Assembly (NCBI RefSeq): GCF_900141815.1
Contig: NZ_FQYR01000002.1
Coordinates: 186,001-250,000 of the forward strand
Length of the DNA: 64,000 nucleotides
Source of the DNA: Rubritalea squalenifaciens DSM 18772
GTDB lineage: Bacteria; Verrucomicrobiota; Verrucomicrobiia; Verrucomicrobiales; Akkermansiaceae
Direction of reading: 5' to 3'
Shown here: in pieces, positions 1 through 64,000 of the stretch
Layout: each line of letters starts with the position of its first letter
How positions within the stretch are numbered: the first letter of the stretch is position 1
Notes under the pieces: generated by a model
Told to the model about the DNA's origin: nothing
The model's input: only the letters and a program-made list of their open reading frames with translations
Database searches by the model: none
Translations under genes and position numbers: made by a program

Positions 1-106
1 GCTTGAATTGTTTATGGGGGGCGCCATTGGGGTGGCTGGAGGGGAATACCTAAAGAACGCCCCAGCAAGGCATTGTCTTAGAATTCTTAGAACAATTGTT
101 CATGAA

Positions 107-141
107 AAAAGCGAGGCCCCCGCTGGAGGAACCTCGCTTTT
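107..141 (-). terminator. Rho-independent terminator of accC
   Basis: The inverted repeat AAAAGCGAGG (107-116) and CCTCGCTTTT (132-141) forms a 10-bp stem. Read on the minus strand it ends in a T-run, 38 bp past the accC stop. The symmetric A/T flanks mean it could work in both directions. Confidence 0.75.
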
Positions 142-178
142 CTTATAGATCTATTGGTTTAAAATCCCTTGAGAGATT

Positions 179-1543
179 TTATTTTGCCTCTTCCTGCTTT
201 TGCTTGAGGTACTCACCGACCCAACCAATGTTGTAGTGGCCAGTCTTGAAGTCCTCGTGATTGATGATTTCAATCTGGAAGGGGATGGTGGTCTTGATAC
301 CGCGGATCATGAACTCGGTAAGAGCGCGGTTCATGCGGGCGATAGCGATCTCACGGGTGGCTCCGGTACAGATCAGCTTGGCGATCATGGAATCGTAGTG
401 AGGAGGCACGGAGTAGCCTGAGTAGACGTGAGTGTCTACACGCACGCCCTTGCCGCCAGGAGCGTACCAGAGGTCGATCTTGCCTGGGCTCGGCGCAAAG
501 TTGTTGTATGGGTCCTCAGCGTTGATACGGCACTCAATGGACCAGCCACGAGGCTCAGCCTTGAGAACGTGATCTGAGAGAGGCTCACCAGCCGCCACAC
601 GGATCTGCTCCTTGATGAGCTCACAGCCCATGACTTCCTCTGTAACCGGGTGCTCGACCTGGATACGGGTGTTCATTTCCATGAAGTAGAAGTCCTTGCC
701 GTTCTCATCCACGAGATACTCGATCGTACCAGCATTCTCGTAGCCGATGGCTTTGATGAGGTTGACGGATGCTTCACCCATGCGCTCACGCAGCTCAGGG
801 GAAACGAGTGGCGATGGGCACTCCTCGATGATCTTCTGGTTGCGGCGCTGCATGGAGCAGTCACGCTCACCAAGGTGAATGAAGTTCCCCTTGGTATCAG
901 CAATCACCTGGAATTCCACGTGGTGAGGATTCAGTACCAGCTTCTCGATGTAGCAGTCACCATTGCCGAAGCAGGCAATCGCTTCCTGGCTGGCCTGATT
1001 GTACATGTCGATGAACTGGCTTTCCTCCATGACCGGGCGCATGCCACGACCACCGCCGCCAGCGGTCGCCTTGATCATGACCGGGAAGCCGATCTCTTTA
1101 GCGACTTCGAGACCATGCTGGGCAGACTCAAGAATGCCTTCTGAACCAGGAGTCACTGGCACGCCATTGGCGAGTGCTGTGGCACGGGCGGTGTTCTTGT
1201 CACCCATGATGCGGATGGTATCCGCAGATGGTCCGATGAATTTAATGTCGCAAGACTCGCAGATCTCCACGAAGCGAGCATTCTCAGAAAGGAAACCGTA
1301 GCCCGGGTGGATCGCATCTGCCTCGGTGATCTCAGCGGCAGCAATGATGCGGTCAGGCTTCAGGTAGCTGTCTTTGCTGGGACCAGGGCCGATGCAGACG
1401 GCTTCGTCTGCCAATTGCACGTGCATGGAGTCAACGTCTGCCTCTGAATAGACAGCCACGGACGCTACGCCGAGCTCACGGCAGGCACGGATAATACGCA
1501 GGGCAATCTCCCCACGGTTTGCAACAAGGACTTTTTTAAGCAT
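179..1543 (-). CDS. accC: Biotin carboxylase subunit of acetyl-CoA carboxylase
   Basis: AccC carries out the ATP-dependent carboxylation of biotin on BCCP, the first half-reaction of acetyl-CoA carboxylase, which makes malonyl-CoA for fatty-acid synthesis in the cytoplasm. The 454-residue length is normal for the family. The N-terminus MLKKVLVANRGEIALRI is typical, the ATP-grasp Gly-rich loop (KATAGGGGRGM) lies near residue 160, and the catalytic stretch EMNTRIQVEHPVTE is near residue 290. It lies 77 bp downstream of accB on the same strand, the usual accBC order, and is followed by a strong terminator. Nothing is missing or odd. Confidence 0.97.
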   Translation of the reverse strand: MLKKVLVANRGEIALRIIRACRELGVASVAVYSEADVDSMHVQLADEAVCIGPGPSKDSYLKPDRIIAAAEITEADAIHPGYGFLSENARFVEICESCDIKFIGPSADTIRIMGDKNTARATALANGVPVTPGSEGILESAQHGLEVAKEIGFPVMIKATAGGGGRGMRPVMEESQFIDMYNQASQEAIACFGNGDCYIEKLVLNPHHVEFQVIADTKGNFIHLGERDCSMQRRNQKIIEECPSPLVSPELRERMGEASVNLIKAIGYENAGTIEYLVDENGKDFYFMEMNTRIQVEHPVTEEVMGCELIKEQIRVAAGEPLSDHVLKAEPRGWSIECRINAEDPYNNFAPSPGKIDLWYAPGGKGVRVDTHVYSGYSVPPHYDSMIAKLICTGATREIAIARMNRALTEFMIRGIKTTIPFQIEIINHEDFKTGHYNIGWVGEYLKQKQEEAK

Positions 1544-1620
1544 GATTCATACTGCTGCTCTGAGGCAGCGTGAAAAGTTGAACAAAAAATGGTGGTGGCA
1601 CCCGAAGGGGCGCCCCGAGA

Positions 1621-2088
1621 TTACTTGATGGTGAAGAGAGTATCGCCAAACTGTACCGGAGTGGCATCATCCACCTCAATGGCAGTGATTGTACCGGAAC
1701 GCTCTGCCTTGATCTCATTCATGACCTTCATGGCCTCAATGATGCAAAGAGTCTGACCTTCGGAGATCTTGTCACCCACTTCCACGAAGTTTGGTGAATC
1801 CGGAGAAGGCTTGCGGTAGAAAGTACCCACCATCGGTGAAGTGATTGGCTCACCATCGGCTACTGGGGCAGCGGCTCCTCCATCAGCAGGGGCTGCAGCT
1901 GGAGCAGCAGCGACCGGAGCAGCGGCTACTGGGGCAGCAGCAGGGATTCGCGCCATGGCAGCAGAGACTGCATCAGCGTCCAGACCCTTCTTGAGTTTCA
2001 GGTTGAAGCCCTCTTTTTCGAGATGGAAGTAGGAAAGCTCGTGCTCATTCATGAGCTCGACGATTTTGCGGATGTCTTTTAGTTCCAC
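1621..2088 (-). CDS. accB: Biotin carboxyl carrier protein of acetyl-CoA carboxylase
   Basis: BCCP carries the biotin that AccC carboxylates and hands the carboxyl group to the AccA/AccD transferase. The protein has 155 residues: an N-terminal helical part, an Ala/Pro-rich flexible linker (about residues 48-78), and a C-terminal biotinyl domain with the signature EAMKVMNEI, where Lys121 is the biotinylation site. It is first in an accB-accC operon. The 297-bp region upstream, shared with a divergent pseudokinase gene, has a 13-bp direct repeat that could be an operator. Confidence 0.96.
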   Translation of the reverse strand: MELKDIRKIVELMNEHELSYFHLEKEGFNLKLKKGLDADAVSAAMARIPAAAPVAAAPVAAAPAAAPADGGAAAPVADGEPITSPMVGTFYRKPSPDSPNFVEVGDKISEGQTLCIIEAMKVMNEIKAERSGTITAIEVDDATPVQFGDTLFTIK

Positions 2089-2202
2089 GGTATTATGTTG
2101 GATTGGTTACGATCTGCTGCATTGGCCAGACCAGCGCAACAGCTAGACGCTAGCGGTTATTAGGAAGAAGCGTCAAGTGCGTATGGTCGTTAGTTTCACG
2201 CT

Positions 2203-2300
2203 AAATCTTGGTCAAGCCTCGTTCGCGAGAGATCTCTGCTCGCTTCAGGCTCAGCTTGGCATTGCGCTAATTAGTCAAAAATAAGTCAAATCTTGGTCAA
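2203..2300. promoter_or_regulatory. Direct-repeat pair in the accB/pseudokinase divergent region
   Basis: The 13-mer AAATCTTGGTCAA occurs exactly at 2203-2215 and again at 2288-2300, a start-to-start distance of 85 bp or about eight helical turns. It lies between the divergent starts of accB (2088) and the pseudokinase (2386). Two identical 13-mers in so short a region suggest a transcription-factor binding site, but no regulator is identified. I found no convincing -35/-10 pair here. Confidence 0.35.
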
Positions 2301-2385
2301 AGGCGGCAAAAAATTAGTACGTACTCATCAAAAGTCTTGTCCGCTATAACTCTAGAGTTTTAATTTTTTTTCGCAGTAAAACCCA

Positions 2386-3282
2386 ATGAGCGAACGATAT
2401 CAAACAGGGGACTGTTTGGGGCGTGGACGAGCCGGCTCTGTCTACGAGGCTTATGATACCCAGCAAAACAAGTCCGTTATCTTAAGACGATTCGATGTTC
2501 CTGAAGAGGAATATCAAAACAATCGTTGGCGTTCCGAATACCTCACCATCACGAACGACCTGAAACGTATCAAGCACCCGAACATTCTCGAGGTGCTGGA
2601 TTCTGATTTTGATGAGGAGGGTCCTTTTATTGTCACGGACCAGGCTCCGGGAATCAGGCTGAGCAAGATGATGCCCGGCCAAGGCACGGGGATTCCGCTC
2701 AAGGCGATCTACCATCTGGCCAGCCAGATGCTCGATGCCTATCAGGTGGCCATGTCCTTCGGCTTCTACCATTACGCCCTGAGCCCGAGTTCCATCCTCG
2801 GTTACGAGCATCAAGACAATGAGTACCATTTCACCTTGATGGATCTCGGCCACAGCAAGCTTATCCCGCTGATAGCAAACAACAGCAACGACGCGCTCGC
2901 CAAAACACTTGATCCCGCCCTGCTGGCTCCTGAGGTCTATGAGGGCAATCCACAGGGCATCCAGAGCAGCCTCTACATGCTCGGCCAGTTGCTGTACTGG
3001 GTCAGTGCCGGCGGCCACCCACTGGCTGGCCTGTCGCTGCGCACGGCACATGCCAAGCACAAGGCCGGGGAGATGCCCTACTTGAAAGGCTATCGTGCCG
3101 ACATGCCAGACAACTTCCGCAAATGGATCTACCGCCTGATCGAGCCGAACCCGGACCGCAGGCCAGAGTCCATCATCGAAGCTCGCATGCTGATGCCAGC
3201 GAGTGACGAGGTGAATGCAGAGATATTCCGCCCACAGCCGAGGAAAATGGACCGGCGTGATGCCGAGCCTGATTACAGCTAG
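2386..3282 (+). CDS. Serine/threonine kinase-fold protein, probable pseudokinase
   Basis: This 298-residue protein has the order of motifs of a Hanks-type kinase domain. The Gly-rich loop GRGRAGSV (12-19), the DLG metal motif (Asp153) and APE (181-183) are present. The residues needed for phosphotransfer are altered: the ATP-anchoring Lys of VAxK is Arg34 (VILRRF), the catalytic HRD reads HYA (129-131) with no Asp, and the catalytic-loop Asn is Ser136. It has no C-terminal membrane segment or sensor domain. I infer a pseudokinase that acts as a scaffold or regulator. It is transcribed away from accB; whether it affects lipid synthesis is unknown. Confidence 0.8.
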   Translation: MSERYQTGDCLGRGRAGSVYEAYDTQQNKSVILRRFDVPEEEYQNNRWRSEYLTITNDLKRIKHPNILEVLDSDFDEEGPFIVTDQAPGIRLSKMMPGQGTGIPLKAIYHLASQMLDAYQVAMSFGFYHYALSPSSILGYEHQDNEYHFTLMDLGHSKLIPLIANNSNDALAKTLDPALLAPEVYEGNPQGIQSSLYMLGQLLYWVSAGGHPLAGLSLRTAHAKHKAGEMPYLKGYRADMPDNFRKWIYRLIEPNPDRRPESIIEARMLMPASDEVNAEIFRPQPRKMDRRDAEPDYS

Positions 3283-3476
3283 CACCTTTGCTTGTGCTCT
3301 GACCCCCAATGACGCTATTGTACAATTTATAGCGCAACTGTTTTGCTGTCCCGAGGTTTCAAGCAGAAGACCATGACTGACAGCAGTCATTTGGCTGAAA
3401 GGACTACCTGAATGTAATACTTCCCGGTTAGGATTCATCTTCAGGAAAACCCGCTTAAACGGAATCAATCAATCCT

Positions 3477-4844
3477 ATGCTGAAACACAATCTATGCGGA
3501 GTGCTACTAGGCCTCCTGGCAAGCACCTCTGCCTTTGCGGACAAGAAACCTAATGTTGTCATCCTTTACTCTGACGATGCCGGCTATGCTGACTTTGGCT
3601 TCCAGCCCAACTGCGTAGAGGACATGAAAAAGCTCACGCCTCATATCGACTCGATCGCCAAAGAGGGTGCCCGCTTCTCCAATGCCTACATGTCTGGCTG
3701 TGTGTGCTCACCCTCCCGGGCAGGCCTGATGACCGGCCGCTACCAGCAGCGCTTCGGCTATGACAACAATCTGCCTCCCGGCTCCAAAGGCGGCCTGGAT
3801 CTCAATGAGACCTTCGGCGTGAAGCACCTCAAAGGCCTGGGCTACAAGACCGGCCTGGTCGGCAAGTGGCACCTGGGCTACCAACCGCAGTTCCACCCGA
3901 ACAAGCGAGGCTTCGATTGGTTCTACGGCCTGCTGCAAGGTTCCCGCGGCTATTTCCCCTATGACAAGCCATCCGCACACCGCGTGATCCAGGAGAATGG
4001 TGAGGCTACCAAGGAAATCGGCTACGTGACCGACCGCTTCGGGGATGCCGCCTGCCAGTTCATCAAGGAGCACAAGGACGAGCCCTTCTACCTTTTCGTC
4101 TCTTTCACCTCCCCCCATGGACCACTGCAGCCCAAACCAGAAGACCTCAAGCGTCTCGAGCACATCACTGAGAAAAAACGTAAGAACTATGCCGGCCTCG
4201 TCCTCAGCCTGGATGACAATGTAGGCAAGATTCTCAAGGAGATCGATCAGGCAGGGATCAAGGATAACACGATCGTCATCTATACCAATGACAACGGCGG
4301 CCAGACGGCACTCGGCGCTGACAACACTCCGCTCAAAGGCAAGAAAGGCACCATCTGGGAAGGCGGCACCCGCGTCCCATTCGCCGTGCGCTGGCCTCAT
4401 AAGATCAAGCCCGGCAGCGTAGTCGATCAACCCGTCATCTCCCTCGACATCCTTCCAAGTGTGGTGGAAGCCGCTGGCGATCAGATCCCAGCCGACTGGA
4501 AGCTCGACGGCCGCAGCTTCCTGCCGCTTGCTACCGGGAAAGAAGCATCTCTGCCTACCCGCACCCTACACTGGCGCAAGGACGGCTCCAAGGGCCCGAT
4601 CAGTATCCGTGAGGGTAAGTGGAAGCTGATCCACAACCGTGGTGAAGCCGGTGCCAAGCCAGAGCTCTATGACCTGAGCAAAGACATCAGTGAGTCCACC
4701 GATGTTTCCTCCGCCAACCCCGAGATCATGGCTCAGCTCACCGCAAAGATGAAAGCCTGGGAAAGCCAGATGACCGAACCACTCTGGGGACCAAACTCCG
4801 TGGGCAAGGAAAGCAAGCCAGAGAAGAAGAAGCGCAAGAAGTAG
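3477..4844 (+). CDS. Exported arylsulfatase A-like sulfatase (S1 family)
   Basis: It is predicted to hydrolyse a sulfate ester from a carbohydrate outside the cytoplasm. A signal peptide (residues 1-21, cut near AFA-D) precedes the sulfatase fold. Visible are metal-binding Asp33-Asp34, the maturation motif CSPSR (Cys77 to Arg81) whose Cys becomes formylglycine, GKWHLGY, and TNDNGG with further metal ligands. Length is 455 residues and the tail is Lys-rich (KPEKKKRKK). It stands alone on the plus strand between the pseudokinase and a strong terminator, while the other nine sulfatases are on the minus strand. The substrate cannot be told from sequence alone. Confidence 0.93.
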   Translation: MLKHNLCGVLLGLLASTSAFADKKPNVVILYSDDAGYADFGFQPNCVEDMKKLTPHIDSIAKEGARFSNAYMSGCVCSPSRAGLMTGRYQQRFGYDNNLPPGSKGGLDLNETFGVKHLKGLGYKTGLVGKWHLGYQPQFHPNKRGFDWFYGLLQGSRGYFPYDKPSAHRVIQENGEATKEIGYVTDRFGDAACQFIKEHKDEPFYLFVSFTSPHGPLQPKPEDLKRLEHITEKKRKNYAGLVLSLDDNVGKILKEIDQAGIKDNTIVIYTNDNGGQTALGADNTPLKGKKGTIWEGGTRVPFAVRWPHKIKPGSVVDQPVISLDILPSVVEAAGDQIPADWKLDGRSFLPLATGKEASLPTRTLHWRKDGSKGPISIREGKWKLIHNRGEAGAKPELYDLSKDISESTDVSSANPEIMAQLTAKMKAWESQMTEPLWGPNSVGKESKPEKKKRKK

Positions 4845-4876
4845 TCCGCTTTTCAGCCATCTTGAAAGCATTCTCC

Positions 4877-4914
4877 AACGGCCCCGCAGATTTGCTGCGA
4901 GGCCGTTTTTCTTT
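4877..4914 (+). terminator. Rho-independent terminator after sulfatase
   Basis: The arms AACGGCC...CGCAG and CTGCG...GGCCGTT form a GC-rich stem around a short loop, followed by a T-run (4906-4912). It begins 33 bp after the sulfatase stop codon. Confidence 0.8.
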
Positions 4915-4965
4915 CTGCTGAACAATTGTGTATCCGCCGCCCATGAACTGAGCTAGAGTCCCGCC

Positions 4966-5799
4966 ATGATCGAGCTGGGCAGGATGAACACTCTGGAAGT
5001 AAGCCGGGTGGAAGAACGTGGAGTTTACCTCATGGATCAGGACGAAGGAGAAATCCTGCTTCCTGCCAAAGAGGTGCCTGCCAGTGCCGGCCTCGGCAGC
5101 TGGCTTGAGGTCTTTGTCTACCGTGATTCCAAGGACCGCCTGATCGCCACCACCAGCAAGCCCAAGGTCATGGTAGGGGAGTTTGCCGCCCTCAAGGTCA
5201 CCCAAGTGAACCCGCACGGCGCCTTCCTGGACTGGGGTCTGGTCAAGGACCTCATGCTGCCCTTCGGCGAGCAGAAGAAAAAGGTCAGCCACGGCAAGAC
5301 CGTCGTCGTCCGCGTCTACGTGGATGAGGACACCGACCGCATCGCCGCCACTACCCGCCTCGGCCGTTTCCTCGGCAAGGAGAACCGCCGCTTTCTGGAA
5401 GACGAACAAGTCGATATCATGATCGTGGACTGGTCCGAGCTGGGCTACCGCGTGATTGTCGATGGCAGCCACTGGGGCCTGATCTACCACAACCAGATTT
5501 TCCAGCCGCTGACACCCGGTCAAACCATGAAGGCTTACGTTCAGCTGATGCGTCCCGATGGCAAGCTGGACATCGTCCTACAGAAAGGTGGACCAGAAAA
5601 AGTCCAGCAACTCACCACCAAGATCCTCGACAAACTCAAGAGCGAGGGCGGCTACCTGGCACTCGGGGACAAGAGTGACTCCACCGCCATCCGGGCGATG
5701 TTTGGCGTAAGCAAGAAGACCTACAAGAAGGCCCTTGGCCAGCTCTACAAGGAAAAGAAGATCACCTTCGAAGGCGAAGGCGTGCGCCTAGTGGGCTAG
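4966..5799 (+). CDS. CvfB/YitL-family S1 RNA-binding protein
   Basis: This 277-residue cytoplasmic protein resembles the CvfB family: an N-terminal stretch (MIELGRMNTLEVSRVEERGVYL) typical of the family, tandem S1-like beta-barrel segments over about residues 1-210, and a C-terminal winged-helix-like end (about 215-277, with KSDSTAIRAMFGVSKKTYKKALGQL). CvfB-type proteins bind RNA and affect post-transcriptional control of gene expression in other bacteria. The start is chosen because the MIELG...NTL pattern matches the family; an internal Met at residue 7 is possible. It stands alone between a terminator and a convergent permease gene 6 bp away. Confidence 0.8.
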   Translation: MIELGRMNTLEVSRVEERGVYLMDQDEGEILLPAKEVPASAGLGSWLEVFVYRDSKDRLIATTSKPKVMVGEFAALKVTQVNPHGAFLDWGLVKDLMLPFGEQKKKVSHGKTVVVRVYVDEDTDRIAATTRLGRFLGKENRRFLEDEQVDIMIVDWSELGYRVIVDGSHWGLIYHNQIFQPLTPGQTMKAYVQLMRPDGKLDIVLQKGGPEKVQQLTTKILDKLKSEGGYLALGDKSDSTAIRAMFGVSKKTYKKALGQLYKEKKITFEGEGVRLVG

Positions 5800-5805
5800 A
5801 CTTTT

Positions 5806-7053
5806 CTATCCTGCTGGCACGCCGAAGATCGTAACCATGAGGCACAGCACCGCGGTGATGATGAAAAAGATACAGCGTCCGTGATGAGTCTCTTTTCTCG
5901 CCAAGAGCGCGGCTACCAAGGCCTGCAAACAGTAAAACAAGGCAAAGGCTCTGGAAGCCACCGCGATCACCTCATTCACCGAGGTCAACCAGACCACGGA
6001 AATGGAGGCAGCCATCACAATCGCATAGGCAATCTTGGGCTTGATGGAAAAGAGATCCTCTAGCAGCCCCCCTGCTGCCGCATCATCTGCTACCGAGGCA
6101 CTGAACTGGGATCCTATCGCCGCCACAGTCAAGAGGACCGGCAGGACCGCCGCGATGGGCGCTGTCAGCTTGATCACCTCTGTAACCTTGGCATCCATAT
6201 TGGCTTCAAAGAGCACTGTCATCAGGCCGATGAATAGGATGTAGATCACCGTAGAGATCCACTGGGCGTAGCGCATGGTCTTGATGCGTTGCTCGGCAGG
6301 ATGCTCATCTCCAAGATAGCGTGAAGTTTCAAATCCTTGCACCACGATCAGCAGACCTAACAGAACCCTGAATTCATAAGCGCCCATGTCCGGCGAACTT
6401 GGCGGAAGCTTCCAGTTTCCCTCAGTGAACAGACCGATGTTGTAGGTGGCCAAGGCGACCAACAATGCGGTGATCATGCCCAGGTTCAAGCTGATCGCAT
6501 ACTTCTCTAGCCCCTCCAGAGACCGCAGCCCTTTGGTCACTCCTACGAAGGCAATGACGGCTAGAATCGTAGTCGTTAGGAACTCTACCTTGAGGTGCTC
6601 ATCGATGCCGAAGCTCGTCAGCGCAAAGGTGGAGAGAAGCTGCAAGTAGTAGGCCACCGAGATGAAGTAGGCCAGTGAAAGAACTATCCGCGAAAGGAAG
6701 GCGATCTTCTGCGGCGTGCCATTCTTGTGCTCAATGGGTTCAAAGTAGCGGATGTTGTAGCGCACGACCTCGCCCACACAGTAGGCCATCACCAGCAGAA
6801 TCAGCATGAACAGGACCGACCAGGGACCAGCTATGCCGCCGATCAGTGGCGCACACACCAGAAAGCCACTCCCCATGATGGAGGCCAGCGGGGTCAAAGT
6901 AGCCTTCCAAGTTTTTGATCCGCTGAGTTTCTTAGAAAAGGCAAGAAAGGCAGCCACCGAGAGGGCAATGAGCACGATGAGTATGTTCACTACTACCACA
7001 TTAGGGAGAACCCAGACACAGTGCAATCTGTAATCCGGTCTCATTGCGATCAT
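5806..7053 (-). CDS. APC/LeuT-type multi-pass membrane transporter of unknown substrate
   Basis: The protein has up to 415 residues and about 11-12 hydrophobic segments. Its first helix carries an unwound-looking Gly-rich stretch (LASIMGSGFLVCAPLIGGIAGPW) like that in amino-acid/polyamine or Na-coupled LeuT-fold carriers. The substrate cannot be assigned. The start is doubtful: the first 18 codons are polar, and GTG codons at 6999 or 6990 sit right before the first membrane helix. A later start would also free the -35 box proposed at 7044-7049 for the divergent small gene. It is convergent with the CvfB gene. Confidence 0.75.
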   Translation of the reverse strand: MIAMRPDYRLHCVWVLPNVVVVNILIVLIALSVAAFLAFSKKLSGSKTWKATLTPLASIMGSGFLVCAPLIGGIAGPWSVLFMLILLVMAYCVGEVVRYNIRYFEPIEHKNGTPQKIAFLSRIVLSLAYFISVAYYLQLLSTFALTSFGIDEHLKVEFLTTTILAVIAFVGVTKGLRSLEGLEKYAISLNLGMITALLVALATYNIGLFTEGNWKLPPSSPDMGAYEFRVLLGLLIVVQGFETSRYLGDEHPAEQRIKTMRYAQWISTVIYILFIGLMTVLFEANMDAKVTEVIKLTAPIAAVLPVLLTVAAIGSQFSASVADDAAAGGLLEDLFSIKPKIAYAIVMAASISVVWLTSVNEVIAVASRAFALFYCLQALVAALLARKETHHGRCIFFIITAVLCLMVTIFGVPAG

Positions 7054-7072
7054 CCGGATCCCGTGCTATTCT
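7044..7072 (+). promoter_or_regulatory. Predicted sigma70-type promoter for the small UGA-containing gene
   Basis: TTGCGA (7044-7049) and TATTCT (7067-7072) are separated by 17 bp, and the -10 is preceded by TGC as in extended -10 elements. The expected transcription start falls at or within a base of the ATG at 7078, which suggests a leaderless mRNA and would explain why no ribosome-binding site is visible. This is a sequence-pattern inference only. Confidence 0.45.
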
Positions 7073-7077
7073 AGCGC

Positions 7078-7260
7078 ATGGAACCATTCTTAGTTTTGTT
7101 CGGCGTGATCGCGCTCTACTTTGCACTCCAGCTGTGGATTCTTCCCGCGCTGGGCCTCCCTACCTGAATGTCCGGAAAATGCTCCCGGTCTGGGAGTAAG
7201 GACAAGAAAAAGAAAGAGGACGAGGCTGCCAGCAAAGAGGACTCAAAGCCCAACGACTAG
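7078..7260 (+). CDS. Candidate small membrane selenoprotein (in-frame TGA as Sec)
   Basis: The ATG at 7078 opens 29 codons encoding one membrane helix (MEPFLVLFGVIALYFALQLW, then ILPALGLPT), followed by TGA at 7165-7167. The same frame continues without a break for 30 codons (MSGKC..., then a Lys/Glu-rich tail) to TAG at 7258-7260. Read through, this is a 60-residue protein with one transmembrane segment, a U30-M-S-G-K-C35 motif at the membrane edge and a charged tail. A hairpin directly after the TGA has the fdhF-type SECIS loop GGUCU at nearly the same distance (19 nt here, 18 nt in E. coli fdhF). Sec30 and Cys35 would form a redox pair; the function is unknown. The alternative is two overlapping mini-ORFs of 29 and 30 residues (TGA then ATG). 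No sel genes lie in the window. Confidence 0.6.
7169..7204 (+). promoter_or_regulatory. Candidate bacterial SECIS hairpin
   Basis: Starting 2 nt after the TGA (7165-7167), a lower stem TGTCC (7169-7173) pairs with GGACA (7200-7204). There is an internal loop GGAAAA opposite a single A. An upper 7-bp stem TGCTCCC (7180-7186) pairs with GGGAGTA (7192-7198) with one G-U pair, closing a 5-nt loop GGTCT (7187-7191). Known bacterial SECIS elements need a stem just 3' of UGA with G (and U) in the apical loop for SelB; GGUCU is the loop sequence of E. coli fdhF. The hairpin lies inside the coding frame, as in other bacterial selenoprotein genes. Confidence 0.6.
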
Positions 7261-7281
7261 CAGCCCCACAAAGGCAACCCT

Positions 7282-7734
7282 CTAGAGACGACCTTCCTCC
7301 AGGTCGTAGACATCAAACCAGACATAGACTGGACGATGCTTGGGAACGTATTCCTTGATGTAACCTTCCAGGAATTCCTGCAGTTCATCCGGCATGTCCG
7401 CGATCGACTTGTAACGAAGATCGTTGTTCCACTTGATGATTTCTATTTTCTCCCGCTTCTTGGCGTGTCTCTCGATGAAGTTTTCCACCTCCTTGTCCGT
7501 AGCACCCGTGGCCACGAATTCCCTGAAGGTATGCGAGTCGATCTCCGTAAAGTCAAAGAACAGGCGGTCCAGCGGGCAGTCAAAGTGATACTCATCATTC
7601 GTCTCCGCAATCACCGCACGGCATTTGTCTAACATCCGCGCCGCGATGACGTATCCGGCAATGGTGTCACGCGGGCTACGAGGGGGCTCCTTGGAGAGGT
7701 CCTTGGCGAGTTGTTTTAATTGTTCATTAGCCAT
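7282..7734 (-). CDS. DUF5069 family protein
   Basis: This soluble protein has about 150 residues. Its N-terminal pattern, DLSKEPPRSPRDTIAGYVIAARMLDKCRA, is that of the DUF5069 family, which has no known function. The start is set at MANEQLKQL (7734) because the family pattern follows soon after it; an upstream ATG at 7755 would add seven residues. It is convergent with the candidate selenoprotein gene (21 bp apart) and lies downstream of the LamG PEP-CTERM gene. Confidence 0.75.
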   Translation of the reverse strand: MANEQLKQLAKDLSKEPPRSPRDTIAGYVIAARMLDKCRAVIAETNDEYHFDCPLDRLFFDFTEIDSHTFREFVATGATDKEVENFIERHAKKREKIEIIKWNNDLRYKSIADMPDELQEFLEGYIKEYVPKHRPVYVWFDVYDLEEGRL

Positions 7735-7803
7735 ATCACCACACAGGTCGCCCATCTTGGTGAGATGTCAATGAGCCAGCATGTTAGCGTAGACAAATAG
7801 CTA

Positions 7804-8607
7804 CTAGCGGCGACGACGGAGGATGAATCCGAGTCCGGCCAGCCCAAGTAGGGCTGCCCCTGATGGCTCAGGAATGGAGGCCACACCACTGTTAAAAATC
7901 TGTGTGCGATCTTGCTCATCAAGCACTTCATTCCACATCGCGAAGTCATCCATTTCACCTGCCCACAAGCCATTATTGAATGAGAAAGCACCAAGCTCAA
8001 AGTTCTGGATGCCCGCCCAGTTGATCGCTCCACCTGGAGCTGAGTTATTGGAAAATTGTAAGACGTTGTTTTTATAGATGGCCATCTGGCCGGCATCACC
8101 ATCATAGGTAAAGATGTAGTGATTCAGATCAGATGAGACATCTCCCAGATCTCCGCTGACCCGGTTTGCAGAGCTGACATCCCAGGCCGCATCAAAGTAG
8201 GTGGTCCCGTCCGACCACTCCAAGTGCGCTTGCAAGATGCGGGTACCGACTGAGTTATTACTATTACTGATCGTAAATGGATTGGACCCCACGCTCTCAC
8301 TGTTCACGTTCGCCCAGAATGCAATCGTGACCTGATTACCCGTAACGGTATTCAAGCTGGAAATCGTGGAGGCAGAAACACCGCCAGCACGAGCCAAGGC
8401 TCCGCCCAGATTCACTGATCCTCCAAAGGCTCCGCCCGTCGCATTCCAGGTAGAGCCTCCATTCAAGGTTAGGTCTCGTCCATTGCCTGAACTATCGGTC
8501 ACCGTGGTACCACTACCCTCGTCAAAGGCGTAGTGAAGTAGCAAGGCTGCATGAGACGAGCCAGTGAGTACAAGCAAGCTGAAGAGGGAGGTCGGGAGTA
8601 TTTTCAT
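7804..8607 (-). CDS. LamG-domain PEP-CTERM exported protein
   Basis: This 267-residue exported protein has a signal peptide (1-20, cut near SHA-A), a concanavalin/LamG-like beta-sandwich (about residues 21-240, opening LLHYAFDEGSGTTVTDSSGNGRDL, a common LamG start), and a C-terminal sorting signal: the PEP motif (IPEPSG), a hydrophobic stretch and RRRR. Such proteins are cleaved by exosortase and placed at the cell surface or in extracellular matrix. LamG domains often bind carbohydrate, which fits the next-door sulfatases, but no ligand can be named. No exosortase gene is in this window. Confidence 0.85.
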   Translation of the reverse strand: MKILPTSLFSLLVLTGSSHAALLLHYAFDEGSGTTVTDSSGNGRDLTLNGGSTWNATGGAFGGSVNLGGALARAGGVSASTISSLNTVTGNQVTIAFWANVNSESVGSNPFTISNSNNSVGTRILQAHLEWSDGTTYFDAAWDVSSANRVSGDLGDVSSDLNHYIFTYDGDAGQMAIYKNNVLQFSNNSAPGGAINWAGIQNFELGAFSFNNGLWAGEMDDFAMWNEVLDEQDRTQIFNSGVASIPEPSGAALLGLAGLGFILRRRR

Positions 8608-8687
8608 GAGTAGAGTGCACGAATTATTGCACCTAGCATACTAAGACTACCATCCATTAAGCTGCAAGAAGAATCCATGATACAGAT

Positions 8688-10169
8688 TCACAAAACCTCA
8701 TCCGGAAGCGGCACTGGCTTGCCAGTCTTCTTGACGGTCGCCATGAGTGCCTTGGTAGAGCGCAGGTGATCAGAGAGCAGCTTGGCCAGACGCTTAACGT
8801 CCTCAGCTTGCTTGGCAGCCAGATCATTTTCCTCACTCAAATCATCCTTGAGATTAAAGAGCTCGAGCTTCTGGGTGGCGTGCCAGTAGAGCAGCTTGAG
8901 ATCACCGAGTCTGACAGACGAGAAAGCCGGCTGGTCATAGGAATTCGGGTAATGCCAGAAGAGCGGGCGCTGGGAGCGATCGGTCGCCGGGTCATTGAGG
9001 ATCTCATCAAAAGAGAGTCCATCGTTCTGCGGGATCTCTTTCATGCCCGCCCACTCGAGGAAAGTCGGGAAGATATCTTCAATGATGATCGGGGCATCAG
9101 TGCGGGTGGTCTTCTTGGTGATTCCCGGGTAATGCACGATCATTGGTACGCGGGAGCCACCCTCGTAACCAGAAATCTTGTGACCACGAAGCGGCAGGTT
9201 GCGCTTGCAGTTTTTCGGAGAACCGTTGTCTGACATGAAGACAATGATGGTGTCTTCCGCGACCCCAAGCTCCTCGAAAGTATCCATCAAGTCACCCAGT
9301 GACTTGTCCATGGACTTAAGCATCGAGGCCAGAACCGCCTGCTGACCTTTGAGGCCTTTCTTTTTGAAATGATCGATGAAACGACGGTCTGCTTCCCAAG
9401 GCGCGTGAACGGCGTAATGGGACATGTAGAGGTAGAAAGGCTTCTTGTCCTCTTTGACGGTCTTCTTCAGCTCGGCGATAGTTTCGAGCGTCAGAGCCTC
9501 GGTGAGGTTGATCTTCTGGCCGTGGTATTTTTCTAAACCGGGGACACTCCAGATGGCGCCGCCACCTCGCCATACCGCGCTGAAGTCCTTGTCACCATGA
9601 TAGGAGCCAGGTCCGCCCATGTGGGCACCGGCGATGTTCACATTGAAACCCAGGTTGCTCGGGTTGGCACCCGGCGTATCCTTGGCACCAAAGTGAGCCT
9701 TGCCCACGTGGATGGTCTTGTAGCCCAGATCCTGAAGGTAGGCCGGTAGAGTCTTGGCTTCGAAGGTAGCTTCTACATTGGTCCCGGGAGGCTGGAGGCC
9801 ATTGAGGTTCCACTTCGGAGGCAAGAGCACCTTGGTATTCTCCCTGGGAGCCACATTTTTTCTGAGTGTCCAGCTAGTCACTTTATGGCGCGCAGCATTC
9901 TGGCCGGTCATCAGTGAGACGCGGGTTGGCGAACAAATCGCGCAGGCATAGGCATTGGTAAAGAGCATGCCTTCGCTAGCGAGACGCTTCATGTTCGGCG
10001 TCTCATAGACATCATTCAGGGCAGTGCGCTCCGGACCAAAGGCCACAGAGGTCTCTTGCCAGCCCATGTCATCCACCAGGAAGAACAGGATGTTAGGTTT
10101 TTCACTGGCGGATGCTAAGGATGTGAGGCCGAGCGCGAGCAAGGCCGCTGTCTGGAAGATTCTTTTCAT
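8688..10169 (-). CDS. Exported sulfatase (S1 family), last of four in tandem
   Basis: This 493-residue sulfatase has a signal peptide (1-22, SLASA-SEKPN), Asp33-Asp34 as metal ligands, the maturation motif CSPTR (Cys79), GKAHFG in place of the common GKWHLG, and MSDNGSPKN. It has the MTGQNAARH signature just after the Cys motif, shared with the sulfatase at 11798-13267, so the two are probably paralogues acting on related sugars. It is the promoter-distal gene of the four-sulfatase run starting at 15098, 72 bp from its upstream neighbour. The Trp-to-Ala change in GKAHFG may alter the substrate pocket. Confidence 0.92.
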   Translation of the reverse strand: MKRIFQTAALLALGLTSLASASEKPNILFFLVDDMGWQETSVAFGPERTALNDVYETPNMKRLASEGMLFTNAYACAICSPTRVSLMTGQNAARHKVTSWTLRKNVAPRENTKVLLPPKWNLNGLQPPGTNVEATFEAKTLPAYLQDLGYKTIHVGKAHFGAKDTPGANPSNLGFNVNIAGAHMGGPGSYHGDKDFSAVWRGGGAIWSVPGLEKYHGQKINLTEALTLETIAELKKTVKEDKKPFYLYMSHYAVHAPWEADRRFIDHFKKKGLKGQQAVLASMLKSMDKSLGDLMDTFEELGVAEDTIIVFMSDNGSPKNCKRNLPLRGHKISGYEGGSRVPMIVHYPGITKKTTRTDAPIIIEDIFPTFLEWAGMKEIPQNDGLSFDEILNDPATDRSQRPLFWHYPNSYDQPAFSSVRLGDLKLLYWHATQKLELFNLKDDLSEENDLAAKQAEDVKRLAKLLSDHLRSTKALMATVKKTGKPVPLPDEVL

Positions 10170-10241
10170 CGTGGTAGGTGTCGATTGATATCTACCTTAC
10201 TGCAAAAAAATGTACATTCTATCGTTTATGACAACAGCCAT

Positions 10242-11771
10242 CTACTGCTTCAGCTCCGGGAAGCGGGTAAGGACGCTCTTGGGGAAGGGAATAACGCCAT
10301 CGTTCTTCTGCTTGGGTCCTGTGGTCGAGCGGCCATTGTGAATCATCTTGGCCAGCTCACCCGCGAGTTCCTTGACCAGCTCCGGATGCTCCTGGGAAAT
10401 ATCCTTGCTCTCCTTGGGGTCATTGCCGAGGTGGAAGAGCTGCACTTTATTCAGCAGCACCAGCTTGTAGGGACCTTTACGGATGGCGAAGCGACCGCCG
10501 ATGTCATGGTTCACCACCAGAGGCCTGTCCTTGAGAAGCTCTTTCTCACCAGTAAGAAGTGGCAGTAGATTGGTGCTATCCACAGCCGCCGTCTCAGGCA
10601 GCTTCTTGCCCAGTAGTGCAGCGGTGGTGGCGTAGAAGTCATTCAGGCAGACCACTTCTTCACACTTGCTGCCCGCTTTGACCTTGCCCGGCCAGCGGAC
10701 GATCAGCGGGACACGGTGGCCACCTTCGTGAATCTGGGCTTTCTGGCCCTTGAAGTGATGCCTTACGTCGATGCCGTTCTTCTTCAGCTTATCCAGCTGC
10801 CCCTTATGGGAGGCTGAGCCATTGTCAGCAGTAAAAATCAGGATCGTATTGTCCGCGACTCCTGCTTCTTCCAGAGCCTTGACCACCTGACCTACGACAG
10901 CATCTGTCTCCATGATAAAGTCCGCATAGGGAGTCACGCTCTGCCCCTGCCAGGGCTTGCTCGGAGAGATCGGGGTGTGGGGTGAGGTAAGGGGAAGATA
11001 GAGGAAAAAGGGCTTCTCCTGCTTGGACTGCTCCTTAATCCACTGGGCGGACTCGGTGCCTAGGCGAGGAAGGATGTCTTCCAGCTTCCAGCCGGGAGCC
11101 ATGACCCCTGGATGGCCAAACATATCTTTCGGCTTCCTTTCAGAAGGCAGGGGATCGGCATTGCGATTCTTGATCCAAGTATAGGGAGGCATGTTAGGGA
11201 GATCGACTCCAGACCAGTAATCAAAACCATGGTCCAGCGGGCCACCGGTCACCGGCTTGGTAAAATCAATGCTCTTCTCAACGGCGGCCAGCTTCTCCTT
11301 CATCTTCGCATTCTTGAAGAAGGCGTCCTGGTCGTTGACGTTGGCATTCGCATCCTTGCCTTCCGCGTCTTTCCAGTCGAGACCCAAGTGCCATTTGCCG
11401 ATCATCCCTGTGGTGTATCCTTCCTGCTGCAGGAACTCCGGGTAGGTCATCAGCTCGTCTTCAATCAAGGGTCTACCGTAATCCCAGAGAACGGCACTCT
11501 TCAGGCGAGAGCGCCAGCTGTAGCGGCCAGTCAAAATCCCATAGCGGGTAGGCGTACAGACAGCTGAACCCGAGTGACCATCAGTAAAGGTCATGCTCTG
11601 AGGGATCAGTTTGTCGATGTTTGGAGTCTTCAAAGGCCCCATGGCGGAGTTCAGGCCAGAGACGGAGTCGTAACTCATGTCATCCGCCAGGATAAAAACA
11701 ATGTTCGGCTTGTCCGCAGCCTGAGCCGCCAGCGACAAGGCGCCGAGAAGAGAGAAGAGTGTTTTGTACAT
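10242..11771 (-). CDS. Exported arylsulfatase (S1 family), third of four in tandem
   Basis: This 509-residue sulfatase has a signal peptide (1-18, LAAQA-ADKPN), Asp30-Asp31, the maturation motif CTPTR (Cys72), GRYSWRSRLK, GKWHLGLDW and FTADNGSASHKG. It closely resembles the sulfatase at 28283-29806 in motif order, length and C-terminal ending (ND-G-IPF ... FPELKQ versus YPVLNQ), so the two are paralogues. It lies 26 bp downstream of the second sulfatase, implying co-transcription. The substrate is unknown. Confidence 0.92.
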   Translation of the reverse strand: MYKTLFSLLGALSLAAQAADKPNIVFILADDMSYDSVSGLNSAMGPLKTPNIDKLIPQSMTFTDGHSGSAVCTPTRYGILTGRYSWRSRLKSAVLWDYGRPLIEDELMTYPEFLQQEGYTTGMIGKWHLGLDWKDAEGKDANANVNDQDAFFKNAKMKEKLAAVEKSIDFTKPVTGGPLDHGFDYWSGVDLPNMPPYTWIKNRNADPLPSERKPKDMFGHPGVMAPGWKLEDILPRLGTESAQWIKEQSKQEKPFFLYLPLTSPHTPISPSKPWQGQSVTPYADFIMETDAVVGQVVKALEEAGVADNTILIFTADNGSASHKGQLDKLKKNGIDVRHHFKGQKAQIHEGGHRVPLIVRWPGKVKAGSKCEEVVCLNDFYATTAALLGKKLPETAAVDSTNLLPLLTGEKELLKDRPLVVNHDIGGRFAIRKGPYKLVLLNKVQLFHLGNDPKESKDISQEHPELVKELAGELAKMIHNGRSTTGPKQKNDGVIPFPKSVLTRFPELKQ

Positions 11772-11797
11772 GATTATTGTATGTATTTCATTGGAAC

Positions 11798-13267
11798 TTA
11801 TTCAGGTGTCAGGACTTTGCCTGCGGCATCAATGGGATACTGAGCATCTTCTCTGACCAACCTACTCTTTAGTTCGGCGCAGAGGCGCTGCACTTGGACA
11901 CCCTCTTGCTCCGCCAGGTCATTTTTCTCAAATGGGTCCTCTTTGAGGTTATAGAGTTCGTAACGCTTTTTACCAAAATAGTGGTAGATGAGCTTCCAGT
12001 CTCCCAGGCGAAGGGAGGTAAAATAAGAACTCTTATGATCATGCGGAAAATGCATCAAGAAGGCCTGCTCATGCAGGGGATCATCTTTTCCACTGAACAA
12101 TGCTTTCAGGTTGAAGCCATCCACGGGGTGGCCTTTGGGGCTCTCCGTACCAGTCAGATCCAGAACGGTAGGGAAGATGTCCATCACGGTGCCGATGGCC
12201 TCTGCCTGCAACTTTCCTTGAGCGATCGGCCAGGCTTTCTGGAGTTCCGAATCAGGGTCAGATTTTGCCCAGGCCGCAATGAAGGGCACGCGGGTTCCTC
12301 CTTCATAGCAGGTCCCCTTCATACCGCGCAGTGGAGCAGAGGAGCCGTAAGCTTTGGCTTTCCCCACCGGACAGGCACTGCCATTGTCTCCTAGGAAAAG
12401 AATCAGGGTATTCTCAGCCTGCCCAATTTGATCCAGATGATCCATGATATCTCCGAGCGACTTGTCCATGCCTTCCACCAGGGCGGCAAACGCGCAGGCT
12501 CCCTTCGATTTCCCTTTGTAGTTGCCGATGTATCGCGGATCCGGAGTAAAGGGCCCATGCACCGCATAATGTGACATATAGAGGTAGAAAGGCTTCTTGT
12601 CTTTCACTGAGTCATCGATGGCCTTATTAGCCTCAAAGGTCAGAGCCTCAGTCAGAAAGGTGCCTGTGTTGTGGTATTTCTCCAGCCCCGGTACCGGACG
12701 ACTGGATTTCTGGCCATAGTCGCCCACATAGGTCCCAGGCCTACCGATGGCTGAACCAGCGATATTCACCTCAAATCCCAGATTAAGGGGCTCAGCCCCC
12801 TCGCTCTCTAGTGGGCCAAAGTGCCCCTTGCCTACATGGATGGTGCGGTAGCCATTCTTCTGCAAGATGCGTGGAAGGGTCAGCGCATTTTTGGTCAGGC
12901 CTTTCCAGTTCCACTCAGGAGGGCCAAACTTGCCCCGGTTATTGGATCCCGGATTGATGAACTGCGTGGTGTGATGACGCGTGGCATTCTGCCCGGTCAT
13001 GATAGATGCCCTAGTCGGAGAGCACACACTCTGTGCGTAGAAATGGGTAAAGCGAATGCCTTGCTTGGCCAGGCGCTCCATATTTGGAGTGCGGTACCAC
13101 TCATTCAAGGGATAGGATTTCGGATTTCCCGATTCATCAGTTAGAAAAGGGACCGAAGTATCCATCACCCCCATGTCATCGACGAGAAAAACAACAACGT
13201 TAGGTTTCTGTGGAGCGGCGGTGAGTGAACAAGCAAGTGCTAGGGAAAGCGCGTGTAGAGTCTTCAT
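11798..13267 (-). CDS. Exported sulfatase (S1 family), second of four in tandem
   Basis: This 489-residue sulfatase has a signal peptide (1-18, SLTAA-PQKPN), Asp30-Asp31, the maturation motif CSPTR (Cys82), the MTGQNATRH signature, GKGHFG in place of GKWHLG, and LGDNGSACP. It is paralogous to the sulfatase at 8688-10169, sharing the same replacement of Trp-His-Leu by a small residue-His-Phe. Only 16 bp separate it from the first gene and 26 bp from the third, so the run is almost certainly one transcript. Confidence 0.92.
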   Translation of the reverse strand: MKTLHALSLALACSLTAAPQKPNVVVFLVDDMGVMDTSVPFLTDESGNPKSYPLNEWYRTPNMERLAKQGIRFTHFYAQSVCSPTRASIMTGQNATRHHTTQFINPGSNNRGKFGPPEWNWKGLTKNALTLPRILQKNGYRTIHVGKGHFGPLESEGAEPLNLGFEVNIAGSAIGRPGTYVGDYGQKSSRPVPGLEKYHNTGTFLTEALTFEANKAIDDSVKDKKPFYLYMSHYAVHGPFTPDPRYIGNYKGKSKGACAFAALVEGMDKSLGDIMDHLDQIGQAENTLILFLGDNGSACPVGKAKAYGSSAPLRGMKGTCYEGGTRVPFIAAWAKSDPDSELQKAWPIAQGKLQAEAIGTVMDIFPTVLDLTGTESPKGHPVDGFNLKALFSGKDDPLHEQAFLMHFPHDHKSSYFTSLRLGDWKLIYHYFGKKRYELYNLKEDPFEKNDLAEQEGVQVQRLCAELKSRLVREDAQYPIDAAGKVLTPE

Positions 13268-13283
13268 GCTTCTTTATGATTTC

Positions 13284-15098
13284 TTATTTCTGAATCTTAC
13301 GAATATAGATGAAATAGGCGCCTGTCAGCGGTTTGCCATTCTCTCCCAGCAACATGGCTTTGATCTCATGCCTGCCCGCAGTCAGCTCGCGCTCAAAGAC
13401 AGCTGATTCAGCACCTTCGGACGGCTTGTTCAAATCAGGCTCCGCACCATCGATACTCAGGCTTACGGATTCCACGGGCAGAGCTACAGCCTTACCTTTC
13501 GCTCCCTGCAGTAGACCATGCACAGGCTTGCCCCCGGTGACATAGGAATCGACCAGGCGCTTCTTCAGATCTGGGGCGGCATTCAAAGCAGTCTTGGCTT
13601 CACGAGGCCAGCGGCGTACTTCCAGACGGTACTTGCCCGGCTGCTGCACCCGCACCACCCAGTTGCCGCTGCTGCGGACTCCGCGTGCCACCAGGGCGTG
13701 GTTCCACGGCTCCATCGAGCGCCCGTAGCAATCATGGCTGTGCAGCATCACCTCCGGCTGCTGCTCGCTGCCCACGATCTTTGTCTCCACTTTCTCCTGG
13801 GGCCTGCCGACATCCTTTGCATAGGCCAGATAGTCATCACGCAGTTGCTTCACCAGATCAGAATTCCCTGCTGCTAGATCCTGTTTCTGCCCTGAATCCT
13901 TGGAAATATCATAGAGCTGCTTGCCATTGACCAGACGCCACTTGCCGCGCAGCACCACGGATGCCTCAAAGTCCTTGCCGTTAAAGTTTCGCTGGCGCTC
14001 GATCACTGTGGAGCGTTCCGGAAGTTTCGCTTCCGGATTTCTCAGCTGTGTGGCAAAGCTCCTGCCATCCAGCTTTACTCTCTCTGGAGTCTTTAGATCT
14101 AACATGTCCACCAAGGTCGGTAGGATATCAATGTGCATGGTCATCCCTCCCACTTCTTTCCCCGCTGCCAGCTTACCGGCAGGCCAATGCACGAAGAGTG
14201 GGACACGGTGACCTCCATCGTATTCACTGCCTTTCTTGCCACGCATCCCGGCATTGAATACCTTCACACCAGCTGTCCCTCCATTGTCTGTTAGAAAAAT
14301 GAAAATGGTATTCTCTGAAAGATTTCTCTCTTCTAACAACTTCCTAAGTTTTCCGATCCGTTCATCGATTCTTCTGATGCCAGCGTAGAAGTACTGGGCC
14401 TTGTGCTTCTTCACCGTATCGGAGAAGGGCTCGGCCAGTTTGAGATCCGGAATGGTATGGGGGCCGTGAGGCAGGTAAGTAGGCAGATAGAGGAAGAAGG
14501 GCTGATCACCTGGGGTGGTTTTGACGAAGTTCTCGGCGGCATCAAAGAAGACATCAGGCGCCCAGCCTTCGCGTGGCTTCTCTTCCCACTCTCCATTGTA
14601 GTTGTAGAGATCGTTGACGCGGTCATTGAACATGTAGTCCGCCGTGGTTCCTGGGCCTCCGTCTCCCAGAGTCAGCACCTCCTGAAAACCCCGATCGATC
14701 GGGCGGTAAGGCACGCCATTACCCAGATGCCATTTGCCGAACATGCCCGTCCGGTATCCATTCTGCGTGAACACATCGGCCATCGTCACTTCGCCCTCAC
14801 GCAGGAAATTACCGGAGACAATGGTGTGCCAGACACCCACTCTGCGTGAGTAGCGCCCGGTCATCAGAGCCGATCGGGTCGGGGAGCAGGTGGGGTCTAC
14901 ATGGAAATCTGTAAATCTTACAGAATTGGCATGCAGGGCATCCAGATTCGGGGTCTGGAAATGGGCATTTCCCAGACAAGAAAGGTCACCGTAGCCCTGG
15001 TCATCAGTCATGATCACGACGACATTCGGCTTCACGGGAGCGGCGGATACCAGCCCCGATAGGAGGATGGTTAGGAAAGCAGAAAGTTTTTTCATCAT
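13284..15098 (-). CDS. Exported arylsulfatase with C-terminal extension, first of four in tandem
   Basis: The start is taken at the ATG-ATG at 15098 (MMKKLSAFLTILLSGLVSAA), which gives a clean signal peptide; an upstream ATG at 15191 would bury it. The 604-residue product has Asp32-Asp33, the maturation motif CSPTR (Cys71), GKWHLGNG and LTDNGGTAG. After the catalytic fold (to about residue 440) comes a beta-rich extension of about 150 residues (GNWVVRVQQPGKYRLEVRRWP ...), which looks like a carbohydrate-binding or sandwich domain. It is the first gene of the operon, divergent from the SH3 gene across a 227-bp gap in which I saw no clear promoter. Confidence 0.92.
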   Translation of the reverse strand: MMKKLSAFLTILLSGLVSAAPVKPNVVVIMTDDQGYGDLSCLGNAHFQTPNLDALHANSVRFTDFHVDPTCSPTRSALMTGRYSRRVGVWHTIVSGNFLREGEVTMADVFTQNGYRTGMFGKWHLGNGVPYRPIDRGFQEVLTLGDGGPGTTADYMFNDRVNDLYNYNGEWEEKPREGWAPDVFFDAAENFVKTTPGDQPFFLYLPTYLPHGPHTIPDLKLAEPFSDTVKKHKAQYFYAGIRRIDERIGKLRKLLEERNLSENTIFIFLTDNGGTAGVKVFNAGMRGKKGSEYDGGHRVPLFVHWPAGKLAAGKEVGGMTMHIDILPTLVDMLDLKTPERVKLDGRSFATQLRNPEAKLPERSTVIERQRNFNGKDFEASVVLRGKWRLVNGKQLYDISKDSGQKQDLAAGNSDLVKQLRDDYLAYAKDVGRPQEKVETKIVGSEQQPEVMLHSHDCYGRSMEPWNHALVARGVRSSGNWVVRVQQPGKYRLEVRRWPREAKTALNAAPDLKKRLVDSYVTGGKPVHGLLQGAKGKAVALPVESVSLSIDGAEPDLNKPSEGAESAVFERELTAGRHEIKAMLLGENGKPLTGAYFIYIRKIQK

Positions 15099-15325
15099 AG
15101 CAGAGGGTTCACGTGAATTACACATTTGCGTAGTCCATAGCATACGCCAACCCACTTGGCTTCTTACAGATAAAAACCTTTGCCCGGTCAACTCCCCACA
15201 CCAGACACTTAGTCATGCGACTAGGATGAACAGACCAGCCCAGAGAAACACCATCTTCACCATCCGAAGGTAAATTGGGCTGAAAGTAGTTTGCCGTAAC
15301 AGGCCACATCCGTTAATGCTCCTGC

Positions 15326-15673
15326 ATGCAATACGAAGCCACCAGCGACTACGAAGTCATTGACCGCAATCCTCTTGCCATCAAAGCAGGCGATACTGTC
15401 AAAGTCGGCAGACGTGACGAGGGATGGGATGGCTGGGTCTGGGTGAGCACAGAGGACGGCAGAGGAAGCTATGTTCCAGAAGAACTGCTCGCGGAGAAGC
15501 ATGCCGAGATGGGTTCAGATGTGGCGGTCACAGGAGAATTTACTGCCAAGGATCTCAGTATCATCAAAGGGGAAGTCGTGGATTGCCTCAAGGAAGTCAA
15601 AGGCTGGCTCTGGTGCCGCAATGGCTCAGGAGTCGAGGGCTGGCTTCCTGCTTATCTGATGCGTGCCCTTTAG
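15326..15673 (+). CDS. Small protein with two SH3-like domains
   Basis: This 115-residue protein has no signal peptide. Two SH3-like beta-barrels are arranged in tandem: residues 1-52 (YEATSDYEVIDRNPLAIKAGDTVKV...WVWVSTEDGRGSYVPEELL) and 60-114 (ALTGEF-like start, VVDCLKEVKGWLWCRNGSGVEGWLPAYLM). Eukaryote-like SH3 motifs (ALYDY-like start, WW, YVP) are visible in both. Such proteins may bind Pro-rich peptides or act as adaptors; no partner is evident. It is divergent from the sulfatase run and convergent with the Lon-like protease gene. Confidence 0.75.
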   Translation: MQYEATSDYEVIDRNPLAIKAGDTVKVGRRDEGWDGWVWVSTEDGRGSYVPEELLAEKHAEMGSDVAVTGEFTAKDLSIIKGEVVDCLKEVKGWLWCRNGSGVEGWLPAYLMRAL

Positions 15674-15716
15674 GTCGCTTGGGCTACACCTCTTCTAACT
15701 GCGCTCATGCTCGGGC

Positions 15717-16892
15717 TTACTCGCCCAGGATCTCTTCCATGAACTTGGAGTTGCTGCGCAGTTTGTCAGCTTCGATTTTCAGCTTGTTGATACGGCTGTT
15801 GATTTCCTGGATATCTCCATTGGAGAGCACCTTGTCATTGCGACGCAGCTTGATCCACTGTCCGATATCGAGCACCGCATCGCAGTACTCCACGGTACGT
15901 TTGTCGAGTTTGCGGCGCACCCTTTGGAGCTGACTCAGGGTCTTGAAAATCACATCGCTATTACCGGCAACATTCTGGAAACTGCCATTCTGAAGCGCCC
16001 CGTAAATGGCATCTGAGCAGCTGTCGACAGCATGCAGTGATCCAGCAGCAGAGAGACGTCTGGGTCCGTTGCCTGCCGCATGGAGCAAGAGTAATTTGGC
16101 GGAGAGGCAGTTGGGAGTGAGCTTGTAGATTTCCCGGAGTTTCTCCAGGACCTTGGGATGCTTTACATAGTTCTCATTCTTCTGGAGAGCCTTCTGCACC
16201 ATCTTGAATTCATCGATCGACTTCTGGACATCCTCTGCACGCTCGGCAACCGCCAGCGCCTTGGCGTCCTTGAATTCTTTCACGGTGAAAATCTGCACCG
16301 CGTAGAGATACTCCAGGCCTGAGATGATGTACTCATCCTCCATGGCCACGGCATTATTCTCCGGAATGGCGATGATCTCTGCGTCCCCCTTACTGACAGC
16401 TCCACGGACCTTGGCCGGCACACCACCGACGGGCTGGACTGCACCAGTGGCCGTCATGTCTCCGGTAACCGCGAACTTGGGGTCGAGCTTGTCCCCGGAG
16501 AGGATGGAATCCCCCAGCAGAGCACAAGCCACAGCGGCAGAAGGGCCGTCTTTTGGCGTGTACTTGTCTGCAAAGCCCAGCTCGATAGCTTTGCCCTCAG
16601 GGATTTCGTCCTGATACTGGACAGAAAGATACTTGGTCACCTCTTTGACCGAGGAAGACATCATTTCTCCCACGGCCTGGTTGAAGCGGACTTCGAAATG
16701 GGAATCCGTGGGGACAACGGTCGCATTCAGCTGAGAGGCGGAGCCTGCATGTTTGCCATTCGGAAGCTGGACGACCAGAAGGCCCCTGACTGAAGTCTGC
16801 ATCAACTTTTGAGCCGAGAGGGGAGCCACGAGGCTGGCCATGGCCAATGCCAAGGCTCCATGGGCTTTCAGACGTTTTCTTGGGCAAAACAT
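15717..16892 (-). CDS. Exported Lon-type (S16) protease domain protein without ATPase
   Basis: The 391-residue product begins with a basic, hydrophobic signal-like stretch (about 1-27, VAPLSA-QK). A Lon-type proteolytic domain follows: the catalytic Ser is in KDGPSAA (Ser118) and the catalytic Lys in VGGVPAKVRGA (Lys161), as in the Ser-Lys dyad of Lon. There is no AAA+ module or Lon N-domain. The rest (about 215-391) is helical, with coiled-coil-like stretches. I infer an ATP-independent protease outside the cytoplasm, perhaps for envelope peptides. Lon-like proteins without ATPase are known, but an exported one is unusual. Confidence 0.8.
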   Translation of the reverse strand: MFCPRKRLKAHGALALAMASLVAPLSAQKLMQTSVRGLLVVQLPNGKHAGSASQLNATVVPTDSHFEVRFNQAVGEMMSSSVKEVTKYLSVQYQDEIPEGKAIELGFADKYTPKDGPSAAVACALLGDSILSGDKLDPKFAVTGDMTATGAVQPVGGVPAKVRGAVSKGDAEIIAIPENNAVAMEDEYIISGLEYLYAVQIFTVKEFKDAKALAVAERAEDVQKSIDEFKMVQKALQKNENYVKHPKVLEKLREIYKLTPNCLSAKLLLLHAAGNGPRRLSAAGSLHAVDSCSDAIYGALQNGSFQNVAGNSDVIFKTLSQLQRVRRKLDKRTVEYCDAVLDIGQWIKLRRNDKVLSNGDIQEINSRINKLKIEADKLRSNSKFMEEILGE

Positions 16893-16958
16893 GTTGAATC
16901 CAAGCTACGGCCATGCAGGGGCTTTTGGCAATGGTATTCTGAACATGTGGGCAACAAG

Positions 16959-18275
16959 CTAGATCTCCTCCAGCTTGTTTAACAAGGTCCTGAGAATCTT
17001 TGGACCATCGACACCGATCCCATTATGCTCCCACTCATTGGTGACCCACTGGTAGAAGCGTGGAATGTGGTCGGCAGTCTCACGGGAAAGTTCTACCGGT
17101 ACATACATATCTGCGTAGTAGGAGATCGCCGCGACTGGCACCGTATTCTGCCCTAACTGCTCGATGTCATAGAGTCTGCCCCAGTCCTCTTTCTGAGCCA
17201 GTAGCTCGGCGCATTCCTTGAATGGACGCAGGTTGGCAAAGTCATCCAGCATGGTAGGAGAGATCATTTCCCCGGTGAAGATGAATGGCCCCTCGGTATC
17301 TACGGCCACCTCCGGAAACTCTTCACGCAGACGTTCGGCTGCCCAGTTCGTGGCATAGCCTTCGCCATAGATAGACTCATGCAAGATGCAGAAAATCGGG
17401 TTGGTATCAAAAGCGTGCTGCTGCTCCACACCGACCAGGAAGTCATAGCTCAGCTCCTCTCCCTCCGGCCCCTCCACGAAGGCTTTCTCGATCAGGTAGT
17501 GGATGCGCTCAAAGCCGCTACTCATGCCAAAGGCCAGTCCCAGGGCCTGGAATCGGCGTGGGCTGAGGCGTCCTCCGCTCGGCAAGGTGACCTCATTCTC
17601 TGACAGGTAGGATACGATTTTCTTCACACCCTCCACATGCTCAGGATAGCGGCGGTAGAACTCACGGTTCTTCTCCAGCACCTTCCCGTATGTCAGGCGG
17701 TAGTTGTCTTCCGCCCTGCGCAAGACACAAGCCACACCACCGGTAATGGCCACACCAGAGAGACCTTCCGGATAAAAGGAAAGGTAAGTCAGCAGACAGA
17801 ATCCACCGTAGGACTGGCCTACACCCACCCACTTGGTGCTCTCACCGGCCAGAGTCTTACGGATCGCCTCCGCATCACGTACGATGTTGTCCGCACGGAA
17901 GTGCGTCAGGTATTCAGCTTGTTCCTGAGGAGACTGGAACTTGGCCAGCGTCTGAGGAAGCACACGTGAGCTGAGCCCCGTGCCACGCTGGTCTAACAAA
18001 ATAAGACGATGGGTCTTAAGCGCCTCACCAACCCAGCCGCTGTTCAACTCAGGACGAGGGGAAGGGAACCCAGGGCCACCCTGGAAAAACACCATCCACG
18101 GCAAGGACTCGTCATGCTCCTTAGAAATGGAAACCACCTCGCGGGCAAATACCTCGATAAATCCCGCCGCCTCATCGGCATAGTCCAGAGGCAACGTAAA
18201 CTTGTGGTCTTTGAGGACCATCCCTTCAAATTTACGAATCGCGGAGGTGATGTAAGGAGCAGTCTTAATCGTCAT
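16959..18275 (-). CDS. Proline iminopeptidase-like alpha/beta hydrolase (S33)
   Basis: This cytoplasmic alpha/beta hydrolase has about 438 residues. Motifs seen are the oxyanion-hole region FFQGGPGFPSPRP, the strand LILLDQRGTGLS and the nucleophile elbow GQSYGG, all typical of S33 prolyl aminopeptidases, which remove N-terminal Pro from peptides. The C-terminal HNGIGVDGP carries the likely catalytic His. The start is set at ATG 18275 (MTIKTAPYI); a GTG at 18311 would add 12 residues. It is divergent from a small membrane-protein gene. Confidence 0.85.
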   Translation of the reverse strand: MTIKTAPYITSAIRKFEGMVLKDHKFTLPLDYADEAAGFIEVFAREVVSISKEHDESLPWMVFFQGGPGFPSPRPELNSGWVGEALKTHRLILLDQRGTGLSSRVLPQTLAKFQSPQEQAEYLTHFRADNIVRDAEAIRKTLAGESTKWVGVGQSYGGFCLLTYLSFYPEGLSGVAITGGVACVLRRAEDNYRLTYGKVLEKNREFYRRYPEHVEGVKKIVSYLSENEVTLPSGGRLSPRRFQALGLAFGMSSGFERIHYLIEKAFVEGPEGEELSYDFLVGVEQQHAFDTNPIFCILHESIYGEGYATNWAAERLREEFPEVAVDTEGPFIFTGEMISPTMLDDFANLRPFKECAELLAQKEDWGRLYDIEQLGQNTVPVAAISYYADMYVPVELSRETADHIPRFYQWVTNEWEHNGIGVDGPKILRTLLNKLEEI

Positions 18276-18412
18276 ACCTTCTATCTTTAGTGAGCTAAAT
18301 CCTTTCTGCACACCGAAAAAACGAGCCTGTGCTGATAATACAATGATGAGTGAAGGTTTGAGGCAACTCGGCTATTGTGCTCGCAGGATATCTCCAGCAT
18401 GCTGCCTCAGTC

Positions 18413-18988
18413 ATGGATCCGTCCTCTCCCTACGCTCTGCCAGAGAGCGCCAAGCAAGCACCTCAGCGCGACCCGAATCTAGTCTATACGGACGGCACCC
18501 ATCTGGTCGTGCCCCCGATTGCCGAACTCCCATACCGCTGTATCGGCACTAACGAGAGCATGGGGATGGAGAGGAAAACAGAGACCTTGGTCGTCTGTCC
18601 CCGCTGGTTGAATCTGATCCGCTTCTTGTTCTTCCCGCTCTACCTCATCATGATGTTAGGTTCCACGCGGCGCTGTAAAGTAAGCTTCAGCTACCTGCCT
18701 CAGGTCAACCATGGTCGACAGTGGTTTTACGCGATTGTTGGAGTGCTGTGCACAATCAACGGTAGCCTGTTAATGTACACCCAATGGGGTGACTGGGGAT
18801 GGAAATTCGTCCTAGGAGCCTTTCTACTCAGCGGCGGCCTCTCACTCATCCTGGAGAGCCGGCTCAGACTGAGAGCGAAAGAGAGCCAGCATGGATGGTT
18901 CTTCATCCAAGGTTGTTCGCTGGCCTTTCTTCAAGAGGTCGAGCGGCTGGAGAGCCTACGCGGCGCAGTCGTGCTACCTAGCGAGTGA
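18413..18988 (+). CDS. Small membrane protein of unknown function
   Basis: The product has 191 residues from ATG 18413; an in-frame GTG at 18377 is less likely. The N-terminus is soluble and Pro-rich. There are about three hydrophobic segments (LIRFLFFPLYLIMMLG, FYAIVGVLCTINGSLLMY, FVLGAFLLSGGLSLIL), then a short cytoplasmic tail. It resembles the family of verrucomicrobial and planctomycete membrane proteins with a Pro-rich N-terminus, but I do not recognise a named family. Confidence 0.6.
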   Translation: MDPSSPYALPESAKQAPQRDPNLVYTDGTHLVVPPIAELPYRCIGTNESMGMERKTETLVVCPRWLNLIRFLFFPLYLIMMLGSTRRCKVSFSYLPQVNHGRQWFYAIVGVLCTINGSLLMYTQWGDWGWKFVLGAFLLSGGLSLILESRLRLRAKESQHGWFFIQGCSLAFLQEVERLESLRGAVVLPSE

Positions 18989-19001
18989 GGCATGACGCCA
19001 C

Positions 19002-19033
19002 AAAAATAGAGCGGTGATCCTACTCGCCGCTCT
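19002..19033 (-). terminator. Probable terminator after the PUR-like gene
   Basis: AGAGCGG (19008-19014) pairs with CCGCTCT (19027-19033). On the minus strand the hairpin is followed by a short T-run, the complement of AAAAA at 19002-19006. It lies 38 bp past the stop of the PUR-like gene. Confidence 0.5.
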
Positions 19034-19071
19034 AGAGAGAGTTTTCGCCCCTACTGTGGAGCCGGGTCTGC

Positions 19072-19284
19072 CTACTCTGAGGAGTCAGCAGTCGCTTTGA
19101 TATCAGACAACGCAGCAATGAAGTCGCCGAGGATATCCGCTGGCACCATGATGGTGTCACGGTTTCCTCCCACGTCTTCAGTGATCTTCACCACTTTGCC
19201 ACGGGCGTTTTCCTTCAAATCCAAGAAAAAGATCTTACGGTCTGCGAGAATCTTTTCTGTATGCAACAGGTCGTTGTTATGCAT
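19072..19284 (-). CDS. PUR-alpha-like (DUF3276-type) nucleic-acid-binding protein
   Basis: This 70-residue protein has the strand pattern of a single bacterial PUR domain: RKIFFLDLKENARGKVVKITE, then a turn and DTIMVPADILGDFIAALSDI, ending in an acidic tail. Bacterial PUR-alpha proteins bind single-stranded DNA or RNA. The gene is short but complete, with Met 1 directly before the fold, and is preceded by 381 bp without a coding gene. Confidence 0.6.
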   Translation of the reverse strand: MHNNDLLHTEKILADRKIFFLDLKENARGKVVKITEDVGGNRDTIMVPADILGDFIAALSDIKATADSSE

Positions 19285-19476
19285 CTAGCCTCCTATCCTG
19301 GTTTTTATTGGTTATTCGAATTCTCCCATACAGGGAGTACAGAGAGAGCCTTTCACCGAAGTGAACCATTAGTCAATGTAAATCAAAAATTTAGATCAGG
19401 GAAAACGAAGGAGCGAGCAGCGAGCCGAATCTCCTCTGGGGGTGAATAACATCGTGGTTTAGCTCTCGAACCTCAC

Positions 19477-19554
19477 CAAAAAAAACTGCCCTCCGTACCA
19501 TAGCGAGTCTCAACCGGGGGGAAACGTTGAGACTCGGAATGTTCTGTACGGGGG
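19477..19554 (-). ncRNA. Long structured hairpin with terminator-like T-run, possible small RNA
   Basis: This lies in the 381-bp gap between the PUR-like gene and the GntR gene. The inner stem CGAGTCTCAAC (19504-19514) and GTTGAGACTCG (19526-19536) is perfect over 11 bp with a G-rich loop. An outer 9-bp stem joins 19490-19498 to 19546-19554 (one G-U pair). A run of eight A at 19478-19485 makes it a textbook terminator on the minus strand, yet no minus-strand gene lies upstream of it. It may end a small RNA made from about 19.6 kb, or be a regulatory structure for the GntR gene. The rest of the gap shows nothing I can name. Confidence 0.35.
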
Positions 19555-19665
19555 CTACACAACCTACTCATTTTCTATATGTTTTCATGATGAACAACAA
19601 TCTCTAAGCAGCTTGCGTGACTGTGTTAAAAAGTGCTACAGTGGAGATTGGATAGTGTATCTGCC

Positions 19666-20733
19666 ATGAAAGACAAACTCCCCCGCATTCCGCTGGAGAA
19701 ACTCAGCTTGCCTGAGTTACTAGCTGGAAAACTGAAGCAGCTCATCCTGGAAAAAAAGTGGACGCATGAGCTGCCCGGTATTCGTGCCCTCAGTGAGACC
19801 TTTGGCGTGAGCACGCTAGTGGTCAAACAAGCTTTAGAGCAGCTCGAGCAAGAAGGCTTGCTTGATCCCGCAGAGAAGGGAAAAGCGCGGCACATCCACT
19901 TGGGTGCAGTCCCTCCAGACTCAGCCAGCGATACTCTCATCTTGCTGCGCCCGTATAAGCACCTGATGTCCACCCTAACAAATGAAGTCTATGAGACCTG
20001 TCTAAGACAACTCATCGCCATGGAGGCAAGCTTTCGTGAGATCGCTATTGATGTCAAAGACGGTAGCCAATTCAGCCTACCAAGCCATGAAGATGTCAGC
20101 CAAATTACCAATCTCAAAGGAGTGATAGCCTGCGACGTAGCGCATGATAAAGCCCGGGAAGCCTTTGGACCTGATGTTCCCATGCTCGTGATGGGTCCTA
20201 AGCTGATAGAGGACTCTCGCTGCGCCAGCGTGGCCCTCTCGATATCAGATACCTTCGCCAAGTTGATCCATCATCTCCTTCAGCTAGGATTAAGCTTCGT
20301 CCCCATACTAACAAGCTATCCCACCAAAGCCTTTCATGCGAAACTGAGCCATCTGACTGAAGAGATCTACGCATCCCATCAACTACGCTACCGCGAGGAA
20401 CTGCACTTGCCTTACACCGATTACAGTAACCTGGAATCCGTCATCTCCAGGATCCTGGACTATGGCCTGCCTGAGGCGGTGATCTGCCTAGGGAATGACC
20501 AGTGGTGCTTTCTTACCCACTACTTCATGCAGCGGGGGCTCAAAGTAGAGGTTCTATGCCTGTTTGAGACACCGCTCTTCAGGCTTTTCAAATCGAAACC
20601 CTACGTCTGCCAGCCACTTTATGAAGACTACGCCAGCGCCCTGTGCGACTGGCTCACCCAGTTAGACCATCCAATGCCGCTCACCTTCAACCGCAAGGTA
20701 GGCTGCCGCTTCAGCTGGGAGAAAAAAAAATAG
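19666..20733 (+). CDS. GntR-type transcriptional regulator with LacI-like sensing domain
   Basis: This 355-residue DNA-binding regulator has an N-terminal winged helix of GntR type (about residues 10-85: LAGKLKQLILEKKW...LPGIRALSETFGVSTLVVKQALEQLEQEGLL) joined to a periplasmic-binding-protein-like domain (about 100-350) as in sugar-responsive GntR/LacI hybrids. The start is set at ATG 19666, as a GTG at 19633 gives a poor N-terminus. It converges on the DUF1080-GH88-sulfatase operon, so it may respond to sugars released by those enzymes. This is inferred from position only. Confidence 0.8.
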   Translation: MKDKLPRIPLEKLSLPELLAGKLKQLILEKKWTHELPGIRALSETFGVSTLVVKQALEQLEQEGLLDPAEKGKARHIHLGAVPPDSASDTLILLRPYKHLMSTLTNEVYETCLRQLIAMEASFREIAIDVKDGSQFSLPSHEDVSQITNLKGVIACDVAHDKAREAFGPDVPMLVMGPKLIEDSRCASVALSISDTFAKLIHHLLQLGLSFVPILTSYPTKAFHAKLSHLTEEIYASHQLRYREELHLPYTDYSNLESVISRILDYGLPEAVICLGNDQWCFLTHYFMQRGLKVEVLCLFETPLFRLFKSKPYVCQPLYEDYASALCDWLTQLDHPMPLTFNRKVGCRFSWEKKK

Positions 20734-20769
20734 GCCGCGCCAATTTCCTGAGAGGAAACTCGCACGGCC
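20722..20769 (-). terminator. Terminator of the polysaccharide operon
   Basis: GGCCG (20733-20737) pairs with CGGCC (20765-20769), and an inner TTTCCT (20744-20749) pairs with AGGAAA (20753-20758). On the minus strand a T-run (complement of the A9 at 20722-20730) follows. It lies 17 bp past the DUF1080 stop and overlaps the end of the convergent GntR gene. Confidence 0.7.
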
Positions 20770-20786
20770 CGGGCTATTGATAAAAA

Positions 20787-21476
20787 TTAGAGCTCGCGGA
20801 TCACGAGCTTACGCCAGCGAACGTTGCATGACTTGCCGCCGTGTACCTGGAGGCCGAAGAACCCTTTGCGGGTGTCGTTCTCCTTGTCTGTGTCTACGAA
20901 GTCGACACGCTTGACGCCATTGAGCCAGGTCTGGATGTGGTTACCCTTGCAGCGGATCTTAAAAGTATTCCAGCCATCAAACTTGAAAACACGGTTACCT
21001 TCCGCAGAGAACCACTCGCGGTGGAACTTGTGCTCATCGCCATTTTTTACAGGGAAGAGCCAGCCGCGGCGGGCTTCATCAAACAGGCCTGCGGACCAGC
21101 CACGCTTGGTGTTGTCCCCCTCGCATTGGTAGCCGAAGACACGGCCGTTCTCGCCAGGCTTCTGCGCCGCGCGGAACATCAGGCCGGAGTTGCCAGTAAG
21201 ATCATCAAACTTGAATTCATAGGTGAATTCGAAATCACCGTACTCCTTGACGGTGCGGAGGAAAGTATTGCCGCGGACGTTCTTGCCGAAACCGACGATA
21301 CAGCCATCCTCGACCTTGAATTCTCCAGATCCGCCGACTTTCTTCCACCCGTTAAGGGTCTTGCCGTCAAAAATAGGAACCGCTTTGCTTTCTTCCTGAG
21401 TAGTCTTTGTCTCATCCGCAGCGCAAGCAACGAGCGGTGCACAAACGAGAGCGAGTGCTAGTGTGGTGAATTTCAT
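20787..21476 (-). CDS. Exported DUF1080 (3-keto-disaccharide hydrolase-type) protein
   Basis: This 229-residue exported protein has a signal peptide (1-19, LVACA-ADET), then a single DUF1080 beta-sandwich: FDGKTLNGWKKVGGSGEFKVEDGCIVG, YGDFEFTYEFKF, SGLMFRA and IRCKGNHIQTWLNGV are the usual conserved stretches. DUF1080 proteins include glycan hydrolases acting on 3-keto-glycosides and others of unknown role. It is last in the run sulfatase - GH88/105 - DUF1080 (98 bp after the GH88 gene). The Cys in VACA could also be read as a weak lipobox. Confidence 0.85.
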   Translation of the reverse strand: MKFTTLALALVCAPLVACAADETKTTQEESKAVPIFDGKTLNGWKKVGGSGEFKVEDGCIVGFGKNVRGNTFLRTVKEYGDFEFTYEFKFDDLTGNSGLMFRAAQKPGENGRVFGYQCEGDNTKRGWSAGLFDEARRGWLFPVKNGDEHKFHREWFSAEGNRVFKFDGWNTFKIRCKGNHIQTWLNGVKRVDFVDTDKENDTRKGFFGLQVHGGKSCNVRWRKLVIREL

Positions 21477-21574
21477 AATCTTAAATCCGCATGAATTGAT
21501 GACACGGTAGTATCATTTTTACGATCCTACCGTGCCTATATTGCGCAAGAGTCGTTTTCATTCAACGACGAAGT

Positions 21575-23791
21575 CTATTCCACCGTGACCGGATGATTGA
21601 GCTCGTGGTGCAGGTAAGCAAGCTTGCGGCCAAGGGTACGAGGTCCTGGCACATCCACTTTTTCCCAGGCAGCACCGGCATGATACGTCACTGGCTTGCT
21701 GAGATCAGCTGCTAGAACTTTGAGCAAATGAGACTGCTGGCTCTTGTAGCCATTCAGCGCATCATCGTTGTTGATGACAAAAGTGCTGATGTGGCCGTGC
21801 TCCTTGGCCATCACTGGATCCCAGTAGATGGTGTAGAGGCCAGAGTATTCGCTAGGTCTGGTTTTCTTGCCACGGGTACTGAGTCCTGCCACTGGCTTAA
21901 TCCCCTTGGCATCCCCCTCTACTTTGAAGGTGGACTCCACCTTGAAGGCATGTTGCCCGGCAAGCATGGTAAATGTACGGGTCTCCTGCACCTTGGCCTG
22001 ACCTACTTCCACAGGATCATAACTAAGCTGGAATTTGAGGCGCAGCGGGCCAGTCTCGAGCACTTTGTATTTCGCGTACACCGGGCTCACCACTAGCTTG
22101 CCCGCTGGATCCAGATAGCCGAGACCTCCACAGCCAAGACCTGGTCCTACTTTGTAACCATCTAGGCCGGTCCCATTGTCCGTGTGATAGTGCTCTTCAC
22201 CCTTCTTGTACCACTCATTGACCACTGGGGTGCGCACAGACTTGGTCCAGACATCGATGCCTCCACGAGAACCTTCCTTTGCAAGGGCGGGACCATAGGC
22301 ACGGAAGGCAATGCGGTCATTTTCCCAGGCAAAATCATCTTTGCGCTCAGGCACAAAGCGGGCGGTGAGCTGGTTAGGCTGGAAGGATGGCTTCACATCA
22401 CCAACAGCACAGAGCTGCACACTGCGCTTCTCATTAGGAGTCAGGTCTACCTGAAACAGGAGTGCCTCTGGTGTGCCGTCCTGGTTTTCATCCACGATCT
22501 GAGTCGGGACAAAGTAGCCACGTACGGCATCCCTAACAGCTGCGTTCTCCGCAGTGATTTCGGGCAGCTTTTTCTTGGCCACTTTCCAGTCCAGGGAAAT
22601 GACTTCATTCAATCTAACAAAATCACTAGGATTCGTCACCTTCAGTTCAGCTGTCTTGGAACCGGAGAGCACCAGATACTTGTGCAGCTCATGCGCGCAC
22701 TGCAGGAATCCGCCAACCCCATAGACTTCTGTCTGGTCGATAGTGACCTGACGTGGATCTTCACCCACAGGCTGGATGAATCCCAGCTTGCCGTCCGCGT
22801 GAACATTTTTCACCAGGCGGTCCCAAGCCTTGAAGCTGGCCTGCTTGTACTCGGACTCAGGAAGGATGCCATTGTTGATTCCCCAGAGGAAACCATAGGC
22901 AAAGAATGCCGTGCCTGAGGTCTCAGGAGAAGGAAAGCTATCTGGATCCAGCAGAGATGCATGCCAGGATCCGTCCTCTAACTGGATCGACTTGAGCTTG
23001 GCAGCCATTTTCTTATACAGCTCCAAATACTTTGGTCTGTATGCATGATCCTCAGGCATGTGCTGCAGGATATGGCAGAGTCCGGCAAAAACCCAGCCGT
23101 TGCCTCGTGACCAATAGACATTCTTGCCATTCTTTTCCTTTTTTCCAAAGTACTTCGAGTCACGCCAGAAGAGGTCGTCCTTCTTGTCGAACAGGTAGTC
23201 CGTGGTCTTCCAGTAGAGTTTATCCATGGACTCTAGGTACTTCTCATCTCCTGTCGCGGCGTGCAGCATGGCCAGTGTAGGTGGAGACATGTAGAGAGCA
23301 TCACACCAGGACCACTCACGCATGTGGATGTGGTTCACCCACTCCAGGGACTCGTCGTGAGGCTGGGCGATGTAGTCATCCATGCCGCTCCGGGTGGTCT
23401 CTAACTGGGCAGGGATTTCATCTCGCAAGTAATGCCAGAGATGCAGTTGACCCACGCAATGGTCGTCCGCATGGCCTGGTCGTGGCCCAAGAGTGTAGTT
23501 CAAGTTTTTGGAAACCGTACGCATGGCCTCAAAATACTTTGAGTCTCCCGTAGTCTGTGAGTGCGCCATCATTCCTGTCCACAGGGCGGCTTCTGTCCAC
23601 TCCCAGTCCTTGTAGCGGTGTGGATGAGCCAATTGCCAATCAGCTACCGCATTGGAAACTTTAAGGATGCTTTCCGCGGTAACATCCGGCGAGAAAGCAT
23701 CGAGCTCCGCCGGTTCTTCAGCTTGTAGTGAGAGGCTTCCACCAAGGGTAGCTGCCAAAGTCAGTGAATAGAGAGTTCGTGTGTTTGTCAT
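21575..23791 (-). CDS. Exported unsaturated-glycuronyl hydrolase (GH88/GH105) with DUF4861 domain
   Basis: The start is set at ATG 23791 (MTNTRTLYSLTLAATLGGSLSLQA), which opens with a signal peptide; the listed upstream Met would hide it. The product has 738 residues. An alpha/alpha-barrel glycoside-hydrolase part (about 25-370) has WSWCDALYMSPPTLAML with the Asp typical of GH88/105 and WSRGNGWVFAGL. A DUF4861 domain (about 385-735) follows. GH88/105 enzymes remove 4,5-unsaturated uronic acids left by polysaccharide lyases. Its place between a sulfatase and a DUF1080 enzyme points to a sulfated, uronate-bearing polysaccharide. No lyase is in the window. Confidence 0.88.
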   Translation of the reverse strand: MTNTRTLYSLTLAATLGGSLSLQAEEPAELDAFSPDVTAESILKVSNAVADWQLAHPHRYKDWEWTEAALWTGMMAHSQTTGDSKYFEAMRTVSKNLNYTLGPRPGHADDHCVGQLHLWHYLRDEIPAQLETTRSGMDDYIAQPHDESLEWVNHIHMREWSWCDALYMSPPTLAMLHAATGDEKYLESMDKLYWKTTDYLFDKKDDLFWRDSKYFGKKEKNGKNVYWSRGNGWVFAGLCHILQHMPEDHAYRPKYLELYKKMAAKLKSIQLEDGSWHASLLDPDSFPSPETSGTAFFAYGFLWGINNGILPESEYKQASFKAWDRLVKNVHADGKLGFIQPVGEDPRQVTIDQTEVYGVGGFLQCAHELHKYLVLSGSKTAELKVTNPSDFVRLNEVISLDWKVAKKKLPEITAENAAVRDAVRGYFVPTQIVDENQDGTPEALLFQVDLTPNEKRSVQLCAVGDVKPSFQPNQLTARFVPERKDDFAWENDRIAFRAYGPALAKEGSRGGIDVWTKSVRTPVVNEWYKKGEEHYHTDNGTGLDGYKVGPGLGCGGLGYLDPAGKLVVSPVYAKYKVLETGPLRLKFQLSYDPVEVGQAKVQETRTFTMLAGQHAFKVESTFKVEGDAKGIKPVAGLSTRGKKTRPSEYSGLYTIYWDPVMAKEHGHISTFVINNDDALNGYKSQQSHLLKVLAADLSKPVTYHAGAAWEKVDVPGPRTLGRKLAYLHHELNHPVTVE

Positions 23792-23887
23792 GATATCTGT
23801 ATTATTGCTTTTTAAACGCCAGACTTGCTTTGAATATAACGACATTTGGCCACATGGAAAGCGACAGAGCTGTATTAATGATTTTGT

Positions 23888-25276
23888 CTACGGATTCCGT
23901 AATCCGGACTTCCAACGCATCGCTTGTTCTTTCATGCTGAGTAGTTTTTCAGGATGTTGTTTTGAGAGATCCGTACTTTCACTGGGATCTTTGATGAGAT
24001 CATAGAGACTCCAGCTCTTACCACCATCCGGAGAATAAGCCTTCCACTGGCCATCCATCCAGGCGATTTGCTTTTGGATGGCAAAGCCCAGTGGGGAAGT
24101 CCGCTGCTCGGTTTTTCCCTCTATCAGCGGCAGGAGAGAGACGCCATCGATCGGCTGCTGAGGCGAAGGATTCAAATCTAACACATCAACCACCGTCGGG
24201 AAGTAATCTGAAGTGCAGGTGGCCATCTGGGAGACTTGTCCCGGTTTAATCTTGGCAGGCCAGTAGAGGAATCCAGGGACACGGATGCCACCTTCCTTGA
24301 GGCTGCGTTTTCTACCGGAAAGATCTTTAGCCGTGCCAATACCGTGGTTCTTAGCCTTGGGAGCGGCATTTCCCTCCGGCCCGTTGTCCGAAGCGTAGAA
24401 GAGCATGGTGTTCGCCAGGCCTTTGTCCGCGAGAGCTTTCTTCAGTCTTCCCATCTGGTCATCCACGGCCGTGATGCAGCCCCAGTAGTTTTTTTCAAAA
24501 TCACTGTGGCCCTCATACATGGCCGCGTACTCAGGCCCGGCCACTACAGGCCAGTGAGGTGCGTGGAACCAGATCACCATGAAGAAAGGCTTCTTGCCGC
24601 CATGTTCGTCTACAAACTGTAGCGCATGATCCATGATGTGTTTCGAATCACAGCCGCGCAGGCTAGCAGGGTCCACCGGCTTGCCATCCTCCGTCCAATA
24701 GCGGGTATTATAGAATTCAGTCTCCTCGCCCTCTCGGATAGCATTCCAGAAGCGTTTGTCCTTCTGCTGTTTTCTCACAAGCATCGGATCCCAAGTGGGC
24801 ACCTTGGATTCGGTGGAAAAGCAGCGCTCGAAGCCGTGCTTCCATGGTGGGGAGAACTCATCCTTCTTCACGCCGCCACGGTTCGCATCCTTGATCTCAT
24901 TGGTCATTGTTCCCAGATGCCATTTGCCGAAATGGCCTGTGGCGTATCCCTGCTCTTTGAGCAACTCGGCGAGGGTGAGCTCTTTATCGAGCATGTGGCC
25001 GACATTGGCATAATAGATGCCGTAGCGGTCCGGATGCCGCCCGGTTAGGGCACTTCCACGGGTGGGAGAGCATACCGCAGACTGGGCATAGAAACGCTCT
25101 AACTTCATTCCCTCGGCTGCAAGAGCATCAATGTTAGGCGTCTTCAGGTGTGGGTGACCGTGATAGCTTACATCGCCCCAGCCCTGGTCATCTGTCATGA
25201 CCAGAATGATGTTTGGCTTCTCAAGAGCGGAAGCCGTGAGCGATAGGCACAGGAATGTCGTCAGTAGTTTGAACAT
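23888..25276 (-). CDS. Exported sulfatase (S1 family) of the polysaccharide operon
   Basis: This 462-residue sulfatase has a signal peptide (1-17, TASA-LEKPN), Asp29-Asp30, the maturation motif CSPTR (Cys69), GKWHLGTMT and ASDNGPEGN. It is the first gene of a minus-strand run leading to the GH88/105-DUF4861 and DUF1080 genes (96 bp gap). The 416-bp region in front, shared with a divergent LuxR-type regulator, holds a long nested inverted repeat. The substrate is likely a sulfated uronate-containing oligosaccharide, judged by neighbours only. Confidence 0.92.
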   Translation of the reverse strand: MFKLLTTFLCLSLTASALEKPNIILVMTDDQGWGDVSYHGHPHLKTPNIDALAAEGMKLERFYAQSAVCSPTRGSALTGRHPDRYGIYYANVGHMLDKELTLAELLKEQGYATGHFGKWHLGTMTNEIKDANRGGVKKDEFSPPWKHGFERCFSTESKVPTWDPMLVRKQQKDKRFWNAIREGEETEFYNTRYWTEDGKPVDPASLRGCDSKHIMDHALQFVDEHGGKKPFFMVIWFHAPHWPVVAGPEYAAMYEGHSDFEKNYWGCITAVDDQMGRLKKALADKGLANTMLFYASDNGPEGNAAPKAKNHGIGTAKDLSGRKRSLKEGGIRVPGFLYWPAKIKPGQVSQMATCTSDYFPTVVDVLDLNPSPQQPIDGVSLLPLIEGKTEQRTSPLGFAIQKQIAWMDGQWKAYSPDGGKSWSLYDLIKDPSESTDLSKQHPEKLLSMKEQAMRWKSGLRNP

Positions 25277-25389
25277 AAAATTGGATGAGATGGGTGCAGC
25301 CTACTCTTAGTAGGAAATATCCATACTGACGAAAAGTTAGTCACTTATCAATTCCACACACTCCTGAGAGCAAAGAGACCATAAGCTGG

Positions 25390-25470
25390 AGTATGAAAGG
25401 TGGACCGGATGATAGCGACGGGGGGGGCCGATACCATCCGGTCCGATAGTACGTTAGTTCCACTCATACT
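25390..25470. promoter_or_regulatory. Nested inverted repeat with G8 loop in the sulfatase/LuxR divergent region
   Basis: GGACCGGATG (25402-25411) pairs perfectly with CATCCGGTCC (25435-25444) around a loop holding eight G (25420-25427). Outside it, AGTATGA (25390-25396) pairs with TCATACT (25464-25470), and GTGGA (25400-25404) can instead pair with TCCAC (25459-25463). The last overlaps the inner stem, so two folds compete. It is 114 bp before the sulfatase start and 223 bp before the LuxR start. It could be an operator pair or a 5' leader switch. The rest of this 416-bp gap shows nothing clear apart from the LuxR promoter. Confidence 0.4.
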
Positions 25471-25656
25471 ATCTGCAAAAGCCATAGAAGACCCACACAA
25501 TGACCTCCATATGCTTGAATTTGCACCTCCCAAGCTAGACCATACAAACGCTTGTTACAATGGGTAAGGCTACGTATATGAAACAGGGCTCAAAGCCCCG
25601 TGTTTACAGCGTCTGGACGCATCATGAGAAATATTCATAGTCGTGTTTGAGAACAG

Positions 25657-25686
25657 TTGACAGGCATTTTCCCTAAAGCTTACACT
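25657..25686 (+). promoter_or_regulatory. Predicted promoter of the LuxR-type regulator
   Basis: A perfect TTGACA (25657-25662) is followed after 18 bp by TACACT (25681-25686). The expected transcript start falls at about 25693, the proposed ATG, so the mRNA would be leaderless. It also shows that the in-frame TTG at 25657 is part of a promoter, not a start codon. Confidence 0.55.
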
Positions 25687-25692
25687 ACTGGA

Positions 25693-26499
25693 ATGTCCCC
25701 CCCCAATCCTCCCCAAGGTGGACCTCCGTTGACGAGACTCAGTCATCATCAATGGAAGAAAATCAACCAAGTCGTTACCGAAATCCACGCCGCCGAGAGC
25801 ATCCCGACGCTCGAACGGATCGTGGCAGATTTAATCCCTAAAATCATCGGTGCAGAGTGGGTCGTCTGGAACGAGCACGATGAAGAGATCCAACTCGATA
25901 AAGTGGCCGTCACCAGCGGCTACGAAGGCATCTGCCACCCGCTGGTGCCCGTGGTCAATGAGCTCATCCACACCCATCCAATCGTAGAAGGTCTGGGTAT
26001 GATAGGAAACCTCGGCAAGGACAAGAATGTCTGGAGCTTCACCGACTTCAAAACTGAGCAGGAGCTACGCAAAGTACCCATCTGGCATGAGGTCTATCAG
26101 CACATTGCCATCCACCACCAGCTGCTGACCCAGCTGCATGCCAATGACAGCCGCGGGGTCACCCTCACTGTGCACTCCTGCAGCGCCTTTAGCGAAGAAC
26201 AGCGGACGATGGTAGCGGTACTGCGTGATCACCTGGAGATTGTCTGCCGCAGGTTAGCGGTCATCGAACCTATGAACCATCCGGAACTAGGATGCAACAT
26301 TCTCACAGCCCGAGAGCAGGAGGTCTTCATGCAGTTGATTGCCGGCAAGACCAACACGGAGATCGGCATCATTCTGGGGATCAGCTCTCGCACAGTAGAA
26401 AAGCACGTGACGCATATCCTAAGCAAGTATCAGGCCGAAAACCGGATGAGCCTGCTCACAATGGTACACCGCAAGCAGTGGCCAGCGAACGGCAACTAG
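25693..26499 (+). CDS. LuxR-type response regulator-like protein without receiver domain
   Basis: This 268-residue regulator has an N-terminal sensing part (about 15-190, GAF-like in layout, WVVWNEHDEEI...) with no phospho-acceptor pattern and a C-terminal LuxR/NarL helix-turn-helix (about 205-262: LTAREQEVFMQLIAGKTNTEIGIILGISSRTVEKHVTHIL). It is divergent from the sulfatase-GH88-DUF1080 run, so it is a candidate regulator of it. A run of eight C (25697-25704) lies in codons 2-4, where slippage would shift the frame and switch the gene off. The start is set at ATG 25693, not TTG 25657. Confidence 0.8.
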   Translation: MSPPNPPQGGPPLTRLSHHQWKKINQVVTEIHAAESIPTLERIVADLIPKIIGAEWVVWNEHDEEIQLDKVAVTSGYEGICHPLVPVVNELIHTHPIVEGLGMIGNLGKDKNVWSFTDFKTEQELRKVPIWHEVYQHIAIHHQLLTQLHANDSRGVTLTVHSCSAFSEEQRTMVAVLRDHLEIVCRRLAVIEPMNHPELGCNILTAREQEVFMQLIAGKTNTEIGIILGISSRTVEKHVTHILSKYQAENRMSLLTMVHRKQWPANGN

Positions 26500-26513
26500 A
26501 GAGCCAAGCCTAC

Positions 26514-26675
26514 TCAATCTGCAAAGATCTCCGCCAGCATCCGATCGGGAGATTCCAGGAAAGCCTTGGTAACCTGGTAATGCTCCGTGTCTTGGTAGTC
26601 CACCGCTCGGATACCCTGGGAGTCGATCTAATAGATGAGAGCACCAAGATGGGCGAGTGAGTGGCGATGGCGGAA
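26514..26675 (-). pseudogene. Possible gene remnant with in-frame TAG
   Basis: In the 217-bp gap between the LuxR gene and the next sulfatase, one minus-strand frame reads like protein: ...HSLAHLGALIY, then a TAG (26628-26630), then IDSQGIRAVDYQDTEHYQV and a further acidic stretch ending FLESPDRMLAEIFAD before TGA (26514-26516). The amino-acid make-up and GC-rich third positions look like coding DNA, but there is no start codon before the TAG. A GTG within it could open a 29-residue ORF. I infer the 3' end of a decayed gene. The family is not recognised. Confidence 0.3.
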
Positions 26676-26716
26676 TCAGCCACTTGCCGGATAGCCTGTC
26701 TCAGTACTTGAGATGC

Positions 26717-28153
26717 TTACTTCTTTTTCTCCAGCATGATATCGCTGCTCTGCACCTCTTTGATCTTGGTTTCGAGGGCGGCCTGCATCTGCTTTAAGAC
26801 CTCTTGGTGAGCGGGATCTTTGGCAAGGTTGGTAAACTGGCCGGGGTCTTTCTGCATGTCGTAGAGCTGGATGCCTTTCTGGCCTTTTCTGCCGTGCATG
26901 ATGAGCGCCCATTCGTTCGTACGGAGGAGGAAGGAGCCCCCGTTCACGCTGAAGGCGGCATCACGCACCTTGGCCTTGGGGTCTTCCAGTACTTTAGTCA
27001 GGCTCTTGCCCTGGATCTTCTCCGGAATCTGCAGTCCACATAGCTCGGCCACGGTAGGGTAGAGATCGACCAGCTCGGCGAAGGAGTCACTCACCACTGG
27101 CTTCATGCCCGGTACCTTGATGATCAGCGGCACACGGACGGATTCCTCCATCAGGCTCACCTTCATCCAGAAGTCATGCTCACAGAGGTGGAAGCCATGG
27201 TCGCTGGTGAAGATCACGATGGTGTTGTCCTCCAGACCTTCTTCTTCAAGAGTCTTCATGACCTTGCCCAGCTGGGCATCCATGTAGGAAACGCTGGCGT
27301 AATAGGCGGCGATGCCTTTCTTTTCCTTCTCTTCATTGAGCTGGAGATTCTTGCTGGTCTTGTAGTTGATGCCAGCCTTCGGGATGTCGTCCCAGTCGCC
27401 TTTCACCTTCGGTGGAAGCACAGCTTTCTGCCAGGGGTAAGGCTTGTAGTAGTCACGCGGAGCGACAAAGGGAACGTGAGGGCGGACAAAGCCGACCGCC
27501 AGGAAGAAGGGCTTGTCCTTGTCCCGTGCACGCAGCAGGGCAGAAGCTTTTTCTGCGGTCTTGCCATCGGAGTGCACCAGGTCATCACCATCCGCCATCA
27601 CGTACTCCAGGTGGTTTCCCTTACCGTAGGGCGCCTTGCCATTAAGATTGCGCTCCAGTCTCTCGCCGTCTCCCGGAGCCATGACTTCCGGCCCCTGACT
27701 GTTGAATCGCTCATCCCAGGAGGCTGCATCATCGCTGCCGTTGCTGCCCCGGACAATGTCGCCGGGCACGCCCATGTGGTAGATCTTGCTGACACGGGTA
27801 GCCTTGTAGCCATTTTGGCGGAAATACTGGGACCAGGTCAGGCGGTCACCGATCTGCTTGCGCCCGCTGACGTAGCCCATGGTGCCGGATCCATGCGGGT
27901 AGTAGCCGCTCATGAAAGAGGCACGGGACGGCCCGCAAACCGGAAACTGGCAATAGGCGCGGGTAAAGCGCGCGCCCTCAGCCGCCAGTTTGTCGATGTT
28001 CGGCGTCTTGCAGGCCTTGTTCTCATAGCTGGAGACAGCCGTCGCGGTCAGGTCGTCCGCGATGATGAAGAGGACGTTGTAGGGCTTCTCGGCCGCCCCA
28101 CTCAGAGCGGACAGACCTAAGACAATCGTGATAATTTGCGTGAAAAATCTCAT
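26717..28153 (-). CDS. Exported iduronate-2-sulfatase-like sulfatase (S1 family)
   Basis: This 478-residue sulfatase has a signal peptide (1-21, ALSGA-AEKPY), Asp33-Asp34, the maturation motif CGPSR (Cys73), the pattern VGFVRPHVPFVAPRDYYKPY and TSDHGFHLCEHDFWMK. RPHxPF and HGWHLGEH-type motifs are the mark of the iduronate-2-sulfatase/choline-sulfatase branch, so removal of a 2-O-sulfate from a uronic acid is a reasonable guess. The tail is Lys-rich (MLEKKK). It stands apart from the next sulfatase (129 bp with a terminator between). Confidence 0.9.
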   Translation of the reverse strand: MRFFTQIITIVLGLSALSGAAEKPYNVLFIIADDLTATAVSSYENKACKTPNIDKLAAEGARFTRAYCQFPVCGPSRASFMSGYYPHGSGTMGYVSGRKQIGDRLTWSQYFRQNGYKATRVSKIYHMGVPGDIVRGSNGSDDAASWDERFNSQGPEVMAPGDGERLERNLNGKAPYGKGNHLEYVMADGDDLVHSDGKTAEKASALLRARDKDKPFFLAVGFVRPHVPFVAPRDYYKPYPWQKAVLPPKVKGDWDDIPKAGINYKTSKNLQLNEEKEKKGIAAYYASVSYMDAQLGKVMKTLEEEGLEDNTIVIFTSDHGFHLCEHDFWMKVSLMEESVRVPLIIKVPGMKPVVSDSFAELVDLYPTVAELCGLQIPEKIQGKSLTKVLEDPKAKVRDAAFSVNGGSFLLRTNEWALIMHGRKGQKGIQLYDMQKDPGQFTNLAKDPAHQEVLKQMQAALETKIKEVQSSDIMLEKKK

Positions 28154-28235
28154 AATACTCGGCAGCAGAGTCCAGATAGTACCCGGATCATGACAAGTTT
28201 CTGTCCTCTGGGCGAATTTTTCCTCCAGACGTGCA

Positions 28236-28267
28236 CAAAAAAAGCCCTGCCAGAGTCATGGCAGGGC
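28236..28267 (-). terminator. Rho-independent terminator after sulfatase
   Basis: GCCCTGCCA (28244-28252) pairs perfectly with TGGCAGGGC (28259-28267), followed on the minus strand by a T-run (complement of A8 at 28236-28243). It starts 15 bp past the stop of the sulfatase at 28283-29806 and separates it from the next sulfatase gene. Confidence 0.85.
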
Positions 28268-28282
28268 TCTGGAAAGCTTAGC

Positions 28283-29806
28283 TTACTGATTCAGGACGGG
28301 ATAGGCCTCCAGCAGTTCCTTGCGGAAGGGAATGGCTCCATCATTGGCCTGTTTGGCTCCCTCGGTAGAGCGACCTTCCTTGATATACTGCGCGAGCAGC
28401 TCGACGAGCTCCTTCACTTTCTCCGGATGGGCGGATTGCAGGTTTTTCTTCTCGGCAGGGTCCTCCTTCAAATTGAAGAGCTGGACGATCGGCAGGTCAC
28501 CCTTCCACGCCTGGGCTGGCTTGGGAGCAGACCACCCGCCGGAACCCGGGCAAAGACAGAGCTTCCAGTCTCCCTGACGGATGGCAAAGGAGCCATTGAT
28601 GGAGTGACTGACAATCGCGCTACGCTCCGCCTTGGATCCATCCTTCAAAGTCTCCAGGAAGGAAATGCTGTCCACACCAGCATCCGCCTTCAGTTCGACT
28701 CCATTGATCTGTGCGCAAGTCGCCAGGAAATCCGTCTGGCATGTCAGGCGGGAGGTCTCACTGCCCGGCTTCACCTTGCCCGGCCAGCGGACGATGAAGG
28801 GCACGCGGTGGCCACCCTCATAGATGTCTGCCTTGTGGCCACGCAGGTCACCGTTCGGCTTGTGGCCTTTTTTCTCAAGGTTCGGGATACCCGCAGCCGG
28901 GGAACAGCCGTTGTCGGTAGAGAAGACCACGAGGGTATTGTCCGTGAGCTGGTGCTTGTCCAGCGCCTGTAGCACCTGACCGACCACCCAGTCCGTTTCC
29001 ATCAGGAAATCGCCGTATTTGCCGATATCTGATTTACCCTGCCAGTCCTTGCTGGGAACAATCGGGGTGTGCGGGGAGGTGAGTGGAAGGTAAAGAAAGA
29101 AGGGCTTGTCCTTCTCCTGAGCACGCTCGTCAATGTACTGCACGGACTGCTCCGCCCAGACTTTTAGGCACTGATTGGCCTCGAAATCATCTGCGGCCGC
29201 TCCGGGACGATGGAATGCCTTCACCACGGTGCCCGGCTTCACCGCCTTCTCATTCTTGATGTAGACGTAAGGCGCCATGTCCAGTGAGGCCTGGATACCG
29301 TAGAAATAGTCGAAACCGTGTGAGGTCGGCGTGACCGCAGGCTTGGAATAATCCACATCCCAGCCCATGCCTTTGTGGCCTTTTTCCTTCTTGTAGTCCT
29401 TCTGAAACTGCCAGCCGATTCCCAAGTGCCACTTGCCGATACAGGCCGTGTGGTAGCCCTTTTCCTTGAGCATGGAAGCTACGGTGGTTTCACCCTCCTT
29501 AATGAGCGGTTTGTCCTGGGGCTTGAAGAATACCGACTTCTTGAGGCGGGTGCGCCAGTTGTAGCGCCCAGTCAGCACGCTGTAGCGTGTCGGCGTACAG
29601 ACGGCTGAGGAGGTATGGGCATCCGTAAAGCGCATGCCCTCGGCGGCGAGGCGGTCGATCGCCGGAGTGGCGGCTTTGCCAGTGGTATGGGAGACATCGC
29701 CAATGCCCATGTCATCCGCCAGGATAAAGATGATATTTGGGCGCTCAGCGGCCAAGGAGGCCAGATTACAGAGGGCCAGAGCTGTCAGTGTATGGAATAG
29801 CTTCAT
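28283..29806 (-). CDS. Exported arylsulfatase (S1 family), paralogue of the one at 10.2-11.8 kb
   Basis: The start is set at ATG 29806 (MKLFHTLTALALCNLASLAA), giving a clean signal peptide; an ATG at 29824 would add six residues. The product has 507 residues with Asp31-Asp32, the maturation motif CTPTR (Cys70), GRYNWRTRLK, GKWHLGIGW and STDNGCSPAAG. Its layout and ending match the sulfatase at 10242-11771, so they are likely duplicates with different substrates or control. It is a single-gene unit with its own terminator, divergent from the PSCyt1 gene across a 220-bp AT-rich gap. Confidence 0.92.
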   Translation of the reverse strand: MKLFHTLTALALCNLASLAAERPNIIFILADDMGIGDVSHTTGKAATPAIDRLAAEGMRFTDAHTSSAVCTPTRYSVLTGRYNWRTRLKKSVFFKPQDKPLIKEGETTVASMLKEKGYHTACIGKWHLGIGWQFQKDYKKEKGHKGMGWDVDYSKPAVTPTSHGFDYFYGIQASLDMAPYVYIKNEKAVKPGTVVKAFHRPGAAADDFEANQCLKVWAEQSVQYIDERAQEKDKPFFLYLPLTSPHTPIVPSKDWQGKSDIGKYGDFLMETDWVVGQVLQALDKHQLTDNTLVVFSTDNGCSPAAGIPNLEKKGHKPNGDLRGHKADIYEGGHRVPFIVRWPGKVKPGSETSRLTCQTDFLATCAQINGVELKADAGVDSISFLETLKDGSKAERSAIVSHSINGSFAIRQGDWKLCLCPGSGGWSAPKPAQAWKGDLPIVQLFNLKEDPAEKKNLQSAHPEKVKELVELLAQYIKEGRSTEGAKQANDGAIPFRKELLEAYPVLNQ

Positions 29807-30026
29807 AAGTGGATGGTTGATCAAGGTAGATGACTCCTGACCATTTACGCTGGTGATGACAAGAGTCCTTCATTTTACCTAAGTTTGCTCATACTACACC
29901 ACAGAAGTGTATAACTTGGACAGCAGACGTTAATTTAAATCAATCTTGTCGCGTATTATAAAATATGATGCTCGTATCATACAGCACCTTGCAATTTCTG
30001 CAGACTAGTCTCTCTTAGTAACACAC

Positions 30027-32930
30027 ATGCCTCACTATCAACACATCACAGCTTTCACACTGGGGAGTATCCTCCTCGGATCTGGCGTCTCCCACGCGCA
30101 AAGTGGAAAGATCAATTTCAACGAAGAGGTCAGGCCGATTCTGAACAAGAACTGTACTGGCTGTCATGGTGGTGTGCAAATGGCAGGAGGGGTGTCCTTT
30201 ATTTATCGCGACAAAGCTCTCGGCAAGGGTGAGTCCGGCAAACGCATCATCGTACCCGGGGATCCAGATGCTTCAGAATTCATGCGCCGCATCCTGACCA
30301 ACGACCCAGATGATGTGATGCCGCCACCGGCCCACGGCCACAAGCTGGACGAGAAAGAAATCACCCTGTTGCGCAACTGGATCAAGCAAGGGGCGGACTG
30401 GGAGGTCCACTGGGCCTTCGAACAGCCAAAGATGCCCGCGATTCCACAAGTGGACTCCAAGTGGCCAAATGGAAATATCGACCGCTTCACCCTTGCCAAG
30501 ATGCAAGAGAAGGGGCTCTCACCGGCCAAGCCAGGATCAGCTGCTGAACTATTGCGCCGTCTCAGTTTCGACCTGATCGGCATGCCTCCTACCATCGAGG
30601 AACTTGATGCCTTTGAAAAAGCTTTCGCGGACAACCCGGAGCAGGCTTGGGAAGCCGCTGTCGACCGCCTGCTCGCTTCTGAGAAATATGGTGAGCGCTG
30701 GGCCTCTGTGTGGATGGACCTCGCCCGCTATGCCGACAGTGAGGGACTGGGCGTGGACATGCCACGTACCGTCTGGCCTTACCGCGACTGGCTGATCCGC
30801 GCCTACAACGAGGACATGCCTTATGACGATTTCACCATCAAGCAGCTCGCTGGTGACCTGCTGGAGAACCCAAGCCACAGTGACCGGGTAGCTACCGTAT
30901 TCCACCGCCTTACCCAGGCAAACAACGAGGGAGGAACCGATGACGAGGAATTCCGCGTCTCCGCCGTGCTGGACCGTGTCAACACCACCTGGGAAGTCTG
31001 GCAAGGACAGACCTTTGGCTGCGTGCAGTGCCACAGCCACCCCTACGACACCTTTGAGAAAGAAGAATACTACAAGTTCGCCGCCTTCTTCAACAACACC
31101 AAGGATGCCGATACCTCCAACCGTTTCCCAACTCTGAAGGTCCCCAATGACCCGGCAGAATACGCCAAGGCTACCGAGCTACTGAAAGCGAAGCTCTCTG
31201 CCGAGGAGAAGTTCTATGGTGCCGCCCGCACTCTCGCGCAAAGCGAATCTTGGAAGGATGGCCAGATGACTGGCGTGAACACCAACAAGGGCAAGGCAGA
31301 GATTGCCAAGGTCAATGGTGTGGAGGAGGTCCGCACCGTGGGCAACGTAGCCCAAGGTACACGCTTTGAAATCAACCTTGAATCCGCAGCCGCACTTCAG
31401 GCTCTGCGCGTTACCCTCCTTCCCAAGGACGGGGCCAAAGCCGCCTCCACTCCTAACTGGGGGGCTCCTGTCAGCAGCGCGGAGCTCTTCATCGTGGATG
31501 CTGAAGGCAAAAAGACAGCCAGCCAGATCGCCTACATCATTCCGGATTCCATGGAGGCCACCCTCACGCCGGAAGACACACTCAACAAGAAGAGCCGCAA
31601 TGGCTGGGGTCCCTGGACTAAGCACTTCCACCCACGCTGGGCCATTCTCTTGCCTAGCGAAGAAATCAAGCTGGCTGAGGGAGAAAAGCTCCAGATCCAG
31701 CTGACCTTTAACCACAACACCGTCAACACACCGCTCGTGGCCAATCGCCTGCGGGTGGAAGCCAGCGCGAACCAGAAACTGGGCGACTGGGCCAAGGACC
31801 CGAATACCCAGGCTAGCTTCAAGGCCATGCAGGCCGCCCGCAGTGCCTACAACCGCATCAACGGCCCGGCGATCCCGGTGATCGAAGAGCGTGACCCGGC
31901 TCTTGCCCGCAAGACGCACCTCTTCGAGAAAGGGAACTGGCTGGAGAAAGGTAAAATCATCGAGGCTCCTGCCACACCGAACAGCTTCCCGAAAATGAAA
32001 GTCGCTGGCAAGCAGGCCAACCGTCTGGACATGGCACGCTGGCTCGCTTCTGAGGAAAACCCGCTCACCTCACGCGTGGAAGTCAACCGCCTCTGGCAGC
32101 AGCTCTTCGGTACCGGCATCGTGGAGACACTCGAAGACCTCGGTTCCTCCGGCTTACCACCGAGCAATCCTGAGTTGTTAGATTACCTCGCCATGAAGTT
32201 CCAGGGTGAGTACGGCTGGAGCCGCAAGCAGGTCATCAAGGAGATCGTCATGTCTAACACCTACCGCCAGACAGCTGAGGTAGGGGAGAGCAAACGCTCC
32301 TTGGATCCGCGTAACACCTACCTCTCCTACGCACCACGCCGCCGACTGCGCGCCGAGGCCGTGCGTGATGCAGGCCTGCGCGTGTCCGGTCTGTATGCAG
32401 AAAAAATGTTTGGCAAGCCGGTCTATCCACCACTGCCACCGGGCGTGTGGAAGCCTTTCTATGGCGGCGATAAATGGAAAACCCCAGAAGTAGGCCAGCC
32501 TGACCGCTACCGCCGCTCCCTCTACACCTACTGGAAGCGTAGTATCCCGTATCCAGCCCTGATGTCATTCGACGCCCCATCCCGCGAGCTGTGCACCAAG
32601 CGCCGACTGGTCAGTAACACGCCGATCGCTGCACTCACCACGCTGAACGATCCAGCCTTTGCGGAATTCGCCCAGGGTCTGGCCCGCGTGATGAAATACG
32701 ATACCGAGGGAAGCGTGGAGAAGAAGATCTCCACCGGCTACCGCGTAGCCACCTCCCGCCGTCCGAACCCGGAAATTCTCAAGATGCTGGTAGATGCCTA
32801 CAAGGACATCGAACAAAGCTACAAGGACAACCCCGATCAACTGCAAGGAATGGCAGGCACCGCGGATGGTGGCGCCTACACCGTGCTCGCCTCACTCATC
32901 CTTAATCTGGATGCCAGCCTCACCAAATAA
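30027..32930 (+). CDS. Exported PSCyt1-DUF1549-DUF1553 protein
   Basis: This 967-residue protein has a signal peptide (1-24, VSHA-QSG), then a planctomycete-type cytochrome c domain with heme site CTGCH (Cys43, Cys46, His47). DUF1549 (about 115-330, ending in CVQCHSHPYDTFEKEEYY), an inserted beta-rich region (about 400-590) and DUF1553 (about 660-930, RLDMARWLASEENPLTSRVEVNRLWQQLFG) follow. This architecture is typical of Planctomycetes and Verrucomicrobia and is nearly always next to a DUF1501 gene, as here 12 bp downstream. A role in oxidation of sugars or sulfated glycans outside the cytoplasm is suspected, not proven. Confidence 0.93.
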   Translation: MPHYQHITAFTLGSILLGSGVSHAQSGKINFNEEVRPILNKNCTGCHGGVQMAGGVSFIYRDKALGKGESGKRIIVPGDPDASEFMRRILTNDPDDVMPPPAHGHKLDEKEITLLRNWIKQGADWEVHWAFEQPKMPAIPQVDSKWPNGNIDRFTLAKMQEKGLSPAKPGSAAELLRRLSFDLIGMPPTIEELDAFEKAFADNPEQAWEAAVDRLLASEKYGERWASVWMDLARYADSEGLGVDMPRTVWPYRDWLIRAYNEDMPYDDFTIKQLAGDLLENPSHSDRVATVFHRLTQANNEGGTDDEEFRVSAVLDRVNTTWEVWQGQTFGCVQCHSHPYDTFEKEEYYKFAAFFNNTKDADTSNRFPTLKVPNDPAEYAKATELLKAKLSAEEKFYGAARTLAQSESWKDGQMTGVNTNKGKAEIAKVNGVEEVRTVGNVAQGTRFEINLESAAALQALRVTLLPKDGAKAASTPNWGAPVSSAELFIVDAEGKKTASQIAYIIPDSMEATLTPEDTLNKKSRNGWGPWTKHFHPRWAILLPSEEIKLAEGEKLQIQLTFNHNTVNTPLVANRLRVEASANQKLGDWAKDPNTQASFKAMQAARSAYNRINGPAIPVIEERDPALARKTHLFEKGNWLEKGKIIEAPATPNSFPKMKVAGKQANRLDMARWLASEENPLTSRVEVNRLWQQLFGTGIVETLEDLGSSGLPPSNPELLDYLAMKFQGEYGWSRKQVIKEIVMSNTYRQTAEVGESKRSLDPRNTYLSYAPRRRLRAEAVRDAGLRVSGLYAEKMFGKPVYPPLPPGVWKPFYGGDKWKTPEVGQPDRYRRSLYTYWKRSIPYPALMSFDAPSRELCTKRRLVSNTPIAALTTLNDPAFAEFAQGLARVMKYDTEGSVEKKISTGYRVATSRRPNPEILKMLVDAYKDIEQSYKDNPDQLQGMAGTADGGAYTVLASLILNLDASLTK

Positions 32931-32942
32931 GCTCTCAGACAC

Positions 32943-34421
32943 ATGAACCTTTTCCAGAAACTTTACGACGACCAACTCGATCTGACCACACGCCGTCACT
33001 TCATGCGTGACTGCGCCACAGGTCTGGGCTCCATGTGGCTGGCCCTGCAGGGGCACAAGGCCATGGGATCCCCCTTGTCCATCCAGCACGATCCTGAGTC
33101 ACCTCTGGCCCCCATTGCCCCGAGCTTTGCCCCCAAGGCCAAGCGCGTGATCTACATCCACATGATCGGTGCTCCCAGCCAGTACGAGCTCTTCGTGCAC
33201 AAGCCGGACCTGATCAAGTACAATGGCAAGGACTGCCCGTCCGAGTTCCTGGAAGGCCAGCGCTTCGCCTTCATCAAGGGCGTACCAAAGATTCTTGGAC
33301 CGGTCTATGATTTCAAGCAACACGGTCAGAGCGGCACCTACATTTCCGACCGCATGCCACACCTCGCCGAGCACGCGGATGACCTCTGCTTCATCCACAC
33401 CATGCAGACCGACCAGTTCAACCACGGTCCGGCCCAGCTGAAGATCCATACCGGCAATCAGCTGCTCGGCCACCCATCCATCGGTTCCTGGGTGACCTAC
33501 GGTCTGGGCTCAGACAATGACAACCTTCCCGGCTACATGGTGCTCCTCTCCGGTGGCCGTCTACCACGTGTGGGTGCCTCCCTCTGGGGCTCCGGCTACC
33601 TGCCCTCCGTCTATCAGGGTGTGCAGTGCCGTTCCGGTGGTGACCCCATCCTCAACGTGCAGAACCCGCAGGGTGTCTCCAGAGACATCCGCCGCCGCGC
33701 ACTGGATGCGCTCAATGGCGTCAACAAAGCCACCTACGATCAAGTAGGGGACCCGGAGACCTTGGCCCGCATCGCCCAGTACGAGATGTCCTACCGCATG
33801 CAGACTGCCGTGCCTGAGGTCATGGATATCAAGGACGAGCCCGAGTACATTCACGAACTCTACGGCACCCAGCCAGGCAAGGAATCCTTCGCCAACAACT
33901 GCCTGCTCGCCAGAAAGCTGGTCGAGAACGGCGTGCGTTTCGTCCAGCTCTTCGACTGGGGCTGGGACTCCCATGGCTCCAACAAAACTGAAGCTCTCAA
34001 CCACGGCTTCAAAAACAAGTGCCAGCAGACAGACAAACCTGTCGCCGCTCTACTCACCGATCTCAAGCAACGTGGTTTGTTAGAGGATACTCTCGTCATC
34101 TGGGGCGGGGAATTCGGACGTACCCCGATGCAGGAAAACCGCGGTGGCATGGCTGGCAACTTCGCCGGTCGCGATCACAACCCGAATGCCTTCTCCATCT
34201 GGATGGCTGGCGCCGGCGTTAAAAAAGGATTCTCCTACGGAGAGACCGACATGTTCGGTTACAAGGTCGTGAAAGATCCGGTACACACCTACGATTTCCA
34301 CGCCACCCTGATGCATCTGTTAGGTTACGACCACGAGAAACTCTCCGTCCCCATCCAGGGTCTGAACCAGAAGCTCACCGGCGTCAACAAGGCCAAGGTG
34401 ATCAAGGGCATCCTGGCTTAA
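32943..34421 (+). CDS. DUF1501 exported protein, probable Tat substrate
   Basis: This 492-residue protein has a Tat-like N-terminus (TTRRHFMRDCATGLGSMWLAL) and one DUF1501 domain, a sulfatase/alkaline-phosphatase-like fold: VIYIHMIGAPSQYELFVHKP, ...HGPAQLKIHTGNQLLGHPSIGSWVTYGLG, DWGWDSHG, VIWGGEFGRTPM and DHNPNAFSIWMAG are conserved stretches. Its start is 12 bp after the PSCyt1 gene, so the two form an operon. The Cys maturation motif of sulfatases is absent. Tat export suggests it folds with a cofactor or metal in the cytoplasm. It overlaps the convergent DUF5063 gene by 4 bp. Confidence 0.92.
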   Translation: MNLFQKLYDDQLDLTTRRHFMRDCATGLGSMWLALQGHKAMGSPLSIQHDPESPLAPIAPSFAPKAKRVIYIHMIGAPSQYELFVHKPDLIKYNGKDCPSEFLEGQRFAFIKGVPKILGPVYDFKQHGQSGTYISDRMPHLAEHADDLCFIHTMQTDQFNHGPAQLKIHTGNQLLGHPSIGSWVTYGLGSDNDNLPGYMVLLSGGRLPRVGASLWGSGYLPSVYQGVQCRSGGDPILNVQNPQGVSRDIRRRALDALNGVNKATYDQVGDPETLARIAQYEMSYRMQTAVPEVMDIKDEPEYIHELYGTQPGKESFANNCLLARKLVENGVRFVQLFDWGWDSHGSNKTEALNHGFKNKCQQTDKPVAALLTDLKQRGLLEDTLVIWGGEFGRTPMQENRGGMAGNFAGRDHNPNAFSIWMAGAGVKKGFSYGETDMFGYKVVKDPVHTYDFHATLMHLLGYDHEKLSVPIQGLNQKLTGVNKAKVIKGILA

Positions 34422-34900
34422 TAGATGTGGTACTCTCGACATGTGCTACGATAGTAGTGATCAATCGCATAGAATGCAGCTGATGCGTGCTCTCCCCAGT
34501 GCTGATGGTAAGAGTCTCTCCAGTGTTGAAGTGCGTAGATGCCATCTCCTGCATCCAGTGCCGAAAGGCCATGCTTCAGCTCAGCATAAATATCTGCAAG
34601 GTCATCACAAAGATCACCACAACTTGATTGGGAATCATCCACATTCAATGGAGCAGTTGTGATCTGATAATACTGGAAGGGAAGGTTCGCTAAATGCTTG
34701 TGAATCCTTTCCCAACTGGCTGTGTCATAGTCGTATTCATCTTCACTCTCCACTGACTTATCAGTCACAATCAAAGAGGGGATGCTAGTCATCAAGGACA
34801 AGATGAGCTGACGAACAGTCAGTAGATCATGATTGTCGGCCTCTACCCATTCACAATACGTGCGGGCATTCTCAACGAATGATTCTATGGCAAGCGACAT
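34418..34900 (-). CDS. DUF5063 family protein
   Basis: This acidic soluble protein has 160 residues and an all-helical look. The N-terminal SFVENARTYCEWVEADNH and the middle LCDDLADIYAELKHGLSALDAGD resemble DUF5063, a family of unknown function. The last four bases overlap the convergent DUF1501 gene, so both use the same short sequence for their stop codons. It lies 21 bp downstream of the XylR-like gene and may be co-transcribed with it. Confidence 0.65.
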   Translation of the reverse strand: MSLAIESFVENARTYCEWVEADNHDLLTVRQLILSLMTSIPSLIVTDKSVESEDEYDYDTASWERIHKHLANLPFQYYQITTAPLNVDDSQSSCGDLCDDLADIYAELKHGLSALDAGDGIYALQHWRDSYHQHWGEHASAAFYAIDHYYRSTCREYHIY

Positions 34901-34921
34901 GAGATACTGATTATATGGGCC

Positions 34922-36160
34922 TTAGGAATTATCAACCAGGTTCTGCTCCCGGTATTCGGTGGGTCGCTGGCCAGCCTCGCGCATGAAGAAGCGGCTGGCT
35001 TCCTGGATGGAGAGGAAGCCCATCTTCTCGGATATCACGGCAACGGGCTCCTCGGTGCGGGCTAGGAGGTGCTTGAAATGCTTCAGGCGGATCTGGGCAA
35101 GCTCCTCCTTGGGGCTGTGGCCGAGGAATTGATGGAAACGTTTGCGTAGCGAGCTGATCGAGAGGCCGGACTTCTCCACCAGGTCATCCATGCGCAGTGG
35201 TTCCCTGATGGCTCTGAGTCGCATCCAGCGCACGAGCTTGGCAAAGTCTGGATCCGGAATGGCAATGCTGTCGCTGGACTCACGGACCCGAAGCTTTCTG
35301 ACCTCGATCCTCTGGATCGTTTCCTGCGGCGCTTCTCCCAGCAGCTGCTTCTGGATGGCTTCTGCGGCGGCGTAGCCCACCTTGCTACCCGGATAGCCAA
35401 TGCTGCTGAGCGGCGTGTTCGCCGTGAGGCAATAGCCCGGGTCATTGCCAAAGCCGATGACTAACAACTCTCCGGGAATATCGATCTGCATCTTCGCCGC
35501 CACCTTTACCACTACACCCGCCAACGGATCATCCGCCACAAACAATCCACAGGGCTTCGGCAGGGACTCGATGAACTCACTGACCTCTTTTTCAATCAGC
35601 TTCCAGGCGTTCTTCTTCCAGAGCGGATGGCCTGAGATGTAGTGCACACTCGGCGTGATGTCGCTCTCCTGCAGTTTATCGATAAATCCTTTCAGCCGCT
35701 CGCGCGGATAGACCCTCTGGCCCGGTGCAAAGTTGGCCTCCTGATAGAGCGTTTCGCCACGGGCCAGAAAGGCGAGGTTAGGCACCATCGATTCCATCAG
35801 GTGCTCGGCTGCCATACCGCCGACCCGGAAGTTATCTGGTATGATCCGCGGAAAGCCACCGCTAGGCCCCTCCGAACTCACCAGAGCCACCGCCTGGCCA
35901 CGCTGCTTGTAGACTTCCAGTTCCTCCGCGGTCGCCCGGAAGAGTACGAGTGCGTCACCTTGCCAGGTTTCATCGATCTGGATTTGCTCCATTTCGCCAA
36001 AGGAATGGTTGGGATACTCGATCGCCCAATCGCAATCCTCGTGAGCGCGGATGAATTTGAGCATACCTCTGGTAATCTGTGGACCGTAGTTGCACCACTC
36101 CGGTACACGGACTGCAATGCGCTTCCTCTCAGGCTTGGGTGATATCGGAGTACTCGACAT
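34922..36160 (-). CDS. XylR-type AraC-family regulator with LacI-like sugar-sensing domain
   Basis: This 412-residue regulator has a periplasmic-binding-protein-like sensor domain (about 15-285: RIAVRVPEWCNYGPQITRGMLKFIRAH, CGLFVADDPLAGVVVKVAAKMQIDIPGELLVIGFGND) fused to a C-terminal AraC DNA-binding domain with two helix-turn-helix units (about 305-405: MDDLVEKSGLSISSLRKRFHQFLGHSPKEELAQIRLKHFKHLL and VAVISEKMGFLSIQEASRFFMREAGQRPTEYR). This is the order of E. coli XylR. It should bind a sugar and switch on catabolic genes. Its targets may be the nearby sulfatases or the PSCyt1/DUF1501 pair, but no operator was found. Confidence 0.88.
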   Translation of the reverse strand: MSSTPISPKPERKRIAVRVPEWCNYGPQITRGMLKFIRAHEDCDWAIEYPNHSFGEMEQIQIDETWQGDALVLFRATAEELEVYKQRGQAVALVSSEGPSGGFPRIIPDNFRVGGMAAEHLMESMVPNLAFLARGETLYQEANFAPGQRVYPRERLKGFIDKLQESDITPSVHYISGHPLWKKNAWKLIEKEVSEFIESLPKPCGLFVADDPLAGVVVKVAAKMQIDIPGELLVIGFGNDPGYCLTANTPLSSIGYPGSKVGYAAAEAIQKQLLGEAPQETIQRIEVRKLRVRESSDSIAIPDPDFAKLVRWMRLRAIREPLRMDDLVEKSGLSISSLRKRFHQFLGHSPKEELAQIRLKHFKHLLARTEEPVAVISEKMGFLSIQEASRFFMREAGQRPTEYREQNLVDNS

Positions 36161-36303
36161 AGATCTATGTATCCATACAGTACCTTAAACCCCTAGGTCA
36201 TGTCTGTAACGATTTTGCTAAGTGGAATAACGGAAATCACCAGAGAGCACTTTCCAGCCGTCTGATACATAATGAGGTATGGGATAAAAATCCCCTCTCA
36301 ACT

Positions 36304-36939
36304 ATGAAGCATAACACAAAACACCCTATGATACTGGCCGGCCTTCTGGGCACCGCGCTAGTTTCCTCCACCCAGGCCGCCACGGTCCTTACAGGCAGCG
36401 GCCTTGCAAACAATGTCGATCTACCCTCTGACTTTGCCTCTTTCGAAGCAGGTACTCCAAACATCGGCCTCACTTGGTCTGCGACCGGTGGAGCCTGGCA
36501 GGCCTACAATGGCTGGCCTACTGGCGGAGAGGTTTTTCAGATGGATACCGCAGCAACTGGCGATGTTTACTCCGTCGTTTTCACACCAGACTCTGGCTTC
36601 AATGTCGTGCTCAGCAGCTTGGATATCAACATCTGGGCAGGTGGCAACGATTTTGACATCGATTGGTCCGTAGTCGGAGCTAGCTCCGGAAGCCTTGGTA
36701 GCGGAACTGCCAACGCTCTCGACGGTCAGGTGACTGGCATCAACTTTGGGGATCTCACCGGCACTGGCAGCGAGCAAGTCACCATGACACTCACCATCGG
36801 TTCCACAGCTGGTATTGGCTCCTACCTCGCCATGGACAACCTGAGCTTTGACCAGGTGGCCGCCGTTCCAGAGCCATCCAGCGCACTTCTTGCCGCAGCA
36901 GGTCTTGGTGCACTCGCCATGCGCCGCCGCCGCAAATAA
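36304..36939 (+). CDS. PEP-CTERM exported protein
   Basis: This 211-residue exported protein has a signal peptide (1-28, STQA-ATV), a beta-rich body of low complexity (about 29-185), and the PEP-CTERM signal: VPEPSSALLAAAGLGALAMRRRRK. It is small and Gly/Ser/Thr-rich, so it may be a matrix or surface component. It stands alone with a terminator 30 bp after the stop. The body has no catalytic motif that I recognise. Confidence 0.85.
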   Translation: MKHNTKHPMILAGLLGTALVSSTQAATVLTGSGLANNVDLPSDFASFEAGTPNIGLTWSATGGAWQAYNGWPTGGEVFQMDTAATGDVYSVVFTPDSGFNVVLSSLDINIWAGGNDFDIDWSVVGASSGSLGSGTANALDGQVTGINFGDLTGTGSEQVTMTLTIGSTAGIGSYLAMDNLSFDQVAAVPEPSSALLAAAGLGALAMRRRRK

Positions 36940-36968
36940 TCTTTTTCATATGTGCAATGCGTGTACAC

Positions 36969-37005
36969 TGGCCTACTTTGTCCTTGTGATGAAGTAGGCC
37001 ATTTT
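36969..37005 (+). terminator. Rho-independent terminator after PEP-CTERM gene
   Basis: TGGCCTACTT (36969-36978) pairs with AAGTAGGCCA (36992-37001), followed by TTTT. It lies between the PEP-CTERM gene and the sulfotransferase gene. Confidence 0.85.
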
Positions 37006-37018
37006 ATTTGTATGGATC

Positions 37019-38524
37019 ATGATGCATGAGAGTGTCCAAGCCGCCTTGTTAGCAGGTGATGTTTCTGGGGCTGTCCAGGCCTGGAAGCAACTTCCCACCC
37101 CAAAGCCCGATGCAGTCATCGAGTTCGCATCCACCTTGTTTCACCTCTACTACTTCGATGAGGCTCAGGATGTTTTTCTCTCTTTGTTAGAAAATGAGAC
37201 TAGCAGCAAAGAGCAATTACTCGCGGTCGCCAAGCTATGGTTTGGGATGGGGCGCTATGCGGTGGCGGCTCGCTACACCGGAAAGGCTCTGGAGGCTGGC
37301 CCAGCAGATGCCGACCTGATCTCCATGCATGCATCCTGTCTCTCACGTAGTGGGAACGATGAAGTGACGATAGAGCTGCTTGAGCGCGCACTTGAGGCCC
37401 ATCCCGGCCACGCCCGCAATGTCAGGTTACTCGCTCATCTGAAGCGCACGGCGGGTGATCTGGAGGGGTCCCGCCAGCTGCTGGAGCAATGCCTTAGCGA
37501 ATACCCCTCACCGGACGACTGGAGGCTCCACTACGAGCATGGCTATGTGCTCGACCGCTGCGGCGAATACGGGCAGGCCATTTCCAGCCTGAAGAACGCC
37601 AAGCACCAATTGACGACTGAGGCACAAAAGCATCAGCAAGCGTGGCAGCTGACCAGCCAGCGCCAATGGCAGTGTACCCAGCTGCTGGGCAAGTCCCGCC
37701 TAGAAGCCTGGGGCAGGGGAAACTCCGAATTTCAAAGCGTGCTGATGGCCGGCTTCCCTCGCTCGGGCACCACTTTGTTAGAAACCATCCTGAGCCGTCA
37801 CCCGCGCTGTGTGGGCACTGATGAGACTGGTATCCTGGCCAGCCAGTTTAGGGACCCGCTGATCATGCAGGCTCCTAGTGCGCATGCTGCCATTGAGGAA
37901 CTCGATAGCTTTGAGCCTGAAGATTTACAGATTGGGAGACAGGAATACCTGCGCTGTACCGAAGCCTACATTGGCGAATCAGTGAATGGACGGATCCTGA
38001 TCGAAAAGGAACCCCTCCTCACCGCTGACCTGCACGTACCACTGCGTCTCTTCCCCGACTGTAAAATCCTGATGCCGCTACGTGACCCGCGTGATGTGGT
38101 CATCAGCTTCTACTTCACCATCGTACCTCTGGCCGCCAATAGCGTGGCAGCACACTCTCTGGAAGACAGCTGCCGCTACTACGCGGAAGTCATGAGGCAC
38201 TGGCTTTACCTGCGCGAGCAACTCCCGCAAGAACGCTGGTTGGAAATCCGCTACGAGGACCTCCTCAGTGATCCGGAAGCAAAGACACAGGAGCTGACAA
38301 GTTTCCTCGGCATCGAGTGGACAGCAGACCTGCTAGACAGCCAGAAGAGTAGTGGCAAAGCAGTCTCTACACCGACCTACAGTGATGTATCCAAGCCCCT
38401 CTACCAGCGTTCCCGCGAACGCTGGCGCCATTACGAGCGTGAGCTTTCCCCGCACCTTCACCTTCTGGAACCTTACCTGGAAGCTTTCGGGTACGGGGAG
38501 TTACACTCACAAACTACTGAATGA
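37019..38524 (+). CDS. TPR-sulfotransferase fusion
   Basis: This 501-residue protein has an N-terminal TPR-like helical repeat region (about 1-210), then a sulfotransferase domain (about 235-480). The PAPS 5'-phosphosulfate loop is clear: GFPRSGTTLLETILSRHP, with Arg-Ser-Gly-Thr-Thr. The 3'-phosphate-binding part is at LRDPRDVVISFYF. It would transfer sulfate from PAPS to an acceptor, perhaps a glycan or a tyrosine in a protein. It is the reverse chemistry of the sulfatases around it. The start is the first of two ATG (37019), and translation ends 3 bp before the convergent phosphoesterase gene. Confidence 0.88.
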   Translation: MMHESVQAALLAGDVSGAVQAWKQLPTPKPDAVIEFASTLFHLYYFDEAQDVFLSLLENETSSKEQLLAVAKLWFGMGRYAVAARYTGKALEAGPADADLISMHASCLSRSGNDEVTIELLERALEAHPGHARNVRLLAHLKRTAGDLEGSRQLLEQCLSEYPSPDDWRLHYEHGYVLDRCGEYGQAISSLKNAKHQLTTEAQKHQQAWQLTSQRQWQCTQLLGKSRLEAWGRGNSEFQSVLMAGFPRSGTTLLETILSRHPRCVGTDETGILASQFRDPLIMQAPSAHAAIEELDSFEPEDLQIGRQEYLRCTEAYIGESVNGRILIEKEPLLTADLHVPLRLFPDCKILMPLRDPRDVVISFYFTIVPLAANSVAAHSLEDSCRYYAEVMRHWLYLREQLPQERWLEIRYEDLLSDPEAKTQELTSFLGIEWTADLLDSQKSSGKAVSTPTYSDVSKPLYQRSRERWRHYERELSPHLHLLEPYLEAFGYGELHSQTTE

Positions 38525-38527
38525 AAA

Positions 38528-41284
38528 CTACTTGATGATCATCCGGTAAAAGGCCTTCACCGCCTGCGTGGTGATGGAGGTCGTGGCCTGCATGGTGCTG
38601 CCATCGCCGACAAAGCTGGAGATGTCTTCCCAGTCCGTCAGGTTGGTACTGCGCTGGAGGGTGTAGTTCACCCCCTGGTCAGTCTTCCAGGAGAGCTGGG
38701 CATTGTTGGTTCCCGGTTCCACATTGAAGGAATCCATCTTGAAAACCGCGGAATGCACGGTGAAGGATACCCTGTTAGAAACTTCGGTGTACGAATCATT
38801 GGTGAACAGGCAAAGGTAGTAGCTGCCCACCGGAAGGTCCTCGACGATCGGCACATTGTTATTTGCCAGCCCATCCACGTAGACGTAATGGATCAGGTCA
38901 CCGATGCCCGGCTCCTCGCCGCTGCGATAGATACCGAGCCAGTCCTTCGGGTTGGCAGGGCCATTGATGAAGGAGGCATTGATATCCTCGCCGTGATGGA
39001 AAGTCGTCTTCTCCAGACTCAGGGTAGCGATGCGGTCACCCACGGAGAACTCCACCGGATCACTGATCACCAGCGTTCCGGTATTGGCCTGGGCCACCAC
39101 GAAGTAGTAGCCCTTCTCCAGACCTGCCAGCGTCCAGCTACCGGAGGCTGTGGTCAGGTCAAAGCTCTGCAGGGGCGATGCTGATGCCGGGTCAGATCCA
39201 GCACGGTAGAGATGCAGTTTGTTCGCCGTGGCCACCACATCGGCGCCGGAGAAGTTCACCACCACATTTTCTCCCAAGTCGTGACCATACTTGGCCGTCG
39301 TCAGGGTAGGGGAGCTGCCATAGTAGAAGGGTACGCGTGTCGCGATCTCCGTGTAGCCATTGTTCTCAAAGAAGCCGACGAAGTATTCCGTGCCCACCGT
39401 GAGGCCACCAGAGAGGGTCACCTGGCCTGCAGTGCCACTCACGTAGGCCCATTTGGTGGAACTCACACCGCCAGGATTGTCTCCCTTCTTGTAGATACCG
39501 ATCCAGTCCTGCGCATTGCCGGGGCCAAAGGCGTAGTCCACCGTGACACTGGAGCCACTGGGATAAACCGTCTGCGGCAAGGAAATGGTAGGATTGGTCG
39601 CGCTGCTACCCGTGATTTCAAAACTGGCGGAGTCCGACCAGCTGGACCAATTCACGTTGCGGTCACGGTGGCGGATGCGGGCGTAGTAGGTGCCATTCGG
39701 TAGGCTGTTGACCGCCAGTTCGTATTGCAGGATATTCTTGCCGGAATTGATATCCACCGGCAGGTAGTCTGGCGAGCCGGTGTCGCCATAGAAGTTTTCA
39801 AAGTCGACGATCTTGTCGAGCTCCAGCGTATTAAAAGTAGGGCTGTTAGAAACCTGGTACTGCACGCTGTTGAGCAACTCATCCGTGCTAGTGCTGAAAG
39901 CCGATGACTGGAGAGTGAGCGGCAAGGTCGCTGCCTCGGTCGGGACATTGGTCAGCTGCGGTTTATTCGGCGCCGCCTTGCCACGGATGCGGTGGAAGCG
40001 GTCGACCTCCTTGCTGTTGTAGATCCATCGGCTTGCCGCAGGGAGCTGGCAGTGTGCCTCCGCATAGCAGGTCACCTCCGCCTTGCCAGTGGCATGATCC
40101 ACTTCGAGGAACTGCCAGGCCCAGTTGTTGATGGTCTTCTGCACGTCATCGTAGTCTGCCTCGCGGCCGGACTGACCCCAGTACTGGTCCCAGGAAGATC
40201 CACCACTGATGATATGATAGTGTGGTTCATCACGCACCTGCCCACGGTGATAGATATGGTGATGGGCCCCGATGTTCAGGAAATGCTTGTCCGATTCATT
40301 GAGGATCGGCATCGCGGTATTGCGTAGCCAGCCAGAGATATCTCCCAAGTATTGCTCCGCCTGATACGGGCGGTGGCAAATGCTGACCACCCAGTCCACG
40401 CTGGTATCGTCCTTGTAGGCGTCCTTCAGATCCGTGACCCACTGGGTCTGCGCGGCATTGCTGCCGATCTCACTGTTGGTATGGATGAAGACCAGGTTGG
40501 ACATCTGGTGCGCGTAGTAGGAATCACCATCGGCACCATTGAGGCCGCTGTAGTTGACCTCCTCGTAGCGGAAGAGTTCGCGGTAGCGTCCAAGCCCAGG
40601 ATCCTGATAAGTCTCGTGGTTCCCCACCGTGGTCATAATGGCCACGTTCGGGCTCACCAGGCGGCTGCAGTAGAAGTGGAGATTTCGCCAGTGATTCAGC
40701 GTCCCCACATCCACCTGATCACCCGGCATGAGAATCACGTCTATGATTTCCTCGATGGGGGCATCCCCATGCATCGCACGAAGCTTGGTGATGGCACGCT
40801 CCATCAGCTTCTCATAGCGGTGGTAGGGATCACCGGCAGATTCCTTTGCCAGGATCTGGTTGTCCCCAATAATCAGGGCGCGGAACTTGCCGGTCTTGTG
40901 CCCGAGCGCCTTGGCGGTCTTGAAGCGGAAGGTGGCGGAGGTCACATTCTCCGTGCGCACCCGGTAGTAGTAGTAGGTGTCCGGCTGTAGCCCGGTGAGT
41001 TTGGTAGAGTGGTAAGCATTGGAAGCATCAAAGGCATGCCTGCTGCCCGTCACGGTCTGGTTCAGAGCCGCCTCCGAGGTGCCGTAGTCCACGTAGGTAT
41101 CCGTGTCCGTATCCGTCCACCAGGACACCCAGATCGAATCCGGCCTAGGCAAGTGCAAGTAAGGTCTCAAGCCACCCGGAGCCCCCACAAACGGTAGAGG
41201 ATCCGCAAATACCCACTGCCCACGAACGGTGAATGCACCCACCGTGGCACCTGCTAATAACTTGAGAAATTGAGATCGTTGCAC
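38528..41284 (-). CDS. Large exported purple-acid-phosphatase-like phosphoesterase with tandem beta repeats
   Basis: This 918-residue protein has a signal (MQRSQFLKLLAGATVGAFTVRG, Tat-like but with only one Arg), an FN3-like N-terminal domain (about 35-125), and a calcineurin-like phosphoesterase domain (about 130-410). The domain has GDNQ where D-x-H is usual, GDQVD, GNHET, CHRPY and GAHHHIYHRG. After an FN3-like part come three tandem beta modules (about 560-830), two of which share QDWIGIYKKGDNPG / KDWLGIYRSGEEPG and a closing YTE...R-V-F. It probably binds metal and hydrolyses a phosphate ester or nucleotide outside the cell. The first metal motif is atypical. Confidence 0.8.
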   Translation of the reverse strand: MQRSQFLKLLAGATVGAFTVRGQWVFADPLPFVGAPGGLRPYLHLPRPDSIWVSWWTDTDTDTYVDYGTSEAALNQTVTGSRHAFDASNAYHSTKLTGLQPDTYYYYRVRTENVTSATFRFKTAKALGHKTGKFRALIIGDNQILAKESAGDPYHRYEKLMERAITKLRAMHGDAPIEEIIDVILMPGDQVDVGTLNHWRNLHFYCSRLVSPNVAIMTTVGNHETYQDPGLGRYRELFRYEEVNYSGLNGADGDSYYAHQMSNLVFIHTNSEIGSNAAQTQWVTDLKDAYKDDTSVDWVVSICHRPYQAEQYLGDISGWLRNTAMPILNESDKHFLNIGAHHHIYHRGQVRDEPHYHIISGGSSWDQYWGQSGREADYDDVQKTINNWAWQFLEVDHATGKAEVTCYAEAHCQLPAASRWIYNSKEVDRFHRIRGKAAPNKPQLTNVPTEAATLPLTLQSSAFSTSTDELLNSVQYQVSNSPTFNTLELDKIVDFENFYGDTGSPDYLPVDINSGKNILQYELAVNSLPNGTYYARIRHRDRNVNWSSWSDSASFEITGSSATNPTISLPQTVYPSGSSVTVDYAFGPGNAQDWIGIYKKGDNPGGVSSTKWAYVSGTAGQVTLSGGLTVGTEYFVGFFENNGYTEIATRVPFYYGSSPTLTTAKYGHDLGENVVVNFSGADVVATANKLHLYRAGSDPASASPLQSFDLTTASGSWTLAGLEKGYYFVVAQANTGTLVISDPVEFSVGDRIATLSLEKTTFHHGEDINASFINGPANPKDWLGIYRSGEEPGIGDLIHYVYVDGLANNNVPIVEDLPVGSYYLCLFTNDSYTEVSNRVSFTVHSAVFKMDSFNVEPGTNNAQLSWKTDQGVNYTLQRSTNLTDWEDISSFVGDGSTMQATTSITTQAVKAFYRMIIK

Positions 41285-41373
41285 ACTAGCAAACTACCAG
41301 CCGCTCAGAATCCCTCATTATTCAATATCGCCCAATCACTTGGCAATTTGGGGGCTCTGGTAATCGATCTTCA

Positions 41374-41613
41374 CTACTTCAGTAATCGATAGATAAAACC
41401 CAGTATCAGGCCGAATACGCCAAACACTATACAGAATAGTGGCCATACCAAAGGTCCTCCGACATCCCCTGCAATCAGGCAAATGACAAACAAGACCAAG
41501 GGTATTAAACAACCTCCGGAAAAGCATCCTACCAATGGTGCATTCCTAGCCTTTCCTTTTACTTTTGATACAGCCTCTTCCTGTGTCCCGGGTGCCTCAT
41601 AAGGGTTACTCAT
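41374..41613 (-). CDS. Small 'NPYEAP' membrane protein
   Basis: This 79-residue protein has the N-terminal motif MSNPYEAPGTQEE, common in verrucomicrobial and planctomycete membrane proteins, then two membrane segments (LIPLVLFVICLIAG and WPLFCIVFGVFGLILGFIYRLL). Its start codon lies inside the 3' end of the upstream sulfatase gene (8-bp overlap), so the two are translationally linked. The function is unknown. Confidence 0.7.
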   Translation of the reverse strand: MSNPYEAPGTQEEAVSKVKGKARNAPLVGCFSGGCLIPLVLFVICLIAGDVGGPLVWPLFCIVFGVFGLILGFIYRLLK

Positions 41614-43024
41614 AGTCTGCGCCCTTCATGCTGGTCTGCACGGACTGGAGCCAGTTTAGATGGGCTTGTTTTAAGGCTTCAAACTCGGCCTTCTTTTCAC
41701 TGGTTAGATTTTTGGACTCCATGGGATCGAGAGCGAGGTTGTAGAGTTCCCAGCTGACCTTACCTTTCTTGCTTTCGATGCGGTGAAGCTTCCAGGGATA
41801 GTCGAGCCAGGCGGAATGGCCGGGGTAGGAATTGGCTTTGGTAGAGACTTTGACCGGCTTGCCGGAGCTGCGGAGCTGCTTGGGATCAGTCACTTCCTGG
41901 CCCGCTTGCTGGAGCTTGAGTAGTGCCTGCATCTCACGCTCACCCCAGCAGCCAATACCCGCCACGTCATAATGCCAGAATCCCAGCGGGTGGGGCTGCG
42001 CCTTTTCCTGACCGAGCACTGTCTTGGCGATGCTGACACCATCCAGTGGGTGCTTTGGCTGATGCTCGATCCCTGCCAACTCAAGCACGGTAGGGAGCAT
42101 GTCCGAGCCATTGGTCGGCAGCTTGCTGATGCCGGCTTTGACCTTGCCCGGCCACTCGATGATGGAGGGCACGCGCAGGCCACCTTCATAAACCGTGCCT
42201 TTGTGCGCACGGCCACCGGTGACGCCCAAGTTCTTCAGACCGCCGTTGTCACTACAGAACCAGACGATGGTCTCCTTCTCGATCCCAAGCTCGCGCAGGG
42301 CTGCCCTGAGCTCACCTACGGTGCGGTCCAGCTCAGTGATCTCGCCAAGGAAGTTCGCCTTGTGCTGACCTAGCTTCTCGTAACCCACCTTGTCGCGGTC
42401 CAGCGCCTTGTGCGGATCGTGCGGAGAGCCGTACCAGACGGTGGTGAAGAAGGGCTGCTTGGCAGCAGACTGGCGTTTGATGAAGTCGAGCGCCAGGCGC
42501 ATGGTGATCTCCGAGCTGTCTCCCTTGTATTGGGTAGCCACACCTTTGTTAGAGAGGGTGGGATCGATATCAAAAAAGTTCGGCGCGGAGATCCATTCGT
42601 CATAGCCGGCGGCCGTGGGGTTGACCGGGCTGTTCTTGTAGAGGGTGCCGAGATGCCACTTGCCGAAGTGACCGGTGGCGTAGCCGTACTTTTTCAGGAT
42701 CTGCGGCAAGGTCTCCTCCTTCGGGTGCATGCTGTGGCCGTGACGGTAGCAGGTGGAGCGGTTCGGCGTACGACCTGTCAGGATGCTGGCACGGGATGGG
42801 GAGCACACCGGAGCCGAGGCATAGGCCTGCTCCAGCACCAGAGACTCCGCCGCCATCTTGTCCAGATGGGGAGTCTTCAACACCGGATGCTCGCGAAAGG
42901 CTACGTCGCCCCAGCCCTGGTCATCGCTCATCACGAGAATGATATTCGGCTTCCCCGCCACGGCAGCTGCCAGGCTAAGCAGGAAGGTCAGGAAACAGGC
43001 GGTCAGGGTACGGAGAGTAGTCAT
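41606..43024 (-). CDS. Exported sulfatase (S1 family)
   Basis: This 472-residue sulfatase has a signal peptide (1-23, AAAVA-GKPN), Asp34-Asp35, the maturation motif CSPSR (Cys74), GKWHLGTLY and CSDNGGLKN. It overlaps the small NPYEAP membrane gene at its 3' end and lies 69 bp downstream of an exported hypothetical gene. Its motifs place it near arylsulfatase A, with no clear sign of the substrate. Confidence 0.92.
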   Translation of the reverse strand: MTTLRTLTACFLTFLLSLAAAVAGKPNIILVMSDDQGWGDVAFREHPVLKTPHLDKMAAESLVLEQAYASAPVCSPSRASILTGRTPNRSTCYRHGHSMHPKEETLPQILKKYGYATGHFGKWHLGTLYKNSPVNPTAAGYDEWISAPNFFDIDPTLSNKGVATQYKGDSSEITMRLALDFIKRQSAAKQPFFTTVWYGSPHDPHKALDRDKVGYEKLGQHKANFLGEITELDRTVGELRAALRELGIEKETIVWFCSDNGGLKNLGVTGGRAHKGTVYEGGLRVPSIIEWPGKVKAGISKLPTNGSDMLPTVLELAGIEHQPKHPLDGVSIAKTVLGQEKAQPHPLGFWHYDVAGIGCWGEREMQALLKLQQAGQEVTDPKQLRSSGKPVKVSTKANSYPGHSAWLDYPWKLHRIESKKGKVSWELYNLALDPMESKNLTSEKKAEFEALKQAHLNWLQSVQTSMKGADYE

Positions 43025-43093
43025 AGGGCAATGATGGGAAATACGGGACTCATAGATACTGCACTATGCCCCCGGACATTTCAGCATGACAGC

Positions 43094-43642
43094 TTATTTA
43101 GTCAGCACATCAGCTTTGCCGCTCATATAAGCACGGAAGGTTTGGTGATGCAGAACATCGTACTGGTCTTTGATCTGGCTGTACTCCAAGACATAACTCG
43201 TAGATTCACCCACTAGTGGGGTTCCCTTTTCGCTAACGAGCTTCTCCTGATAGGTCACTTTGTAGCAAAAGACTTCCTTGTAGCCATGTAGTTTTAGCCA
43301 TTTATCGGAGACAAGAACCACCGTCCGGACAGTTGCTTTACGTTTTTCGTCCACCTCCGTCTTATCCAAGATGAGTTCGAAAGGCTCTCCCATCAAAGGG
43401 GTCATTTCTCCACGCCCAACAAACTGAACCCGCAGCATTTCATTCGTGCCTACTTTGTCCAAATCCAGCACCACGCCCGTGACCCCGCCAAAGGTAGACG
43501 GGAGCCAGGTGCTTTTCTGATCTGCGGATAACGCTCCCCATGCTGGCTTCATGATGGGCGACTTCTGTGCATTCAGGTGCTCCTGGGCATGCAGGGTGAG
43601 GCTGGTGAAGAGACAGAGGATCATCAGGGGCAGGCTTTTCAT
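43094..43642 (-). CDS. Exported protein of unknown function
   Basis: This product of about 182 residues has a signal peptide (MKSLPLMILCLFTSLTLHA-QEH). The start is taken at the Met directly before it; a codon nine bases upstream is possible. The mature part is beta-rich (VTGVVLDLDKVGTNEMLRVQFVGRGEMTPLMGE...). I do not recognise the family. It lies just upstream of the sulfatase at 41606-43024 (69 bp), so it may be in the same transcript. Confidence 0.6.
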   Translation of the reverse strand: MKSLPLMILCLFTSLTLHAQEHLNAQKSPIMKPAWGALSADQKSTWLPSTFGGVTGVVLDLDKVGTNEMLRVQFVGRGEMTPLMGEPFELILDKTEVDEKRKATVRTVVLVSDKWLKLHGYKEVFCYKVTYQEKLVSEKGTPLVGESTSYVLEYSQIKDQYDVLHHQTFRAYMSGKADVLTK

Positions 43643-43708
43643 GGCAGGCATCGGAGCTTCTTTATCTCTAGCAGATTCGCGAGTTGACTGTGTAAAAGGA
43701 AGGTAAAT

Positions 43709-44155
43709 TTACTCCTTAGGCTTCGCCAGCAGCTCAACGATATCGACTTCTCTGCCATCCGATAATGTGACCATGACCGGCCTCAAGTTCTTGAGTGGAT
43801 AGCCTTTCTTCACCATTCCCATCTCGATCTGGCTCCAGTAGTCCTCGCAGCGTTCTTGCCACGGTCCGGGATTCACCCGGAATGGGATGAAGGGGCAGTA
43901 CGAGCTGTACATGGTAACCCTCTTGTGGTCCTGCACGTAAAAAAGCTCCACGCCTCTTTGTTTGTAGGCCAAGCTATTTTCACGCCGGGACACCAATGTG
44001 AAGCCTGCCTGCTCGGCCACTTCATGAACCGTGTCCAGACTTGGCGCCGGCTTCTTCGCCACCTCATATTCACGAAGAAAGATCGCGCAAGAGCAGGATG
44101 ATAAAAGTGCCGCACTCACAACGGCCAACAATAGTGAGATGATCGATAGCTTCAT
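43709..44155 (-). CDS. Small putative lipoprotein
   Basis: This 148-residue protein has a lipoprotein signal: MKLSIISLLLAVVSAALLSSC with a lipobox LSSC, where Cys21 would be lipidated (a second Cys follows two residues on). The mature domain is short and alpha/beta (VAEQAGFTLVSRRENSLAYKQRGVELFYVQD). It lies 12 bp downstream of the thioesterase gene and is likely co-transcribed. The function is unknown. Confidence 0.65.
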   Translation of the reverse strand: MKLSIISLLLAVVSAALLSSCSCAIFLREYEVAKKPAPSLDTVHEVAEQAGFTLVSRRENSLAYKQRGVELFYVQDHKRVTMYSSYCPFIPFRVNPGPWQERCEDYWSQIEMGMVKKGYPLKNLRPVMVTLSDGREVDIVELLAKPKE

Positions 44156-44167
44156 CGTTTCTACGAT

Positions 44168-44575
44168 TCATTCCATATGCTCGATCACATAACAAGCATT
44201 CACCTCCTCGGGGATTCTTCTCGGACGGCCGCTGCCGGAGTCCACGAAGACCCAGTCGGTGGAGCCACGGGCGATGACTGTCTCGTCTCCCTTTCTCAAG
44301 AACTGGTAACGGCGCTGGGAGGTAGCGCGCTGGGCATCCGACACCCAGGTGCGGGCGATGACCTCATCCCCCTCATAGGCAGGCCTGAGGTACTCAATGT
44401 GGTGGGCACGTGCCACCCAGGTACCGCCTGACTCCTCCGCCGCCTTGCTACCGCCCGTGGCATCCGAGTGCATGATAGCGACATCCTGCATCCACTGCAC
44501 ATAGACCACATTGTTGACGTGACCATTGCGGTCAATGGCTTCCTGCGGGACGGTAAAGGTGTGTTCGTAGGGCAT
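44168..44575 (-). CDS. Acyl-CoA thioesterase of the 4HBT/YbgC-FadM type
   Basis: This cytoplasmic hot-dog-fold protein has about 135 residues. IDRNGHVNNVVYVQWMQD holds the conserved Asp and the GHVNN motif of 4-hydroxybenzoyl-CoA-type thioesterases. It should cleave an acyl-CoA. The start is set at ATG 44575 (MPYEHTFTVPQEAIDRNGHVNN); an upstream in-frame start (44599) adds eight residues. It is followed by a lipoprotein gene. Confidence 0.85.
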   Translation of the reverse strand: MPYEHTFTVPQEAIDRNGHVNNVVYVQWMQDVAIMHSDATGGSKAAEESGGTWVARAHHIEYLRPAYEGDEVIARTWVSDAQRATSQRRYQFLRKGDETVIARGSTDWVFVDSGSGRPRRIPEEVNACYVIEHME

Positions 44576-44638
44576 AATAAGGTCGCTTACTAGACTCAAG
44601 CACTACGCAAGTCTGAGAAGAAGTCAAATGAAGGCGTC

Positions 44639-45112
44639 CTACTCAAGGAAGGCCGTCCAGTAGCATCGTATCATATACATGCCGCCGAGATAGAAGCTGG
44701 TGCCAAGCCATAGAGCCTGCAGCCATAGCTGGTGCTTGGGACGCTCACGTACGCTGCACAGCACGGAAACAAAAAGAGCTAGATAGAGAATCGCTTTTAC
44801 CACTACATCATTTGTTGGGATGGACGCTGACATTTTAAACCAAGTTAAGGTCGATATGGGCACCAGCCACGAAAGTTCCCATAGGACTGAATCATTGGTG
44901 ATAGGCTTCCAGAGTACAGCCAGCCCAAAGACAATCACGCATGAGAAGAAGAACCAAAGTTCTGCAATCTGGTGCTCTTGCTCCGTTCCAGCACTTACGG
45001 TTTTGTATTCATGGCGCACCCAGAAGAGAAAGTCCTGATGCAGCTGAGGAACCAGCCATAGGGCTAACAAAGCAGCTAGACCAGCAAGTATGAGACGATA
45101 ATTCTTAGGCAT
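44639..45112 (-). CDS. Small membrane protein, four predicted helices
   Basis: This 157-residue protein has four hydrophobic segments (LILAGLAALLALWLVP, LWFFFSCVIVFGLAVLW, VVVKAILYLALFVSVLC, LQALWLGTSFYLGGMY). There is no signal peptide and no recognised family. It stands between the thioesterase gene and an exported protein gene with gaps of 39 bp or more. Confidence 0.55.
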   Translation of the reverse strand: MPKNYRLILAGLAALLALWLVPQLHQDFLFWVRHEYKTVSAGTEQEHQIAELWFFFSCVIVFGLAVLWKPITNDSVLWELSWLVPISTLTWFKMSASIPTNDVVVKAILYLALFVSVLCSVRERPKHQLWLQALWLGTSFYLGGMYMIRCYWTAFLE

Positions 45113-45246
45113 CCTAGTTCTGGAACGTTTATCTCAGGCCATAACTTAGCCTTTTCACCTGCGGTGACTATTCACTGCATTACGATGGCGTACGTGCACC
45201 ATGAAACATCACACCCACTCAAGCTTACTCGCTTCGTTGGACATGC

Positions 45247-45741
45247 TTACTGATCGGTTTTGACACGCTTGAAGTACTCGCGGACGTGGAGATCAAATAC
45301 CTCATTGCCTACATAGCACCAGAAGGTGTCCTTGTCTGGAAAGTAACTGATACCGAATGGTACATCGCCCAGAAAAAGCGACACGCCACTGTCTTCTTCA
45401 TACTTGATCTCCGTTACCACCTGTAGTGGCGACTCACCGAGGATCTTGTAGGTAAACTTAGTTGTTTGGGCCTCTACTTTGATTTCCTTGCCGTCTTCGG
45501 TCTCTAGCGTATACGCAGCGCTATTCATTTCACCGATGCCATCCGCACGAAAGGTGAAGGTACAACGACCAAACAGACCTGACAGCACCCTGTGCTGGGC
45601 CGGGGTGATCTTGGCATGCTTCTCGATGTGCTGGAAGGTCAGCTCCTTGTCGGATTTCCAGGTTCCGATGATTTTGGAAGCTTCCTCGGCGCTGAGAAGG
45701 CCGCTGAGGAAGAAAAGAAAAAGCAAGGTCAGGCGCGTCAT
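45247..45741 (-). CDS. Exported lipocalin-like protein of unknown function
   Basis: This 164-residue protein has a signal peptide (1-19, LLSAE-EAS). The mature part is beta-rich and lipocalin-like in spacing (IIGTWKSDKELTF..., CTFTFRADGIGEM..., VVTEIKYEEDSG). The sequence does not match a family I can name. It lies 42 bp downstream of the start of the next sulfatase gene and may be part of its transcript. Confidence 0.6.
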   Translation of the reverse strand: MTRLTLLFLFFLSGLLSAEEASKIIGTWKSDKELTFQHIEKHAKITPAQHRVLSGLFGRCTFTFRADGIGEMNSAAYTLETEDGKEIKVEAQTTKFTYKILGESPLQVVTEIKYEEDSGVSLFLGDVPFGISYFPDKDTFWCYVGNEVFDLHVREYFKRVKTDQ

Positions 45742-45783
45742 GAAGTCAGGATAAAGGTGAAGGCCTCTGTTCTAGAGATGGCT

Positions 45784-47139
45784 TCACTCCCGCTCAAGGT
45801 TATTCGCTTCGTGGGGGTCCTTGCTGAGGTCGTAGCGTTGTTTCACCTTGTTGGTCTTGCGGTCGATGATCTGGTGCTCGCTGGGCTTGATCACGGACTT
45901 GAGGCCGCCCCAGTAGGAGATGGCAGTCTGCTCGCTGGGCTGCGCCGGGTTCTCCAGCTGGGGAACGAGGGAGGCGCCGTCCAAATGCTTGGGCGGGGTA
46001 AGTCCGGCGAGCTGGCAGAGGGTGGGGTAGATATCGATGGTTTCCGCGAGGGACTCGGTAGGCTTGCCTGCGGCTTGCATGCCCGGTGCCTTGATGATGA
46101 GTGGTGAATGCAGAGCCACGGCGTATGGCGTGTGCTTGCCCCAGATCTGCTGCTCGCCGAGGTGCCAGCCATGGTCACCCCAGAGCACGATGATGGTATT
46201 GTCCGCCTGTCCTGACTTCTCTAACAAGTCGAGAATCTGGGCGACTTTGGAATCGGTATAGGAGACGCAGGCTGCGTAGTGCTTGCGAACATCGGTGGCG
46301 TATTGTTCATCCTTGTTAGGGTTGCGCCCGTCATGTGAATAACCGTTAAAGAACTCACCACTGCCATTCCAGTAATCGCCCTTCGGGGGCTTCTGGGCAG
46401 CCGGGATGGGAGGCAGCTTTTTGTCCTGATAGAGATCGTAGAATTCCTTGGGACAGCCGAAGGGTAGGTGGGGGCGAAGGAATCCTACCATGCAGAGCCA
46501 AGGCTTTTCACCTTCAGTGAGTTTCGGGATATTTTTACGGTAGAGATCCATGATCTGGTCATCCGGATAGCTAGCATCCTTGGCCTCAATGGCCGGGGTC
46601 TTGCCACGCACGCGCCCTTGGCCATCGGCCAGTCCGTGCATCAGGCCCTGGGGAGTTTTCCACAATCCGGCATCGCGCGGCTGGATGTCCCAGGCACCCG
46701 GGATCTCAAGTTTGTCCTCCTCGTTCCAGTCCTGGCCGCAGTGGCCGCCGGGGTAGTGACTGACCTTGCCAATAGCCATGGTGGTGTAGCCGTGATCCCG
46801 GAACCACTGTGGCAGGGAAGGGGCGGCGTTTTCCTTTTTGAAATGGTTGACGATCGCGTTGTTAGAAAGCTGGGCTCCGCTCTTCGGGTAGAGGCCGGTC
46901 AGCAAGGAGAAGCGGGAGGCACCGCAAGTCGGGGCCTGGACGTAGTGACGCTTGAAAAGGCGCCCTTCGGCGATGAGCTTTTCCATGGCGGGGGCATGGA
47001 TGTAGTCCTTGCCAAAGGAAGGAAGCTCCGGACGCAGGTCATCCACACAGATGACCAGGACATTCGGCTTCTTCTCCGCCGCGCTGAGCACGGAGGCAAG
47101 ACTAAGGAGAGCAAGTAGTAGAGTGCGGTACATATTCAC
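45784..47139 (-). CDS. Exported iduronate-2-sulfatase-like sulfatase with CGASR motif
   Basis: This 451-residue sulfatase has a signal peptide (1-20, VLSA-AEKKPN), Asp33-Asp34 and the motif CGASR (Cys72, Ala74, Arg76), where the usual CxPxR Pro is Ala. CxAxR is a known natural variant that still allows formylglycine formation. VGFLRPHLPFGCPKEFYDLY and LWGDHGWHLGEQQIWGKHT place it in the iduronate-2-sulfatase/choline-sulfatase branch, like the one at 26717-28153. The substrate is unproven, but a uronate 2-sulfate is plausible. Confidence 0.9.
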   Translation of the reverse strand: MNMYRTLLLALLSLASVLSAAEKKPNVLVICVDDLRPELPSFGKDYIHAPAMEKLIAEGRLFKRHYVQAPTCGASRFSLLTGLYPKSGAQLSNNAIVNHFKKENAAPSLPQWFRDHGYTTMAIGKVSHYPGGHCGQDWNEEDKLEIPGAWDIQPRDAGLWKTPQGLMHGLADGQGRVRGKTPAIEAKDASYPDDQIMDLYRKNIPKLTEGEKPWLCMVGFLRPHLPFGCPKEFYDLYQDKKLPPIPAAQKPPKGDYWNGSGEFFNGYSHDGRNPNKDEQYATDVRKHYAACVSYTDSKVAQILDLLEKSGQADNTIIVLWGDHGWHLGEQQIWGKHTPYAVALHSPLIIKAPGMQAAGKPTESLAETIDIYPTLCQLAGLTPPKHLDGASLVPQLENPAQPSEQTAISYWGGLKSVIKPSEHQIIDRKTNKVKQRYDLSKDPHEANNLERE

Positions 47140-47190
47140 GGGTAGTAGATAGGTCTAAAACGCTGAACGTTGCATACATATAGCGACAAT

Positions 47191-47550
47191 TCACTTTTTC
47201 TTGGTCGCCTTGGCCTGCGGGTTGAAGTCCAGGCAGAGCTGGAGCCAGTGGTTGAGCTGCTGCTCGCTGCGGATTCCACGCCCCTGGATGAAAAGAAAGC
47301 CCGTCATGGGGCGCCCGGTGAAGTCCATGTAATCGGCCGAGGGATCCTCCAGGCACTTCTCATAGACCTCCGGCCCCACGCGGGCCATCAGCTTATCCTC
47401 GCCCGTGGCCTTGTCCTGCAGGATGCCGCAGCACATCTTCTCGTCCACCATGATGCACAGCCCGCCCATCATCCGTTTCTCGGTGAAGGGGACTCCCTGC
47501 TCTACAAAAAAACAGCGGACACGGTCGGCAAAGAGTTCATCAAAGGCCAT
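47191..47550 (-). CDS. TfoX N-terminal domain protein
   Basis: This product of about 119 residues has the TfoX N-terminal pattern: MAFDELFADRVRCFFVEQGVPFTEKRMMGGLCIMVDEKMCCGI. TfoX (Sxy) N-domains are known from competence regulators in gammaproteobacteria; here only the N-domain is present, as in many bacteria, and the role is unknown. The start is set at the Met before FDELFADR (47550), as an earlier start at 47586 gives an unlikely N-terminus. The tail is Lys-rich. Confidence 0.75.
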   Translation of the reverse strand: MAFDELFADRVRCFFVEQGVPFTEKRMMGGLCIMVDEKMCCGILQDKATGEDKLMARVGPEVYEKCLEDPSADYMDFTGRPMTGFLFIQGRGIRSEQQLNHWLQLCLDFNPQAKATKKK

Positions 47551-47659
47551 GAGGGCAGCATAGCGGATCACGGGCCCTTTGGACACGCCATTCTAAAAGC
47601 TGGTGCATTTTACCATCGCACTATTGCATTTGGCTCTCTAACGTAAGCTGGCATAAGCC

Positions 47660-49048
47660 ATGGAAGATCAATTCCCGACACCATTTCAACGCAAGACTCT
47701 CTGGAAAGCCCTGACCGGACTAGCGATCACGACGCTAGGAATACTGCTCGTAGGCCTGATCTGGCTGGTGGGTAATGTGCTCTCCTATCTACAGCCTGTA
47801 CTGATCCCTCTGGCGATCGCCGGCATCGTGGCCTATCTGCTGGATCCGGCTGTTAGCTGGCTGCAGAGGAAGGGTCTGAGCCGCCTGCGCTCCGTGCTGG
47901 TGGTGTTCTTCTCCTTCCTGATGGGAATCTTACTCATGGGCTGGATCGTGATCCCACCCATCGTCCAGCAGGTGAGCGACCTGCTCGATGACAAGGAGAG
48001 GCTGGGGGACAAGGTCAGCAAGACGCTGCACGACCTCGGTGAAATAGGCTGGATCAAACCCGGTGTGCAATGGGCCCTGGCCGAACACGTGGAAGAAGCC
48101 AATGGCAACGGCAAGAATGGCGGAGCCGCTGTGAAGAAGGATGAGCCTTCCCCAAAACAAACACCTGAAGATACGGAATCCGTGGAAGGCAGCGAGGAGT
48201 CACTGCTGGATGAAGTGGTTGCACCAGACGTGGCACCGCCGTTCCAGGATACCAATCTCGCCCACTACTTGAGTTCCAATACCGAGCGCATCGCCGGTAC
48301 CGTGTCCAAGCTGATCACCAGCGGCACTTCGACCATCCTGAGCACGCTGGGTCTGATCCTCGGTCTCGCGATGGTGCCGATCTATCTCTACTATTTCCTG
48401 AAAGAATCTTCCTCGATCAAAGCGCACTGGCATGACTACGTGCCGCTGAAAGCCTCTGAATTCAAAAACGAGGTGGTGGACACACTGCAGGAGATCAACG
48501 GCTACCTGATTTCCTTCTTCCGCGGCCAGATGCTGGTAGCTTTCATCGATGGCATTCTGGTGGGTATCGCCCTGATGATCTTCGGCCTGCCCTATGCGCT
48601 GGTGATCGGCCTGGCGATGGCGATTCTGGGCGTGATTCCTTACATTGGAAATATCATCTGCCTGGTGCCGGCCTGCATGATCGCCTACGTCCACTTCGCT
48701 TTCCCTGAGAACCGCGGCATGCTGGAGGGCGTGCTGGGTAGCAATCAATGGGCCTACGTGGCTGCCACAGTGGCGATCTTCGTGATCGTCCAGCAGATCA
48801 ACTCTCTGGTGACCGCACCGAAGATCGTAGGTGACTCCGTAGGGCTGCACCCGATGACGGTGATCTTCTCCATGCTGTTCTGGTCCCTGCTGCTGGGTGG
48901 CTTCCTGGGCGCACTTCTCGCGGTGCCGATGACTGCCTCGGTGAAAGTACTCTTCCGCCGCTACATCTGGGAGCGCAAGATGAGCCCGAGCGCCGTCGAC
49001 GGGCCGCCCCCGGAAGAGGATCTGGACGAATCCACTGCTACAGCGTAG
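47660..49048 (+). CDS. AI-2E/PerM-family membrane transporter with acidic insert
   Basis: This 462-residue protein has about eight membrane segments and the pattern of the AI-2E (PerM) family: an N-terminal helix pair, LIPLAIAGIVAYLLDPAVSWLQRKGLSR, FFRGQMLVAFIDGILVGIAL, GLPYALVIGLAMAILGVIPYIGNI and GDSVGLHPMTVIFSMLFWSLLLGGFLGALLAVPMTA. A hydrophilic insert of about 50 residues (about 145-198: KNGGAAVKKDEPSPKQTPED...) sits between the second pair of helices. Members export autoinducer-like molecules or act as exporters or Na+/H+ antiporters; the substrate here is unknown. Confidence 0.85.
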   Translation: MEDQFPTPFQRKTLWKALTGLAITTLGILLVGLIWLVGNVLSYLQPVLIPLAIAGIVAYLLDPAVSWLQRKGLSRLRSVLVVFFSFLMGILLMGWIVIPPIVQQVSDLLDDKERLGDKVSKTLHDLGEIGWIKPGVQWALAEHVEEANGNGKNGGAAVKKDEPSPKQTPEDTESVEGSEESLLDEVVAPDVAPPFQDTNLAHYLSSNTERIAGTVSKLITSGTSTILSTLGLILGLAMVPIYLYYFLKESSSIKAHWHDYVPLKASEFKNEVVDTLQEINGYLISFFRGQMLVAFIDGILVGIALMIFGLPYALVIGLAMAILGVIPYIGNIICLVPACMIAYVHFAFPENRGMLEGVLGSNQWAYVAATVAIFVIVQQINSLVTAPKIVGDSVGLHPMTVIFSMLFWSLLLGGFLGALLAVPMTASVKVLFRRYIWERKMSPSAVDGPPPEEDLDESTATA

Positions 49049-49061
49049 AGTGCCGGCAGTG

Positions 49062-49445
49062 ATGAATATGCTTTTCCCTGTATCCTTGGCCGCTGCGGCC
49101 TGCCTGCTAGCCAGCTGTGACAAAGCTCCACAGAGCTCCACGACCATCGTGCATGGTGAGGACAATGCGGAGCACGCCGAGTTCTCCAGTCTCGAAGGCA
49201 AGTACGATACCGGCAAGCTCTACATCCAGTACCACGTGGGCAACACGCAGTCAGGGCACAGCACCTCCGACTGGACGATCCATGCCCCCTTCGAGGTGAA
49301 GGTCACCCCGACCAGCCTGGAGCTCAATTTCTCTGGAGCCTACAAGGTGAACGGCTCCGCCACGGACAAGGGCAAGAAGCACTTGATCATCAAGAAATCC
49401 TGCATCCACACCGTCCTCTATTCCGAGGAGAGCCCTAGTTCGTAG
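49062..49445 (+). CDS. Putative lipoprotein
   Basis: This product of about 127 residues has a lipoprotein signal (MNMLFPVSLAAAACLLASC) with lipobox LASC. The mature part is a small beta-rich domain. It begins 13 bp after the AI-2E gene and is probably its operon partner. Its 3' end overlaps the convergent rseP gene by 11 bp. The function is unknown. Confidence 0.6.
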   Translation: MNMLFPVSLAAAACLLASCDKAPQSSTTIVHGEDNAEHAEFSSLEGKYDTGKLYIQYHVGNTQSGHSTSDWTIHAPFEVKVTPTSLELNFSGAYKVNGSATDKGKKHLIIKKSCIHTVLYSEESPSS

Positions 49446-50907
49446 AGCTCGCCGTCAGGGCCTTGAGTGTTGTCAGGTCAAACTCCGGCTCCTTCGGTCC
49501 CTTGCGCTCCGGTGCTTCAGCACCCATGCCGGAGAAGGAATCCTTCATGGTAATGAAGACGAAGGTACCGAGCAGCACGAGTACAAAGCCAGTCTGCACG
49601 ACTTCCAGCATCTGGGTATTGAGCGGCTTCTTGCGGATCATTTCCGCCAGCGCCATGGTGATGTGACCACCATCGAGTACCGGGAAGGGAAGCATGTTGA
49701 AGATCGCCAGGTTGATATTGAAGATCACCCAGAAGTAGAGGATCTGGCGTAGCGGGAAGTCGCCTAACAGGATCTGGTACTTCATCTTGCCAATCCCCAC
49801 GGGGCCTGAAAGGTGCTCCAGCTTGATGCCGGACTTCGGTGTAGTGAGGCGGTCGATGGTCACGAAGAGCATGCGGCCGCTGTCTGAGATCTGCTTCAGC
49901 GGACTAGGATAGACGAGCTGTTGCTCCCTGGCATAGCCCTGCCAGGTGATGCCGATCATCGGCTGCGGGTCCTTGGTAGGATCTACCTGGTAGCCATTGC
50001 TGGGAACCAGAGCCATGGTCTTGAGCTCGATTTCCTCGCCGTCACGCAGCACCTTGACAGTCGATGGCTTGTCGCCGTTTTCTTTGATCAGTTTGGAGAA
50101 ATGGAAAATGCTGAGCACGTCCTCGCCATTCACGGAGAGTAGTTTGTCTCCAGCCTTGAAGCCGCTGAACTCCGCCGGTCCGCCTTTGAAGACACCACCC
50201 ACGATAGCTTCTCCCTCCGGGGCAATGCCGATGCGGCGCACGCCGTCACGCTTGAGAATGCCGCCTTCGTCCACCTCGAATCCAGAGGTCAGGTAGAGCT
50301 CGCCCTCGCCAGGGCGCTCCACGGTGATGTGCAGCTCGTCCCCCTTACTGAAGATGATGGACTCAGTGATTGCATCCAGATTGCCGTAGAAGCCATCCAC
50401 TGGTGAACCGTTGATCTCAGTGATCTTGTCACCCTCTTTCAGGCCGGCGACTGCTGCCGGGGAATCTTTTTCCACGTAGCCTACCACCTGGTTCTCCTCG
50501 AAGTTGGCCGGCTTGCCTGCGAAGTAGACTACCACCGCTGCGAACAGAGCTAACAGAAAGCTGAAGAGCGGGCCGGCAAAGGCCACGATGATCTTGTCGA
50601 TCGGCTTGATCGGATCCAGCGGTTTGTCGCGCCCGCTGTTTTCGCCCTCGATGGATTCCATCGGTGCCATCTGGGGCAGGGCCACGAAGCCACCCGCCGG
50701 GATCCAGCCCAGGCCGTACTGCACACCATTAATCGTCTTCTTCCAGATGGGCTTACCGAACCAGATCTGGAAACGGTCCACTACCAGGCCTCTCCAACGC
50801 GCTGCCAGGAAGTGGCCCAGCTCGTGAACAAAGATAATGACGTTGAAACTGAAGATCACGACCAGAATGAGGCCGATCACTTTGAGGGTGTGCAAAAAGG
50901 ATTCCAT
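49435..50907 (-). CDS. rseP: RIP zinc metalloprotease (site-2 protease)
   Basis: RseP is a membrane-embedded zinc protease (M50) that clips anti-sigma factors or remnant signal peptides within the membrane. The 490-residue length fits. The zinc-binding HELGH (His28, Glu29, His32) lies in the first membrane helix, two PDZ domains lie between (about 130-330: AAVAGLKEGDKITEINGSPVDG and SGFKAGDKLLSVNGEDV), and NMLPFPVLDGGH is the second metal motif near the C-terminus. No dxr or bamA gene is next to it here. It is convergent with the lipoprotein gene. Confidence 0.93.
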   Translation of the reverse strand: MESFLHTLKVIGLILVVIFSFNVIIFVHELGHFLAARWRGLVVDRFQIWFGKPIWKKTINGVQYGLGWIPAGGFVALPQMAPMESIEGENSGRDKPLDPIKPIDKIIVAFAGPLFSFLLALFAAVVVYFAGKPANFEENQVVGYVEKDSPAAVAGLKEGDKITEINGSPVDGFYGNLDAITESIIFSKGDELHITVERPGEGELYLTSGFEVDEGGILKRDGVRRIGIAPEGEAIVGGVFKGGPAEFSGFKAGDKLLSVNGEDVLSIFHFSKLIKENGDKPSTVKVLRDGEEIELKTMALVPSNGYQVDPTKDPQPMIGITWQGYAREQQLVYPSPLKQISDSGRMLFVTIDRLTTPKSGIKLEHLSGPVGIGKMKYQILLGDFPLRQILYFWVIFNINLAIFNMLPFPVLDGGHITMALAEMIRKKPLNTQMLEVVQTGFVLVLLGTFVFITMKDSFSGMGAEAPERKGPKEPEFDLTTLKALTASSTN

Positions 50908-51061
50908 GATTGTGTGGCACGAACCTAAGCCGAAATCTTAGGATGACAAGTGGATACAGTTTTTGCCTTTGTGGAACGGGCGTTTAGCAAAAATGAACGG
51001 AAAGCGCACAATTCGTTCATCATCATATTGACTGGCAGATATTTTACGCCATGATGTAGAT

Positions 51062-52102
51062 ATGGCATACCGCTTGGACAAGGCTGTCGTGAAGGGGTGG
51101 ATAGATAACACCTCCCCTGGTATGACTCGTGGTGCCTTGGAAATCATGGGATTGGATCGCCCCGTCAAGCTGATCCTGAGAGGTAACTGCTGGAGAGATC
51201 TGGCAGGTACTAGGCTGGATTTCACGAACCCATCTCCTGAGCTTCAGGAAGACGTCGTGGAGGCCATGCATACACTCCAGCGCGGAGTGATCGGTGACAT
51301 GACTGCATCTATCAAGGTACGTATCCCCACCGTGCCTCAGTCTGAATTTGAAAACTACACGTCCAAGAACCAGGACATCCCCAGTGTCTGGCGCAACGCG
51401 CTCTACCTGGAATGGTTCAGCCTGGTCAACGGGCGCTGCATCATCGAGACCGCCGACTACCAAGTCAAAGTCTCCAGCCACCAGTGGGAGCTGGATGCCG
51501 ATGGTGAAAAGAAGCAGCGTGAAGAAAACGCCATGGCCATGGAGCATTTCATGGAGCTCATGCTCACCGCCTCCGAAGCCGAGTCCGAAGTCGCGGATGC
51601 GGAAGGCGAGGTGGATGAGTTCGAGTGGGAAAAGCGCCTGCGCGTCAGGGACTCGCTGGAAGAAGCCGCCTGGTTCCTCGGTGAAGGCCCCGCGGAAACC
51701 ACCATCGAAATCCACGAGGTGGAGGAAATGCCCACCAAGAACCGCCACCAGATCGTGCAGCACGCCTACCTCGTCCAGCACAAGACGATCGAACTGTTAG
51801 GCAATGCCATCCTGGATGACGGCCCACGCAGCGAGCTCGCCCTAGCCATCGGCTACATCTGCGATGCGATCGATGAATGCTGGCCCAGCAAGAAGGTCAA
51901 CCTGGAGAACGGCTACCGCGTAGCCATCCTCAAGCGCACCCTGGAAGCTTGTAACTCCGCCATCGCCGCCACCAACACGCTAGCCATGGAGGATGACAAG
52001 TACGAGGAACTGCGCTCGCTGATCTTCCACCTGCGCGACATGATGGTAGACCTCTCCCACGGCCTCCGCGACAGCGAACCCGGCCCAGAGGGACAGGACT
52101 AA
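51062..52102 (+). CDS. Conserved-looking cytoplasmic protein of unknown function
   Basis: This acidic soluble protein has 346 residues, with no signal or membrane segment. The N-terminal half is beta-rich (YRLDKAVVKGWIDNTSPGMTRGALEIMGLDRPVKLILRGNCWRDLAG), the middle is Glu-rich and helical (about 150-210), and the C-terminal half is all-helical. I do not recognise the family. It stands alone 154 bp from rseP (divergent) and upstream of the first RAYT repeat unit. Confidence 0.65.
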   Translation: MAYRLDKAVVKGWIDNTSPGMTRGALEIMGLDRPVKLILRGNCWRDLAGTRLDFTNPSPELQEDVVEAMHTLQRGVIGDMTASIKVRIPTVPQSEFENYTSKNQDIPSVWRNALYLEWFSLVNGRCIIETADYQVKVSSHQWELDADGEKKQREENAMAMEHFMELMLTASEAESEVADAEGEVDEFEWEKRLRVRDSLEEAAWFLGEGPAETTIEIHEVEEMPTKNRHQIVQHAYLVQHKTIELLGNAILDDGPRSELALAIGYICDAIDECWPSKKVNLENGYRVAILKRTLEACNSAIAATNTLAMEDDKYEELRSLIFHLRDMMVDLSHGLRDSEPGPEGQD

Positions 52103-52276
52103 GGTCTGGATGATCATGCCAAAGGTAAATGAGGCGTACTAAGCTACGTCCTGCTAGGTATGCTCTCAACTTAGCTAAATGTGTAGCTATCATGACTCTC
52201 ATCCCAGGCCAGACCGTAGAGACCCGCACATGCTCAAGGGAAGCATGCTATCTCATCAGTATCGACCTATGGTCAT

Positions 52277-52367
52277 CATCCCGCAGGGATGAAGGAACAA
52301 AGCCCGGGGTAAAGCGAAGCGTACCCCGGGAATAGGCCTCTCTTTTATTACCACCCCGGAGGGGTGG
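52277..52367. repeat. Three-hairpin REP-like unit left of RAYT 1
   Basis: Three hairpins in a row: a, CATCCC-gca-GGGATG (52277-52291); b, CCCGGGGT with ACCCCGGG (52303-52330); c, CCACCCC-gga-GGGGTGG (52351-52367). The same unit lies inverted on the other side of the transposase gene (52885-52975), and hairpins a and c recur at the second RAYT locus. Confidence 0.85.
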
Positions 52368-52427
52368 AGGAAGGACCGCCCTCATCTAAACCTCGATTTT
52401 TTCTCCTGCTTGGTCTAACAGTAAACA

Positions 52428-52868
52428 ATGTCTTCCACCCATGCTTGCATCTATCTCCATGTCGTCTTTGGGACCAAGGACAGAATACCATGGATCAGCG
52501 CGGAACATCTTACCCGCTTGCATTCCTATATTGGAGGCTGCCTTTCAGCCGCCGGATCAAAAGCCTTGGCCGTGGGGGGAATCTCTGACCATGTCCACAT
52601 TCTCCTGCGGATCGACACGACTCAGGATGTTGCCGGCCTTATGCGGAGTGTGAAAAGAGAAAGCTCACGCTGGATGAAGGAGCAAACCGCAGACGGGCTT
52701 TTTGCCTGGCAACCTGGATATGCGGTGTTTTCGGTAAGTCCCAGCGGGGTAGAGGAGGTGAGAAGGTATATTCTTAAGCAGGAAGAGCATCACAAGATTC
52801 GTAGCTTTGAGGATGAATTCCAGATCATGCTGCAGAAAGCAGGTTTGGAGGCGGAGCGAACTCAGTGA
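52428..52868 (+). CDS. REP-associated tyrosine transposase (RAYT, Y1 family)
   Basis: This 146-residue IS200-like Y1 nuclease has HUH metal motif His55-x-His57 (SDHVHILL) and a probable nucleophile Tyr114 (VRRYILKQEEHH). It begins MSSTHACIYLHVVFGTKDR like other RAYTs. It is flanked by inverted three-hairpin repeat units, as RAYT genes commonly are by REP sequences, and is a domesticated or semi-mobile element. It is intact and ends just before the right repeat. It aligns end to end with the RAYT at 59125-59565. Confidence 0.9.
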   Translation: MSSTHACIYLHVVFGTKDRIPWISAEHLTRLHSYIGGCLSAAGSKALAVGGISDHVHILLRIDTTQDVAGLMRSVKRESSRWMKEQTADGLFAWQPGYAVFSVSPSGVEEVRRYILKQEEHHKIRSFEDEFQIMLQKAGLEAERTQ

Positions 52869-52884
52869 ACAATCCACGCTTCCT

Positions 52885-52975
52885 CCACCCCTCCGGGGTG
52901 GTTTTCTTTTCTAATCCCTGACCCGGGGTACGCTGCGCTTTACCCCGGGCTGTGTTCCTCCATCCCTGCGGGATG
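52885..52975. repeat. Three-hairpin REP-like unit right of RAYT 1 (inverted)
   Basis: Hairpins in inverted order: c', CCACCCC-tcc-GGGGTGG (52885-52901); b', CCCGGGGTA with TACCCCGGG (52922-52949); a', CATCCC-tgc-GGGATG (52961-52975). It is the mirror of 52277-52367. The following 289 bp up to the entericidin-like gene show no gene or repeat that I can name. Confidence 0.85.
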
Positions 52976-53264
52976 GTTGCTCAGCAGTAGCCATACGTCA
53001 GACGAAACAAATTCGTTCACTCGTAACCATTGTGATCATTACAAACTCATCCTCAATGACCTCCCGAAATAGTAACCTGACTCTCATCTCTGGGCGGTTC
53101 GCCTGACTTTTCTAAACTCGATCCTTCCACCCACTCAGGTGATAGACGATATCCACTCAGCCACCACCAGCAAACCCTCAGCGACTTGCAGCATGGCAAA
53201 GTTCAGTAGCTATCAGAAAATTTATAGCGTTGCATTTCGGGGGAAGTGGGGTACTCGTTTGCCT

Positions 53265-53474
53265 ATGGAAAAACGCACTGTAGTCATCGCTATGCTTGGC
53301 GCCGTGTCCCTCGGTGTCACCTCTTGCAATACCTTCGTCGGCGTAGGCCGCGACTTCAAGAGGCTGGGTGAGGGTGTAGAAAACACAGCTTACGGGAAAA
53401 CCTGGGACGGCCAGCCACGCCGCGCCCGCCAGCCTCAGTACACTCCACCGAGCAACCAGGTCGCCCCCCAGTAA
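53265..53474 (+). CDS. Entericidin-like small lipoprotein
   Basis: This 69-residue protein has the lipoprotein signal MEKRTVVIAMLGAVSLGVTSC, lipobox VTSC, then NTFVGVGRDFKRLGEGVENTAY, which has the shape of the entericidin A/B family (CNTxxGxGxDxxxxGExxExxA). The tail is Pro- and Arg-rich. The start is set at this Met (53265) because an upstream start at 53139 would not give a signal peptide. A strong hairpin follows the stop. Confidence 0.7.
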   Translation: MEKRTVVIAMLGAVSLGVTSCNTFVGVGRDFKRLGEGVENTAYGKTWDGQPRRARQPQYTPPSNQVAPQ

Positions 53475-53506
53475 TCCCGCCTATCCATCCAACAGCATTT
53501 CTCGAG

Positions 53507-53540
53507 AATCCGGCGTGGGGCAAACTCCGCCGGATTTCTT
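53507..53540 (+). terminator. Rho-independent terminator after entericidin-like gene
   Basis: AATCCGGCG (53507-53515) pairs with CGCCGGATT (53528-53536), followed by a T-rich stretch. Its position upstream of trpS supports the start of trpS at 53605. Confidence 0.7.
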
Positions 53541-53604
53541 ATTTACCAGAACGCGCCAGCAGTTCATCTTGCGCGCGTCACCAACCAAATTTCCTACCAG
53601 ATCC

Positions 53605-54570
53605 ATGCGAATTCTCACCGGTCTTCAACCCAGCGGCACTCTCCACATTGGCAACTACTTCGGCGCCATGGAGCCCGCTGTCCAGCTGCAGGACAAAGGC
53701 GATGCCTTCTACTTCCTGGCTGACTACCACGCCATGACCTCCATGAGCGATGCCACCACCCTGCGCGAAAACGTGCAGAACCTGGCCATCGACTTCCTGG
53801 CCTGCGGACTTGATCCTGAAAAGGCGACCATCTTCCGCCAGAGTGATGTGTCTGCCGTGACCGAGCTGAGCTGGATCCTTTCCACCGTGTGCCCGATGGG
53901 CCTGCTGGAGCGCTGCCATTCCTACAAGGACAAGATCGCCAAAGGTCTGGATGCAAACCACGCCCTCTTTGCCTATCCGGTACTGATGGCCGCAGACATC
54001 CTGCTCTACGATGCCAACGTTGTGCCCGTGGGCAAAGACCAGAAGCAACACCTCGAGGTGACCCGCGACCTGGCCATCAAGATCAACGACCGCTTCGGTG
54101 AGGACACCCTCGTGGTGCCTGAGGCCATGATCAAGGAGAACACCGCGATCGTCCCGGGTATCGACGGCCAGAAGATGAGCAAGAGCTATGGTAATACCAT
54201 CCCGCTGGTGGGCGGCAAGAAGGCCCTGCGCAAGCTCATCATGAAGATCGTCACGGACTCCACCCCGGTGGAAGATCCCAAGCCGACCGACAACTCCAAT
54301 GTCATCGCCCTCTACAAGCTCTTCGCCGACGAGGCAGCCGTGCAGCAGATGATCGAGGAACACCAGGCCGGCGGATTCGGCTACGGCCACTTCAAGCAGC
54401 AGCTCTTCGATGCCTACTACGACCATTTCGAGCACGTGCGTACCAAGCGCGAGGAGCTCGAGAACAACCTCGACTACGTGAACGAAGTACTCGCCAAGGG
54501 CGCCGAAAAGGCGACCGCCGAGGCGACCAAGGTGATCGACCGCGTACGCAAGGCGGTTGGTCTGCGCTAG
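53605..54570 (+). CDS. trpS: Tryptophanyl-tRNA synthetase
   Basis: TrpS charges tRNA-Trp with tryptophan in the cytoplasm. This class I synthetase of 321 residues shows HIGN (14-17, in place of HIGH) near MRILTGLQPSGTLHIGNYFGA and KMSKS (GQKMSKSYGN). The start is set at ATG 53605 since MRILTGLQPSG matches the family; the upstream in-frame codons lie on the terminator hairpin. It is a single-copy housekeeping gene with an RDD-protein gene 77 bp downstream. Confidence 0.95.
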   Translation: MRILTGLQPSGTLHIGNYFGAMEPAVQLQDKGDAFYFLADYHAMTSMSDATTLRENVQNLAIDFLACGLDPEKATIFRQSDVSAVTELSWILSTVCPMGLLERCHSYKDKIAKGLDANHALFAYPVLMAADILLYDANVVPVGKDQKQHLEVTRDLAIKINDRFGEDTLVVPEAMIKENTAIVPGIDGQKMSKSYGNTIPLVGGKKALRKLIMKIVTDSTPVEDPKPTDNSNVIALYKLFADEAAVQQMIEEHQAGGFGYGHFKQQLFDAYYDHFEHVRTKREELENNLDYVNEVLAKGAEKATAEATKVIDRVRKAVGLR

Positions 54571-54647
54571 GCTCAGGAATCAGCTGACACTCTCGACACC
54601 TAATTGAAGTTGAACTGGGCTCAAACGTTTGTTAGTACTTCTCTGTT

Positions 54648-55097
54648 ATGAACGAAGAAAATGCTAACGACGTACCATCCACACCATCAGAGGATCCAAC
54701 CGTGACAACACCAACTGATATGGCGGGTGACGCCGCGCTCGCTAGCATGGGAGAGCGTATCGGAGGTTATGTAATAGACTGGGCTATAATTATCGTGGTT
54801 GCGCTATTAATCCCGATTCTTGGCTCACTCGTTGCCATTGCCTATGCTTTAACGAAAGATTGTCTCCCATTCCTTAATGGACAAAGCCTTGGCAAGAAAG
54901 CTCTCAAGATCAAAGCCGTTACAGAAGACGGCCAGAGTCTCTCAGGCAACTGGGGAGCTGGCATCGTACGTAACGTCGTGTTCTTTATTCCGTTTTTCCC
55001 AATCGTCGAACTCTTTGTCCTCAATTCAAACAAGGACAAAGGCATGCAGCGTCTCGGCGACCAGTGGGCGAAGACCAAGGTGGTCAAGGCCGGCTAG
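54648..55097 (+). CDS. RDD-family membrane protein
   Basis: This 149-residue protein has an N-terminal acidic/Thr-rich stretch (about 1-30), then an RDD-like domain: ERIGGYVIDWAIIIVVALLIPIL, GQSLGKKALKIKAVTEDG and NVVFFIPFFPIVELFVL, with about three membrane segments. RDD proteins have unclear roles, some in ion or osmolyte transport. It overlaps the end of the convergent reductase gene by 4 bp. Confidence 0.8.
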   Translation: MNEENANDVPSTPSEDPTVTTPTDMAGDAALASMGERIGGYVIDWAIIIVVALLIPILGSLVAIAYALTKDCLPFLNGQSLGKKALKIKAVTEDGQSLSGNWGAGIVRNVVFFIPFFPIVELFVLNSNKDKGMQRLGDQWAKTKVVKAG

Positions 55098-56077
55098 TAG
55101 TCCGACCAGTCGATCACGACCTTACCATCGCGGCGTGATTCCTGCGCCCGCACCAAAGCTTCTTTTAATTGATCAGGCCGGAAGGTCTGGTCAATTTTTT
55201 GTGTAAGCTTGCCGGCTGCCACCCACTCTCCGAGCTGGGCATAGGTCTCCTCGATCTTCTTGCGCTTTTCCTCCGCGATCCACTTGGTGATCCACAGACC
55301 CTCCAGGCGGATGCGTTTGAAAATGAGAAACTTGTTAGGCACCTTGAGGCTGCGCATGCTCATGGCGCCGTAGGTCACGTGCACGCCTTGGTCTGCCAGC
55401 GCATCCATCAGGCGCAGGGCGCTATCGCCCCCCACGGCATTGCTCGCTAGCTTGGGCAGCTTGTCCCCGCAGATCTCCCGGACCTTGTCGACCAGCTCGT
55501 TGTCATCCAGCAGGACATGGTCTGCCCCGAGTTCTAACAGGTCCTTTTCCAGTCCTTCACGGCGCACCACGTTGATGGTTTTCAGGCCAAGCAGCTTGGC
55601 GATCTGGATGAAGCACTGGCCCACGCCGGAGTTCGCCGCGTTCTGGATCACCCAGTCACCTTCCTTCAGCTTGGTGTAGCCGGTGAGAATCCTCCAGGCA
55701 GTGATCGGGTTCACCTTTAGCATGGAAGCCTGTAGGAAATCGATCTTGGCGTCGATCACCAGCGCCTTGCTGGCCTCACAGACCACATGGCTCTTCCAGG
55801 TGCCTACGCGCTCCAGAAAGATCACGTGAGCCCCCTCAGGATAACCCTCCGCCTTGCTCTCGAGAATACGTCCCGTTCCTTCGATACCCGGGGTATCCGG
55901 CAGTTCGGGACGGATCCCGTAGTTGCCCTGGATGAAGTTGATGTCCGCCGGGTTGATCGGGGTGGCCAGCATGCGGACGAGGATCTGCCCGTCCTGGAGT
56001 TCCGGGTGAGGGGAGACCTCCAAGGCCGAGACTTCCTCGGCCTTGCCAAATTCGCGAAAGATGACTGCTTGTGACAT
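55094..56077 (-). CDS. MECR-like trans-2-enoyl reductase / quinone oxidoreductase family
   Basis: This 327-residue medium-chain reductase has NPADINFIQGNYGIRPELPD, which fits the 2-enoyl thioester reductase (ETR1/MECR) branch, and NPITAWRILTGYTKLKEGDWVIQNAANSGVGQCFIQIAK in the Rossmann region with the AxSGVG nucleotide loop. It is likely an NADPH-dependent reductase for enoyl-CoA or ACP substrates. The Cys/His zinc ligands of alcohol dehydrogenases are missing. It lies 14 bp downstream of the glutamate dehydrogenase gene and is probably in its operon. Confidence 0.75.
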   Translation of the reverse strand: MSQAVIFREFGKAEEVSALEVSPHPELQDGQILVRMLATPINPADINFIQGNYGIRPELPDTPGIEGTGRILESKAEGYPEGAHVIFLERVGTWKSHVVCEASKALVIDAKIDFLQASMLKVNPITAWRILTGYTKLKEGDWVIQNAANSGVGQCFIQIAKLLGLKTINVVRREGLEKDLLELGADHVLLDDNELVDKVREICGDKLPKLASNAVGGDSALRLMDALADQGVHVTYGAMSMRSLKVPNKFLIFKRIRLEGLWITKWIAEEKRKKIEETYAQLGEWVAAGKLTQKIDQTFRPDQLKEALVRAQESRRDGKVVIDWSDY

Positions 56078-56091
56078 AGTTAAAAATGGCT

Positions 56092-57354
56092 TTATGGGAA
56101 GAGGCCGCGCTGTTTCTTTACGTCCGCCACTTCCTTGATTCCGAGTGCCAAGGCGGCAACCCTGTTAGAAACGCCTTGCTTGTCTGCAAACCACTGCACG
56201 CGGTCAAAGGCTTTGGCAAGCATGGTCTCCAGCTTGGTCAGCACTTCCTGCTCGCTCCACTGGAAGCGCTGCAGGTTCTGCACCCATTCGAAGTAGGATA
56301 CCGTAACACCGCCCGCATTGCAAAGAATGTCCGGCACCAGGAAGATATCTCCACGTTCCTCGATGATGGCATCCGCCTGGGTCGTGGTCGGGCCGTTGGC
56401 AGCCTCGGCTAACACGCGGCATTGTAGTTTGGGTGCATTCTCCTCAGTGATCACTCGCTCCAGCGCGGCTGGCACGAGCACATCACACTTCTGCACCAGC
56501 ATCTCATCTGGATCGATGCTGTCCGCACCGGCAAAGTCTTTCACCCCACCATTGGCAGCGACGTGGTCAAAGACGTCCTCCACCTTGATGCCGTTCTCAT
56601 TGAAGATCGCCCCGGTGATGTCCGAGATACCGATCACCTTTACGCCGAAGCGGGAGAGGGTGAGTGCGGCGTAGGAACCTACGTTACCGAAGCCCTGCAC
56701 GATCGCCGTCGCGTTCTCATGCTTGATCTTGCACTTGGTCAGCGCGCGTGTGGCCAGGAAGGCCACGCCATGGCCAGTCGCCACGGTACGTCCCTGGGAA
56801 CCCTGCAGGTTCACCGGCTTACCCGTCACGATACCAGGCACCAGATGACCGGCATGGGTGGAGTACACATCCGTCATCCAGGCCATGGTCTGCTCATTGG
56901 TGCCCATGTCAGGCGCCATCACATCCGTTTCCGGACCAATGAAGGGGAGCATTTCCGAAGTGTAGCGGCGGGTTACATTCTCCAGCTCACGTTGGCTCAT
57001 GCTGCGCGGGTCACAGGTCACACCACCCTTGCCTCCACCAAAGGGAAGCTCCATCAGCGCACACTTCCAGTTCATCCACATGGACAGGGCCGCCACTTCG
57101 CCTAACTCCACATTCGGATGGAAGCGCAGTCCGCCTTTTACCGGACCGCGGGACAGGTGGTGCTGGACGCGATAGCCAAAGAAGACCTCGGTATCTCCAT
57201 TGTCGCGCTTGATCGGGATCGTCACCGTGATCAGGCGCTTCGGCCATTTGCAACGCTCCCTCACATCTTCTGTTAGATTGAGGTGGTCCGCGGTGCGGTC
57301 AAACTGACGTGCTGCCATCCCGAACACTGGATGGGCCATGAGCTGTTCTTTCAT
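56092..57354 (-). CDS. gdhA: Glutamate dehydrogenase (Glu/Leu/Phe/Val family)
   Basis: This enzyme interconverts glutamate and 2-oxoglutarate plus ammonia. The 420 residues and motifs PVKGGLRFHP (Lys73), WKCALMELPFGGGKGGV (Lys97 and Lys109) and the nucleotide-binding VQGFGNVGSYAAL are as expected. It is typical of NAD(P)-linked hexameric glutamate dehydrogenases; the cofactor is not certain. It is likely transcribed with the reductase gene 14 bp downstream. Confidence 0.88.
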   Translation of the reverse strand: MKEQLMAHPVFGMAARQFDRTADHLNLTEDVRERCKWPKRLITVTIPIKRDNGDTEVFFGYRVQHHLSRGPVKGGLRFHPNVELGEVAALSMWMNWKCALMELPFGGGKGGVTCDPRSMSQRELENVTRRYTSEMLPFIGPETDVMAPDMGTNEQTMAWMTDVYSTHAGHLVPGIVTGKPVNLQGSQGRTVATGHGVAFLATRALTKCKIKHENATAIVQGFGNVGSYAALTLSRFGVKVIGISDITGAIFNENGIKVEDVFDHVAANGGVKDFAGADSIDPDEMLVQKCDVLVPAALERVITEENAPKLQCRVLAEAANGPTTTQADAIIEERGDIFLVPDILCNAGGVTVSYFEWVQNLQRFQWSEQEVLTKLETMLAKAFDRVQWFADKQGVSNRVAALALGIKEVADVKKQRGLFP

Positions 57355-57476
57355 ATGCCCTCAGTCAAACATAAGTAGAGCACTCATAGAAAGCGAAATC
57401 AGCCGCCATTGAGCGAGGAAATGCATGCCCATGATAAGCACGAGGTGGCCCACTCAGAACTCACTCACCCAGAAAC

Positions 57477-57520
57477 AAAAAAGCACCACCTGCACAGGCA
57501 AAGCCATGGCAAGGTGGTGC
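57477..57520 (-). terminator. Rho-independent terminator after DUF4259 gene
   Basis: GCACCACCT (57483-57491) pairs with AGGTGGTGC (57512-57520), followed on the minus strand by a T-run (complement of A6 at 57477-57482). It lies 23 bp past the DUF4259 stop. Confidence 0.75.
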
Positions 57521-57543
57521 AGAAATTAATTGAGCAGGAGGAC

Positions 57544-57951
57544 TTAAACCTGGCTGAGGGAATCAAGGATCTCGTAGAGAGCTTCTACTTCCGCTTTCCA
57601 GTCTTCGTAGCCTTCGCCTTCTTCCCAGGACTGGCAAAGCTCAGAGTCTTTACCCATGACACGTTTCACAGACTTGAGCGTCATGGCTGGGAGGTCGCTG
57701 ATGTCATCACAGTCGTTCTCATCCACCCAGTCCAGCAGTTCGTCAGGCAGGCCGGCACGAGGCTCATCCAGCACGGCAACAATGGTCTCAGCAGCGGCCA
57801 GCACAGCAGCGCACTCTTCCATGTCCAGATCACCACCGCTGGTGGTAATGGAGTCTATCAAGAAGTTACGTGGATCATCTGAATCTACGAGTTCAGAAAT
57901 CCAATCGAGTGCTGTGTCGTCTTCGAACGTTTTTGGTCCCCAGGATGCCAT
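57544..57951 (-). CDS. DUF4259 family protein
   Basis: This acidic cytoplasmic protein has 135 residues. The N-terminus MASWGPKTFEDDTALDWISELVD is typical of DUF4259, a family of unknown function; the rest is helical (LDMEECAAVLAAAETIVAVL, LLDWVDENDCDDIS). It has its own terminator. Confidence 0.75.
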   Translation of the reverse strand: MASWGPKTFEDDTALDWISELVDSDDPRNFLIDSITTSGGDLDMEECAAVLAAAETIVAVLDEPRAGLPDELLDWVDENDCDDISDLPAMTLKSVKRVMGKDSELCQSWEEGEGYEDWKAEVEALYEILDSLSQV

Positions 57952-58123
57952 TGTTTTAGTCGTGTTTTGTGTGTGTCTGACTCCCGATTTAGAGGATGCT
58001 TTTCAGGTGGTCAACCTCTAGACACGATATTTTTTGCTTATTTTGTCTGCAGCGATTTTGGGCTTGTCATCCGGGCCGTTTTGAAGTCTTGCCGAGCGCC
58101 GGGAATCTACCCAAGATGCTGGT

Positions 58124-58678
58124 ATGGAAGGGGGAGACATCTACCAGGCTCCGCAATGCTCATCAGCCACCATCGAGGACATGAGCGATGCGGAACTGCG
58201 CCGCTACCACTCCAAAGACGAGCTCTGTATCCTGGCCGTGGGCTGGTTCTATCTCTATCTGGGCTCGGTGCTTTGCAGCCTGACTGGACTCTCCATGTGG
58301 CTCTATTGGCTCAGCCCTTGCCTGCTCTTCATGGTGTCCACCTTCGTCTCCGTACTCGGCGGGATTCTCTTCATCATCATCGGCTTCGGCCTGCGTAACT
58401 TTGATGCCTGGGCCCGTCCACCCGCCTATGTGGCGTCCGTCGTCGCCATGTGCCTGTTCCCGATGGGTACGCTCGCCGGCGGCGCCTGCCTGGTACTGCT
58501 GATCCGCCACGCCTCCGAGGAAATGTTTACCGAGAAATACCGCGTCGCCGTCATGACCCAGGAATACGGCGCCCGCAAGTACGGCTGGCTAGGAGCCAGC
58601 CTAGGCATCCTCACCGGACTCAGCATCTGGCTGGTCTTCTTCCTGCTGCACTACTTCTACGGTTACTCGCTCAGGTAG
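58124..58678 (+). CDS. Small membrane protein with N-terminal YQAP motif
   Basis: This 184-residue protein starts MEGGDIYQAPQCSS, a short cousin of the NPY(E/Q)AP N-termini. About four membrane segments follow (LGSVLCSLTGLSMWLYWLSPCLLFMVS, LGGILFIIIGFGL, YVASVVAMCLFPMGTLAGGACLVLLI, ASLGILTGLSIWLVFFLLHYF). There is no signal peptide and no recognised family. Its 3' end is 19 bp from a small convergent ORF. Confidence 0.65.
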   Translation: MEGGDIYQAPQCSSATIEDMSDAELRRYHSKDELCILAVGWFYLYLGSVLCSLTGLSMWLYWLSPCLLFMVSTFVSVLGGILFIIIGFGLRNFDAWARPPAYVASVVAMCLFPMGTLAGGACLVLLIRHASEEMFTEKYRVAVMTQEYGARKYGWLGASLGILTGLSIWLVFFLLHYFYGYSLR

Positions 58679-58697
58679 CCTACTTGCCACAACGCCT

Positions 58698-58838
58698 CTA
58701 GCCCACCGTGAGCACATGCGCCATGGCGAGTAATGAGAGAACCCCCATCAGGTAAAACAAACGCACCCTCAGCATCCAGTTTATCGTATTCTGCATTCCC
58801 GCAGCCTGCCATCCCTCCGTGAAGCCATGATGAACCAT
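58698..58838 (-). CDS. Uncertain short ORF with one hydrophobic helix
   Basis: A 46-residue ORF (MVHHGFTEGWQAAGMQNTI...) ends in one hydrophobic helix (LFYLMGVLSLLAMAHVL). Start codons at 58838, or 58916 for a 72-residue version, are possible. Nothing confirms it is expressed. It may be a real small membrane protein, or the end of a decayed gene before the second RAYT locus. The rest of this 446-bp gap is the repeat unit at 58946-59109. Confidence 0.25.
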   Translation of the reverse strand: MVHHGFTEGWQAAGMQNTINWMLRVRLFYLMGVLSLLAMAHVLTVG

Positions 58839-58945
58839 GGGTGAAATGTTGGAGAAATCAGGCAGATGTTCCCCCAGCATCATCCTGGAATGGGTGGGGA
58901 ACAGAGTACGGTGCAACGAACACTGGCAGGTGCTAGTCTAGGAAT

Positions 58946-59109
58946 CATCCTGCCGGGATGAAGCAAAAGAGCACTAATCAATTCGCACTAGCAAGCACTG
59001 GCATGGAAATCATCCCGGAGGGATGAAGGAGCAGAGCGCGGGGTCAGCGAACGAAGTGAGTGCCAACCCCGGGAACCCGTCTCCCCACTATACCACCCCG
59101 GAGGGGTGG
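58946..59109. repeat. Three-hairpin REP-like unit left of RAYT 2, plus decayed extra hairpin
   Basis: A partial hairpin, CATCC-tgccg-GGATG, lies at 58946-58960. The full unit follows: a, CATCCC-gga-GGGATG (59011-59025); b, GGGGT with ACCCC (59040-59070, longer loop); c, CCACCCC-gga-GGGGTGG (59093-59109). Hairpins a and c match those of RAYT 1; b has diverged. Confidence 0.8.
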
Positions 59110-59124
59110 GGGAACTATCACTGG

Positions 59125-59565
59125 CTAGGAGATGTTTGATGAGGTGACACCCGCCTTACGCAAGATGCTTTGAAACTCTTCTTCGAAACTACGGTTCCTG
59201 TGATGTTCTTCCTGATTCAGAATGTAGTTCCTGACATCTTCCACCGTATTTGGGCTAACTGAAAATGCCCCATAACCTTCCTGCCATGAAAACAGTCCGT
59301 CCTGCTTGTTTTCTTTCATCCAGCAGGAGCTTTCTCGTTTCACACTGCGCATCAGGCTTGAAATATTTTGGGTAGGGTCACTGCGTACCAGTAAATGCAC
59401 ATGGTCCGAAACACCACCGACTGCTATGGGTATGGAGTCTAAAGCATTCAGGCAGCCCCCAATATAGGCATGTAATCGTTCGATAAGATCACGCTCAATC
59501 CAAGGCAAACGGTCTTTGGTGCTGAATATGATGTGATAGTAAAGACAGGCATAGGTAGAGGGCAT
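59125..59565 (-). CDS. REP-associated tyrosine transposase (RAYT, Y1 family)
   Basis: This 146-residue Y1 nuclease has the same length as RAYT 1 and aligns with it without gaps. The HUH motif is His55-x-His57 (SDHVHLLV) and the probable nucleophile is Tyr114 (VRNYILNQEEHH). It is flanked by inverted three-hairpin units. The two copies have clearly diverged, so they are probably old residents rather than a recent insertion. Confidence 0.9.
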   Translation of the reverse strand: MPSTYACLYYHIIFSTKDRLPWIERDLIERLHAYIGGCLNALDSIPIAVGGVSDHVHLLVRSDPTQNISSLMRSVKRESSCWMKENKQDGLFSWQEGYGAFSVSPNTVEDVRNYILNQEEHHRNRSFEEEFQSILRKAGVTSSNIS

Positions 59566-59625
59566 GATTCTTTGTTAGACAATTTAAAGATGAATATCGA
59601 GCTTCATCTTGCACCATGAGTTCCT

Positions 59626-59726
59626 CCACCCCTCCGGGGTGGTTTTGTTAGGAGGATCTGGTTCCCGGGGTTGGCGCTCACTTCGTTCGCTGACCCCGCG
59701 CTCTGCTCCTTCATCCCTCCGGGATG
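59626..59726. repeat. Three-hairpin REP-like unit right of RAYT 2 (inverted)
   Basis: Mirror of the left unit: c', CCACCCC-tcc-GGGGTGG (59626-59642); b', GGGGT (59667-59671) with ACCCC (59693-59697); a', CATCCC-tcc-GGGATG (59712-59726). It ends just before a small hypothetical gene. Confidence 0.85.
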
Positions 59727-59729
59727 ACT

Positions 59730-60041
59730 CTATGGCTCACAGCTGATAGAAAAGGTCGGGCCGTGTTCTTCTGCTTGCCATCCTGCCTGCAATGCTTGGC
59801 GGATGGCTTGGGCAATTTCTTTGGGACCAATGGCAAGGCCTTCTTCCTGCATCCAGTTATCGGCTCTGAAGCCCTTGAATTCTATGGATAGCGTGCTCGC
59901 AGGATCTACATACAGTTCGGCAGCAGCGGTCAAGGACGAGGCACACAGGGCCTGGTCGTAGCTGGGTTTCTTACGGATCGTCCAGCGATAGGCGATGCCG
60001 TCTACGACGATCTTTCGGGATCCTTTTTGCGGCAGTGCCAT
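59730..60041 (-). CDS. Small soluble protein of unknown function
   Basis: This 103-residue protein starts MALPQKGSRKIVVDGIAYRW and ends in EAIRQAL-type helices. It has no signal peptide or motif that I can use to name it. It looks like a short conserved soluble domain found in several bacteria. It lies next to the right repeat of RAYT 2 and upstream of the E2 gene's terminator. Confidence 0.5.
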   Translation of the reverse strand: MALPQKGSRKIVVDGIAYRWTIRKKPSYDQALCASSLTAAAELYVDPASTLSIEFKGFRADNWMQEEGLAIGPKEIAQAIRQALQAGWQAEEHGPTFSISCEP

Positions 60042-60075
60042 GTATCTAACAAACTCGGTTTATCTTGGGATTGAA

Positions 60076-60111
60076 ACAAAAAATGCGCGCCACGGGGAAC
60101 GTAGCGCGCAT
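60076..60111 (-). terminator. Rho-independent terminator after E2 gene
   Basis: ATGCGCGC (60083-60090) pairs with GCGCGCAT (60104-60111), followed on the minus strand by a T-run (complement of the A-run at 60077-60082). It is 27 bp past the E2 stop. Confidence 0.75.
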
Positions 60112-60138
60112 GGAAATTTTTATTTCTGTTAGTCTATG

Positions 60139-61413
60139 TTAGACGAGCATGAGCGCTGGCTTCTCGAGCAGCTTCTTGACCTCGTTGAGGAAGGTGGCTG
60201 CTACGGCGCCGTCGACCACGCGGTGATCACAGCTGAGGCCGATGTTCATGCGGAGACCGGACTTGATCTCGCCGTTGATAGAGACTGGCTTCTCGATGAT
60301 GCCACCTACGCTGAGGATGGCAGCTTGTGGTGGGTTGACGATCGCATCGAAGCTTTCGATACCCCAGGCACCGAGGTTGGAGATGGTGATAGTACCACCG
60401 TCGAACTCGTTTGGCTTGAGCTTCTTGTCGCGAGCGCGCACGGCCATGTCCTTGATCTCCTGGGAAATCTGCAGGAGGGACTTGGTCTGGGCTGCCTTGA
60501 CGACTGGAGTCACAAGACCGTCTTCCACAGCGATGGCCACGGAAACACCCACGTTGGCGAACTGAACGATGCTGTCACCGGTGTAGGAAGCGTTCACTTC
60601 CGGCACGGCCACACAGGCATTGATCATGGCCTTCACGATGAAGTCGTTCACGGTGTACTTGTTGCCGTGAGTCTGTTCGGCCTGGGCGTTGACCTGCTTG
60701 CGCAGGGACATGAGAGGAGCCGCGTCGACTTCCACGTGGAGGTAGAAGTGTGGGATGGTCTGCTTGGATGTCAGCAGGCGGTCGGCAATGATCTTGCGCA
60801 TGCTGGAGAGCGGGATGACCTTGTCTTCCTCGTTCACGGTAGGCTGGATGGCCTGTGGAGCAGGAGCGGCGGCCGGGGCGCTGGCTGCTGCCGGCTTAGC
60901 GGCCGGGGCAGGGGAGGCCTGGGCATTCTCTACGTCTGCCTTGACGATGCGTCCGCCTGGGCCACTACCAGCGATGCTGGTAAGATCCACACCCTTGGAG
61001 GCTGCGATCTTGCGGGCAAGCGGGGAAACTTTAAGGCGCTCGCCGTCAGCGGTGGTGGCTGGGGCGGCGGCAGCTGGAGCAGCTGAGGCGGCGGCTGGAG
61101 CGCTGGCTGCTTCTTCCTTGGCAGGAGCGGCAGCAGGAGCTGCGGAAGCGGCTGGGGCGGCATCCACGTCTTCACCTTCTTCAGCGAGGATAGCAAGCAC
61201 TTCACCTACCGGTGCTTTGGTGCCTTCCTGGACCTTGATCTCAACAATCGTACCTTCATCGAAAGCTTCCATTTCCATGGTGGCTTTATCGGTTTCGATA
61301 TCGGCGATGATATCACCAATCTCCACAGTGTCTCCGGCTTGTTTATGCCACTTGACGACAGTTCCCTCCGTCATGGTGTCGGAGAGCTTCGGCATTTCGA
61401 TATTAATAGGCAT
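60139..61413 (-). CDS. Dihydrolipoamide acetyltransferase (E2) of pyruvate dehydrogenase
   Basis: E2 moves the acetyl group made by E1 from lipoyl to CoA. The 424-residue protein has an N-terminal lipoyl domain (ETDKATMEME, lipoyl Lys43), an Ala/Pro-rich linker (about 85-125 and 165-190), an E1/E3-binding domain (VSPLARKIAASKGVDLTSIAGSGPGGRI) and the catalytic acyltransferase domain with SCDHRVVDGAVAA (His397, Asp401). It is the last of the E1 alpha, E1 beta, E2 genes in minus-strand order, with two small lipoprotein genes between E1 beta and E2. Confidence 0.93.
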   Translation of the reverse strand: MPINIEMPKLSDTMTEGTVVKWHKQAGDTVEIGDIIADIETDKATMEMEAFDEGTIVEIKVQEGTKAPVGEVLAILAEEGEDVDAAPAASAAPAAAPAKEEAASAPAAASAAPAAAAPATTADGERLKVSPLARKIAASKGVDLTSIAGSGPGGRIVKADVENAQASPAPAAKPAAASAPAAAPAPQAIQPTVNEEDKVIPLSSMRKIIADRLLTSKQTIPHFYLHVEVDAAPLMSLRKQVNAQAEQTHGNKYTVNDFIVKAMINACVAVPEVNASYTGDSIVQFANVGVSVAIAVEDGLVTPVVKAAQTKSLLQISQEIKDMAVRARDKKLKPNEFDGGTITISNLGAWGIESFDAIVNPPQAAILSVGGIIEKPVSINGEIKSGLRMNIGLSCDHRVVDGAVAATFLNEVKKLLEKPALMLV

Positions 61414-61564
61414 GATGGTTAATTCAGTAAGTGGTTGTAGGGCTGAAAATCTTCACCACGTTGTCTTAAAAAGCCAGCGGGTGGGCAAGACGAATATCCG
61501 GGATTTCTCCAGAATGACTCATTCACGCACCGGCTCAGACCGCGTGTCACTGATGCGGTAGCAT

Positions 61565-61594
61565 AAAAAAGCCCGCATGCAAGGGCATGCGGGC
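61565..61594 (-). terminator. Rho-independent terminator after Cys-rich lipoprotein gene
   Basis: GCCCGCATGC (61571-61580) pairs perfectly with GCATGCGGGC (61585-61594), followed by a T-run on the minus strand (A6 at 61565-61570). It is 36 bp past the lipoprotein stop and 151 bp before the E2 start, so E2 should have its own promoter. Confidence 0.85.
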
Positions 61595-61630
61595 TCGTTT
61601 GGGTTTAAAAATCTATCTATGGAGTAAAGC

Positions 61631-61987
61631 TTACTGCTGTGGAGCGAGTGTCTTCATGGTCGGGATGAGGCCGATGTGTGGCTCACCTGTACCGCCCTGT
61701 GCTGTAGCACGGGAAAGAACACTGCTGGAAACGGTGTCACAGCAATCTGGCTTAGGGCAGAACCATGAACCGCACTTGGTGCACTCGTGCTTCTCTTCTT
61801 CCACTACAACTGGCTGATAGACAGGCTCACTCTTGCCACCTTTGGCATCAGTGTACACGTAGGATGTGGTAGCGCCTGACTGGAGTTGCTCACCAGTGGT
61901 GTCATCATAATAAATGGGCTCTTGGCTGCATGAAGCGAATGTGATGGCAGCGATGACTGCAGCGAAAAGTTTAGTAGCGATTTTCAT
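61631..61987 (-). CDS. Cys-rich lipoprotein
   Basis: This 118-residue protein has a lipoprotein signal MKIATKLFAAVIAAITFASC with lipobox FASC (Cys20), then a Tyr/Thr-rich stretch and a small Cys cluster CTKCGSWFCPKPDCC (six Cys in 15 residues), which could be a metal site or disulfide knot. It sits between E1 beta and E2 of pyruvate dehydrogenase but has its own terminator. The function is unknown. Confidence 0.7.
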   Translation of the reverse strand: MKIATKLFAAVIAAITFASCSQEPIYYDDTTGEQLQSGATTSYVYTDAKGGKSEPVYQPVVVEEEKHECTKCGSWFCPKPDCCDTVSSSVLSRATAQGGTGEPHIGLIPTMKTLAPQQ

Positions 61988-62191
61988 AGATAAGCTCGGA
62001 TATTAGGTTTCTCCCCCACCGTTTCAAATAAATTCTACAGAAATATCAGTTTTTCCCAAGAATCAAAAATATGTCCCTCCCTGCGCCGCCGTGTGACAGG
62101 TTCATACTACAGCGTGTTCTGAGCTGATCTGGCTCATGGACAGTTAGTTAGAATGACGGACCCCGCGGGGGATGCGGGCCCAGCATTCACC

Positions 62192-62323
62192 TTATCTTCC
62201 GGAGCGCGGAGCTGGTCCGGTATCATCGATGTTATAGCCTTGGTAGATCACAGGGTTGGTACTGCAAGCCGTGACTAACAGACCCACTGCTAGAGCCAGC
62301 AGGGCGGGGGTAATTTTTTTCAT
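62192..62323 (-). CDS. Very small lipoprotein (43 residues)
   Basis: This ORF is below the usual size limit but clear: MKKITPALLALAVGLLVTAC is a full lipoprotein signal with lipobox VTAC (Cys20), followed by 23 residues (STNPVIYQGYNIDDTGPAPR and a short tail) to TAA. It lies between the Cys-rich lipoprotein and E1 beta genes. It may be a membrane-anchored peptide of entericidin-like size. Confidence 0.6.
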   Translation of the reverse strand: MKKITPALLALAVGLLVTACSTNPVIYQGYNIDDTGPAPRSGR

Positions 62324-62379
62324 AACCTTTGATTATTAGCAAGATATGAAGAAACAATCAAGATCATTCCAAACAGAAA

Positions 62380-62405
62380 CCCGTGACACTCAACGGTGCC
62401 ACGGG
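62380..62405 (-). terminator. Probable terminator after E1 beta gene
   Basis: CCCGTG (62380-62385) pairs with CACGGG (62400-62405), extended by CAC with GTG across one mismatch. It lies 47 bp past the E1 beta stop. The minus-strand T-run is weak. Confidence 0.5.
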
Positions 62406-62452
62406 CTTAAGAAATACACTAACTGATAAGATAGTAGATGCTATCTCAGAGA

Positions 62453-63436
62453 TTAGGCGATGGTCAGCACCATCTCCACGACTCTCTTAGCGTTAGGAAG
62501 TTGGTCGTTCTCGACAGCCGGGGAGTAGATCGCCGGGGCATCGAGTGAGCAGACTCGCTTGATCGGCGCATCGAGGTAATCGAAGGCGTGCTCCTGGATA
62601 AGAGTCGTGATCTGGGCGGAAACACCGCAGAAGGGCTTGGACTCGTCCACGAGTACGGCGCGGTTGGTCTTCTTGACGGAGTTGATGATGGCATCCTGGT
62701 CAAGCGGACGGATGGAGCGGAGGTCGACGACCTCACAGTCGATACCGTGCTCGGACTTGAGGATTTCAGCAGCCTCCAGACAGTGAAGGACGGAGCGGCC
62801 GTGGGCGATGAGGGAGATATCGGTACCCTCGCGCTTGATGTCCGCCTTGCCGAGTGGGATCACGAAGTCACCTTCCTCAGGATCTGGGACCGGACCCTTG
62901 GTACCGTAGAGGAGGGTATTCTCCATCACGTAGACCGGGTCGTTGTCACGGATCGCCGCTTTCATGAGGCCCTTGGCATCTGCCGGAGTGGCCGGGGAAA
63001 CGACCTTGAGACCTGGGAATGCAGCGAACAAACCTTCCGGGGTGTGGGAGTGGGTCGCACCCACGTTGGTACCACCATTGGCAGGACCACGTACCACGAT
63101 CGGGCAGGAGCAGAGACCACCGGACATGTAGCGTACACAGGCGGCGTTGTTGACCAGCTGGTCGAAGGCCACGGAGTGGAAGGACCAGAACATCAGCTCC
63201 ATCACCGGGCGGATGCCGAGCATGGAGGCACCCACACCCATGCCGATGAAGCCAGCTTCGGAGATCGGGGTATCGACAATGCGCTTGTCTCCCCATTTCT
63301 GCCAGAGGCCTTCGGTCACTTTGTAGGCACCGTTGTACTGGGCAACTTCCTCACCCATGAGCACGACGTTTTCATCGCGTGCGAGCTCTTCATCGAATGC
63401 TTCCCTGAGGGCGTGGCGGTAAAGAATTTCTCTCAT
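62453..63436 (-). CDS. Pyruvate dehydrogenase E1 component, beta subunit
   Basis: This 327-residue E1 beta has GEEVAQYNGAYKVTEGLWQKWGDKRIVDTPISEAGF, the GxGTxxSL-type region and VVDLRSIRPLDQDAI. It forms the alpha2beta2 thiamine-diphosphate decarboxylase that starts the pyruvate dehydrogenase reaction. It lies 42 bp after E1 alpha on the same strand. Confidence 0.93.
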   Translation of the reverse strand: MREILYRHALREAFDEELARDENVVLMGEEVAQYNGAYKVTEGLWQKWGDKRIVDTPISEAGFIGMGVGASMLGIRPVMELMFWSFHSVAFDQLVNNAACVRYMSGGLCSCPIVVRGPANGGTNVGATHSHTPEGLFAAFPGLKVVSPATPADAKGLMKAAIRDNDPVYVMENTLLYGTKGPVPDPEEGDFVIPLGKADIKREGTDISLIAHGRSVLHCLEAAEILKSEHGIDCEVVDLRSIRPLDQDAIINSVKKTNRAVLVDESKPFCGVSAQITTLIQEHAFDYLDAPIKRVCSLDAPAIYSPAVENDQLPNAKRVVEMVLTIA

Positions 63437-63478
63437 AGTCGTATCAAAAATCTAAAGGTTCAGTTAAGGGGCAGGGGA

Positions 63479-64000
63479 TTAGTCGTTGAAGAAATGACGG
63501 CCTGTATTGCCTGCCTCGGTGTTGTTGTCTACTTCCCAGTACACATCCTCGAAGATGGACTCGATGGTCGGGTCCGGTGAGCTCTGGGCGAACTTGGCGG
63601 ACTCGGCAGCTTCGAGCTTCGCTTCTTTGTCGATCGCATCTGCCTGCTCGTCGGTCAGCACACCTTCCTCAAGGAGACGTGCACGCCAGAGGTGGAGCGG
63701 ATCATGGAATTTCTTGTACTTCTCGATCTCGTCTGGAGTACGGTACTTCTTCGCGTTGGCGTCTGCCACTGAGTGTCCGTAGTAGCGGTAGGTAGCGATC
63801 TCGAGCACGGTAGGCTTGGATTCCTTGTGCGCACGCTCCATGGCGATCTGAGTCTTGGCACGGACTTCGTACAGGTCCTCACCATTGACGAGATCCCAGG
63901 CCATGCCGTAGGCATCGGCGCGCTGGGCTAGGCTATCTTTGTAAGCACTGGAACGAGCCTGGCTGGTACCCATGGAGTAGCCGTTGTTTTCGATAACGTA
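63479..64000 (-). CDS. Pyruvate dehydrogenase E1 component, alpha subunit (partial, C-terminal part)
   Basis: The reading frame continues past the right edge of the window. The visible 173 residues begin YVIENNGYSMGTS, which is the typical stretch at the thiamine-binding end of E1 alpha, and contain ATYRYYGHSVADANAKKYRTPDEI (the phosphorylation-loop-like region). The first part of the protein is outside. It is upstream of E1 beta in the same operon. Confidence 0.92.
   Translation of the reverse strand, partial: YVIENNGYSMGTSQARSSAYKDSLAQRADAYGMAWDLVNGEDLYEVRAKTQIAMERAHKESKPTVLEIATYRYYGHSVADANAKKYRTPDEIEKYKKFHDPLHLWRARLLEEGVLTDEQADAIDKEAKLEAAESAKFAQSSPDPTIESIFEDVYWEVDNNTEAGNTGRHFFND

Follow-up and report, generated by a model that had tools for sequence, protein, structure and literature searches.

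Does the in-frame TGA at the end of a 29-codon open reading frame in this DNA terminate a short membrane peptide, or is it read as selenocysteine (Sec) within a protein of twice that length? The window, by which we mean the whole stretch of 64,000 nucleotides that was analysed, had been described in an earlier note as holding such a frame, with a single membrane helix ahead of the TGA and 30 more open codons behind it. Translation confirmed this layout: the ATG opens 29 sense codons, and after the TGA come 30 codons beginning M-S-G-K-C and a TAG (Table 1). The product reads MEPFLVLFGVIALYFALQLWILPALGLPT-U-MSGKCSRSGSKDKKKKEDEAASKEDSKPND. AlphaFold2 predicted one membrane helix, and the mean pLDDT was 88 and 91 for residues 1-20 and at most 61 beyond. 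Residue 30 lies five residues past the predicted end of the helix and hence close to the edge of the membrane. That the frame stays open beyond the TGA was rejected as evidence for Sec. The median was 28 codons in frame vs. 26 in frame +1, and because frame +1 is equally open, openness by itself is uninformative.

Table 1. Positions in the window of the predicted selenoprotein gene, its elements, and its neighbours.
Feature	Positions	Strand	Basis
Predicted selenoprotein gene, 60 codons including Sec30	7078..7260	+	TAG stop at 7258-7260; aligned with 19 homologues
UGA, predicted to be read as selenocysteine, residue 30	7165..7167	+	90 of 93 family loci with TGA, 3 with Cys
Single predicted membrane helix, residues 3-25	7084..7152	+	AlphaFold2
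Cys35 codon, partner in U-x4-C	7180..7182	+	Invariant in 20-row alignment
Bacterial SECIS-type hairpin, two-part stem	7169..7204	+	Fold, shuffles, published model
Apical loop GGUCU, 19 nt past the UGA	7187..7191	+	Fold
Amino acid permease-like, divergent neighbour	5806..7053	-	Weak PF13520 match, under Pfam's cut-off
DUF5069 protein, convergent neighbour	7282..7755	-	PF16798, E 1.6e-37

A contig scan with six search patterns, one of which spanned the Sec position and required Cys, returned 19 homologous loci from records named Verrucomicrobiales, Akkermansiaceae, Roseibacillus, Obscuribacter(ales), Melainabacteria or Cyanobacteria. In none of these homologues does the frame stop at the TGA; all 19 carried it at the aligned position, with conserved sequence on both sides. 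The 20-row alignment that includes the window is invariant for LYFALQLWILP..G..TU....C (LYFALQLWILP, G26, T29, U30, and C35). In other subtypes the +5 Cys is replaced by a second U or has no counterpart. Among the Akkermansiaceae, the family of the window's genome, 62 of 260 genomes in 8 of 16 genera had a match, 61 with TGA and one (G354) with Cys. In the class to which an Obscuribacterales genome belongs, taken here to be Vampirovibrionia, matches were found in 36 of 289 genomes, or 34 after removal of two weak rows (G696 and G842, left out of the contingency table given below, their translations unread); for this class 30 loci were fetched and the remaining rows were judged by stop counts alone. 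When loci with identical sequence over the 60 nt that begin at the Sec codon were collapsed, 88 distinct loci were recovered by motif, window included (86 U and 2 C). Five loci missed by the motif add 4 U and 1 C, so that UGA-containing homologues make up 90 of the 93 family loci, the other 3 having Cys.

A search of 387 genomes of the phylum with the first profile gave eight genomes with a match. The window's own genome, G237, G240, and G354 were kept, and G184, G282, G338, and G339 were discarded after their translations were read. In the phylum around G615 (386 genomes) a match was found in G615 alone, and its loci L152 and L153 stand outside the counts. Viral contigs yielded 14 pattern matches and no relative, and no relative was found on plasmids. 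Several Obscuribacter-type genomes hold two or three matches each (L034; e.g. G616 and G690). A divergent homologue with the sequence VILPKLGFRTUMSGGCSVEP was seen at L113, on the minus strand of a small contig from a genome that is 65% complete and has a two-TGA form as well; it is perhaps a contaminant from another lineage.

Cys homologues aligned at position 30, which the earlier note had proposed as a check, were present at three loci (L114, L128, and L151). Two of them have close relatives with TGA. L151 (TGT) and its sister L143 (TGA) show 10 differences in the next 117 nt, 6 of them synonymous, and L128 is 90.5% identical to L140 beyond the hairpin described below, with 2 synonymous and 4 nonsynonymous changes. 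At L114, in G354, the gene order (DoxX - Cys protein - TANGO2-type) is the same as at L088, a locus with four TGAs, and no selA was detected in this genome; selA is present in G741 and G695, the genomes of the other two Cys forms. Over nine independent pairs the pN/pS ratio past the hairpin was 0.40 (28 changes over 137.7 synonymous sites vs. 41 over 504.3 nonsynonymous sites), which indicates that purifying selection acts on the peptide beyond the hairpin.

A two-part hairpin with a GGUCU apical loop, placed by the earlier note 19 nt past the TGA, was borne out by folding. Positions 7165-7210 fold at -14.9 kcal/mol, an energy reached by 2 of 200 dinucleotide-shuffled sequences (z = -3.16), with a lower stem at 7169-7173/7200-7204 and an upper stem of 7 bp at 7180-7186/7192-7198 (p = 0.02 vs. 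synonymous shuffles). The bacterial SECIS model of PMC13188914, as given in the part of that paper used here, comprises a loop of 3-9 nt with G in the first two loop positions, a stem of 4-16 bp, a spacing of 16-37 nt, and an MFE of -7.5 or lower. The window hairpin satisfies this model with its 7-bp stem, GGUCU loop, 19-nt spacing, and energy of -14.9 kcal/mol. Rfam returned no match at E <= 1 for positions 6500-8000.

Across the family we used a hairpin criterion of our own, chosen after hairpins had been inspected: a perfect stem of at least 5 bp and a loop of 4-6 nt with GGU, GGG, or AGU, 10-24 nt after the TGA. Such hairpins were found in 65 of 74 loci, compared to 11.2 expected from synonymous shuffles; single-locus p values were modest (median 0.053). 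In the enlarged set they follow 76 of 86 family TGAs and are missing from 10. As controls we took long ORFs at these loci, where 5 of 183 ending in TGA and 4 of 271 ending in TAA or TAG had such a hairpin (9 of 454 in total). Later TGAs in the same frames served as a further control (23 frames, in each of which we took the earliest TGA at a distance of over 13 and at most 50 codons from the first), and 2 of the 23 had a hairpin, both in multi-TGA forms (L076 and L088). When the published model was used and its energy limit imposed on just the upper hairpin, 47 of 85 family hairpins passed vs. 15 of 184 and 26 of 272 controls, and when our loop and stem rule was combined with it 47 of 85 passed vs. 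2 of 184 and 0 of 272. The hairpin is kept in relatives, where stem positions change on both sides with pairing retained. Stem pair 4 (n = 85), for example, is CG in 28, GC in 28, TA in 17, TG in 5, AT in 1, GT in 1, and unpaired in five, in hairpins positioned by best stem, a procedure biased towards pairing.

The window's genome (G000; 4.3 Mb, 96.74% complete) was found to encode selA, selB, selC, and selD, the four genes whose absence the earlier note would have counted against a selenoprotein. The tRNA-Sec scored 50.8 bits vs. a gathering score of 47, and ARAGORN called it SeC with anticodon tca. selB (TIGR00475, 300 bits, cut-off 242) and selD (TIGR00476, 378 bits, cut-off 125) were detected directly, and selA was found with the full-domain model PF03841 (421 bits), the short N-terminal model PF12390 giving no match. 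The selD frame reads ...MASCGGUASK... across one in-frame TGA (L022:7185-8237), and the selD product of this genome is itself predicted to be a selenoprotein.

Presence of the gene was further compared with presence of selA. In Akkermansiaceae (n = 260) both were found in 57 genomes, the gene only in 5, selA only in 13, and neither in 185 (Fisher p = 1.5e-38), and in the class of the Obscuribacter type (n = 289) the corresponding numbers were 30, 4, 8, and 247 (p = 3.8e-29); both p values ignore shared ancestry. The Akkermansiaceae genomes with the gene only are G354 (Cys) and G536, G551, G559, and G593 (TGA). Each group has four TGA holders without detected selA, among them G536, which is rated 96% complete; the missing selA genes are perhaps assembly gaps. 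selA was found in 10 of the 12 genomes reached via 13 Obscuribacter-type loci.

The Sec machinery, the 90 U and 3 C loci, the hairpins, and the co-occurrence with selA, all drawn from sequence comparison, strongly support the earlier note's view of the UGA as selenocysteine. We consider it highly probable that the product of the frame is a selenoprotein of 60 residues with one membrane helix and with UGA decoded as Sec30. SelB and tRNA-Sec would decode the UGA at 7165, directed by the hairpin at 7169-7204. Standard gene calling would end at the TGA and leave a 29-residue membrane peptide followed by a hairpin that is a terminator or a chance structure, and the openness of the frame, not significant by itself, does not speak against such an ordinary stop. 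It is nevertheless very improbable, given that the TGA is kept in 90 of 93 loci with a conserved peptide beyond it and replaced by Cys in the remaining three, that pN/pS after it is 0.40, that hairpins are far more frequent than in the controls, and that the gene co-occurs with selA. A promoter and terminator scan called no site on the + strand there, which counts against a terminator. Readthrough with insertion of some other residue (Trp, or unspecific readthrough) is a further alternative to Sec, since sequence comparison does not identify the residue directly. We give this equally little credence, since all three natural substitutions are Cys, since Sec machinery and a SECIS-type hairpin co-occur with the TGA, and since the Cys holder of the Akkermansiaceae lacks a detected selA, though G741 and G695 have one.

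Many relatives carry more than one Sec codon per frame. Of the 88 loci, 54 have U-x4/5-C, 28 have a second U, and 4 have neither of these; the other 2 are Cys forms. In the 28, the second TGA lies within 13 codons of the first, at +10 to +12, and in a less collapsed set 27 of 29 second TGAs were followed by a hairpin of at least 5 bp (3.8 expected). Locus L088 (G541, minus strand; TGA at 2999 of the reverse complement) has four in-frame TGAs at 36-nt steps before the stop. The stem-loops after them fold at -12.9, -13.5, -10.2, and -12.4 kcal/mol; the first three hairpins have CAGUCUGGGAGCAC in common and the fourth has a GGUC loop. Judged by its sequence, L088 is a tandem Sec-SECIS expansion. 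In the four loci with neither partner there is one Sec, no Cys at +5 or +6, and no second Sec within 13 residues. At L067, L069, and L080 an Asn stands at the +5 Cys position and no second Sec is nearby, so Sec alone seems to be enough there.

Two further observations concern TGAs further downstream. At L076 (G527) a TGA 29 codons past the first is followed by a 7-bp CGGGU hairpin and is perhaps another Sec codon. At L026, L031, L066, L073, L074, and L075 a later TGA overlaps an ATGTGC start and has a hairpin in 0 of 6 cases; these frames therefore seem to hold both a Sec UGA and a stop UGA, and the later TGA is the likely stop of the selenoprotein frame.

The genes around the family members were inspected for hints of function. 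Next to the gene in the window lies neither a TANGO2 nor a globin gene; its permease-like and DUF5069 neighbours (Table 1) are, as far as seen, not part of the system. A run of ORFs that we take to be sulfatase-like surrounds the gene (3477-4844, 8688-10169, 10242-11771, 11798-13267, and 13284-15191). In 23 of the 62 Akkermansiaceae genomes, from six of the eight genera, a TANGO2/HtpA-type gene starts within 400 nt downstream, one representative being called by Pfam (PF05742, E 5e-10) and the others by BLAST cluster or by the motif MC..NRDE; by motif, there is none within 400 nt in the other 39. At five loci the TANGO2-type start falls inside the end of the selenoprotein gene (start at 74-83 nt and stop ending 87-96 nt from the Sec codon). 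In another genus a globin is encoded immediately upstream in 10 of 12 genomes, by motif, with PF01152 for one representative. DoxX (PF07681) is upstream at L088 and, by BLAST cluster, at L114, and a gene for a cupredoxin-type (copper-binding, PF00127) protein is convergently downstream in an 11-locus cluster. Representatives of seven neighbour clusters were run on Pfam and gave cupredoxin, TANGO2, RimK-like, acyltransferase, globin, and DoxX, one being without a match. The cupredoxin, acyltransferase, and ATP-grasp clusters, identified by Pfam, have no clear link to the selenoprotein, nor have two others that are presumably argininosuccinate synthase and glycyl-tRNA synthetase. The 13 Obscuribacter-type loci from the first contig scan showed no constant neighbour. 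Bacterial TANGO2 homologues have been reported to bind heme and to help in cytochrome c maturation (PMC10470608, in the part used here). For human TANGO2, acyl-CoA binding is reported and the heme role is said to have been questioned (PMC11867700, likewise in part).

From these data we tentatively propose a membrane-tethered selenol/thiol redox device that acts on heme-bound, peroxide, or thiol substrates with a TANGO2/HtpA-type or globin partner. The selenol of Sec30 would cycle with the +5 Cys (U-x4-C) or with a second Sec at +10 to +12, and the resulting selenenylsulfide or diselenide cycle would reduce these substrates at the membrane. The selenoprotein may work with the TANGO2/HtpA-type protein or globin encoded alongside it in many relatives; gene order is what suggests the link to heme. 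Against this function stand the window's own neighbours, the 39 genomes with no TANGO2-type gene nearby, the lack of a constant neighbour among the 13 Obscuribacter-type loci, and the four loci with neither a +5/+6 Cys nor a close second Sec. In a bolder and rather doubtful extension, the family would add Sec-plus-SECIS modules in tandem, from one or two up to four Sec with a hairpin for every UGA, and its selenenylsulfide or diselenide switches would feed electrons to heme carried by an adjacent TANGO2/HtpA protein or globin, as a selenium-based heme-reduction system at the membrane.

Other roles for the selenoprotein have to be weighed against this redox device. Binding or delivery of metal or selenium, the protein then being a chaperone for soft metals or a carrier of selenium instead of a redox catalyst, would suit the U-x4-C motif and the multi-Sec tails (four Sec in L088), which could bind soft metals or carry selenium, and the cupredoxin-type gene in the 11-locus cluster agrees with it. 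Four loci, however, have a single Sec and lack both a Cys at +5/+6 and another Sec in the next 13 residues, and none of the six clusters that matched Pfam, out of the seven run, is a metal transporter; we regard such a carrier as rather unlikely. About as unlikely, in our judgement, is a structural or assembly subunit of a membrane complex (e.g. DoxX-type or respiratory) in which Sec would be a ligand. The helix sequence LYFALQLWILP is very strict, which suggests packing against a membrane partner, and a DoxX-like gene adjoins L088 and L114. The DoxX link, however, is found at two loci only, and no membrane partner was consistently present from genus to genus.

The earlier note knew of no described family with this layout, and its statement stands after comparison with Pfam, NCBIfam, and a literature catalogue. 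The window protein matched no Pfam and no NCBIfam family at E <= 1. At E <= 0.1, none of five other subtypes matched Pfam, and one of six matched NCBIfam, the four-Sec form, with three matches far below the cut-offs. Table 1 of PMC13188914 (2026), a catalogue of 119 families, has no entry of a single-helix, 60-residue, U-x4-C layout as judged by name and motif. In searches of the open-licence PMC literature we recognised no description of this family, the candidates of a groundwater MAG study cited in a 2026 review being outside the comparison. The family of small one-helix membrane selenoproteins in Akkermansiaceae and Obscuribacter/Melainabacteria-type bacteria is thus apparently undescribed.

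With the catalogued bSECIS selenoproteins it shares, as far as the parts of PMC13188914 used here describe them, an in-frame UGA, an immediate G-loop hairpin at 16-37 nt, SelA/SelB/SelC/SelD, and Cys homologues. The nearest catalogued motif in that source is the UxxxxU of the rhodanese/DsbD fusion TsoB, and it mentions a small subset with 2-3 Sec, whereas one member of the present family has four. The eukaryotic proteins SELENOK and SELENOS, as described in part of PMC10650576, resemble it in layout: they have a single membrane helix at the N-terminus, then a disordered tail that carries Sec, and no thioredoxin fold. The single N-terminal helix is matched by the predicted helix 3-25 of the window protein. 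SELENOS forms a selenenylsulfide, according to the same part of that paper. The window protein has a Lys-rich tail, and the two-Sec type has SSGGG, features that might or might not correspond to the Gly-rich, positively charged segment of SELENOK and SELENOS. In SELENOK and SELENOS, however, Sec occupies the second or third position from the C-terminal end, whereas in the window protein it is residue 30 of 60, just past the helix, with 30 residues after it. The TANGO2/HtpA heme-trafficking proteins are gene-order neighbours of the selenoprotein, not the same protein. The family is easy to miss because the frame before the TGA has 29 codons and because one detection method may fail in the absence of Cys homologues, as the authors of deep-Sep say of their method (PMC12013277, in the part used here).

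The predicted selenoprotein family has an unusual layout, with one membrane helix, no recognised domain, and Sec near the membrane edge, and it documents probable Sec use in Akkermansiaceae and Melainabacteria-type lineages. Members with tandem Sec/SECIS units offer natural material for studying the decoding of several UGAs in one short message, and the stop UGAs without a hairpin in some of the same frames provide built-in controls. The TANGO2 and globin neighbours may tie selenium to bacterial heme handling, a connection that is directly testable.
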